Source: Aquiluna sp.
GTDB taxonomy: Bacteria > Actinomycetota > Actinomycetes > Actinomycetales > Microbacteriaceae
Length of the DNA: 36,272 nt
Direction of reading: 5' to 3'
Assembly: GCA_028822985.1 (NCBI GenBank)
Contig: JAPKCK010000010.1
Location: 1-36,272 of the forward strand
Shown: positions 1 through 36,272 of the stretch, piece by piece
Numbering within the stretch: position 1 is the stretch's first letter
How the letters are laid out: every line of letters begins with the position of its first letter
The notes under the pieces: model-generated
Database searches by the model: none
Told to the model about the DNA's origin: nothing
Seen by the model: the letters and a program-made list of their open reading frames with translations, nothing else
Position numbers and translations under genes: made by a program

Positions 1-815
1 AGCGTTGCACTCGGTGGGCAAAAGATTCTAAGAGGCGCGTATATAGAGCAGCCAATGCCAGCTGAAACATGCAGCATCGCCTGGTGGTTATCATCTGACC
101 AAGCCGATAATCCGCTTGCGTACTTCGTTGGCAAATCACAGTTAGTAATCAATGCCTTTTGTCCTGGCAAACATAGCTGACCACCGTGAGTGTGGCCGGC
201 AAACATGATTTCAACTCGCTGCTCCAAGAACGCGTCTATAACCTCCAAGTAAGGGGCGTGAGCCACTCCAATTGTGATGTCCACCTCTTGCAGTGATGCG
301 GTTTGCTTCGGCAGCCCAGCAAAATCCTCAAGTCCTTCGTGCGCATCATTGAGTCCAAGAAAACCGACCCGCGTTCCATTGATCTCCAGTTGACCTGCTT
401 TGTTGTTGAGGTTTAGCCAACCCGAGCCAATGAGCTCATCTTCGAATCTTTTGGTGTTGAGTCGAACTCCTGGAGTCGAGTTTGATGAGGGTCCAATGAA
501 ATAACGCAGTGGGTTTCTTGGCATAGGTGCACGGTAGTCATTGCTGCCGTTGACAAAAACACCCGGAAACTGCCTGAGTGGTTCCAGGGCCAATAGCGCC
601 GGATTGATGGCATCCTTATGCCCCAGGTTGTCGCCCGTGTTGATTACTAAATCCGGTTCCAGTTCAGACAATCTGACCAGGAAGTCAGCCTTGGCTGCTT
701 GCCCCGGGGCGAAGTGCAGGTCAGAAATGTGCAGGATACGTAAGCCTTTGCCGGCTGTGCTTGCAATCTCTATTTCATGAATCTTAAAGGGGCCGGAGTT
801 TCCAGCTATCCACAT
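1..815 (-). CDS. Metallophosphoesterase (YkuE-like), runs off the window start
   Basis: Calcineurin-like metallophosphoesterase; the gene enters from position 815 and its C-terminus lies beyond base 1, so about 271 residues are visible. The metal-binding motifs appear in order: HISDLHF near residue 30 (D-x-H), NTGDN near 58, GSNDY near 83 (in place of the usual GNHDY; this variant is common in actinobacterial members) and AGHTHGGQ near 222. The family hydrolyses phosphomono- or diesters with two bound metals; substrates in this branch are unknown. Its ATG overlaps the last 10 bases of the upstream penicillin-binding protein gene, so translation is probably coupled. The same PBP-phosphoesterase pair occurs in other actinobacteria (Rv3682/Rv3683 in M. 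tuberculosis), which suggests an envelope-related role; that role is inference. Confidence 0.88.
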   Translation of the reverse strand, partial: MWIAGNSGPFKIHEIEIASTAGKGLRILHISDLHFAPGQAAKADFLVRLSELEPDLVINTGDNLGHKDAINPALLALEPLRQFPGVFVNGSNDYRAPMPRNPLRYFIGPSSNSTPGVRLNTKRFEDELIGSGWLNLNNKAGQLEINGTRVGFLGLNDAHEGLEDFAGLPKQTASLQEVDITIGVAHAPYLEVIDAFLEQRVEIMFAGHTHGGQLCLPGQKALITNCDLPTKYASGLSAWSDDNHQAMLHVSAGIGCSIYAPLRIFCPPSAT

Positions 816-3355
816 GCGTTGGGCTGCACAATCACTGCGGATGCGACGATGACTGATTCGCCGGCGGCAGGAATGGTCGAATGAGCCGAACCTGCTGGGA
901 GATTCGGATCACAAAGGTTTAGCATCCAGTATTGACTTGGCTGCGGTGGTGTTGGGAAGAAGCCCATCACTTCAAGCGTGGTGTATGCGTCCTGAAGGCT
1001 TAGCCCCGAAACATCAGGCATTACTTGCTGACCGCCGGATGAAATAAAGACTTCAATAATGGATCCCCTGGGCACTGACTCTCCTGCGGCAGGGAGAGTG
1101 TATGCAACGGTTCCGACTTGCTGAGCCGAGGCAACTGGAGTGTCCACGAATCTCACGTTCAAATTTCCGGTTACCAACTGCACCTTCGCACTGTCGGCGC
1201 TAAACCCAGTTATTTCCGGCACGCTCAGCATGGTTGCGTCGAGATATCTAGGGTTTGCCGTTGGGAACTGGACTTCCTCGTAGTGCTTATTTACCTCGAG
1301 CATTATCTCTTTCCAGACGGCATGACGAATGGTTGAAACTGCTCGATTGTTTACCGACTTGCCAGTCTGGGGGGTAAGCCCAACTACGTTTCCAACCCAA
1401 GTTGCGGTTGCCACCTCAGACGAGAAACCTGCCATCCAGGTGTGGATGCGGTCGTCGGTGGTACCGGTCTTACCGGCCAAAGGTGTTCCATCATTGGTGT
1501 TGGCAGCCGAACCGGTTCCTCCGGAAACAACTCCCTTCATGGCATTAATCATCGCCGCCGAGACCTCAGGGGAGACCGACTGGTTGCACAAACTCTCTGG
1601 AACGGTCAGTTCCTCGTTGGTGAGCCTCACAAGGACTCTGTCAATCGCTATCGGAGAGCAGTAGACACCGGCGTTTGCGATGCCGGCGTAGGCGGCAGCC
1701 ATTGTTAGTGGTGCAATTTCGTTGGTCCCCAGGATTGCGGATGGGACATACAAAAGCTCATCGCCATCTGCTCTGTGGACACCGAAATCCTTGGCTGTGT
1801 CTCTGATTGCGCAGAGGTCTAATTGAGATGCCATTGCTGCAAAGGCCGTGTTCTGTGAGGTTACAACTGCTTCTCGAACGCTTATGTCATCGATGGTTTG
1901 GTCTCCGGAGTTATTTACTTCCCAGAGTCCAACCACACCGCCACAACTCGCTTGGAAATCTTTGGAAACATCCCAAATCTTCACTTCGTCAGGTTCTCCA
2001 TCGAGGTCGACATCTTCTCCGGTGAAGATTCGGCCATCAACATGGTCACCGAGGGTGTAGCCATTCTTTAGCCACTCGGCCAATGTAAATACTTTGTAGG
2101 TGGAGCCAGGCTGGAAGCCAGAAGAGCCACCGTATGGTTTATCGCTGTTGAAGTTCACGCTGGTGCCACCCTCAACTGGGTTATCGCTCTGATCAAAGTA
2201 TCGATTCTGCGCCATGGCAACGATTCGGCCAGTGCCAACCTCAACCGATACCGATGCAGTACCAAAGCCCCATTCGTTTTCAGGTGGAAGGTTTGTCATA
2301 ACCGAATCCCAGGCTGCTTGCTGAATATCTAAATCAATTGTGGTGAAGATTTCTAGCCCGCCGCGGCGAAGAAGCATTTCCCGGTCCTCCGGGGTAACTC
2401 CAAATTCCGGTGAATTTCTTATGGTCCAGACGGTGTAGTCGCAGAAGAATGCCGAAACTTGGTTCTCTCCACAGCCCTGCTTGTTTTTAGTGATTTTGGT
2501 CTGGATTGGAGATTCTTTATAGGCGTCGGCCTGCTCCTGAGAAATGTAACCCTCGCTAGCCATATTCTGAATGACGTAGTTTCTTCGGTTAAGGCCACGC
2601 TCGTGATTTGCCGCCTCATCGGGCTTGTAATCATTCGGCGATTTCAGCATTCCGGCTAGGTACGCCGCTTGCGGGACGTTCAGTTTGCTTGCTGAAATTC
2701 CAAAGTAGTACTGGGAGGCAGTCTCGACACCGTTTATTTGGTTCCCCAAAAACACTAAGTTCAGATACCCGGCCAGGATCTCTTTTTTAGTAACCTCTTG
2801 CTCCAGGGCGATTGCGAGTCTAATTTCTCTAAGTTTTCTCGCAACGCTGACTTCGGTAGCAGCCTGAATCGCTCCAGAGTCATTCGAAATGCTTGCAGCT
2901 TCAACCATTGACTGCCGGACATACTGCATGGTGATGGTTGAGGCGCCTGGTCCGTCGCCAAAAGTGGCAAGGTTTGTAAGCGTCGCACGGATCAAAGAAA
3001 TGATGTCAACTCCGCCGTGCTCGTAAAATCTTGGGTCCTCAGTTGCCACAACCGCGTTAACCAGATTTTCGGATATGTTCTCGAAGGGGACCTCAACGCG
3101 GTTTTCGTGAAAGAAGGTCGCAATTTGCTCTGGTTTTCCGTCTCGAAGCGCGTAAATCGCAGAGGACTGCGAGGAGTTCACGGGCTTGATATAAGAAGGT
3201 ATTCCTTCAAACATTCCAATCGAAGTGGTCGTAACCACTCCGGCCACCGCGACCGCTGGCGCTAGCAGCGCCACCGACAATAGGCCGGCGACAACGCTGA
3301 GTAGGCCGAATTTCAGAAGGCTCACGAACGTGGAGGATTTAGAGCTGCCAGACAT
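806..3355 (-). CDS. ponA: Bifunctional penicillin-binding protein (GT51 transglycosylase/transpeptidase) with PASTA repeats
   Basis: Class A PBP of the PonA2 type, 849 aa from the chosen ATG. It polymerises lipid II and cross-links peptidoglycan at the outer face of the membrane. Visible: one membrane anchor at about residues 15-42; GT51 domain with catalytic Glu106 in ATEDPRFYEH and GASTITMQ; transpeptidase domain with nucleophile Ser418 in the STYK motif, SQN at 500-502 and KTG at 629-631; then two PASTA repeats at the C-terminus (about 695-849). The open frame extends 32 codons upstream, but that extension looks non-coding, while the ATG at 3355 sits 7 bases after a TATCCT -10 hexamer, so I take a leaderless start there. 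The downstream metallophosphoesterase overlaps by 10 bases. Confidence 0.93.
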   Translation of the reverse strand: MSGSSKSSTFVSLLKFGLLSVVAGLLSVALLAPAVAVAGVVTTTSIGMFEGIPSYIKPVNSSQSSAIYALRDGKPEQIATFFHENRVEVPFENISENLVNAVVATEDPRFYEHGGVDIISLIRATLTNLATFGDGPGASTITMQYVRQSMVEAASISNDSGAIQAATEVSVARKLREIRLAIALEQEVTKKEILAGYLNLVFLGNQINGVETASQYYFGISASKLNVPQAAYLAGMLKSPNDYKPDEAANHERGLNRRNYVIQNMASEGYISQEQADAYKESPIQTKITKNKQGCGENQVSAFFCDYTVWTIRNSPEFGVTPEDREMLLRRGGLEIFTTIDLDIQQAAWDSVMTNLPPENEWGFGTASVSVEVGTGRIVAMAQNRYFDQSDNPVEGGTSVNFNSDKPYGGSSGFQPGSTYKVFTLAEWLKNGYTLGDHVDGRIFTGEDVDLDGEPDEVKIWDVSKDFQASCGGVVGLWEVNNSGDQTIDDISVREAVVTSQNTAFAAMASQLDLCAIRDTAKDFGVHRADGDELLYVPSAILGTNEIAPLTMAAAYAGIANAGVYCSPIAIDRVLVRLTNEELTVPESLCNQSVSPEVSAAMINAMKGVVSGGTGSAANTNDGTPLAGKTGTTDDRIHTWMAGFSSEVATATWVGNVVGLTPQTGKSVNNRAVSTIRHAVWKEIMLEVNKHYEEVQFPTANPRYLDATMLSVPEITGFSADSAKVQLVTGNLNVRFVDTPVASAQQVGTVAYTLPAAGESVPRGSIIEVFISSGGQQVMPDVSGLSLQDAYTTLEVMGFFPTPPQPSQYWMLNLCDPNLPAGSAHSTIPAAGESVIVASAVIVQPNACG

Positions 3356-3362
3356 AGGCTCT

Positions 3363-3381
3363 AGGATACTCGCAATAGGCT
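3363..3381. promoter_or_regulatory. Divergent -10 elements for PBP and DUF4177-ridA
   Basis: On the minus strand TATCCT (3368-3363) lies 7 bases before the PBP ATG. On the plus strand TAGGCT (3376-3381) lies 16 bases before the DUF4177 ATG, leaving room for a short leader carrying GGAG. Both fit the actinobacterial TANNNT -10 consensus. No clear -35 is seen. The two elements are only 7 bases apart, so the two polymerases should compete. Confidence 0.55.
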
Positions 3382-3397
3382 GAAATGGAGCTGTGAA

Positions 3398-3553
3398 ATG
3401 ACCAAGTGGGAGTACATAACAACGCCGCTGTTGATACACAAGGAAACTCAAATTCTAAACACCTGGGGTAACCAGGGATGGGAACTGGTCCAGGTGACTA
3501 CCGGTCCGCAGGGCGGCCTCATAGCATTCTTCAAAAAAGCTGTTGCCGAATGA
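3398..3553 (+). CDS. DUF4177-type small conserved protein
   Basis: A 51-aa protein beginning MTKWEYITTPLL and containing the W-G-N-Q-G-W-E-L motif around residues 23-30, the hallmark of the actinobacterial DUF4177 family; function unknown. The start is well supported: GGAG at 3387-3390 with a 7-base spacing to ATG. Its TGA overlaps the ATG of ridA (ATGA at 3550-3553), so the two are translationally coupled. An orthologue occupies the same position next to a RidA gene in M. tuberculosis (Rv3678A/Rv3678c), supporting a conserved pair. In many actinobacteria a WhiB gene and ArsA-like ATPase genes lie between this protein and the PBP; here they are absent. Confidence 0.87.
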   Translation: MTKWEYITTPLLIHKETQILNTWGNQGWELVQVTTGPQGGLIAFFKKAVAE

Positions 3554-4011
3554 GCAAGGTCGAACAAAGGCTTAGCGAACTGGGCTTTACTCTTCCCGAG
3601 GTGGCAGCCCCTGCCGGCTCTTATTTGCCAGCCATGATCTCAGGAAATCTAGTCTTCACGGCCGGCCAAATACCGCTAGTTGATGGCAAGCTCATGGCTA
3701 CTGGCAAGCTCGGTGCGGAAATAACCGTTGAGCACGGAGCCGAAATTGCACAGCGCTGCGCGCTAAATGCCCTTGCTGCTGTTAAGTCGGTTATTGGGGA
3801 TCTAGATCGAGTGAAGCAGATAGTCAAGGTAGTTGGCTTTGTGTCATCGGTCCCAGAGTTCTCCAGTCAGCCGGCGGTCATTAATGGCGCCAGCGAGTTT
3901 TTGCAACAGGTTTTTGGCGACGCAGGCAAACACGCTAGAAGTGCGGTTGGAGTTCCAGTATTACCGCTTGATGCTCCAGTTGAAATCGAACTGATTGTGG
4001 AGTTTTCCTAG
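3550..4011 (+). CDS. RidA family protein (YjgF/UK114), about 150-aa subtype
   Basis: A 153-aa member of the RidA superfamily. Canonical RidA deaminates reactive enamine/imine intermediates from PLP enzymes; this longer subgroup is conserved in actinobacteria and its substrate is not established. Visible landmarks are GNLVFTAGQIPLVDG near residues 34-48, NALAAVKSVIGDLDRVKQIVK in the centre, and a C-terminal RSAVGVPVLPLDAPVEIELIVEF. The Arg in RSAVGV matches the conserved substrate-carboxylate-binding Arg of the family. The ATG overlaps the stop of the DUF4177 gene. An in-frame open stretch upstream from 3478 is only the shadow of DUF4177 in another frame. Confidence 0.92.
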   Translation: MSKVEQRLSELGFTLPEVAAPAGSYLPAMISGNLVFTAGQIPLVDGKLMATGKLGAEITVEHGAEIAQRCALNALAAVKSVIGDLDRVKQIVKVVGFVSSVPEFSSQPAVINGASEFLQQVFGDAGKHARSAVGVPVLPLDAPVEIELIVEFS

Positions 4012-4017
4012 GGGGCA

Positions 4018-4034
4018 TTGGGCTTCGGTCCCAA
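4018..4034 (+). terminator. Hairpin with TTCG tetraloop just after ridA
   Basis: TTGGGC pairs with G(T)CCCAA around a TTCG loop, with one bulged T at 4029, starting 7 bases after the ridA stop. No T-tract follows, so terminator function is only likely from its position. Confidence 0.4.
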
Positions 4035-4255
4035 GACTCACGGCCCTTGTGTCGTAATCGCCCAACAGATAGCCGCGGTGTTTCTCTAGGGCACAGACCC
4101 CATCTATTAGCGCTTCCCCGCCGCCAGATTCGATTCCTCATTACCAGCCGATGACTGTTTAACCGACAAGCAAGTTGTCTAGTCCAGCGAGCAAGTGCTA
4201 ACGACCGAAGTTAGAGCCGGCGTCTTCAGAAAAGCCCGTCAAAAGAGGCAGCAGT

Positions 4256-4275
4256 GGTCCTAAATCAAAAGGACC
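4256..4275 (-). terminator. Hairpin downstream of acs
   Basis: GGTCCT and AGGACC form a 6-bp stem with an 8-base loop, 18 bases past the acs stop. On the minus strand it is followed by a moderately T-rich stretch without a clean T-run. Weak terminator candidate. Confidence 0.35.
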
Positions 4276-4293
4276 TGCTTGCCTAATCATCAT

Positions 4294-6267
4294 TTAGTCG
4301 TTAGCACCAGAGTCGAGCTTTTGGCCGATAATGTCCATGACCGAAGTGTCCGTGAGGGTGCTTATGTCGCCAATCGGTCGATCTTCAGCAACGTCTCTTA
4401 GGAGCCTGCGCATAATCTTTCCGGAACGAGTTTTGGGCAGTTCGCTCACCACGAAGATTGACCTTGGCCGAGCAATCGGACCTATCTGACTTGCAACATG
4501 ATCACGCAGAATCTTTGAGGTGTCGGCTTCGCTACCGAGTTTGTCTATTTCTTCTCGCATCAGAATCACAAACGCCACAATTGCCTGCCCAGTGGTTTCA
4601 TCGGAAGCTCCCACCACGGCAGCTTCTGCTACATAGGGGTGAGCTACCAGCGCTGACTCAATCTCTGTCGTGCTGAGTCGGTGACCAGAGATGTTCATCA
4701 CGTCGTCCACACGGCCGAGTAACCAAAGGTCGCCATCGGCGTCTAGTTTTGCGCCGTCACCCGCAAAATAAACTCCTGGAAACCTGGACCAATAAGTTTC
4801 CTTGAACCGTTCTGGGTCTCCCCAGATACCTCGCAGCATTGCGGGCCAGGGCTCAGTGATCGCTAGGTAGCCGCCGTGACCGGGCCCAAGCTTTTTGCCG
4901 TCTTCATTGATTACCGCAATCTCGATTCCTGGAAGTGGCACTTGAGCACTACCGGGCTTGGTTTTTGTGATCCCAGGTAGTGCAGAAACCATGATCGCTC
5001 CAGTTTCGGTCTGCCACCAGGTATCGACAATCGGCGCTTTGTCAGAGCCAATCGCCTTTCGATACCACAGCCAGGCTGCTGGGTTTATTGGCTCACCAAC
5101 CGAACCAAGGACTCTTATCGAGCTCAGGTCGTAGTGACTTACGACCGAGTCGCCTAGTTTCATAAAGCTTCTAATTGCGGTGGGTGCGGTGTAGAAAATG
5201 CTGACGTGGTACTTCTGAACAATGTCCCACCAACGGCCCCAGTCCGGGGTGTCCGGTGTGCCCTCGTAAATCACTTGCGTTGCACCATTGGCAAGTGGCC
5301 CGTAGACAACATAGGTGTGGCCGGTTATCCAGCCGACATCGGCCGTGCACCAATAAACATCCTGACCCTCGTGCAGATCAAAGACGTTTTTGTGAGTGAA
5401 GCTTGATTGAGTTAGATATCCGCCGGTGGTGTGCAGAATCCCCTTAGGCGTTCCGGTGGTTCCCGAAGTGTAGAGAATAAACAGCGGGTGCTCGGCATTG
5501 AACCCCTTGGCTACATGCTCGTTGTCAACGCTCTGCATTTGCTCTTCCCACCAGACATCGCGGGCGGAATCCCAGTCAACGTCTTGGCCAGTTCGCTTCA
5601 CCACAAGCACCTGTTCGACGCTCGGGCAGTTTCCATCCTGAAGAGCCTGATCTACCGCTGGCTTCAGCGCGCTGGCTTTACCTTTTCGATAACCACCATC
5701 GGCCGTGATGACTACCTTGGCCCCAGCATCTTGAATTCTGGACGCCAATGACTCGGCGCTAAAACCGCCAAACACGACCGAGTGCACAGCGCCGATTCTG
5801 ACGACTGCCTGCATGGCGATGATCGCTTCCGGAATCATCGGCATATAGATAGCCACCCGATCACCTGGTTCAACGCCCATTCTTATTAGGACGTTCGCTG
5901 CTTTTTTTACAGCCTTGAGCAAATCTAAGTAGGTATAAACCTGACTGTCGCCCGGTTCTCCTTCAAAAAACAACGCCACTCGCTTGCCCCAGCCGGCTTC
6001 AACGTGACGGTCAAGGCAGTTGTAGCTCACATTCAGTTCGCCGTCGGCAAACCACTTTGCAAACGGTGCGTTAGTAAAATCTAGGGTCTCAGTAAAAGGC
6101 TTGTGCCAGTGCAGCTCCCTGGCTTTCTCGGCCCAGAATTCCAAACGGTCCTCCTGGGCCCGGTCGTAGATACCAGGCTTAGCTATTGCGGCTTCGGCGA
6201 ATTCCTTAGAAGGCGCAAATGAGTCAGTATCGGTCAGCAGGGACTCTATTTCGTGCTGTTCAGACAA
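4294..6267 (-). CDS. acs: Acetyl-CoA synthetase (AMP-forming)
   Basis: A 657-aa acetate-CoA ligase, the usual length for Acs. It activates acetate with ATP to acetyl-AMP and then acetyl-CoA in the cytoplasm, feeding the TCA/glyoxylate routes. Motifs: P-loop-like YTSGTTGTPKG at 266-276, GSVGEPINPAAW at 388-399, WWQTETG at 417-423 (acetate/AMP pocket), SGHRLSTTEIE at 527-537, and PKTRSGKIMRR at 611-621 whose Lys617 is the catalytic lysine that is reversibly acetylated in the family. The start is TTG at 6267, backed by GGAGG seven bases upstream; the ATG-less N-terminus MSEQHEIESLL is typical. It diverges from the 6C-like RNA and Tad operon across about 300 bases; control from that region is likely but unproven. 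Confidence 0.97.
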   Translation of the reverse strand: MSEQHEIESLLTDTDSFAPSKEFAEAAIAKPGIYDRAQEDRLEFWAEKARELHWHKPFTETLDFTNAPFAKWFADGELNVSYNCLDRHVEAGWGKRVALFFEGEPGDSQVYTYLDLLKAVKKAANVLIRMGVEPGDRVAIYMPMIPEAIIAMQAVVRIGAVHSVVFGGFSAESLASRIQDAGAKVVITADGGYRKGKASALKPAVDQALQDGNCPSVEQVLVVKRTGQDVDWDSARDVWWEEQMQSVDNEHVAKGFNAEHPLFILYTSGTTGTPKGILHTTGGYLTQSSFTHKNVFDLHEGQDVYWCTADVGWITGHTYVVYGPLANGATQVIYEGTPDTPDWGRWWDIVQKYHVSIFYTAPTAIRSFMKLGDSVVSHYDLSSIRVLGSVGEPINPAAWLWYRKAIGSDKAPIVDTWWQTETGAIMVSALPGITKTKPGSAQVPLPGIEIAVINEDGKKLGPGHGGYLAITEPWPAMLRGIWGDPERFKETYWSRFPGVYFAGDGAKLDADGDLWLLGRVDDVMNISGHRLSTTEIESALVAHPYVAEAAVVGASDETTGQAIVAFVILMREEIDKLGSEADTSKILRDHVASQIGPIARPRSIFVVSELPKTRSGKIMRRLLRDVAEDRPIGDISTLTDTSVMDIIGQKLDSGAND

Positions 6268-6302
6268 CTTTGCCCTCCAGGTGGTTTCTAGTTTGGTACC
6301 TA

Positions 6303-6308
6303 ATCTTA
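6303..6308 (-). promoter_or_regulatory. Possible -10 of acs
   Basis: TAAGAT on the minus strand, 35 bases before the TTG start, would give a leader of roughly 28 bases holding the GGAGG site. No convincing -35. An inverted repeat TATCG-N7-CGATA lies upstream at 6356-6372 and could be an operator. Confidence 0.3.
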
Positions 6309-6423
6309 TTATCGGTTTTCATTGCTGTTTCGGCTATCACGCTAGCGCTTTTCGTTATCGGCCATGTCGATACCTAAAGAGATCTGAATGTACTTACAGA
6401 CAAAAATATTCGTATTTTGCCCA

Positions 6424-6444
6424 TTGTCCCGAAATGGGGGACAA
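6424..6444. promoter_or_regulatory. 21-bp perfect inverted repeat, candidate operator of the 6C-like RNA promoter
   Basis: TTGTCCC - N7 - GGGACAA, with seven perfect base pairs per arm, ends 17 bases before the TAAGAT -10 hexamer at 6462. This places the right arm over the expected -35 position. The symmetry suggests a dimeric regulator. The regulator is not identifiable from the window. Confidence 0.5.
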
Positions 6445-6461
6445 ATCTACAAAATCTTCTA

Positions 6462-6467
6462 TAAGAT
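6462..6467 (+). promoter_or_regulatory. -10 element of 6C-like RNA / Tad transcript
   Basis: TAAGAT within the AT-rich stretch around 6455-6470 fits TANNNT and would start transcription near 6473-6475, just before the first hairpins. Confidence 0.45.
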
Positions 6468-6473
6468 TAAAGG

Positions 6474-6560
6474 GCTGATTAGTCAGTCGCGATGCCACAT
6501 CCCCCATGTCGGCATCGCCGGCAGCAGGTTTCCCCAAACCTGCTGCCACCCTAATTTTCC
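6474..6560 (+). ncRNA. 6C-like small RNA (two hairpins with C-only loops)
   Basis: Two adjacent strong hairpins: 6491-6516 (GATGCC-ACAT paired with ATGT-c-GGCATC, loop CCCCC) and 6520-6547 (a perfect 12-bp stem GGCAGCAGGTTT, loop CCCC). Two stem-loops with C-rich loops define the 6C RNA of Actinobacteria (Rfam 6C), and in M. tuberculosis the 6C RNA (B11) lies beside the Rv3660c-Rv3654c Tad-type locus, the same context as here. The family is reported to base-pair with G-rich mRNA targets through its loops. The loops here have 5 and 4 C rather than 6 or more. Both ends are estimated: start from the TAAGAT hexamer, end from the short T-run at 6554-6557. A small extra hairpin CTGA-ttag-TCAG lies near the 5' end. 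Identification is by structure and synteny, not by a model search. Confidence 0.72.
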
Positions 6561-6562
6561 CC

Positions 6563-6588
6563 AGCTTCGTCTTTTTTGACACGAAGCT
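6563..6588 (+). promoter_or_regulatory. Hairpin enclosing the tadA TTG start
   Basis: AGCTTCGT (6563-6570) pairs perfectly with ACGAAGCT (6581-6588) around a 10-base loop that holds the TTG start codon at 6576-6578. No Shine-Dalgarno sequence is visible before this TTG. The hairpin could restrain translation, or the real start could be the GTG at 6615. Confidence 0.4.
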
Positions 6589-7526
6589 TCCGGCCCACGA
6601 ACGAACATAAGTTTGTGGAGATCAATCAACTAAGCATTTGGCAAATAATCGACACCCCTGGGGTTACCGATCTGGTCATCGATGGCGCCAGTTATGCTCG
6701 CGCGGATTATGGGTCCGGCTTTCAGGATGTTGAATCGCCATTTATTACAGACCAGGATCTTTCCGAAGCTATCATCCAGCTCGCGCTAGATGCCGGATCA
6801 AGAATCGATATCGCAAAGCCGGTTGCCGATTTCGTTTATCGCGGAGCAAGGTTTCACGCCATCTTGCCATTCGGGTTATCTGCCAAGCCGTTGCTGAGCA
6901 TTCGGGTTCACCCCAGTAAGCCCCAACCTCTTGAGTCGCTGCAGGCAGCTGGAATGTTCTCTAATCAACAGCTCGATTGGCTTAGGCGGCAAATGTTTCA
7001 TAAAAAGAACATCGTCTTTAGTGGTCCAACCGGTGTAGGCAAAACCACCTTGTTGCGTTCGCTCTTGAGTGAAGTCACTGAGCGAGTGATCTGTATTGAG
7101 CAAACACCAGAACTGTTTCTCGCTCCACCCGCGATTGCCCTTACAGAGAGGGAAGCAAACCAAGAAGGTGTCGGTCAAATCGAGCTGGATGAACTAATAG
7201 TTCACGCCCTTCGCATGCGACCAGATCGCATAGTGGTCGGCGAAGTGCGCTCAAAAGAGTTCAGAGTGTTGTTGCAAGCTATCAACAATGGGCACGAGGG
7301 CACCCTAACGACTCTGCATGCAAATAACTTGGAAAGTGTCGCGGAGCGACTATTAGTCCTTGGGTTGCTCGGGAACCTAACTTCCGAGCTCACCTCGAGG
7401 CTCGTTTCCCAATCGATCGATTACGTGGTTCAGCTGGGGAAAAAAGGAAACCAAAGAGTCATTTCGGGGATTGGTCAACCGATCATGACCCCAACTGGGC
7501 TAGTGGTTCAGAGGGTGGCAATCTAA
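6576..7526 (+). CDS. tadA: TadA/CpaF-type secretion ATPase
   Basis: Hexameric motor ATPase of Tad/Flp pilus assembly (type II/IV secretion superfamily), 316 aa, cytoplasmic. N-terminal domain about 18-115 (DTPGVTDLVIDG, then the RGARFHAILP strand typical of CpaF); Walker A GPTGVGKTT at 150-158; Asp box; Walker B RPDRIVVGEVR at 215-225; His box GHEGTLTTLHAN at 239-250. The TTG start at 6576 has no visible ribosome-binding site; an in-frame GTG at 6615 (MEINQLSIW) is an alternative and would keep the whole family domain. First gene of a five-gene Tad operon, overlapping the next gene by one base (TAATG). The CpaE-like protein that precedes this gene in other actinobacteria is missing. Confidence 0.92.
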   Translation: MTRSFRPTNEHKFVEINQLSIWQIIDTPGVTDLVIDGASYARADYGSGFQDVESPFITDQDLSEAIIQLALDAGSRIDIAKPVADFVYRGARFHAILPFGLSAKPLLSIRVHPSKPQPLESLQAAGMFSNQQLDWLRRQMFHKKNIVFSGPTGVGKTTLLRSLLSEVTERVICIEQTPELFLAPPAIALTEREANQEGVGQIELDELIVHALRMRPDRIVVGEVRSKEFRVLLQAINNGHEGTLTTLHANNLESVAERLLVLGLLGNLTSELTSRLVSQSIDYVVQLGKKGNQRVISGIGQPIMTPTGLVVQRVAI

Positions 7527-8254
7527 TGCGGCCTGCAATGTTGGCGGGGCTGTTGTCAGCGGGGGTTCCGTTTCCAAAGGCCATTGAGCTTGCAGACCCC
7601 AAGGATTTACCGGATAAGTTTCGAGATTTTATAGTTCTCGCTTTCGAACTGGGTGCTCCATTGGTTCCAACCTTGAGTCAACTTGAAGTGCAGATGCGGC
7701 ACGAGGAGCGCACCAGTCAAGAAATCGACCAAGCACAGGCAGTTCCTCAGGCCACCAGAACACTGTTGATTTGGCTGCCGGTGGTCTGCTTCGTCTTGGC
7801 ACAAATAATGGGCCTTGGAACCTTCAGTGGAATATTGCATCCCGTGGGAGCCTTGGCCGCATTGCTGGCAGGAGCGCTGCTGTTCGCGGGTTACAAAATT
7901 TCCGGGCGAATGCTCAACAGCTTTCTTGCCCCAAAACCCGACCCAACCTTGTCGCTGATGGTTTTGCGTATTTGCCTGTCCGCCGGAGAACCGTTGGAAA
8001 AAATTCGAAAAAGACTTGAAGGCTACCCAGACGGCGGAGCAAGTCAGCTGGTTGAAATTTCAAAGCGCACTGGAGCAAGGCTGTCCTTTCTCATTGACTC
8101 TGAACTCGAGCAACTCAATCAAAAGCTTTTATCCAGCCGGATTGAGGAGGCCAGAAAGCTTTCGGTTCGATTGCTTATTCCGTTGTCGTTGACAACCCTT
8201 CCTGCGTTCTTACTTCTCACCCTGCCGCCGATAATTATCGGCTTCACCCAATAA
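7526..8254 (+). CDS. Tad membrane platform protein, apparently a condensed TadB/TadC
   Basis: A 242-aa type II secretion F-type (T2SF) membrane protein that should anchor the TadA motor. Residues about 30-100 resemble the C-terminal half of TadB (ELGAPLVPTLSQLE, then a Q-x-x-Q-A-T-R-T-L-L-x-x-L-P helix). Residues about 145-240 resemble TadC (MVLRICLSAGEPLEKI, then a C-terminal RKLSVRLLIPLSLTTLPAFLLL helix). Hydrophobic segments lie near 80-100, 105-127 and 212-238. Most actinobacteria encode two separate proteins (Rv3658c and Rv3657c), so this single short gene may be a natural TadB-TadC fusion/condensation; I infer this from the motif order only. Starts at ATG in the TAATG junction with tadA. 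Confidence 0.8.
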   Translation: MRPAMLAGLLSAGVPFPKAIELADPKDLPDKFRDFIVLAFELGAPLVPTLSQLEVQMRHEERTSQEIDQAQAVPQATRTLLIWLPVVCFVLAQIMGLGTFSGILHPVGALAALLAGALLFAGYKISGRMLNSFLAPKPDPTLSLMVLRICLSAGEPLEKIRKRLEGYPDGGASQLVEISKRTGARLSFLIDSELEQLNQKLLSSRIEEARKLSVRLLIPLSLTTLPAFLLLTLPPIIIGFTQ

Positions 8255-8267
8255 GAAAGGATAAAAA

Positions 8268-8429
8268 ATGCAACTACTAAAATCCGAAGACGGTGCCATC
8301 ACCGCCGAATATGCCATTGCCACTCTTGCCGGGGTCGCGTTTGCGGGTCTCATGCTGCTGGTGCTGAAATCAGAGGAGGTCAGGTCACTGTTATTCAAGT
8401 TGATTGCAGGAGCAATTGGGCTTGGCTAG
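8268..8429 (+). CDS. DUF4244/Flp-type pilin
   Basis: A 53-aa small pilin. It has a short charged leader MQLLKSEDG followed by AITAEYAIATLAG: a prepilin-peptidase site G|A with Glu at +5, then a hydrophobic helix (about 15-33) and a basic-amphipathic tail. This is the DUF4244 pilin found in the same place in the actinobacterial Tad cluster (Rv3656c position). It is the likely major subunit of the fibre. The start is supported by AAGAAAGGA upstream of ATG. Its stop overlaps the start region of the TadE-like gene. The prepilin peptidase (TadV) is not in the window. Confidence 0.85.
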   Translation: MQLLKSEDGAITAEYAIATLAGVAFAGLMLLVLKSEEVRSLLFKLIAGAIGLG

Positions 8430-8727
8430 CAAAAGCTTGTCCAGTGATCATGGGGCGGTAACAGCAGAGTTCATGCTGCTGTTACCGGCTCTCATGATGC
8501 TATTTGCCACGGTTCTCGGTTCAGTGGTTTTTGCAACCGATCGAATAGCACTTGAGGTAAAAGGTTTTGAGGCAGCTAGGTCACTCGCCCTTGGGCTTGA
8601 TATTCGAGCTGAAGAGGGAATCGAAATTGAGAAATCCTTAGAAGGGGCTCTAATTTGCGCAAAAATAACCAAACAGTCGGCCATGCCCATGAGCACCAAG
8701 CTCTGCGTCATGCAGGTTGGTCAGTAG
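8422..8727 (+). CDS. TadE-like pseudopilin
   Basis: A 101-aa TadE-family minor pilin. The N-terminus has HGAVTAEFMLLLPALMM, a G|AVTAE processing site with Glu at +5 followed by a transmembrane helix (about 12-36), then a short extracytoplasmic domain with two Cys (in LICAK and LCVMQ) that could form a disulfide. I choose TTG at 8422 because AGGAG at 8408-8412 sits nine bases upstream; the frame is open from TTG 8404, but that start would overlap the pilin more and lacks such a site. It overlaps the pilin stop by 8 bases and the next gene by 73. Confidence 0.78.
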   Translation: MASKSLSSDHGAVTAEFMLLLPALMMLFATVLGSVVFATDRIALEVKGFEAARSLALGLDIRAEEGIEIEKSLEGALICAKITKQSAMPMSTKLCVMQVGQ

Positions 8728-9053
8728 ATGCTGGGTCCACGGCAATGGTCTCGCTGGCGTTCATGGGCGCAGTCACGTTGTTGTTGTCCGCTATATCTAT
8801 AACGACGTCCTTGGCACTTGAACGCACGAGGTTACAGGTGGTTGCGGATCTGGGTTCGCTAGCCGCTGCCGACACACTTCGGGGACTCATTTCTGGTATT
8901 CCTTGCGAAAATGCTGAACTGATTGCGGTTTCAAATGGTAGTTTCCTAGATTCATGTCGTATTGTCGGAAGCGACGCGAGCGTCGAGCTAACCAAGCAGT
9001 TTGGATTTGCACATCTTTTTGCATTTTCGGAAGCGGGTTCGCCAAATGACTAA
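8655..9053 (+). CDS. TadG-like Tad pilus protein (Rv3654c-like)
   Basis: A 132-aa protein with VDAGSTAMVSLAFMG followed by one transmembrane helix (about 32-54) and ERTRLQVVADLGSLAAADTLRG, the signature of the short TadE/TadG-like protein that ends actinobacterial Tad clusters. Two Cys in the C-terminal domain (IPCENAEL, DSCRIVG) may pair. TTG at 8655 is the only workable start: AAGGGG at 8642-8647 gives a 7-base spacing, but this means a 73-base overlap with the TadE-like gene. The Glu+5 of true pseudopilins is absent after the Gly. Stop at 9053 is followed 14 bases later by topA. Confidence 0.75.
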   Translation: MRKNNQTVGHAHEHQALRHAGWSVDAGSTAMVSLAFMGAVTLLLSAISITTSLALERTRLQVVADLGSLAAADTLRGLISGIPCENAELIAVSNGSFLDSCRIVGSDASVELTKQFGFAHLFAFSEAGSPND

Positions 9054-9067
9054 ATAGGAGTATTTTC

Positions 9068-11644
9068 TTGACTAAGAAACTGGTGATTGTTGAGTCGCCC
9101 GCAAAGGCGAAGACGATTTCCAAGTACCTCGGAAACGACTACGAAGTATTGGCATCGGTTGGTCACATCCGAGACTTGGCTCAGGCAAAGGAAATTCCAG
9201 CTGACAAGAAAAAAGGCTCGCTCGGCAAGTTCTCAATCGACGTAGAAAACGACTTCGAACCTTTCTACGTGGTTTCCCCCGGTAAAGCCAAGACCGTCAG
9301 CGATCTAAAAAAAGCGCTAAAAAATGCCGATGAGCTCTACCTTGCTACCGATGAGGACCGCGAAGGCGAAGCAATCGCTTGGCATCTTTTGGAGGTCCTG
9401 AAACCCAAGGTCCCAGTCCACCGGATGGTCTTCAACGAAATCACAAAAGATGCGATCACTGCGGCCGCAAACAACACCAGGGAGCTAAACACTAACCTGG
9501 TGCAGGCTCAGGAAACTAGGCGAGTAGTCGATCGTTTGGTTGGCTATGAAATTTCCCCGGTGCTTTGGCGCAAGATAAATCGCGGTCTTTCCGCTGGAAG
9601 AGTCCAATCGCCTGCAATGCGAATGATCGTGCAGCGCGAGCGCGAGCGGATGGCTTTTGTCTCTGCTAGCTATTCCTCGATTACCGCGAATCTTGAGGCC
9701 AACTCAATTAGCTTTGAGGCGAAACTCACAATCCTGGACGGACAAAAGCTCGCCGGAACAAAGACTTTTGACTCCAAGGGCGTTCTAGTTCAAGAGGCTT
9801 TGGTGCTCTCGCCCGAGGAAGCCGCAGGCTATGCGTCAAAACTCAAGGGTCAAATCCTTAGGGTTTCAGCGGTTGAAGCGAAGCCGTCGACCAGGAAGCC
9901 TTTTGCGCCTTTCACGACTTCGACCCTCCAGCAGGAAGCCTCCAAAAAACTCGGCATGAGTGCCAAGCAGGCAATGGACACGGCGCAGATGCTTTATCAA
10001 GATGGTCACATTACCTACATGCGAACAGATTCACCGTCGCTGTCTGGTCAGGCAAGTTCTGCAGCAATCGCTGCTGCCAAAGAGCTCTTTGGCGCGGACT
10101 CGGTCTCTTCGGCGCCACGCATGTATGGGGCTAAGTCGAAAAACGCTCAAGAGGCCCACGAGGCTATTCGTCCTTCGGGCGAGAAATTCGTTCACCCAGA
10201 TGACCTCAAAAATGTTTTGCAGGGAAAATCACACCTTTTATACGAGTTGATTTGGAGAAGGACAGTCGCCTCTCAAATGGCGGACGCAAAGCTCTCAACA
10301 ACGACAGCAAAGTTGCAAACCGAAGTCGATGCGAAGGTCGCTGAATTCTCAGCATCCGGAACCGTGGTCTTGTTCAAAGGCTTCATGGCTGTTTATCAAG
10401 AAGCTCAAGAGGAGGGCAAAGAACCAGAGAGTGCGAAGCTTCCGGATCTTGAGGTTGGCGCCACAATCAAAATTGACGAAATCGCATCGAAGGACCACTC
10501 GACTTCGCCACCAGCCAGATACACCGAGGCTTCATTGGTCAAGGCCTTGGAGGAGCAGGGTATTGGAAGACCTTCAACTTACGCTGCCATTATTTCCACA
10601 ATTATTACCAAGGGCTACGTCGTTAAGCGCGGTAGCGCCCTTGTTCCCGAGTGGATCGCGTTTACAGTGACACGATTCTTGGAAGATAACTTTGGCGACT
10701 TGGTTGATTACGCCTTCACGGCGAAGATGGAGTCTGATCTCGACCGCATAGCGCTGGGCGAACTCGATCGATCTGGTTGGCTTAAGAATTTCTACTTCGG
10801 GGAAACTGGATTGCAGTCAACAGTTGAGGGGCTTGGCGAAAGCGACCCTAGATCGATAAACACATTTGAGATTTCCGAAGACATCAATCTTCGAACCGGT
10901 AAATTCGGTCCATACCTTGAAGTCATGGAGAACGAAGAGCGCAGAATTGTGAACATCCCTGCGGACCTAAGTCCGGATGAACTGACTCAAGCTAAAGCTG
11001 TGGAACTTGTAAATGCTCCTCCGGCGAGCGACCGAGTCCTTGGTCAGGAGCCGGAATCAGGTTTGGACATCATCGTGAAAGATGGTCGCTTTGGTCCTTA
11101 CCTAACGTTGGTTGATGAGGGTAATCCAAAGCCAAAGACCGCGTCCTTGTTCAAGACCATGGCCGTCGACACTGTCACCTACGAAGACGCCCTGAGGCTA
11201 ATGTCACTTCCAAGGGCCATCGGCGTCGATCCGGAAACTGAAACCGAAATTACTGCTCAAAACGGGAAGTTTGGTCCATACCTCAAGCGAGGGACGGACT
11301 CCCGATCTCTCGATACCGAGGAGCAGATTTTCTCACTCGATTTAGCTTCGGCGTTGGAGATCTACAAGCAGCCAAAGTATGGCGGGCGCCGCACAGCAGC
11401 CACTCCGCTAAGGGAGTTTGGCGAAGACCCAGCCTCCAAACTGAACGTTGTGGCCAAGACCGGACAGTTCGGAACTTATGTGTCTGATGGAATCGTGAAC
11501 GCAACGGTCCCAACGGATGAACCCTTAGATGAGCTAGCTAATGACCGCGCCTTCGAGCTTTTGGCCATCAGGCGTGAAAAGCTAGGGGTAGAACCAGGCG
11601 AAACACCGAAGACGCAGAAAAAGACGACCAGAAAAAAGCGGTAG
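9068..11644 (+). CDS. topA: DNA topoisomerase I
   Basis: An 858-aa type IA topoisomerase that relaxes negative supercoils. TOPRIM domain at about 3-115 with catalytic Glu9 (VESPAKAKT) and the DEDRE acidic triad at 95-99; active-site Tyr317 in ITYMRTDSPSLS. The C-terminal part (about 600-820) carries repeated GKFGPYL-type modules instead of the zinc fingers of E. coli TopA, as is normal in actinobacteria, and ends in a Lys/Arg-rich tail (KTQKKTTRKKR) thought in the family to bind DNA and aid strand passage. TTG start at 9068 with AGGAG seven bases upstream. Heads a topA-tmk-holB run with 2-base and overlapping junctions. Confidence 0.97.
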   Translation: MTKKLVIVESPAKAKTISKYLGNDYEVLASVGHIRDLAQAKEIPADKKKGSLGKFSIDVENDFEPFYVVSPGKAKTVSDLKKALKNADELYLATDEDREGEAIAWHLLEVLKPKVPVHRMVFNEITKDAITAAANNTRELNTNLVQAQETRRVVDRLVGYEISPVLWRKINRGLSAGRVQSPAMRMIVQRERERMAFVSASYSSITANLEANSISFEAKLTILDGQKLAGTKTFDSKGVLVQEALVLSPEEAAGYASKLKGQILRVSAVEAKPSTRKPFAPFTTSTLQQEASKKLGMSAKQAMDTAQMLYQDGHITYMRTDSPSLSGQASSAAIAAAKELFGADSVSSAPRMYGAKSKNAQEAHEAIRPSGEKFVHPDDLKNVLQGKSHLLYELIWRRTVASQMADAKLSTTTAKLQTEVDAKVAEFSASGTVVLFKGFMAVYQEAQEEGKEPESAKLPDLEVGATIKIDEIASKDHSTSPPARYTEASLVKALEEQGIGRPSTYAAIISTIITKGYVVKRGSALVPEWIAFTVTRFLEDNFGDLVDYAFTAKMESDLDRIALGELDRSGWLKNFYFGETGLQSTVEGLGESDPRSINTFEISEDINLRTGKFGPYLEVMENEERRIVNIPADLSPDELTQAKAVELVNAPPASDRVLGQEPESGLDIIVKDGRFGPYLTLVDEGNPKPKTASLFKTMAVDTVTYEDALRLMSLPRAIGVDPETETEITAQNGKFGPYLKRGTDSRSLDTEEQIFSLDLASALEIYKQPKYGGRRTAATPLREFGEDPASKLNVVAKTGQFGTYVSDGIVNATVPTDEPLDELANDRAFELLAIRREKLGVEPGETPKTQKKTTRKKR

Positions 11645-11646
11645 CC

Positions 11647-12258
11647 GTGTTTATTACTTTTGAAGGAATCGACGGAGTTGGCAAGTCCACTCAGTTGGAC
11701 CTGCTCGAGACCTGGCTAAAAACCAGGGGACATGAAGTCCTGCGCACGATGGAGCCCGGCGGCACTGAACTGGGTCAAGAAATAAGGCACTTACTGCTTC
11801 ACCGTAAGGGAGATGTCGCCCCAAGGGCAGAGGCACTTTTATACGCCGCAGACCGAGCACATCACGTCGCCACCAAGATTAGGCCGGCTCTAGAACTCGG
11901 CACAATAGTGCTAGGGGACCGCTATTACGATTCGTCAATTGCTTATCAGGGTGCCGCTCGTGAGCTTTCCGTGAAGGAAGTCCACGACATTTCGCTCTGG
12001 GCTGTTGCAGGACTCGAGCCTGACCTGACTTTTTTACTGGACATGCCAGCCGAGCAGGCGCTTGCCAGACGTGATGACACCGGGACTGCTCCAGATCGAC
12101 TAGAAAGTGAGCAGGTTGAGTTTTTTACAAGGGCGAGAGATCAGTACTTGAAGCTCGCAACCCAGCCTCGTTTTGAAGTTATCGACGCGTCCATGGCAAT
12201 ACCCGACATACATTCAGCGGTGATTGCTCGTATTGAAAAAGCGGGGCTTGGCAAATGA
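11647..12258 (+). CDS. tmk: Thymidylate kinase
   Basis: A 203-aa dTMP kinase, making dTDP from dTMP and ATP. P-loop GIDGVGKS at 7-14, DR-Y motif DRYYDSSIAYQG at 91-102, Arg-rich base-recognition segment around APRAEALLYAADR at 58-70, and a LID segment near 140-155. GTG start two bases after the topA stop, with no independent Shine-Dalgarno, so it depends on translational coupling. The gene ends with ATGA shared with holB. Confidence 0.97.
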   Translation: MFITFEGIDGVGKSTQLDLLETWLKTRGHEVLRTMEPGGTELGQEIRHLLLHRKGDVAPRAEALLYAADRAHHVATKIRPALELGTIVLGDRYYDSSIAYQGAARELSVKEVHDISLWAVAGLEPDLTFLLDMPAEQALARRDDTGTAPDRLESEQVEFFTRARDQYLKLATQPRFEVIDASMAIPDIHSAVIARIEKAGLGK

Positions 12259-13412
12259 CCGCCGGGGTCTTTGATCAGCTTCTAGGCCAGCCGGAAGCAA
12301 TTGAGCAGCTTCAACGTGCGGTTGCCGGAAAGCTAGATGGTGTGCACCACGCGTGGTTATTTACCGGCCCAGCAGGTTCTGGCCGGTCTTTATTAGCCAA
12401 GGCCTTCGCTGCCGCGCTTCAATGTCAAAATGATGGCTGTGGGCGCTGCCAGCAATGTTCCTTGACAATCGCCGGAGCTCACCCAGATGTATTGACCCTT
12501 GCCACCGAACGGGTGTTGATTAGCATCGATGAGGTTCGTGAATTGGTGCAAAAATCGGGGATGAATAGCACCATTGGTGATTATCGAATCGTCATTATCG
12601 AAGACAGCGATCGTATGACCGAGCGCACCTCAAATGTTTTATTAAAGGCCCTGGAAGAACCCCAAGACAAAACAATTTGGATTTTATGCGCACCAAGTGT
12701 GGCCGACCTGTTGCCAACAATCCGTTCCAGAACTATGAACGTGCTTCTTCGCCTCCCGAGTGTCGAGGAGGTTGCCGAGTTGCTGGTTCAGCGGGACAAG
12801 GTTGATAGGGAGCTTGCCATTAGATCAGCACGCCAGGCTCAGAATCACGTTGGCATGGCAAGAAGGCTGGCAGTGTCCCAGGACGCTAGATCCAGAAGGG
12901 CTGAAACCCTTCGGGAAATTGCGGGAATCACAAACCTTAGCCGAGCCATGCTTGCTGCTGAAAAGCTATTGGGCGTCGCCAAGCGCGATGCTGAGGCGCT
13001 TGCTCAGGAGCGCGATAAATCGGAAAAGGAACATTTGATGCTTGCCTACGGACTTGGGCTTGACGAGAAGATTCCTCCCAACCTGAGGCCGCAGTTCAAG
13101 GGCCTAGAGGAAAATCAGAAGAGAAGGAACACTCGGGCTCTAAGAGACGGGATTGATAGGATTTTCACCGATGCCGAGTCATTTTTTAGAGATGTGCTTG
13201 CTCTTCAACTCGGAGCGAATGTCGAAATGACTAATCCTGAGCTTGCCGAAGACCTTCAGCTACGGCAGCTGGGTACAAACGCGTCTGCAAGCATCGCTGT
13301 CTTAGACGCAATCACCGAATCCAGAAAGCGTTTGGCTTCAAATGTTAGAGACCTGCTGGTCCTCGAATCCCTTTGCACGCTGATGATCCTGAGACGCGAC
13401 CTTGCGGCTTAG
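12255..13412 (+). CDS. holB: DNA polymerase III, delta' subunit
   Basis: A 385-aa clamp-loader delta' subunit (AAA+). Walker A-like GPAGSGRS at 38-45, with Arg in place of Lys as is common in actinobacterial delta', so it probably does not hydrolyse ATP well; four zinc-ligand Cys at 57, 62, 65, 68 (CQNDGCGRCQQC); the sensor/arginine-finger region PTIRSRT near 155-161. The tmk-holB overlap (ATGA) is a widespread replication-gene pairing. The downstream hydrolase starts 11 bases before this stop. Confidence 0.95.
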   Translation: MTAGVFDQLLGQPEAIEQLQRAVAGKLDGVHHAWLFTGPAGSGRSLLAKAFAAALQCQNDGCGRCQQCSLTIAGAHPDVLTLATERVLISIDEVRELVQKSGMNSTIGDYRIVIIEDSDRMTERTSNVLLKALEEPQDKTIWILCAPSVADLLPTIRSRTMNVLLRLPSVEEVAELLVQRDKVDRELAIRSARQAQNHVGMARRLAVSQDARSRRAETLREIAGITNLSRAMLAAEKLLGVAKRDAEALAQERDKSEKEHLMLAYGLGLDEKIPPNLRPQFKGLEENQKRRNTRALRDGIDRIFTDAESFFRDVLALQLGANVEMTNPELAEDLQLRQLGTNASASIAVLDAITESRKRLASNVRDLLVLESLCTLMILRRDLAA

Positions 13413-14874
13413 GGCGGCTGTCACCGCTGGCGTTTTGTTGCTTGCCGGCTGCACTCCCACTCCAGCCCCGAATCCCGTTGCTGACATCTCAAGCGGGGCC
13501 GTATCCCTGTATGAGCAGGTGGTCATTTGGGAAGACTGTGAAGAGAGTTTTGAGTGCGCGGTCGTTGCTGCACCGCTTGATTGGCAAGCGCCAGATGAAT
13601 CACTCTTCAGGGTATCCCTTATTCGAAAAGCCGGAACCTCGTCGTTAGAACCAATGCTCGTAAACCCAGGTGGACCGGGCTCTAGCTCGATCGAATGGCT
13701 ACTGGCTTCTTACGAGAGCCTCGGAAGCGATTACCTGCGATCAAATTTTCAGGTCATAGCTTTTGACCCAAGGGGGGTTGGAAAGACTTCGCCCGTTGAG
13801 TGCCGGAACCTAGGCCTAAAAGACCAGCTTCTATACGGAAGCTCTCCTTATCGGTTTGGAACGGAAGAGGATATTCAGTATTCGGCGGACTTGTCTTATC
13901 GCTTTGCACAGAGTTGCCAAGGAGAAGTGAGCACCGGTTACTACAACACTCAGCAGACCGCCAGGGACATGGAGCTACTGAGGATTCTTCTTGGCGGCGA
14001 GAAGTTAAATTATCTTGGCTACAGCTACGGCACTGAGCTTGGAGCAACTTTCGCTGTCCTGTTCCCAGATCAAGTCGGTCTGTTTGTCCTTGACGGTGCA
14101 GTTGACCCAACTATTGATCCTGACCTGGCTCTACTGGGCCAGATAAAAGGCTTTGATAAGGCGCTCAGCGCCTATCTAGTCGACTGCTTCACCAGAGTCG
14201 GCTGCCCACTACCAAATGACATGGCCGAGGCTAAGGACACCATTGCAGGAATCTTGAGCTCACTAGAAAATAGTGCGATGCCAACTGATTTTGATAGGGA
14301 CCTATCATTATCGGCAGCGATTTCAGGGATGATTGTGACTCTTTACTCGGAAGACAGCTGGGAGTTTCTATCGATTGGGCTTGAAGAGGCTCTTGCAGGA
14401 GACGGCACGACGCTATTGCTACTTGCAGACTTTTATAACGACCGCGATGCCGAAGGCGGTTATCTAACCAACTTGGTTGAGGCGAATTATGCAATTGCGT
14501 GCGCCGATGAAATTACTTACCCATTTTCGTCCACTGATCTGACCCAAGAAATAGTGGCTGCAAGCAAGGTTTTCGGAAAGTACTTTGCCTACGGCGAGAG
14601 TTCTTGCGATGGGTGGGCAGCCGGTATTGGGAACCAAGAGCTTGACTACAAGGTTGATTTACAAAGTCCAGTAATGATCGTAGGCACCACCGGTGACCCG
14701 GCTACTCCCTACGAGCAGGCCGTTACCCTGAGTTCGCTGATGAAAGGTTCTTACTTGCTTACATTCGAAGGCGAGGGCCACACTGCTTATGGCTCAAGCG
14801 ACTGCGTCGGCAAGGTCGTCGATGACTATCTTGCAGGTGAAGAGATTTCAGAAGATTCCCTTTACTGCAGGTAG
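13402..14874 (+). CDS. Secreted alpha/beta-hydrolase lipoprotein (tripeptidyl aminopeptidase-like)
   Basis: A 490-aa exported alpha/beta hydrolase. A short lipoprotein signal ends LLLAGC with Cys17 as lipidation site. The catalytic triad is visible: nucleophile Ser208 in GYSYG, Asp432 in GTTGDPATPYEQA, and His460 in GEGHTAY; oxyanion-hole GGPG at 90-93. Architecture and the TAP-like C-terminal domain match the SlpD/E tripeptidyl aminopeptidase family of actinobacteria, so it likely trims peptides outside the membrane; exact substrate unknown. Starts at TTG within the last codons of holB, so it is expressed with the replication genes, a pairing also found in related actinobacteria. Confidence 0.9.
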   Translation: MRLRAAVTAGVLLLAGCTPTPAPNPVADISSGAVSLYEQVVIWEDCEESFECAVVAAPLDWQAPDESLFRVSLIRKAGTSSLEPMLVNPGGPGSSSIEWLLASYESLGSDYLRSNFQVIAFDPRGVGKTSPVECRNLGLKDQLLYGSSPYRFGTEEDIQYSADLSYRFAQSCQGEVSTGYYNTQQTARDMELLRILLGGEKLNYLGYSYGTELGATFAVLFPDQVGLFVLDGAVDPTIDPDLALLGQIKGFDKALSAYLVDCFTRVGCPLPNDMAEAKDTIAGILSSLENSAMPTDFDRDLSLSAAISGMIVTLYSEDSWEFLSIGLEEALAGDGTTLLLLADFYNDRDAEGGYLTNLVEANYAIACADEITYPFSSTDLTQEIVAASKVFGKYFAYGESSCDGWAAGIGNQELDYKVDLQSPVMIVGTTGDPATPYEQAVTLSSLMKGSYLLTFEGEGHTAYGSSDCVGKVVDDYLAGEEISEDSLYCR

Positions 14875-14885
14875 TGCACCTGCAG
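14865..14885. terminator. Hairpin over the hydrolase stop, between convergent genes
   Basis: CTGCAGGT and ACCTGCAG form a perfect 8-bp stem with a 5-base loop. The hydrolase TAG lies at the loop edge. It lies between two converging genes and could end transcription in either direction, although no T-tract follows. Confidence 0.45.
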
Positions 14886-14908
14886 TCCCCAGCCTTCTAC
14901 TTGGCCAT

Positions 14909-15277
14909 CTATAGATAAAGTGCTGCCATCAATACTGCAAATATCACGATAAAGATTGCAGGGGTCACAAACTTCACAACTTCTAGCCATGGACGAAAGC
15001 TAACTATCCGTGATCGAAGAGCCGAGTGACCCGGTAGCGCACTGAGATCATCAATGACGGCCTGGGCCTGGGACGCAGCCGAGTACTCCGCTAAGGCGCC
15101 GAGAATTCCTGAGGCTAGTAAAATAAGGGCAAATCCATGAACCACAAACATTTCATAGCCGGAGATGGTCGGGGTTGCAAAGGCGGCAAAGGCCAGTAGG
15201 GCCGTTGGCGCGAGCTGGGCCAAAATAATGTGGAGTCGGTTTTTTTGGAACTCGCGGATTAGTTCTGCTTCTGTCAT
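14909..15277 (-). CDS. Small integral membrane protein, function unknown
   Basis: A 122-aa protein with an amphipathic N-terminus (MTEAELIREFQKNRLH) and about three hydrophobic helices: residues 16-35, 42-64 and 98-121. The third is preceded by a soluble loop with SRIVSFRPWLE. No family recognised. The ATG has AAAGGA seven bases upstream. Transcribed divergently from the oxygenase across about 40 bases. Confidence 0.75.
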   Translation of the reverse strand: MTEAELIREFQKNRLHIILAQLAPTALLAFAAFATPTISGYEMFVVHGFALILLASGILGALAEYSAASQAQAVIDDLSALPGHSALRSRIVSFRPWLEVVKFVTPAIFIVIFAVLMAALYL

Positions 15278-15318
15278 GGTTAGTTCCTTTGATCGTATCT
15301 ACAAGGTTAGGTAACACA

Positions 15319-16224
15319 TTGAAAAATAACGCCCTGCAGGAGAGCCTGTCGCGCAGATTCAGGAAACTCCTGTCTGGTGCACCGGACGGAGTTCCTCCGT
15401 GGCTAGAAGTTGTCGCCAAGGGCAATGAGCCAGGTTTTTACCTGCCTACGGATGCACCCTGGGTTGTGCACGGAAACTTTTCGACATTGGTTGGAGGCGT
15501 TAGAGCTCTACTTATGCAGGCCCTGCACCCGGGTTCTCTTACCGGAGTGTCAGAACACTCTCGCTATGAGCAAGACCCACTGGGCAGGCTTTCGGGAACG
15601 ATTAGATGGCTAACGGTTACTACCTTTGGTTCAATCGAGGCAATAAATGGTGAGGCCAGCAGAGTAAACCGGATGCACAAGACGGTTAGCGGCGAATACC
15701 AAACTTCTGCTGGCGAGACAAAGGGCTACAGGGCAGGAGACAAGGATTTGTTGCTTTGGGTTCACGTCGCTTTTATGGACTCATTCCTGAGGGCCCACCA
15801 GAATTACTCAAAGACCCCAATTCCGGGTGGAGCGGATTCTTACGTTGCTCTGTGGTCAAAATCAGTTCAGCCTCTCGGGCTAAAAACTGCTCCGATGAGT
15901 GAAGCCGAGCTCCTGGAAACCCTCGAAGATTTCAAATCAAAGCTCACCGTTACCGAGGACACTAAAGCAGTTATCAGCTGGATAAGGAAAGCGCCACTAC
16001 CGCTTGTTGCAAAGCCCGTATACGCTCTGCTGTTTCAGTCGGCGCTCGCGTCCATGCCTAAGGAGTACCAGTTGATGATTGGACTAAAACCTTGGCCACT
16101 TTGGTTCTTGAGACCCGTCACTACATCGTTATTGAGCTTTATGCGGTTCGCTATCGGGCCGGAGTCTCCAATAGAAGACGCAGCCCTTGCCAGGCTTAGG
16201 CGAGCAGGCGCAATTAACGACTAA
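15319..16224 (+). CDS. MpaB/DUF2236 family oxygenase
   Basis: A 301-aa member of the DUF2236 family, which includes fungal MpaB and the heme-containing rubber oxygenase Lcp. Family landmarks: the helix GNFSTLVGGVRALLMQALHPGS, then R-Y-E-Q-D-P-L-G-R-L-x-x-T followed by TTFGS, and later LLLWVHVAFMDSF with its conserved His, a probable heme or metal ligand. Substrate unknown. I take TTG at 15319, since a TTAGGT hexamer lies exactly six bases upstream, the spacing seen before several other genes here; the frame is also open from a TTG at 15289, which has neither a Shine-Dalgarno nor a promoter at that spacing. Followed closely by tRNA-Thr. Confidence 0.82.
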   Translation: MKNNALQESLSRRFRKLLSGAPDGVPPWLEVVAKGNEPGFYLPTDAPWVVHGNFSTLVGGVRALLMQALHPGSLTGVSEHSRYEQDPLGRLSGTIRWLTVTTFGSIEAINGEASRVNRMHKTVSGEYQTSAGETKGYRAGDKDLLLWVHVAFMDSFLRAHQNYSKTPIPGGADSYVALWSKSVQPLGLKTAPMSEAELLETLEDFKSKLTVTEDTKAVISWIRKAPLPLVAKPVYALLFQSALASMPKEYQLMIGLKPWPLWFLRPVTTSLLSFMRFAIGPESPIEDAALARLRRAGAIND

Positions 16225-16240
16225 ACTTTTGAAACGATAC

Positions 16241-16313
16241 GCCACCCTAGCTCAGTTGGTAGAGCAGCTCACTCGTAACGAGCAGGTCAGGAGTTCGATT
16301 CTCCTGGGTGGCT
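16241..16313 (+). tRNA. tRNA-Thr (anticodon CGT)
   Basis: Complete cloverleaf: acceptor GCCACCC/GGGTGGC, D arm with AGTTGGTA loop, anticodon loop CTCGTAA (CGT reads ACG), variable AGGTC, T arm AGGAG-TTCGATT-CTCCT, discriminator T. The 3' CCA is not encoded. The innermost anticodon-stem pair (31-39) is A-C rather than Watson-Crick. Confidence 0.95.
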
Positions 16314-16409
16314 CTGTGTAACGTCCCATAACCCAGTCGCCATAAAAAACTCGGGTCAGTTTTGCGCCATGACTGTCCCTCGTGAGAAGAGGAATCCAGT
16401 GCACGTGGA

Positions 16410-16438
16410 GGCCACTCGATTACTGGCCCCAATAGACT
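16410..16438 (+). promoter_or_regulatory. Leaderless promoter and inverted repeat before the racemase gene
   Basis: TAGACT (16433-16438) lies exactly six bases before the ATG at 16445, so the mRNA should begin at or next to the start codon. Immediately upstream, GGCCA-N9-TGGCC (16410-16428) could be an operator. The 130 bases between the tRNA and the gene hold nothing else I recognise. Confidence 0.5.
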
Positions 16439-16444
16439 CGACCT

Positions 16445-17470
16445 ATGAATAGGCCATTGGTAAAAATTACTGCCGCGGATTACCACACCGCTGGCGAGCC
16501 ATTTCGAATCGTGAGTGCCGGGCTTCCCTCGATCACGGGAGCAACTGTTCTGGACAAGCGAGCTGGGGCTCCCTCAAATCAAGAACTCGAACAAATTAGA
16601 AAGTTACTTGTCAATGAACCCCGGGGTCATGCGGATATGTATGGCGGGTTTATCGTGGAGCCAAACGATGATGGCGCTGATTTCGGTGTGCTGTTCTGGC
16701 ACGGTGATGGCTATTCAACCGCCTGTGGACACGGCACCATTGCGCTGGGCGCCTGGGCTGTAGACACCGGGTTGGTCGCGGCAGAACCGAATGGTGAAAC
16801 AGCAGTCACAATCGACGTTCCATCCGGCAGAGTGCAGGCTCTCGTGACCCAAGAAAACGGCGTTACAACAAAGATTTCCTTTAGGAACGTGTTTTCCCAT
16901 GAAATCGCCGAGGCAGTGCCAGTAGCTCTTGATGATGGCAGGACTGTCTTGGTGGACATTGGTTACGGGGGTGCCAACTACGCAAGTATTGAAGCCAGCA
17001 AACTCGGCCTATCGGTAGAGCCGAAGCATCTAGATGAGCTAATTCGCATCGGCAGGCAGATCAAATGGAAGTTGAACGAGACCCCAGAATCGAATTCGCA
17101 GGCCGATGAGCGCTTAAACGGTATCTACGGAACCATTATTTTTGATGAAATAAATTCAACTGAGACCGAACTTCATCAAAGAAATGTAACCGTTTATGCC
17201 GATGGCCGAGTTGACAGGTCACCTTGTGGCTCTGGAACTGCAGCAAGAATTGCTCAGCTGGCCTATTCCGGCCAGCTAACTAAGTCAATGACCCTAATTC
17301 ACGACTCAATCATCGGGACTAGGTTCTTAGGTCGCATTGAAGAAACCCAAACCAACGGCCAGAGATCCGGCGTTATTCCGGTGATTACCGGAAACGCCTT
17401 CCATGTTGCCAACTCTGAGTTTTTGCTATTGGAAAACGATGAATTAGACACTGGGTTCTCGCTTCGATGA
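16445..17470 (+). CDS. Proline racemase family protein (4-hydroxyproline 2-epimerase/proline racemase-like)
   Basis: A 341-aa member of the proline racemase family, which inverts C-alpha of proline or hydroxyproline without a cofactor using two Cys, or dehydrates trans-3-hydroxyproline when one Cys is replaced. Both positions are Cys here: Cys94 in STACGHGTIALG and Cys261 in DRSPCGSGTAARIA. This argues for an epimerase/racemase rather than a trans-3-hydroxyproline dehydratase, where the second is Thr. Other landmarks: FxxVDxHTxGEP-like start (ITAADYHTAGEPFRIV) and GGANYA near 175-180. No ribosome-binding site; a TAGACT-N6-ATG leaderless start fits. It overlaps the ornithine cyclodeaminase-family gene by 4 bases (ATGA), so both act in one pathway. 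Confidence 0.88.
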   Translation: MNRPLVKITAADYHTAGEPFRIVSAGLPSITGATVLDKRAGAPSNQELEQIRKLLVNEPRGHADMYGGFIVEPNDDGADFGVLFWHGDGYSTACGHGTIALGAWAVDTGLVAAEPNGETAVTIDVPSGRVQALVTQENGVTTKISFRNVFSHEIAEAVPVALDDGRTVLVDIGYGGANYASIEASKLGLSVEPKHLDELIRIGRQIKWKLNETPESNSQADERLNGIYGTIIFDEINSTETELHQRNVTVYADGRVDRSPCGSGTAARIAQLAYSGQLTKSMTLIHDSIIGTRFLGRIEETQTNGQRSGVIPVITGNAFHVANSEFLLLENDELDTGFSLR

Positions 17471-18399
17471 GCGATGTAAGCCCGGCAAAGTGGATAAGTG
17501 AGCAAGAGCTATTCATAAAGTTTGGCTATCGCAAAGCAATCGAAGCAATAACCCATGCATTGACCGGAGGGTTCGACCCTGCAACTGATAAATCCCGCTC
17601 ATTTGTCGAATTCGCATCCGGCCAGGGGCTCGTGATGCCGAGCGAGAATGCCGAGTTTGTAGGACTGAAGTTCGTCACCGTGGCACCCAAGAATCCGGCT
17701 AAAGGGATTCCAAGAATCCAAGGCATCTACACGCTATTTGATGCCAAAACTCTCGCTCCTCTTGCCCAGTGTGATGGCGCCGCCCTTACTCTTCTAAGGA
17801 CTTCCTGCGTCACAGCAGCCATGGTGCAAAAGTTGGATTTGCCAGAGAGTCCAAAGCTGGTTGTTTTTGGGTCTGGGCCGCAGGCCTTTGCCCACATTGT
17901 CGCAATTTCAGCAGTGTCAACGCCGAGTGGAATTCGCATATTGGCCAGGAACACCCCCGGGGTTGAGAAGCTGATTGTTGACCTCAGGTCCCATGGCATT
18001 GAGGCGGCTGCGGGTTCAACCAAGGACCTTGCGGAGGCGGACCTGGTTGTTACTGCAACTACGGCCAGAGAGCCCCTATTTGCCGCAGAGCAAGTGCAGA
18101 AGACCGCAATCGTGGCGGCGATTGGTTCTCACGAACCAAGCGCTAGAGAATTACCTGGAAACCTTCTGGGGATTGGGACGGTTTTCATCGAAGATCGATC
18201 AGCCGCGTTGAGAGAGGCCGGTGATGTCATCATGGCAATCAACGAAGGCTTCGTTACCGAGGAAGATCTCGTGGAGGTGAAAAATCTATTCACCTCTGAG
18301 CAAAAGATAGACAGTCAGTCCCTGAGAATTTACAAATCATCCGGGATGCCCTGGCAGGACCTTGCGATTTTTGGCGCGGCTTATAGGGCTCTGATCTAA
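17467..18399 (+). CDS. Ornithine cyclodeaminase/mu-crystallin family protein (probable ketimine or pyrroline-2-carboxylate reductase)
   Basis: A 310-aa NAD(P)-binding protein of the OCD/mu-crystallin family. The Rossmann motif appears as VVFGSGPQAFAH near 135-146 (GSGPQA for the usual GTGxQA); the N-terminal LTLLRTSCVTAAM matches the family's substrate-Arg segment; the C-terminal half has EDRSAALREAGDV. Members either cyclise ornithine to proline or reduce delta1-pyrroline-2-carboxylate/cyclic ketimines. Coupling by ATGA to a proline racemase family gene favours the second: an LhpI-like step in hydroxyproline or D-proline breakdown. This assignment is inference. Confidence 0.85.
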   Translation: MSDVSPAKWISEQELFIKFGYRKAIEAITHALTGGFDPATDKSRSFVEFASGQGLVMPSENAEFVGLKFVTVAPKNPAKGIPRIQGIYTLFDAKTLAPLAQCDGAALTLLRTSCVTAAMVQKLDLPESPKLVVFGSGPQAFAHIVAISAVSTPSGIRILARNTPGVEKLIVDLRSHGIEAAAGSTKDLAEADLVVTATTAREPLFAAEQVQKTAIVAAIGSHEPSARELPGNLLGIGTVFIEDRSAALREAGDVIMAINEGFVTEEDLVEVKNLFTSEQKIDSQSLRIYKSSGMPWQDLAIFGAAYRALI

Positions 18400-18403
18400 G
18401 TTC

Positions 18404-18682
18404 TTATTTTGCGCGCAATGCGCTTATCAGAGCCAAGCCCCCGGCAATTAGGACCATGGCTGGCGGGATGAAGTTTAGAGGCGAGTACCAATCGGTGGCG
18501 CTGTTGACGATTACGAACGCTACTCCAGCGACACCAAGCGCGAGCAGGAGCCATGCAATCGCCCTGGTTGACTGGGGGTCTATCTTCTGAAGATCTTCCC
18601 TTGACTGAGCGGTTGTTTTGCCGCAACTTGGGCAATTAAAATTAGACTCGGAAATTTCACTCTGGCAGTTTTTGCATTTCAT
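18404..18682 (-). CDS. Zinc-ribbon small membrane protein
   Basis: A 92-aa protein: N-terminal zinc ribbon CKNCQ...CPSCG (four Cys at 3, 6, 17, 20), a short linker, then two hydrophobic helices at about 42-60 and 70-89. No specific family recognised; such zinc-ribbon membrane proteins are often poorly characterised. A leaderless start is likely: TAACCT (18694-18689) is exactly six bases before the ATG. It converges on the OCD-family gene, 4 bases apart. Confidence 0.8.
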   Translation of the reverse strand: MKCKNCQSEISESNFNCPSCGKTTAQSREDLQKIDPQSTRAIAWLLLALGVAGVAFVIVNSATDWYSPLNFIPPAMVLIAGGLALISALRAK

Positions 18683-18688
18683 GGCTTT

Positions 18689-18694
18689 AGGTTA
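18689..18694 (-). promoter_or_regulatory. -10 element TAACCT of the zinc-ribbon gene
   Basis: TAACCT-N6-ATG, the leaderless arrangement seen repeatedly in this window. Confidence 0.5.
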
Positions 18695-18698
18695 TTAC

Positions 18699-18848
18699 TT
18701 ATCTAAAGTCTGGGTTCACTAAATCAATAACCTGAGGGCCTGCCACCAAGACGATTGCCAGCACAAAAAGCGCTAGACCAATTCGTTTCCACATTTTTTC
18801 TAGTTGGCTGGGATCCCTAGGTTCTTTCGGGTTCTGTTTATCAGTCAT
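18699..18848 (-). CDS. Single-pass membrane miniprotein, 49 aa
   Basis: MTDKQNPKEPRDPSQLEKMW, then a transmembrane helix (about residues 22-41) and a short PQVIDLVNPDFR tail. Supported by a TAGGCT-N6-ATG promoter/start arrangement, a GGAGAC just before ATG, and ordinary codon use. Family unknown. It lies directly upstream of, and codirectional with, the zinc-ribbon protein, which has its own promoter hexamer overlapping this gene's 3' end. Confidence 0.7.
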   Translation of the reverse strand: MTDKQNPKEPRDPSQLEKMWKRIGLALFVLAIVLVAGPQVIDLVNPDFR

Positions 18849-18854
18849 GTCTCC

Positions 18855-18860
18855 AGCCTA
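18855..18860 (-). promoter_or_regulatory. -10 element TAGGCT of the 49-aa gene
   Basis: TAGGCT exactly six bases before ATG. The 128-base stretch from 18849 to the next gene otherwise holds only a 34-codon minus-strand frame that lacks a start codon. Confidence 0.5.
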
Positions 18861-18977
18861 CTTCTTGCCTCTGGCGGGGGCGGGCTTTGACCTGCTGGCA
18901 GTTACACTTGCCCAAACGGGTAGCAGCTCTGCTGGAGTTTCATTTAGAGTCGTCGCCCTTTTCTAGATTGGAAAACC

Positions 18978-19901
18978 TTGAAGAACAATCTCGTGGCGCT
19001 GGAGCCTAGGCAGTTTCCAGAATACGCCCAGGCAATCGCCGATTCCGGTGGTCAGGTGACTGCAATCACTGCTTCTACACAAGCCCTTATCTGGACCGAC
19101 TACTCCTCGCCCGAGGCCTTGCAGGCGATACTCATTGCTAACCCGCAGCTTGAGTGGGTGCAGCTGCCATTTGCCGGAGTTGATGCTTTTGGTGAGATTT
19201 TGAAAAGTCCAATTATTTTTACCAGTGCCAAGCGGTCCTACTCTGAACCAGTTGCTGAGCACGCCCTCGCACTTTGCTTATCTTTGGCAAGGATCATTCC
19301 GGAGAGAGTAAGGACCAAGAACTGGGGCAGGCAGTTTGCCGATTCTGTCTATGATGAGGATGTTTTGATTGTTGGTGGTGGCGGTATTGCCGAGGAGCTT
19401 GCGTCACTGCTTACCCCATTTCGGTCCAAGGTAACGGTGTTGAGGAACAGGCCCAACGAGCCTTTTCTCGAGGGCTTCACGGGACGAGTTGTTTCGTTTG
19501 ATCACTTTGACCACGAGTTAGCGAAAGCAAAGTTTGTGATTCTGGCTTGCGCTTTGACTGAGACCACGAGGTTCTTGTTTGATGCTCGAGCCTTCGGGCT
19601 AATGCGCAAGGATTCGTATTTAGTGAACATCGCAAGGGGAGAGGTTGTGAACCAAGAGGACTTGGTTCAAGCGTTAAAATCGGGCAGCATTGCGGCAGCG
19701 GCAACCGATGTTACTTACCCAGAGCCCTTGCCAGCAGATCATGAAATGTGGCGGCTGGATAATTTGCTCATCACGCCCCACACCGCAGACACCAAAGAGA
19801 TTGTGACGAGGCTATTTTCGGATCGACTTAGAGTGAACGTGGCGGCTTGGCTTGCAGAAAAGCCGCTAGTCGGCGTTGTCGATGCTGAGCTGGGTTATTA
19901 G
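18978..19901 (+). CDS. D-isomer-specific 2-hydroxyacid dehydrogenase
   Basis: A 307-aa NAD-dependent dehydrogenase interconverting a 2-oxoacid and its D-2-hydroxyacid. Rossmann motif IVGGGGIAEE at 131-140; catalytic Arg220 (NIARGEVV), Glu249 (YPEPLP) and His268 (TPHTADT) are all present. Substrate cannot be read from sequence; the short N-terminal domain and the lack of an ACT domain argue against SerA. TTG start at 18978, eight bases after a TAGATT hexamer. It converges on the DgcA-like gene 15 bases away and could process 2-oxoacids arising from amino acids. Confidence 0.88.
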   Translation: MKNNLVALEPRQFPEYAQAIADSGGQVTAITASTQALIWTDYSSPEALQAILIANPQLEWVQLPFAGVDAFGEILKSPIIFTSAKRSYSEPVAEHALALCLSLARIIPERVRTKNWGRQFADSVYDEDVLIVGGGGIAEELASLLTPFRSKVTVLRNRPNEPFLEGFTGRVVSFDHFDHELAKAKFVILACALTETTRFLFDARAFGLMRKDSYLVNIARGEVVNQEDLVQALKSGSIAAAATDVTYPEPLPADHEMWRLDNLLITPHTADTKEIVTRLFSDRLRVNVAAWLAEKPLVGVVDAELGY

Positions 19902-19915
19902 GTGAGAGTGGAGCT

Positions 19916-20893
19916 CTAGCCCCAAAGCTTTGGGCTAAACACTTCTACTTTTCCACCGGGCAGGTAGTTCAAGCCGCTTGGAATATCTTGGGCTATCAAT
20001 AGAGGCCCATCGATATCTACAAACTCAGAATGCTGACCAATGACATAGGCCGGGGCCATTGACAGCGAGGTGCCGGTCATATTCCCAACCATTATCGACT
20101 TACCGTCTTTTTTGGCAACCTCAACAATTTGCAATGCTTCTGTCAGGCCGCCGCATTTATCCAGCTTTATGTTTATCACCTGGAAGTTTTTTGAATTGGC
20201 TCCATATTCGCTGAGGTTTAGAACACTCTCGTCCCCGCCCAAAGGAATGGGAGAAACAAAGCCGTCAAGTTCAGAGTCGTTGCCTCGAGCTAGCGGCTGC
20301 TCGATCATCTTTATACCCAGGTCGCTTAGGGCTGGAATGAAATTCTTGAGCTGTTCGAAATGCCAGCCTTGATTCACATCGACAACCAGGTTCGCATCTG
20401 GTCTTGCTAGTCGTATCGCGGATAGCTTGTCGACTGGCTCGTGATCGTCGAGCTTAATTTTTAGGTTGAGAAAATCGCTTAGCTCTTTTGCTCTGCTGGC
20501 CATCTGCTGTGGTGTGCCGATACCTATGGTCGCCACGGTATTTAGCTGTTTGGGCTTGATCCCAACCAGCTCCCAAATGCTGGCATCTCTAATCTTGCAT
20601 TCCAAATCCCACATCGCAGAGTCAAGCGCGTTTCGGGCCCCATTAGGCGGCATTAGTTCGTTGAGGTCTTGACGTGTGGCACCTTGCTCGATTTGGGGCT
20701 TTATTTCTTCAAGATCTCTCAGCATCTTGGCCTGATCGTCTCCCAAGTAATAAGCGCCAACACCTTCGCCCCTACCAATAAACCCATCTTGTTCGAGGGT
20801 CACCCAAACCGCATTTAGCTCAAGAAAGGTGTAGCCGGTGATAACAAAGGGTGAGTGCAAAGCGAAATCCCGGCGCTCAATTGTCATCCTCAT
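19916..20893 (-). CDS. dgcA: N-acetyl-D-glutamate racemase (DgcA-like) / dipeptide epimerase, enolase superfamily
   Basis: A 325-aa enolase-superfamily protein of the muconate-lactonising subgroup. All functional residues are visible: Lys145/Lys147 of the KxK general base (LKIKLD), metal ligands Asp172 (VDVNQ), Glu198 (IEQPL) and Asp221 (GGDES), and Lys243 (NIKLDKCGG) as the second base. By sequence alone this would be called an L-Ala-D/L-Glu (dipeptide) epimerase. The direct ATGA coupling to a DUF1611 gene matches the dgcN-dgcA pair of the D-glutamate catabolic pathway, in which DgcA converts N-acetyl-D-Glu to N-acetyl-L-Glu. I prefer DgcA, with dipeptide epimerase as the alternative. Confidence 0.82.
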   Translation of the reverse strand: MRMTIERRDFALHSPFVITGYTFLELNAVWVTLEQDGFIGRGEGVGAYYLGDDQAKMLRDLEEIKPQIEQGATRQDLNELMPPNGARNALDSAMWDLECKIRDASIWELVGIKPKQLNTVATIGIGTPQQMASRAKELSDFLNLKIKLDDHEPVDKLSAIRLARPDANLVVDVNQGWHFEQLKNFIPALSDLGIKMIEQPLARGNDSELDGFVSPIPLGGDESVLNLSEYGANSKNFQVINIKLDKCGGLTEALQIVEVAKKDGKSIMVGNMTGTSLSMAPAYVIGQHSEFVDIDGPLLIAQDIPSGLNYLPGGKVEVFSPKLWG

Positions 20894-21906
20894 TTTTGGC
20901 CCAGAAGATTATCAATTACCGCGTCGAGTCCGGCTACCAGCGGGTCCATGGTGGGGAGGTCATAGAGAGAGCTCAGATTAGTAAGGTACGCGGCCCGCTC
21001 GTGATCCGGCAGCCCGCTCGTATTGACGCTGATTCCGACGCATCTAATTTCAGGGTTCACGCTTCTGGCGATTTCAATGGTTCGATCGATCACGGCTGGA
21101 ATGCTCGGCAATTCAAAATCGGGCCAGCCCTTGATATGGGTGCGAAGTGCTTCGGTGCAAACCACAAAGGCATCTGGTTGCGAGCCCACTAGCAGACCGG
21201 TGCTTACTGATGAGTAGCCCGGGTGAAACAAGCTTCCCTGACCCTCGATTATGTCCCAGTGATCGGGGTGATTGTCAGGAGAAATCATTTCCGCCGCACC
21301 CGAAAGGAAGTCGGCAACAACGGCATCAATCGGGATACCGCTTCCGGCAATCATGATGCCAGTTTGGCCGGAAGCGCGGAAGTCAGCATCGATGCCCCGT
21401 TCTTGCAGTCGGTTAGCGATCGCTAAAGCTGTGTACTTCTTGCCCAGTGCGCAATCGGTACCAACTGTCAGAAGTCTTTTTCCAGTTCGTTTTTTACCGG
21501 TTCCGACAGGAATGTCCTTTGGTGGCACCCGAATGTCAACCAGCTTTGTCCCAGACGCGTTAGCTACCGAAACCAGAGCGGGAATGTCATTCAACTTCGT
21601 GTGAACTCCCGCGACGATGTCCATGCCCGCCTGCAAGGCGGCAACCAGGGTTGGCATCCAAGCCTCTGGAATTGCGCCGCCCACGGCCGATGTTCCAATG
21701 ACTAGTGATTTAGCTCCGGCTTCGGCCGCGCTCGCCACGCTGTGCTTACTAAGGCCTAAATCGATCGTGCCGCCCTCGAGGCTCAGCTGGCCCATGCAGC
21801 TTTCTGGCCGCCACTTGGCGAGCCCTGCAGCGGTCTTGGCATAGATTGGCTCAGTCTCGCTGCCAATAAATAAGAGGTAGGGGGTGCGGAGCGTGATTGT
21901 TGTCAA
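20890..21906 (-). CDS. dgcN: DUF1611 protein, D-glutamate N-acetyltransferase (DgcN-like)
   Basis: A 338-aa DUF1611 protein. N-terminal Rossmann-like domain (KSLVIGTSAVGGAIPEAW near 67-83) and C-terminal P-loop-like domain with VGTDCALGKKYTA at 148-160, the family's nucleotide/CoA-binding loop; IIEGQGSLFHPGYSSVS near 225-241 is also conserved. DUF1611 proteins paired with an enolase-superfamily epimerase include DgcN, which N-acetylates D-glutamate. TTG start at 21906 with GAGGA close upstream; shares ATGA with dgcA. No acetyl-glutamate deacetylase is in the window, so the last step must be encoded elsewhere. Confidence 0.82.
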   Translation of the reverse strand: MTTITLRTPYLLFIGSETEPIYAKTAAGLAKWRPESCMGQLSLEGGTIDLGLSKHSVASAAEAGAKSLVIGTSAVGGAIPEAWMPTLVAALQAGMDIVAGVHTKLNDIPALVSVANASGTKLVDIRVPPKDIPVGTGKKRTGKRLLTVGTDCALGKKYTALAIANRLQERGIDADFRASGQTGIMIAGSGIPIDAVVADFLSGAAEMISPDNHPDHWDIIEGQGSLFHPGYSSVSTGLLVGSQPDAFVVCTEALRTHIKGWPDFELPSIPAVIDRTIEIARSVNPEIRCVGISVNTSGLPDHERAAYLTNLSSLYDLPTMDPLVAGLDAVIDNLLGQK

Positions 21907-21984
21907 TTGATCCTCGCCGGATTAGATTTCCACTTCATTCTTCACTCTAACTAGGTTTGTGGCTTGAAGTTTCGCTTCTTAGTT

Positions 21985-22353
21985 CTAGGGCATTTGGCAC
22001 TCTGGGGTGCCGCCCGGGAGGCGATGCCGATTAGCCGCGACCAAGTAGTAAATGGGCTTTGCGATGTTTCTCACTACCGGGAGCTTTAGGAGCCAGCCAG
22101 CTAGCGCCCAAATCGTTTTCGATTCGATTAGTGCCTGGGCAATAGCTGCCGCCGCAACGAATCTTTTGCTACCAGACACGAAGTAGACCGCCTTGGATGT
22201 TAGCTCGGAGGTCAGACCTAAAGACCCGAGGTCTAATTTTTGGTACGGTTCAATCGCAATTTTGTTGTTGGTCATTCTGCGAAGCAGCCTTGCACTGGAG
22301 CTGCAGAAAGCGCAGTCCCCGTCGAAAATAAGAACTTGTTTACTTGCGCTCAT
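21985..22353 (-). CDS. DCC family thiol-disulfide oxidoreductase-like protein (DUF393)
   Basis: A 122-aa DUF393 protein. The family signature DGDCAFC at 11-17 (Asp11, Asp13, CxxC at 14-17) follows a beta strand VLIF; a later hydrophobic segment IYYLVAANRHRLPG is typical of the family. Predicted thioredoxin-like fold, function unproven. Leaderless: TAGGCT (22365-22360) is exactly six bases before ATG. Divergent from trkH. Confidence 0.88.
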   Translation of the reverse strand: MSASKQVLIFDGDCAFCSSSARLLRRMTNNKIAIEPYQKLDLGSLGLTSELTSKAVYFVSGSKRFVAAAAIAQALIESKTIWALAGWLLKLPVVRNIAKPIYYLVAANRHRLPGGTPECQMP

Positions 22354-22359
22354 CGGTTA

Positions 22360-22418
22360 AGCCTAATGCGGTGTAATGTTTTGGGGTTGTATTGGTTTTA
22401 CTACAGGAGGCGTAGGCT
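22360..22418. promoter_or_regulatory. Divergent leaderless promoters of the DCC gene and trkH
   Basis: TAGGCT occurs on both strands: minus 22365-22360, six bases before the DCC ATG, and plus 22413-22418, six bases before the trkH GTG. An AGGAGG at 22405-22410 precedes the second hexamer but is 14 bases from the start, too far for an ordinary ribosome-binding site. Confidence 0.6.
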
Positions 22419-22424
22419 AAAAGC

Positions 22425-23792
22425 GTGAACCAATTAGGTCGCAAGCGATCCATGCACCCAACACAGATCGTAGTTATTGCGTTCGGTGCGGCGGCAATTG
22501 TTGGCACCCTGTTGCTTTTGCTCCCAATATCAACATCCGCCGGAAATAACACAACTCTGGTCACGGCATTTTTCACCGCCGTTTCCGCTGTTTGCATTAC
22601 AGGTTTGACCGTCGTGGACACCGCGACCCACTGGTCCGGATTCGGGCACTTCGTGATTTTGATTTTGATTCAACTCGGTGGTCTCGGAATAGTCGCCTTT
22701 GCAACTCTCCTTGGCTTGCTGATTTCCGGTCGCATTAGCCTTAGAGATCGAATGAACACCTTGTCCGAGGCCAAGATTGTTGGCGCAGATAACGTTTCTA
22801 AATTGCTCGGTCGAATTCTGTTGGTTTATTTCGGCTTCGAGCTAATCCTGGCTACGTACCTAAGCATTAGATTGCACTTCAGCTACGGGGAGGAAGTTCT
22901 TCGTTCAATTTGGCACGGTACTTTTCACGCGATTTCAGCTTTCAATAATGGCGGTTTTTCGCTTTACACCGACAGCATGATGGGTTTTAGCAAGGACATG
23001 TTTTTCATTGCCCCGGTGATGCTGGCCGTGATTGTCGGAGGACTTGGGTTCCCTGTTCTAATCGAGCTACATGAGCGGCTGTGGCGTTTGCGATTGAAGC
23101 CAGGCGGAAAGCCAAAGCGCTTTAGCCTTCACACCAGGCTTACTCTCTGGATGACCATTAGCCTGATCGGTCTTGGAGCACTATTTATAGGACTACTTGA
23201 GTGGAATAATCCTGGAACCCTCGGGGGCTTGAACACCTGGGACAAAGTGGTAAACACCCTCTTCTCGGCTGTCATGCCGCGTTCGGGTGGTTTTAACTCG
23301 ATAGACATCTCTTTGATGGACCCTGCCACTTGGCTTGGCATAGACCTACTGATGTTTATCGGTGGCGGTTCGGCTTCCACCGCCGGCGGCATAAAGGTGA
23401 CCACGATTGCCGTTTTGATTTTTATTGTTTACACCGAAATTCGCGGCGAGACTGCGGTGAACGTTGGAAATCGCAGACTTCCTCGTTCGATTCAGCGTCA
23501 GGCTCTTACTTTGGTGGCTCTTAGCACGACGGCTATTTTGGGCACGACTTTGCTTTTTGCCGCCACAACTGACTTCTCACTGGACGAGATACTTTTCGAC
23601 GTGGTCTCGGCTGCCGCGACGGTAGGACTTTCAACCGGTATAACCGCTGAATTACCGGCGTTCCACCAATTTTGGCTCGCATTTTTGATGTTTATTGGTC
23701 GGTTGGGACCCGTTGTTGTTGCGTCAGCACTTGCTCTTCGAATCACAAAGAGGCACTATGAATTACCAAAGGAAAGGCCCCTAATTGGCTAA
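22425..23792 (+). CDS. ktrB: Potassium uptake channel subunit TrkH/KtrB
   Basis: A 455-aa K+ translocating subunit of the Trk/Ktr family. Four pore-loop repeats can be seen: AVCITGLTVVDT, AISAFNNGGFSLY, VMPRSGGFNSIDI and ATVGLSTGIT, each with the filter Gly. About eight to ten membrane helices. With the RCK protein encoded next it forms a regulated K+ uptake system. GTG start directly defined by TAGGCT-N6-GTG. The last codons overlap the next gene by 8 bases. Confidence 0.95.
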   Translation: MNQLGRKRSMHPTQIVVIAFGAAAIVGTLLLLLPISTSAGNNTTLVTAFFTAVSAVCITGLTVVDTATHWSGFGHFVILILIQLGGLGIVAFATLLGLLISGRISLRDRMNTLSEAKIVGADNVSKLLGRILLVYFGFELILATYLSIRLHFSYGEEVLRSIWHGTFHAISAFNNGGFSLYTDSMMGFSKDMFFIAPVMLAVIVGGLGFPVLIELHERLWRLRLKPGGKPKRFSLHTRLTLWMTISLIGLGALFIGLLEWNNPGTLGGLNTWDKVVNTLFSAVMPRSGGFNSIDISLMDPATWLGIDLLMFIGGGSASTAGGIKVTTIAVLIFIVYTEIRGETAVNVGNRRLPRSIQRQALTLVALSTTAILGTTLLFAATTDFSLDEILFDVVSAAATVGLSTGITAELPAFHQFWLAFLMFIGRLGPVVVASALALRITKRHYELPKERPLIG

Positions 23793-24465
23793 AGAGAAAG
23801 CAAAGCGACGAATTCTGCACACAAACGTCATCGTTATTGGCCTGGGTCGTTTTGGGTCTTCGTTGGCCAGAGAGCTAGTTCGAACTGGACACGAGGTTCT
23901 CGGTGTTGATACCGATGAGAAGCTGGTTCAACAAATGGCTCAGGAACTTACCCACACCGTCAAGGCTGACTGCACCGACGAGGCCGTATTGTCTGAACTT
24001 GGCATTCAGGAGTTTGATGCTGCCGTCGTGGCAATCGGGGCAGATATCGAGGCCAGCATTTTGACCACCTCGCTGCTGTTGCAACTGGGTGTTCCAAACG
24101 TCTGGGCAAAAGCCAACTCAAAATCTCACGGTCGCATCTTGGAGCAACTAGGTGCTCACCACGTGGTGTTCCCAGAGTTTGAGATGGGTAAGCGAGTGGC
24201 GCACATGGTTTCGGGCGAGTCACTTGACTATGTCCCAATCGACAACGATTTTGTGATGATCAAGTCAAAAGTTCCGGAGTCATTTCACAACAAAAATTTG
24301 GCGGAGCTGAAAATTAGAACCAACTATGAAGTGACCGTGGTTGCGGTCACAAAGGGCGATGGTAAATATTCGCCAGCATTCCCCGAGACCGTTCTGGAGT
24401 TAGGCGATCAAATAGTTGTGGCTGGCCAAGTGGAACCGTTGAATAAGTTCTGCCGGGTTATTTAG
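23785..24465 (+). CDS. ktrA: Potassium uptake regulatory subunit TrkA/KtrA (RCK)
   Basis: A 226-aa RCK protein: N-terminal Rossmann domain with VIGLGRFGSSLAREL at about 11-25 and Asp of VDTDEKLV binding the nucleotide; C-terminal TrkA-C domain from about 145. Peripheral gating subunit of the channel encoded just upstream, responding to nucleotides. TTG start with GGAAAGG seven bases upstream, inside the 3' end of ktrB. Confidence 0.94.
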   Translation: MAKEKAKRRILHTNVIVIGLGRFGSSLARELVRTGHEVLGVDTDEKLVQQMAQELTHTVKADCTDEAVLSELGIQEFDAAVVAIGADIEASILTTSLLLQLGVPNVWAKANSKSHGRILEQLGAHHVVFPEFEMGKRVAHMVSGESLDYVPIDNDFVMIKSKVPESFHNKNLAELKIRTNYEVTVVAVTKGDGKYSPAFPETVLELGDQIVVAGQVEPLNKFCRVI

Positions 24466-24472
24466 GCAGCCT

Positions 24473-24850
24473 TTGAATTCGTCAAGAACCCTCAAGGTCT
24501 TATTGTTTTGGCTGTCCCTATTGCTCGCCATGCTGGCCAGTAACTTTTTTTACCAGACTACTTATCCACTAATTTTCACCGGTGCAGCACTCGCGCTTGG
24601 GCTTTCCGCGTTGACGATTTGGAGCGGCTCTAGAATCTCCGGCAGCGTCGTTCCAGTAAAGCTGATGGTCGTGGCGGGCGTCTCCGCGTTTATGTATGCG
24701 CAGGCACTCGATGTTGCCTACTCTTTGGCCTTTGCACCGATGGGCAATCGTTTTGACATGCCGATTGAAGTTCTAGTTTTCGGTCTTCTTTTCTGGGCCT
24801 TCGCGGTTATTGCCAGAACTTTTGTTTTTAGACCTCAGCAACAAAAATAG
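24473..24850 (+). CDS. Four-helix membrane protein, third gene of the K+ uptake operon
   Basis: A 125-aa very hydrophobic protein with helices near 7-25, 30-48, 58-80 and 96-117 and a basic tail. Family not recognised. A similar small membrane gene after the KtrAB genes is plausible in related actinobacteria, but I cannot confirm it here. TTG start 8 bases after the ktrA stop, with AGG upstream. The last 78 bases overlap the convergent CopC gene. Confidence 0.7.
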   Translation: MNSSRTLKVLLFWLSLLLAMLASNFFYQTTYPLIFTGAALALGLSALTIWSGSRISGSVVPVKLMVVAGVSAFMYAQALDVAYSLAFAPMGNRFDMPIEVLVFGLLFWAFAVIARTFVFRPQQQK

Positions 24851-25369
24851 TCCAACTGCAGCCAGTGGTAATGATGCCCAGAGCAACCAATACAAAGACT
24901 CAGATGTCTGAACCTCGACCTCTAAGGCATCCGGGTTGTAAGGGTTAGCGCACTCGGTGAATAGGTATTCTGGGTCAGCGATGTAGCCGGTATTGTTTTC
25001 AACCACGAAGCTAAAACTTCCGGAAATTGGATGTCCGTCTCCGGAAACTACTCTCCAGCCGACCTGGTAGGACCCAGGTCTGTCGATGTCGGCCCGGGCA
25101 GTCGCGGTGCGGCCATCGACAACTGCGCAGCCGTTGTTTATTGGATTCTGATTCGAATCAAGAATGACTATTTCGGAGCCGGCTGAATTTTCCAGAGACA
25201 TCAGATCATCGCTGAAGGACAGCCTTACTTCGGAGATACCGGCTTCCATGATCTGTCCGGCCTTGGGCTCTTGATCCACAAGCTGCTCGTGGGCGGTTGC
25301 CGGAAGGGCTGTCAACGTGACTGCGGTTACTAGGGCGAGCATTGATGATGCGAACAATCTAAACTTCAT
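24773..25369 (-). CDS. CopC/YcnJ-type copper-binding domain protein, membrane-anchored
   Basis: A 198-aa exported CopC-fold protein. Signal peptide ends LPATA|HEQ so that His is the new N-terminus, as in copper-binding CopC; GDGHPISGSFSFVV (about 112-125) is the conserved second ligand region. One C-terminal helix (about 159-179) followed by a Lys/Arg tail anchors it. Likely periplasmic-side copper handling; no CopD or copper ATPase is nearby. Leaderless: TAAGCT (25381-25376) six bases before ATG. Its 3' end overlaps the convergent membrane gene by 78 bases. Confidence 0.87.
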   Translation of the reverse strand: MKFRLFASSMLALVTAVTLTALPATAHEQLVDQEPKAGQIMEAGISEVRLSFSDDLMSLENSAGSEIVILDSNQNPINNGCAVVDGRTATARADIDRPGSYQVGWRVVSGDGHPISGSFSFVVENNTGYIADPEYLFTECANPYNPDALEVEVQTSESLYWLLWASLPLAAVGLFLLLRSKNKSSGNNREGPEKKTEN

Positions 25370-25375
25370 GGGTAA

Positions 25376-25385
25376 AGCTTAGGCG
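25376..25385. promoter_or_regulatory. Overlapping divergent -10 elements of copC-like and dacB
   Basis: Minus TAAGCT (25381-25376) and plus TAGGCG (25380-25385) overlap by two bases and each ends six bases before its start codon. The two genes, 22 bases apart, therefore cannot bind polymerase at the same time. Confidence 0.5.
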
Positions 25386-25391
25386 GGTGAG

Positions 25392-26762
25392 ATGAAGCAA
25401 ACACTAATTGGCATCGGTTCAGGGTTGGCCGCGGGTTCCGTCGCGCTTGGCTTTTTGTTTTTGGGCCCGCTTAGCCAGACCAGTGACGTTTCTGCGACGA
25501 TAGCCAGCCAAGCTGTTGTGCCCGAGGCAACGGTTTCTGCTTCTCCGGTTGAAATCGAGCCGGAACCGACAACGCCGGAAGTCATCCGATGCTCGGTGTC
25601 GGTGCTAGAGGACGCTGCTGAAATTTTATTGCTCCAGGCTCAGGTGATTGATACTTCTACGGGCGAGGTGTTATTTGACCGCGGAAGCGGTTCGGCTGCT
25701 AGGCCCGCATCGGTTATGAAGCTTTTCACAGCGGCAGCCGCCCTTGAAACTCTCGGTCCGGACTATCAAGTTACAACCAGGGTCTATCAGGACAAAGTTG
25801 AGCCTGGAAAAATTTACTTGGTTGGAGCTGGTGACCCGACTCTTTCTAGGACAGGAATCAATCAAAATTCGGTCTATCAAAAGGCCCCAAAGCTTTCTGA
25901 CCTCGTCGCTCAGGTGCTCAAGGTTTTAGAGAAAGAGGCGATAACCAAAATAGTTCTTGACACTTCCCTGTACGGCGGAGCCAAGGGCGAATACCAAAGC
26001 GTTTGGGACTCTCGCGGTATCACCAATGGCTACATGTCTCCGGTTTCTGCTCTTCAGGTGGACGGTGACAGGGCGAGCCCAGCCGCAAAGGAATCTCAGC
26101 GCTCCATGGACCCGGTCAGCAGGGCCGGTACTTGGTTCCAAGAGGCACTTGGAGCGTCGGCGACGGATGCGGTAATTACCAAGGGCCTGGCCCCAGCAGA
26201 TTCAATACAAATTGCAGCTGTAAAATCTAGGCCAATCAGCGAGTGGATCGACTACATGCTCGTTGTAAGCGACAACACCCTGGCGGAGGCACTTGCAAGA
26301 TTGGTGTCTCTCGATGTCGGGCTGGATGGGACCTTTGGCTCTTTGACTGAAACCTACAACCGGGCACTCAGGGAAACTGGGCTGAATCTTGCAGGCCTTA
26401 CCATTGAGGACGGCTCAGGCTTGTCAAAGTACAACCAGGCCTCTCCTGAACTAGTAAATAACCTTTTGAGGCTAATTGATGCCGGATATGGAGACTTTGA
26501 GGTCATTCTTGGGGGAATGCCTGTGTCTGGGACCCCCGGCTCATTGAGCTACCGATTCGAAGATGCGGTTGGGACAGTCACTGCAAAGACTGGTTGGATC
26601 AGAACGGGTTACACGCTCGCCGGCTTCCTGGACACCCCGGATCAGTCGAGGCTCATTTTTACCGTGTACAACCTAGGTGATGTGACCGCTAGCAATCGTG
26701 AGGCCATGGACGATTTGGTCATGGGCTTTTATGATTGTGGCTCGACGCTAGTCAACAGATAG
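25392..26762 (+). CDS. dacB: D-alanyl-D-alanine carboxypeptidase/endopeptidase (PBP4/DacB family)
   Basis: A 456-aa class C low-molecular-weight PBP that trims D-Ala or cuts cross-links of peptidoglycan outside the membrane. N-terminal signal/anchor at about 5-27, then a Pro/Glu-rich linker; active-site Ser107 in SVMK (107-110), SDN at 293-295, KTG at 399-401; the DacB-type inserted domain lies between the first two motifs (AGDPTLSR at 146-153). ATG start six bases after TAGGCG. The 3' end carries a small tandem duplication that repeats the stop codon. Confidence 0.93.
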   Translation: MKQTLIGIGSGLAAGSVALGFLFLGPLSQTSDVSATIASQAVVPEATVSASPVEIEPEPTTPEVIRCSVSVLEDAAEILLLQAQVIDTSTGEVLFDRGSGSAARPASVMKLFTAAAALETLGPDYQVTTRVYQDKVEPGKIYLVGAGDPTLSRTGINQNSVYQKAPKLSDLVAQVLKVLEKEAITKIVLDTSLYGGAKGEYQSVWDSRGITNGYMSPVSALQVDGDRASPAAKESQRSMDPVSRAGTWFQEALGASATDAVITKGLAPADSIQIAAVKSRPISEWIDYMLVVSDNTLAEALARLVSLDVGLDGTFGSLTETYNRALRETGLNLAGLTIEDGSGLSKYNQASPELVNNLLRLIDAGYGDFEVILGGMPVSGTPGSLSYRFEDAVGTVTAKTGWIRTGYTLAGFLDTPDQSRLIFTVYNLGDVTASNREAMDDLVMGFYDCGSTLVNR

Positions 26763-26780
26763 CCAGTCAATAGATAGCCT
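26751..26780 (+). repeat. 15-bp tandem duplication over the dacB stop
   Basis: GTCAACAGATAGCCA (26751-26765) is followed directly by GTCAATAGATAGCCT (26766-26780), 13 of 15 identical. The first copy codes for Val-Asn-Arg-stop, the second repeats it in frame as Val-Asn-Arg-stop, giving a tandem backup stop. Confidence 0.75.
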
Positions 26781-26809
26781 GAGAACGAAAAGGGTAACAA
26801 GAAAGCAAA

Positions 26810-27403
26810 ATGACTAAAGCATTATTGGTAATTGACGTTCAGGTCGATTTTTGTGAAGGAGGTGTCTTGGCCTGTGCCGGAGGGGCAATAACCGCCAAGC
26901 GAATTACCGAACATCTCGAATGCAATAAAGGCGATTACGACTATGTAATTGCTTCAAGAGATTGGCACAAAGCCAACGATGCAAACGGTGGGCACTTTGC
27001 TGCACTAGACGAATCTCCTGATTTCAAAACTAGCTGGCCGGAACATTGTGTCGAAAACGAACTAGGCAGCCAGTACCACGCGAACCTCGACACCGGTCTT
27101 ATCGACATCCACATAAAAAAAGGCCAGGGAGCAAACGGCTACTCGATCTTCGAAGGTATCGATGATGCCGGCACCAGCTTCCCTGATCTAGTAAATGAGC
27201 TTCAGATTACCCAGGTCGATGTTGTCGGGATAGCTACCGACTACTGTGTGCTGGCTTCCTCGATGGACGCAAAGAAATTTGGGCTAGCCGTTAGGGTCAT
27301 TACTGGCCTAACCACCGGGGTTTCTCAGGGTTCCACTGAAACTGCAATCGATGACATGGTCGATCGGGGAATCGAAGTAACTCCCGTTTACGAGGCAAAT
27401 TAG
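26810..27403 (+). CDS. pncA: Nicotinamidase (isochorismatase family)
   Basis: A 197-aa amidase converting nicotinamide to nicotinate in NAD salvage. Catalytic Asp9 (VIDVQVDF), the lysine in IHIKKG (103/104) and nucleophile Cys146 (GIATDYCVLAS) are present; metal ligands Asp51 and His53 are in SRDWHKAN. ATG preceded by an AAGAAAG stretch. Its stop overlaps galK by 4 bases in convergent orientation. Confidence 0.93.
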   Translation: MTKALLVIDVQVDFCEGGVLACAGGAITAKRITEHLECNKGDYDYVIASRDWHKANDANGGHFAALDESPDFKTSWPEHCVENELGSQYHANLDTGLIDIHIKKGQGANGYSIFEGIDDAGTSFPDLVNELQITQVDVVGIATDYCVLASSMDAKKFGLAVRVITGLTTGVSQGSTETAIDDMVDRGIEVTPVYEAN

Positions 27404-28539
27404 CCTTCTCTGTTTGCTCCGGCGCTCGCGGAGACGATAAATACATTTGCTGCGCCAAATCCAGCTTGGGCGAATGCAGCCCTGACAGCGACTTCTAGGC
27501 CGGTCAGCAGGTCCTTATTGATAACAGCAATCGCAGCGCCCCCAAAGCCGCCACCGGTCATTCTGGAGGCGATTGCGCCGGTTTTTAGGGCAGTTTCGAC
27601 CGCTAGGTCAAGTTCTGGTATGGAAATCTCGAAATCATCGCGCATTGAGACGTGGCTGGCTTCAAAAATCGGGCCGATTTTGTCAATTTGGCCGGCTCTA
27701 AGGGCTGCAACGGTCGCTAACACTCGGTCGTTTTCGGTGATGATGTGGCGGACGCGGCGATAAGTCAGATCGTCGAGCTTTGACTTTGCAGCTTCGAGGT
27801 CTGAGTGCCCAAGTTCACGAAGAGAGCTAACGCCCATAATGAGCGCTCCCTTCTCGCAGGCATCTCTTCTAGACCGGTAGCCACCGTCGGAGTGGCGATG
27901 TGAGACCTGGGTGTCTATTACTGCAACAACTAGATTCTGAGCCTCAAGGCCCAGATCGACTATTTCTGTCTCAAGACTTAGGCAGTCAATCAAAACAGCA
28001 GCATCGGTCGAGGCCAGCATCGAGGCTGTCTGATCCATAATTCCGGTCGGGGCACCCACCACTTCGTTTTCGGCTCGCTGACCGATAAGGGCAAGTTCCT
28101 TTTTGCTATGGCCCATGTTCCACAGGTCGTTTATTGCAAGGGCTACAGAGCATTCAACCGCGGCAGACGAAGAAAGGCCGGCTCCAATGGGAACATTTGA
28201 ATCCAAATACAGATCAAAGCCAGAATCCAGACCCGCACGCATTACCCAGGCTACGCCCAGCGGGTATAGCGCCCAATCGAGATCTTGCGGCTCGGTTTCT
28301 CCTAGGTTGAATTCGACGATGCCCTCTGTGAAGGAAGTCCCGAGTCTGATCAGAGAGTCATCCCGCTTGGACATTGCCGCATAGGTTCTCTTGTTGATTC
28401 CAAAGGGAAGAACAAACCCATTGTTGTAATCGGTGTGCTCGCCAATTAGGTTGGCGCGTCCCGGCGCTGACCAGACTCCAGTTGGCAAGTAACCAAACTG
28501 TTTTTCAAAGCCGGCTGTTGTTTGCTTGGTCAGGTTCAC
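27400..28539 (-). CDS. galK: Galactokinase
   Basis: A 379-aa GHMP-family kinase phosphorylating galactose at C1. Galactose signature PGRANLIGEHTDYNNGFVLP at 26-45, phosphate loop PIGAGLSSSAAVE near 117-129, and C-terminal MTGGGFGGAAIAV. GTG start overlaps the galT stop (GTGA), so galT and galK are cotranslated. galE is not in the window. Confidence 0.96.
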   Translation of the reverse strand: MNLTKQTTAGFEKQFGYLPTGVWSAPGRANLIGEHTDYNNGFVLPFGINKRTYAAMSKRDDSLIRLGTSFTEGIVEFNLGETEPQDLDWALYPLGVAWVMRAGLDSGFDLYLDSNVPIGAGLSSSAAVECSVALAINDLWNMGHSKKELALIGQRAENEVVGAPTGIMDQTASMLASTDAAVLIDCLSLETEIVDLGLEAQNLVVAVIDTQVSHRHSDGGYRSRRDACEKGALIMGVSSLRELGHSDLEAAKSKLDDLTYRRVRHIITENDRVLATVAALRAGQIDKIGPIFEASHVSMRDDFEISIPELDLAVETALKTGAIASRMTGGGFGGAAIAVINKDLLTGLEVAVRAAFAQAGFGAANVFIVSASAGANREG

Positions 28540-29615
28540 TTGATTGCTTTCTTGAGTCTTGCAGCAGTTTTTTCTGGAGCAACGTCTCCGACAAAGGCCC
28601 CCATGGCGCTTTCAGACCCTGCCAAATATTTCAGCTTGTCGGCATCCCGAAGCGGGGAAGTGATTTGAAGCATCAATCTAATCCGGTCCCGGTTTTCAAT
28701 CATCGGAGCCTGGTGCCAAGCTGAAATGTATGGAATTGGCTTGTCATACAGGGCATCAAGACCCAAAAGTATTTGCTTGTAAGCGCCAGCTAGCTCGCTC
28801 ACTTCGGCGTCTGTCAGCTCAGTGAGATCTGCAACCTGGCGCTTTGGCAACAGGTGGATTTCGATTGGCCACCTTGCGGCAAAAGGCACGAACGCAACAA
28901 AGTTCTTAGTTTCTAGAATATTTCTACTTGAGGATTTTTCGAATTCAACTAGCTCACCGAAGAAGTCACCGCCGTGATTCCGGACGCTCGCGATTAGCTT
29001 TTCAGTTCTAGGAGTCACAAACGGATAGGAGTAGATCTGTCCGTGTGGGTGGTGGAGGGTGACACCTATGTCCTGCCCCCGGTTTTCAAAGGGGAAGACC
29101 TGAATAACCCCTTCCAGTTGCTGAAGGTGTGAGGTTCGAGATTGCCAGGCTTTTATGACCGTCTCGATGCGAGCCACCGGCATGGAGCCCAAGTTGCCCG
29201 TGTGATCGGGGCTGAAAACAACCACTTCGCAGCGGCCGAAGGAGGTTGTTGAGAAACCAAATGGGGCAGTTTGATTGGGCGGTGAGATCTCACCGAGATC
29301 CGGACCAAAGGCCGGACCCTTGTTCTCAAAAACCGCGACATCGAAGTTGTCAGGAACTTCGCTTGGGTTATTTTCGGAAGTTTGACAGAGCGGACAAGCG
29401 TGAGCAGGTGGTAGAAATGCGCGCTGTTGTCTATGGGATGCGACAGTGATCCATTCACCAGACAATGCGTCGTAACGCAATTCAGCAGTTTCGGGTCTTT
29501 GCTCCGACTCTCGCTGATCTCGCATACGGTCTGCTGGAAGCTTCGATTCGGCGTCATCAAAATAAAAGATGTCGCGGCCATCAAAAAGCTTGGCTTCAAT
29601 ACTGGGCTTGTTCAC
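28536..29615 (-). CDS. galT: Galactose-1-phosphate uridylyltransferase
   Basis: A 359-aa HIT-superfamily transferase swapping UMP between UDP-glucose and galactose-1-phosphate. Active-site HPHGQ at 189-193 (nucleophile His191), zinc-type CPLC at 74-77, FENRG near 176-180. GTG start with AGAGG five bases upstream, so this gene has an ordinary leader. First gene of galTK; divergent from galM with only 37 bases between the two starts. Confidence 0.95.
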   Translation of the reverse strand: MNKPSIEAKLFDGRDIFYFDDAESKLPADRMRDQRESEQRPETAELRYDALSGEWITVASHRQQRAFLPPAHACPLCQTSENNPSEVPDNFDVAVFENKGPAFGPDLGEISPPNQTAPFGFSTTSFGRCEVVVFSPDHTGNLGSMPVARIETVIKAWQSRTSHLQQLEGVIQVFPFENRGQDIGVTLHHPHGQIYSYPFVTPRTEKLIASVRNHGGDFFGELVEFEKSSSRNILETKNFVAFVPFAARWPIEIHLLPKRQVADLTELTDAEVSELAGAYKQILLGLDALYDKPIPYISAWHQAPMIENRDRIRLMLQITSPLRDADKLKYLAGSESAMGAFVGDVAPEKTAARLKKAIK

Positions 29616-29640
29616 TCAAGTACCTCTTACTCACTGTCTG

Positions 29641-29646
29641 TAACAT
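29641..29646 (+). promoter_or_regulatory. -10 element TAACAT of galM
   Basis: TAACAT exactly six bases before the GTG at 29653, implying a leaderless mRNA. The galT Shine-Dalgarno lies on the other strand only about 20 bases away. Confidence 0.5.
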
Positions 29647-29652
29647 AAACGG

Positions 29653-30525
29653 GTGCGCAAAAACGACCCTGGTGAGCAACTGAGTATTTCTCGCCTAGAC
29701 GAGAAGAACCTCAGTATTGCAGAATTTGGTGCATTCGGGGGTCAAATGAGCCATCTTGTATTGGGTGGCGTTGAGATCATTCCTAAATTTTCTGGCGACA
29801 ATGCGCGCGCTCAGGTGTTTGGCTACACAATGACACCTTGGCCTAACCGTCTCGAAGACGGTAATTACCAGATGGCTGGAATCGACTATCAGATTCCAAA
29901 ACTTGATTCTCAAAACAACGCTAATCACGGGTTACTGCTCGACGAAAAAATGGAGCTTGTCTCTCATGCCCCGGATTCCCTAAAGCTCTCCTACAGCTTC
30001 GGCCAAGATGCTCACTATCCGTTTGCGATTGATTTAGTGCTTGAATTTAGCCTCGAGGAAAATGCACTGGTAACGCGAGCAACCGCAACGAACAACTCGA
30101 GGTATGCGGCACCCTTTGCCATCGGCTTCCATCCTTATTTCCTGATGGGCAATGAGTTCACCGTGTCCGCGAATTTTACTCACCACGTAGCTACCGATGA
30201 CCGAATGTTGCCGGTTTCGGCAAAAGAAGTCTCGGGGTTAGGTCTGAACCAGGATTCTCTGGATCTAGCGACACTGGACGATTGCTATTACGGGAGCAAT
30301 GAAGTTCTGGTTACGAATTCCCTAGGTTCTTTCGAGATTCGCGGCCTGGAAAATATCGACTACTTCATGCTCTATCGGCCATCAGCACAGTTGTTCGCGC
30401 AGGGCTCTGCGCTTGCTATAGAGCCCATGTCTCATCCGGCGAACGTCTTCGTAACCGACATCGCAAGCACTGAAATTTTGGCTGGAGAATCTAAAAGCTA
30501 CAGCTACGAAATTAGAAGTCTGTAG
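29653..30525 (+). CDS. galM: Aldose 1-epimerase (galactose mutarotase)
   Basis: A 290-aa GalM-type protein catalysing anomer exchange of galactose before GalK acts. Family landmarks: FGYTMTPWPNRLEDGNYQ near 56-73, NANHGLL near 88-94 with the catalytic-type His, IGFHPYFL near 157-164, and C-terminal AIEPMSHPANVF (catalytic Glu). GTG start with no Shine-Dalgarno but a TAACAT-N6 promoter. Completes galactose entry together with the divergent galTK. Confidence 0.9.
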   Translation: MRKNDPGEQLSISRLDEKNLSIAEFGAFGGQMSHLVLGGVEIIPKFSGDNARAQVFGYTMTPWPNRLEDGNYQMAGIDYQIPKLDSQNNANHGLLLDEKMELVSHAPDSLKLSYSFGQDAHYPFAIDLVLEFSLEENALVTRATATNNSRYAAPFAIGFHPYFLMGNEFTVSANFTHHVATDDRMLPVSAKEVSGLGLNQDSLDLATLDDCYYGSNEVLVTNSLGSFEIRGLENIDYFMLYRPSAQLFAQGSALAIEPMSHPANVFVTDIASTEILAGESKSYSYEIRSL

Positions 30526-31201
30526 AAGCTAGGTCTTTCTCATCGGCTTCCAAGGCGGCAATCAACCTTGCAACCACATGTTCCGTCGTCATGCCAGCTG
30601 GGAAATTTGGAGCTTGGCCAGCAATCGCTCTTGTGGCCAGACCGGTTTCGGTGTGTCCAGGCCTGGCAGAGATTACTCGAATTCCTTCGCGACGCCATTC
30701 TTTGCCCAGTGCGGTCAAGAACCCATGAACTGCGGTCTTTGAGCCGCAGTAAGCAGCCATACCCATCATCGGGGTTTCCGCAACCACTCCGGTAATGTTC
30801 AGCACGAAAGGCTGGTTACCGGCCTCTGAGGATTCCTTTAGTTTCCCAAACAGCTGGGAGATTAGCTGAATAGGCCCCTGGGAGTTCACGGCCGTTAGTC
30901 GCCTGCTGGTATCGACGGTCAGTTCGCTGACCGGACCAAACGCAACTACTCCACTTGCGTTGATGATTCCGTCCACTTGGCTCGCAGCAACTAGGTAATC
31001 GGTCAAGGTTTGAATGGAGTCTGGCTCCTGGAAGTCAAGCAGTAATCTAACTTCAGCCTTGGCAGGGATGCTGCCCGCAGACTCGTTGTTAGTCGCAGTG
31101 CCAAGCACCTTTGCCCCCTTTGATGAGAGCACGTTTGTAAGTTCTGCACCAAGTGCGCCTGATGCGCCGGTCACCAATATAGTTTTTCCTGAAAGATCCA
31201 T
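30512..31201 (-). CDS. Short-chain dehydrogenase/reductase
   Basis: A 229-aa classical SDR from the chosen start. Cofactor motif TGASGALG near 10-17, NASG near 80, catalytic Ser position apparently replaced by Thr-Gly in LNITGVV, Tyr and Lys in AAYCGSK, and the PG turn in SARPGHTETGLA. Substrate unknown. The frame is open 32 codons further, but ATG at 31201 gives the normal SDR beginning and lies six bases after TTAGCT. Its end overlaps galM by 14 bases in convergent orientation. Confidence 0.87.
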   Translation of the reverse strand: MDLSGKTILVTGASGALGAELTNVLSSKGAKVLGTATNNESAGSIPAKAEVRLLLDFQEPDSIQTLTDYLVAASQVDGIINASGVVAFGPVSELTVDTSRRLTAVNSQGPIQLISQLFGKLKESSEAGNQPFVLNITGVVAETPMMGMAAYCGSKTAVHGFLTALGKEWRREGIRVISARPGHTETGLATRAIAGQAPNFPAGMTTEHVVARLIAALEADEKDLASTDF

Positions 31202-31207
31202 AGGGAA

Positions 31208-31213
31208 AGCTAA
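31208..31213 (-). promoter_or_regulatory. Possible -10 element of the SDR gene
   Basis: TTAGCT-N6-ATG. The second base deviates from TANNNT; the spacing is the same as at the other leaderless genes here. On the plus strand TAAACT (31268-31273) could serve the lipoprotein gene. Confidence 0.35.
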
Positions 31214-31317
31214 CACCATTGCGGCTCGCGGTATTTCGATGAACCCAATGAATTTCTTACAGGAGCCTAAACTTGGGCCTCGTAGCCCTGTTTTCAAAAG
31301 GTCCTGAAGGGGATTTC

Positions 31318-31809
31318 ATGTTCAAATCGGTTTCGCTGACGGCCATAGCGGCGTTGGTCTTGACTGGCTGTGCATCAGCTTCGGTCTCAGAATTTGCAGC
31401 AGACGGTAGCTGCGGTGGCGCCAGGGTGACGGTCAATTTTGCAGGTCTTGGCCAGGATGTTTCCAGCTGCGTTTCAATCAGTGGCAATGCGGCCACCGCT
31501 AGGCAGGTCTTGTCCGCGGCAGGTGTCTCCACCGAGGGCACCAAGACCTATGGCGACATGGTTCTTTGCCGTGTAAACGGTGTTCCGGGCAAGAACCAGC
31601 AGATAGTGATTTCAGGCGGCGAGCCATACGTGGAAACTTGCCAGGAGCTGCCAGCGGCATTTGCCTACTGGGGTTTTTATCTTCGGGTTTCAGATTCAAC
31701 CGACTGGGTTTTTGCGCCGGAGGCGGTGACAGATCTTTTAGTTAGACCCGGAGACTCGATTGGTTTGGCTTTTTCACTAGGTGGAACGCCCCTAAAGCCG
31801 ACAGACTAG
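31318..31809 (+). CDS. Lipoprotein of unknown function
   Basis: A 163-aa protein with a lipoprotein signal ending ALVLTGC. The mature part has several Cys (SCGG, SSCVS, VLCRVN, ETCQE) that could pair, and a C-terminal YWGFYLRVSDSTDWVFAPEAVTDLLVRPGDSIGLAFS that vaguely recalls DUF4430-type beta domains, where a tryptophan/tyrosine-rich segment is followed by a P-G-D turn. I do not rely on that. ATG at 31318 is supported by GAAGGGGA five bases upstream; the frame opens earlier but without support. Followed at 29 bases by the DUF998 gene. Confidence 0.75.
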   Translation: MFKSVSLTAIAALVLTGCASASVSEFAADGSCGGARVTVNFAGLGQDVSSCVSISGNAATARQVLSAAGVSTEGTKTYGDMVLCRVNGVPGKNQQIVISGGEPYVETCQELPAAFAYWGFYLRVSDSTDWVFAPEAVTDLLVRPGDSIGLAFSLGGTPLKPTD

Positions 31810-31838
31810 GCAGCATTGTCCATAAGAGGGGTAACACA

Positions 31839-32453
31839 TTGAAGCGAATCGGTATTTGGGCTTTGGTGGCCGCGACACTCGGCCCAATTCAAAACGTACT
31901 GGGATGGACCATTTCAGGTTCACTGGTTCCCGGCTATGACCCCATCGCCAAAACAATAAGCGATCTTGCTGCAGACGATTCTCCCGTGCAGGTCATTCAG
32001 TCCAGTTTCTTTCTGTTTGGCTCGCTACTGACGCTAGTCGGCGCGTGGCACGCTAAGGCGTTTTCTTTGCCCGGACGGCTGGCGCTTGCTGCTGCTGGCT
32101 TTGCCGGCTTTGGTTATACATTCTTTTCAACTCCCTCTCAAGACAGCTCCTCCTATTGGCACGTGTTGTTTGCAACTTTTGCCTTCGTCTTATTCTCGGC
32201 GTGGCCACTGTTGGCAATGCGATTTGACAAGCGATACCACTGGAGCATCAGACCCGTCGGCGCGATTCCAGCCACTCTGATTATGGGGATCACCACTTTA
32301 TGGTTTCTGCTCACGTGGCTGGAACCTGGACAGCCGATTGTTGGATTATCAGAGCGTGTTATCGCTGTTATGCAGGTCTTGTGGCTTTCGGCTGCCATCT
32401 GGTTGCAGTGGTTGCACCAGAAAAAGGCTGACGCCCGGCTTGTCGCCAGCTAG
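31839..32453 (+). CDS. DUF998 family membrane protein
   Basis: A 204-aa protein with about six transmembrane helices and the DUF998 hallmarks GYDPIAKTISDLAADDS near 32-48 and a helix pattern of one Pro/Gly-rich turn per segment. Function unknown. TTG start with AGAGGGG seven bases upstream. Probably cotranscribed with the lipoprotein. Confidence 0.85.
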   Translation: MKRIGIWALVAATLGPIQNVLGWTISGSLVPGYDPIAKTISDLAADDSPVQVIQSSFFLFGSLLTLVGAWHAKAFSLPGRLALAAAGFAGFGYTFFSTPSQDSSSYWHVLFATFAFVLFSAWPLLAMRFDKRYHWSIRPVGAIPATLIMGITTLWFLLTWLEPGQPIVGLSERVIAVMQVLWLSAAIWLQWLHQKKADARLVAS

Positions 32454-32477
32454 TTCTAATTGATACAAACCTGGCCT

Positions 32478-32483
32478 TAGGCT
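32478..32483 (+). promoter_or_regulatory. -10 element TAGGCT of the DUF429 gene
   Basis: TAGGCT lies three bases before ATG 32487 but exactly six before the second codon, GTG 32490. The recurring spacing here suggests the mRNA starts at the GTG. Confidence 0.45.
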
Positions 32484-32486
32484 TTT

Positions 32487-33242
32487 ATGGTGATCACCGC
32501 CGGAATCGACCTAGCCGCAGAGCCAAAAGGCACTGCCTTGGCCCTCATCGATTGGAACAATCGCTCTGGGACGCTTATAGACCTGAGGGTAGGTGTCGCT
32601 GACAGTGTCATAGTTCAGGGCGTTTCTAATGCCGAGAAAATTGGAATCGACTGCGCACTCGGGTGGCCAATCGAATTTGTAGATTTCGTCTCGAACCATA
32701 ATGACCCAGATTCTAAAAGCCACGACGTAGAAGGCGACATGGATTGGCGTCGACGCCTTTCATACCGAGAGACCGACAGGGCGGTTCGTGCAAGAACAGG
32801 CAGATGGCCACTGAGCGTTTCTACCGACCGACTCGGGCTCACGGCGATGAGGTGCGCTGGTCTTTTAGGCAGGCTTGAGAAAAGCGGAATCCAGATTGAT
32901 AGATCTGGTGCCGGCGCAGTTGTCGAGGTTTATCCCGGAGCAACCTTGAGGGTTTGGGGCTTCGATACCGCCGGTTATCGAAAGTCCATTGATGAACGTA
33001 AGCGTCTACTGGGCCAAATTCTTGAGCAGGCCGACTGGCTAGATACTTCCGCGTTCGAAACGCTAATGCTCGAATCATGCGACGCGTTTGACGCAGTGAT
33101 AGCCGCCCTTGCAGGCAGAGCGGCGCTTCTGGGCCTATCTGAGCTTCCGACTCAAATCCAGATGTCACAGGCTCGCATCGAAGGCTGGATTGCCTTGCCG
33201 GTCGGTAAAATAACCGAGCTGATAGCGCCCGGCCAAGAATGA
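32487..33242 (+). CDS. DUF429 domain protein (predicted RNase H-like fold)
   Basis: A 251-aa DUF429 protein. Landmarks: AGIDLAAEPKGTALALI at the N-terminus and IGIDCALGWP, both acidic strand-end motifs of an RNase H-like core; RETDRAVRARTGRWPLSVSTD, VVEVYPGA and ESCDAFDAVIAALAGRAA are typical of the family. Predicted nuclease-type fold; activity not established. The start is either ATG 32487 or, more consistently with the promoter spacing, GTG 32490. Confidence 0.87.
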   Translation: MVITAGIDLAAEPKGTALALIDWNNRSGTLIDLRVGVADSVIVQGVSNAEKIGIDCALGWPIEFVDFVSNHNDPDSKSHDVEGDMDWRRRLSYRETDRAVRARTGRWPLSVSTDRLGLTAMRCAGLLGRLEKSGIQIDRSGAGAVVEVYPGATLRVWGFDTAGYRKSIDERKRLLGQILEQADWLDTSAFETLMLESCDAFDAVIAALAGRAALLGLSELPTQIQMSQARIEGWIALPVGKITELIAPGQE

Positions 33243-33245
33243 AGC

Positions 33246-33269
33246 AGGCCCCGTCGGATTCGAACCGAC
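33246..33269 (-). other. tRNA 3'-end-like fragment or terminator hairpin
   Basis: On the minus strand GTCGG-TTCGAAT-CCGAC forms a perfect T arm with a canonical T-loop, followed by GGGGCCT, seven bases like the 3' acceptor strand. A matching 5' acceptor (AGGCCCC) and a full cloverleaf are missing in the preceding 90 bases, which belong to the regulator gene. Either a tRNA remnant (possible attachment site) or a hairpin ending two converging genes. Confidence 0.45.
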
Positions 33270-33288
33270 ATCAAAAGCGATGTAAGAG

Positions 33289-34257
33289 CTAGCTCTCCGT
33301 TAAGAGAGATGCTGCAGAAAAATCATCGATAATCAAATCGGTAATGAAGCCCCCGGCAAGAGCCCCTTGCAGGCTAGGAATTCGAGATTTACCCGACACG
33401 ACACAAACTCGCCTTGGCGCACGCTTGAGGACATCCAGGTCTAGGCCACTGGATCGACGGTTTAGTTTGACATCTTCCCAGGAGCCATCGGGACGATAAA
33501 ACACTGTCGCGATATCACCGACCACATTATCGTCGCGAAGACTATCTAGGTCGGCCTGACTCAGGTAGCCGGCCGTATAGACGTGACTTGGGACCTCGGC
33601 GTGCAGGGCGCCTAGCCCAAAGAGCGCCACATCTAAAGAGCCTTGAATGTTTAGAGTGCGCTTAATGCTGCGCTCCTTCCAGAGGATTGATTTAGTGTCT
33701 GAGTCATCAAAGAAGGCTGGCACCGGAAACTGTTCAACTACGGCACTAAAGGCCTCACCAAAACGACGAAGAATTTCACCGGAGTAGGTAACTCCCGTGG
33801 TGTGGTCATTCCCGGCTCCGTTTAGTTGAACAATCCGGGAATCACTTGTTTGCCTGCGGGTCAAGTGACGACTCACGGCGCTGGTAGTTGCTCCCCATGC
33901 CACCCCCATTGTCATCTTCGAACCAAAAAAGCCGCTTAGCATTCGTGCAGCACTGAGCGAAACTCGGTCCAATTGCTCGACCGGGGAGGCACTATCGGAA
34001 ACTGGAACCAGGTGAGCATTTACTCCAAATCGGTCATTAATCTCACTGGCCATTCGCCTTGGAGCATCGTCCGGGGTGTGGACTTTTATTTCAACGATGC
34101 CTCGGTCTCTGGCCATCTGTAGCAGCCTCGAAACGGAAGACCGAGATACATTTAGCTCGCGGCCTATGGCCTCCATTGTGAGATCTTGCTGGTAATACAA
34201 CTGGGCAGCTTTAAGCGAAAGCTTGACCTTGGATTTCTCGTTCAGCTCCTGATACAT
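33289..34257 (-). CDS. SorC/DeoR-type sugar-binding transcriptional regulator
   Basis: A 322-aa SorC-family regulator. N-terminal HTH at about 14-45 (YYQQDLTMEAIGRELNVSRSSVSRLL) and a long sugar-phosphate effector domain from about 60 (GVAWGATTSAVSRHL near 118-132, FGLGAL near 215-220). Divergent from the glycerol-3-phosphate dehydrogenase gene, which it most likely controls, with a polyol or sugar phosphate as inducer. Start ATG six bases after AATACT; a perfect palindrome overlaps that promoter, suggesting autoregulation. Confidence 0.9.
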   Translation of the reverse strand: MYQELNEKSKVKLSLKAAQLYYQQDLTMEAIGRELNVSRSSVSRLLQMARDRGIVEIKVHTPDDAPRRMASEINDRFGVNAHLVPVSDSASPVEQLDRVSLSAARMLSGFFGSKMTMGVAWGATTSAVSRHLTRRQTSDSRIVQLNGAGNDHTTGVTYSGEILRRFGEAFSAVVEQFPVPAFFDDSDTKSILWKERSIKRTLNIQGSLDVALFGLGALHAEVPSHVYTAGYLSQADLDSLRDDNVVGDIATVFYRPDGSWEDVKLNRRSSGLDLDVLKRAPRRVCVVSGKSRIPSLQGALAGGFITDLIIDDFSAASLLTES

Positions 34258-34267
34258 AACAAAAGTA

Positions 34268-34283
34268 TTGCACGAATGTGCAA
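34268..34283. promoter_or_regulatory. Operator-like palindrome TTGCAC-N4-GTGCAA
   Basis: Perfect 6-bp inverted repeat with a GAAT centre, 10 bases upstream of the regulator ATG and overlapping by two bases the AATACT hexamer (34269-34264, minus). Well placed for repression of the regulator and possibly of the divergent glpD. Confidence 0.6.
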
Positions 34284-34321
34284 CATCCCCGATTCATGTT
34301 TCAGGTTTCGAAAAGCCCACC

Positions 34322-34327
34322 TAGATT
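34322..34327 (+). promoter_or_regulatory. Possible -10 of the glpD gene
   Basis: TAGATT would start transcription near 34334, leaving a leader with GAAGGGAAG (34347-34355) before the GTG. Confidence 0.35.
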
Positions 34328-34362
34328 CAAACCGTTGCTGAATTATGAAGGGAAGCTAACCC

Positions 34363-36054
34363 GTGGAGCAAAGAAGCTCGAACATTGCATCAGTCAAAAG
34401 GCTTCAGAGCCTTAGAGATAACCCGACTGCGCAGGTGCTTATTATCGGCGGTGGCATAAACGGGATTGCGACCTTCAGAGATCTTGCGCTTCAAGGTGTA
34501 AATGTTGTTTTGGTTGAACGCGAGGACTTCTGCTCCGGCGCATCGGCGGCCTCTTCGCACATGATTCACGGGGGAGTTCGCTACCTAGAAAACGGTGAGT
34601 TTCGACTAGTCAAAGAGTCGCTCCAAGAGCGTAATCGTCTTTTGGCGTCTGCTCCTCATTACGTCAAGCCACTTCAGACCACAATGCCGATTTTCACTAT
34701 ATTTTCGGGTTTGCTTTCTGCGCCGATGCGGATTCTCAGGCACACCCAAGGCAAACCACAAGAGCGCGGAGCTGTGCTAATCAAAGTGGGATTGACCCTG
34801 TATGACTTCTTCGGTCGTAACGGCGGACGCATGTCGCGCCATGAGTTTTTTGGCAAGAAGAAATCACTGAAACTATTTCCAGAGCTCAACAAGAACGTGG
34901 CTTTTACCGCCACCTACTATGACGCAGCGATGGAAAGCCCAGAGCGCCTAGCACTGGACACTCTCAAGGATGGCTTGGCAACAGGCTCTCATGCTCGAGC
35001 TGCAAACTACTTGTCGGCAGTAGGCATGAAAGATGGTGGAGTTGTTTTACGCGATTCGCTGTCGGGTCAGGAGTTTCCCTTCAAGGCTGAGGTAATTATT
35101 AACACCTCGGGACCCTGGACGGACCTAACCAACAAGACCCTCGGTCGAGCCACAAGCTACATGGCCGGTACAAAAGGCTCACACATTGTGCTTGATAATC
35201 CTGAACTACTTGCAGCCTGCGACAGCCGTGAAATTTTCTTCGAGAACGAAGATGGTCGAATTGTGCTTATGTACCCAATTCTTGGTCGAGTCTTGGTCGG
35301 CACCAGCGATATTCCTCATGACATGTCTGAGCCTGCGGTTTGCACCGAGGAAGAGGTGGACTACTTCTTTGATTTGGTGAAGTACATCTTCCCTGACATC
35401 AAGGTGGATAGATCTCAAATCGTATTCCGGTATTCCGGTGTTCGCCCCTTGCCAAAATCAGATGACTTGTTGCCCGGCTTTGTTTCCAGGGACTATCGGA
35501 TTGTGAAGACATCCGATGAAGCGGACACTCCGTGGCTGAGCTTGGTTGGTGGAAAGTGGACCACCTTTAGGGCTCTTGGAGAGCACATGTCCTCTGAGGC
35601 ATTGAAGATTCTCGGTATGAAGCGCACCGTCTCAACTACCGACATGGCTATCGGTGGGGGCAAGGATTTTCCAATCTCAGAGACCTCGCAGCTTGAGTGG
35701 GCCGAAGGGCACGGCGGTGAACTGGCCACGGAAAGATCTCTGCAGTTATTAAACCGCTACGGTACTTTAGCGTCAGAAGTTATTGACTTTATTCGGTCAG
35801 CCAACAAGGACGAGCAACTTATTCACAGTCCGGAATATTCAGAGGCCGAAATCCAGTTTTTGGTAGATCGGGAGCATGTGGTTCATCTTTCGGACATCGT
35901 CCACAGGAGGACCAGTCTTGCTTTTACTGGCAAAGTGAATCGAGAAATGTTAGTCGAGCTCGCCGAAATAGCGGGAGCGAGGTTGGGCTGGTCATCTGAT
36001 CAGAAGACTCAAGAAGTCCGGGGAATTCAACTGGGGGGCGGCGGGTCAGTATGA
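34363..36054 (+). CDS. glpD: Glycerol-3-phosphate dehydrogenase (FAD, GlpD/GlpA family)
   Basis: A 563-aa membrane-associated flavoprotein oxidising sn-glycerol-3-phosphate to dihydroxyacetone phosphate and passing electrons to quinone. FAD motif IIGGGINGIATFRDLALQG at 27-45 and VLVERED; DFCSGASAASSHMIHGGVRYLE near 54-75 is the GlpD signature; FRYSGVRPLP and GGKWTTFR in the second half close the FAD/substrate site; a C-terminal helical domain from about 420 completes the usual length. GTG start with GAAGGGAAG seven bases upstream. Divergent from the SorC-type regulator. The stop overlaps a tiny ATG frame of 10 codons. Confidence 0.94.
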   Translation: MEQRSSNIASVKRLQSLRDNPTAQVLIIGGGINGIATFRDLALQGVNVVLVEREDFCSGASAASSHMIHGGVRYLENGEFRLVKESLQERNRLLASAPHYVKPLQTTMPIFTIFSGLLSAPMRILRHTQGKPQERGAVLIKVGLTLYDFFGRNGGRMSRHEFFGKKKSLKLFPELNKNVAFTATYYDAAMESPERLALDTLKDGLATGSHARAANYLSAVGMKDGGVVLRDSLSGQEFPFKAEVIINTSGPWTDLTNKTLGRATSYMAGTKGSHIVLDNPELLAACDSREIFFENEDGRIVLMYPILGRVLVGTSDIPHDMSEPAVCTEEEVDYFFDLVKYIFPDIKVDRSQIVFRYSGVRPLPKSDDLLPGFVSRDYRIVKTSDEADTPWLSLVGGKWTTFRALGEHMSSEALKILGMKRTVSTTDMAIGGGKDFPISETSQLEWAEGHGGELATERSLQLLNRYGTLASEVIDFIRSANKDEQLIHSPEYSEAEIQFLVDREHVVHLSDIVHRRTSLAFTGKVNREMLVELAEIAGARLGWSSDQKTQEVRGIQLGGGGSV

Positions 36055-36083
36055 GCGCGCTTGAACTAAAGAGCATTCCCTAA
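36051..36083 (+). other. Ten-codon frame overlapping the glpD stop
   Basis: ATGA overlaps the glpD stop and reads MSALELKSIP before TAA. The junction looks like normal operon coupling, but the frame ends at once. It may be the beginning of a lost gene, or chance. Confidence 0.3.
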
Positions 36084-36272
36084 AACGATAGAGTGCAGGG
36101 CAAGCGGCGGATGCCGCATATTTACGCCCTAAGAAGTCATTAGCTCTTCCAGGACCGGAAGAAAGCTGCAATTAAGAACACGGGTCGGATTGATACGGAC
36201 GTGGAGACCTAATCAACCACTCTTCACGACACGAGCAGATCAGTCGCGTCTCGAAAAACCGCTGTACCCAAT
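36084..36272. other. Non-coding tail with hairpins
   Basis: No gene recognised to the window end. Structured elements: inner hairpin GCGGC-GGAT-GCCGC (36104-36117) enclosed by AGGGC (36097-36101) and GCCCT (36126-36130), followed by TCTTCC-AGGACC-GGAAGA. The first could terminate glpD. A plus-strand frame from about 36131 stays open to the edge but I do not recognise its product. Confidence 0.4.

Follow-up and report, generated by a model that had tools for sequence, protein, structure and literature searches.

The window, that is, the whole stretch of 36,272 nucleotides analyzed here, belongs to an Aquiluna genome of 1.28 Mb in 26 contigs. The element under study lies in the spacer between acs, on the minus strand, and the plus-strand gene for a TadA-type ATPase, neighbors that the initial annotation had named correctly. 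The closest named relatives of tadA are those of Candidatus Aquiluna sp. IMCC13023 (98 percent) and other Aquiluna assemblies, and its GTG/ATG-GAG start is present in relatives. The TadA-type ATPase scored above cut-off with Pfam T2SSE and reached 236.9 bits with TIGR03819, under the cut-off of 373 for that family. The operon further encodes one TadB/C-like protein (T2SSF, 24.4 bits, just under the cut-off of 25.2), an Rv3654c-family TadE-like protein (TIGR03816, 57.3 bits, above the cut-off of 50.95), and a Flp-like ORF of 53 amino acids (8268-8429) that was judged by eye only. An additional ORF, 8404-8727, had no match in the domain and family profile searches. With an ATPase, a TadB/C-like protein, a TadE-like protein and the Flp-like ORF, "minimal Tad operon" is a fair label. 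The features of the locus are as follows.

4294-6267, minus strand: acs, acetyl-CoA synthetase, divergently oriented neighbor (ORF).
6438-6443, plus strand: promoter-like element GGGACA, within TGGGGGACAAA at 6435-6445; conserved, putative -35 element.
6460-6465, plus strand: candidate -10 hexamer TATAAG, 16 nt 3' of GGGACA, read from the sequence and the genus loci.
6474-6487, plus strand: 5' hairpin without a C-loop, 5 bp, loop UUAG; from the fold and from compensatory changes in 14 genus loci (alignment columns 4-8).
6489-6518, plus strand: second hairpin, stem of 12 bp and a one-base bulge (6510), loop CCCCC (6501-6505); from the fold and the match to model R1 (see below).
6520-6547, plus strand: third hairpin, perfect 12 bp, loop CCCC (6532-6535); from the fold and the R1 match.
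6548-6559, plus strand: weak terminator-like U-rich tail ACCCUAAUUUUC, read from the sequence.
6576-7526, plus strand: ORF of tadA, TadA-type secretion ATPase, with a probable GTG start at 6615 (6615-7526); from T2SSE and the starts of relatives.

RNA folding of positions 6474-6560 yielded two adjacent hairpins with C-only loops (6489-6547) 3' of a small hairpin. The minimum free energy of this fold was -42.3 kcal/mol, compared to a mean of -17.3 (sd 2.7) for shuffled sequences (z -9.4), and none of 200 shuffles reached the same stability. We also scanned both strands of the window for C-loop hairpins, defined by a stem of at least 8 pairs with one bulge allowed and a C-only loop of 4 to 9, and these two hairpins were the only ones found. 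Dinucleotide-shuffled windows (n=200) contained a mean of 0.58 and a maximum of 3 C-loop hairpins, and a pair of them within 60 bases occurred in 0 of the 200. The two adjacent C-only loops reported by the initial annotation are thus borne out by both the fold and the scan. Its stem lengths were right for the perfect 12 bp of the third hairpin and wrong for the first C-loop stem, which has 12 pairs and a bulge instead of 10.

The 6C RNA belongs to a small number of regulatory RNAs that occur widely across Actinobacteria. The initial annotation had taken the element for a 6C-like RNA and had named the Rfam 6C covariance model (RF01066, gathering score 47 bits) as a check, the lack of a hit counting against that identity. 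RF01066 indeed gave no match in the window at the gathering score, and nothing at E<=10 either in 6268-6660 or in the whole genome. However, when 150 Microbacteriaceae genomes were searched, 97 had a match at E<=1 but 5 were above the Rfam cut-off, so this test is blunt in the family. The only genome of the control set with an RF01066 match was that of Corynebacterium glutamicum, itself under the cut-off. Weak Rfam matches to CRISPR-DR56, MIR444 and CcsR1 scored far under the respective cut-offs and were treated as chance hits.

A lineage model, R1, was made from the 6C sequences of 21 Microbacteriaceae loci that RF01066 had identified, none of them from the genus Aquiluna. Its alignment (A2) comprised 21 of the 28 family loci (L021-L048), after removal of two repeats (L031, L032) and a near repeat (L025); L024, L040, L044 and L046 were also outside A2, having been missed by the text pattern, and of these, L024, L040 and L046 later matched R1 and L044 did not. 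R1 gave a single window match at E<=10, at 6461-6555 (34.3 bits, E 4.9e-7; R1 E-values are rough because the calibration was short). It matched 14/14 of the genus loci supplied (E 8.9e-11 to 6.1e-7) and, at the 6C place, 10/10 loci outside the family, eight over most of the model and two partially (E 4.9e-6 to 0.015). Searched against whole genomes, R1 found the element in 16 of the 22 genus genomes and missed others, including the window's genome (G000), apparently because these were lost in the first look of the search. Pooling the locus and whole-genome R1 searches, the element was present in 21 of the 22 genus genomes, the exception (G021) being about 50 percent complete. In whole-genome searches of the 150 Microbacteriaceae genomes, the lineage-specific model found 6C in 122, versus the 5 above the Rfam cut-off, which hides this RNA in most of one large family. 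Among small-genome relatives, three loci missed by the searches carried the element (L086 and L087 from one genus, L092 from another), and whole-genome counts are therefore lower bounds. One locus outside the family (L073) showed a second, weaker R1 match at 1022-1125 (20.2 bits, E 0.009, with the same rough calibration), about 0.6 kb upstream of its 6C, possibly a second 6C copy.

The genomic place of the element was conserved. We fetched 20 genus loci and set aside six as chance (L015-L020, with neither acs nor tadA and with weak E-values); the 14 confirmed loci all sit between acs and tadA, one of them (L004) ending inside tadA. Among the 28 family loci, two of which repeat a genome, both acs and tadA were found within a few kb in 21, one of them in 5 and neither in 2. 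RF01066 at E<=0.001 detected 6C in 10 of 149 genomes drawn from the phylum, the ten coming from six genera. Of these ten 6C loci outside the family, nine had a tadA relative starting 1.1-2.1 kb downstream in the same orientation, and seven had acs within the stretch on the upstream side. The gap of 1.1-2.1 kb would fit Rv3660c (tadZ), the gene at that place in M. tuberculosis. The synteny in the genus, in the family and in 9/10 loci outside it indicates that the place of 6C upstream of tad genes is old.

These data bear on whether the locus simply carries unrelated tandem hairpins that resemble 6C. The missing Rfam match and loops shorter than the name demands would agree with this. We nevertheless find it highly improbable, given the match to a model free of genus members (E 4.9e-7) and the same genomic place with the same order of three hairpins. 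RF01066 also revealed no genuine 6C at another position of this genome (E<=10). In our reading, the profile, the synteny and the preserved stems described below identify the element as a divergent 6C orthologue. The 6C identity proposed at first reading thus holds through R1, synteny and stems, though not through the Rfam model, and we file the element as a 6C variant because it lacks the literal features, six C per loop and a score above the Rfam cut-off.

The initial annotation had also suggested aligning the acs-tadA region of relatives for compensatory changes, and such changes were found. Two alignments were fitted to R1 and hence lean towards its structure: A3, with 14 genus sequences and 23 pairs, and A4, a wider set of 43 sequences. 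In A3, 282/282 cells with letters on both sides formed standard pairs (100 percent). Changes on both sides of a pair were seen in 10 of the 23 pairs and in 41 cells, compared to 11.0 (sd 2.7) in shuffled alignments, a value reached by 0/500 shuffles; the number of pairs changed on both sides was reached by 11/500. When A3 was slid, at most 10 such cells were obtained. Further pair types were not above the shuffles in A3 (15 versus 14.8; 294/500 reached this number). Within the second hairpin, helices 1 and 2 together have 10 pairs, 7 of which changed on both sides in the 14 genus loci. A4, with the same lean, showed both-side changes in 21/23 pairs and in 179 cells versus 39.7 in shuffles, and none of 500 shuffles reached it on any of the five measures. 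RNAalifold on a plain MAFFT genus alignment (A1) supported the 5' and the last hairpins by compensatory changes; the first C-loop stem was misaligned there and hence missed, and it is present only in the model-fitted alignments. Altogether, the element is a real, conserved RNA element.

The C-loops are short. Our loop table held 19 rows from the 21 genus genomes with a match (without G004 and G015) and 27 rows from other genera of the family. The C-runs of those 27 loci were 6/6 in 19, 6/7 in 1, 5/6 in 4 and 5/5 in 3. Among the 19 genus rows, the first loop was C6 in 10 and C5 in 9, and the second was C5 in 15 and C4 in 4, the latter being the window and its three closest relatives. The feature of six or more C is therefore lacking in the window, with its loops of C5 and C4, and an excerpt of PMC4046766 describes 6C loops as "typically containing six" C. 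The initial annotation was right about the 5/4 loops, which prove to be a lineage trait, since the window clade has 5/4 where 19/27 other family loci have 6/6. Excerpts of PMC10470900 report that in M. abscessus, a first loop reduced from 6 to 5 C acts as a partial loss of function, although glycopeptidolipid genes and colony form were for the most part restored. In Aquiluna, loop length thus equals or falls short of a length that weakens the RNA elsewhere; the structure is nonetheless kept.

Such loops could point to a decaying 6C relic in a reduced genome, in which loops shrink as the RNA pairs with nothing. The shortening across the genus, most pronounced in the window clade, would be in line with this decay, as would the M. 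abscessus result. Moreover, three loci of small-genome relatives (L088, L089, L090) have acs and tadA adjacent and no 6C between them, which indicates that 6C can be lost. Yet every cell of the genus alignment keeps a standard pair (282/282 in 14 loci), the changes are compensatory, and the element is present in 21/22 genus genomes, so that we judge a relic to be quite unlikely.

Upstream of the element, GGGGAC was found in 14/14 genus loci. The 11-mer TGGGGGACAAA occurs once in the window's genome, at 6C, and it has 17 matches in 15 of the 22 genus genomes, 9 of them at the 6C place when coordinates were compared. Nothing in these exact-word matches pointed to a broader regulon for this motif. 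Hexamers similar to TACACT or TATAGT lie in family loci at a place comparable to that of TATAAG. Together, these elements predict an RNA start at about 6471-6473, just 5' of the first hairpin. On the 3' side of the last hairpin, most genus rows have a stronger tail, of the CCCUUUUCUUUU type, than the weak one of the window clade. A consensus scan of 6268-6640 returned no promoter and no terminator. The conserved promoter-like stretch and the U-rich tail in most of the genus favor a separate small RNA, and both conservation and analogy with 6C elsewhere make a discrete small RNA likely.

Alternatively, the element could act in cis on the tad operon, as a leader or attenuator whose last hairpin stops transcription unless prevented from doing so, the mature small RNA being a by-product. 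The initial annotation had suggested, from the codirectional arrangement, that the RNA might be a processing product of tad mRNA or might run on into it; such processing or read-through may occur. The element is codirectional with tadA in the window, and tadA also lies downstream on the same strand in 9/10 loci outside the family. In addition, the window's tail is so weak that the consensus scan did not score it as a terminator, which makes read-through into tad plausible. Against this, loci outside the family have a distance of 1.1-2.1 kb between the RNA and tadA, and the preserved parts are the C-loops and stems, which an attenuator does not need. The mycobacterial 6C RNA, B11, moreover acts in trans, on a reporter carried by a plasmid, according to excerpts of PMC12395582. 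On balance, we regard a cis-acting leader as unlikely.

Other motifs flank the element. At 6425-6445, the GGGGGACA element often has a mirrored upstream partner, in the form of TTGTCCC...GGGGGACAA in the window and TTCCCC...GGGGGA in others; the mirrored pair looks like an operator and might serve a dimeric regulator of 6C or acs. Directly 3' of the U-rich tail, 12/19 genus loci have a word TT[AGT]TNCACA, mostly TTTTCCACA, which resembles a DnaA box. This word was found in 16/44 acs-tadA spacers (for example, L006, L008-L014, L052, L056, L058), at 0.88 per kb versus 0.058 per kb in the flanks, in loci that are related and with the first T's of the word coming from the U-tail. The window does not contain it and has TTTTCCCCA at about 6555-6563. 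In many family loci, TTAAC lies directly 3' of the U-rich tail, for example, in L022, L024, L028 and L039.

The reading that we consider probable as a whole is that of an Aquiluna 6C orthologue at the ancestral site upstream of tad, with short C-loops and its own promoter, that silences mRNAs through pairing of C-loops with G-runs. For transcription, RNA ends, base-pairing, targets and direction of regulation, we infer the following sequence of events. The RNA would be transcribed from a promoter just upstream and would be about 85-90 nt long with three hairpins, the last of which would double as terminator. The C-only loops would pair with G-runs in or near the ribosome-binding sites of other mRNAs, and this pairing would lower the translation and stability of the targets. 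Such a mechanism is described for B11 in excerpts of PMC12395582 and PMC10470900, where the C-loop is the seed that pairs near G-rich ribosome-binding sites and lowers the targets.

As to targets, excerpts of a review name panD and dnaB for the mycobacterial 6C RNA (PMC8628891). We found panD in 0/22 genus genomes. For dnaB, 19 of 20 loci were counted, L096 being excluded as its scanned stretch fell short of the start codon; GGGG was near the start in 2/19 and a longer G-run in 0/19. These targets do not carry over, and the Aquiluna regulon must differ from the mycobacterial one. The pattern G5-N4..10-ATG occurred 90 times in the window's genome versus 50 times for the reversed pattern, a count that we set aside because the control is unfair, ATG and GTA differing in frequency. 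Many genus loci (L095-L114) have clustered TTATCCACAG-like words ahead of dnaB, possibly an origin or a DnaA-controlled region. A re-tuned variant of the mechanism, in which the C5/C4 loops have shifted to targets with short G-runs and tad is in addition controlled in cis via terminator read-through, seems doubtful to us.

Our literature searches found no report joining 6C RNA with Microbacteriaceae, and for 6C RNA together with tad or pilus, there was no 6C RNA among the matches listed. While the 6C family itself is known, three points deserve follow-up, namely how short the loops are here, how poorly the RNA is detected and how old its site upstream of tad is. With natural loops ranging between C4 and C7 at a single orthologous site, the relation of loop length to target choice is directly testable, and the 6C site upstream of tad genes in several families raises the question of a functional link.

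The element can be compared with several known RNAs. CcsR1 (RF02791) likewise has C-rich loops, and its match at 6482-6554 is at chance level (11.9 bits, E 3.4, far under the gathering score of 65.3), so kinship was not supported. Like the 6C RNA (RF01066), the Aquiluna element consists of a leading hairpin, two neighboring hairpins whose loops are C only, and a U-rich tail, and it lies upstream of tad; it differs in being below RF01066 detection and in its C5/C4 loops, compared to C6/C6 in 19/27 other family loci. For the 6C RNA of C. glutamicum (cgb_03605), an excerpt of PMC4046766 describes an abundant, discrete species about 100 nt long on Northern blot; this RNA has two runs of eight C where the Aquiluna element has five and four. 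B11, the mycobacterial 6C of 93 nt, is the parallel drawn at first reading, and rightly so: excerpts of PMC8628891 and PMC12395582 place it between Rv3660c and Rv3661. Like the Aquiluna element, B11 has three stem-loops, the last two C-rich, and a site upstream of tad genes; its third stem-loop lies in the terminator, and it has its own -10 hexamer (PMC12395582, in excerpt). Unlike its site, its panD and dnaB targeting does not extend to Aquiluna. In M. marinum, the C-loops of B11 carry 6 and 9 C, the seed being the final one, located in the terminator hairpin (PMC12395582, in excerpt), whereas the Aquiluna loops have 5 and 4 C and the third loop, the seed in M. marinum, is the shorter one.
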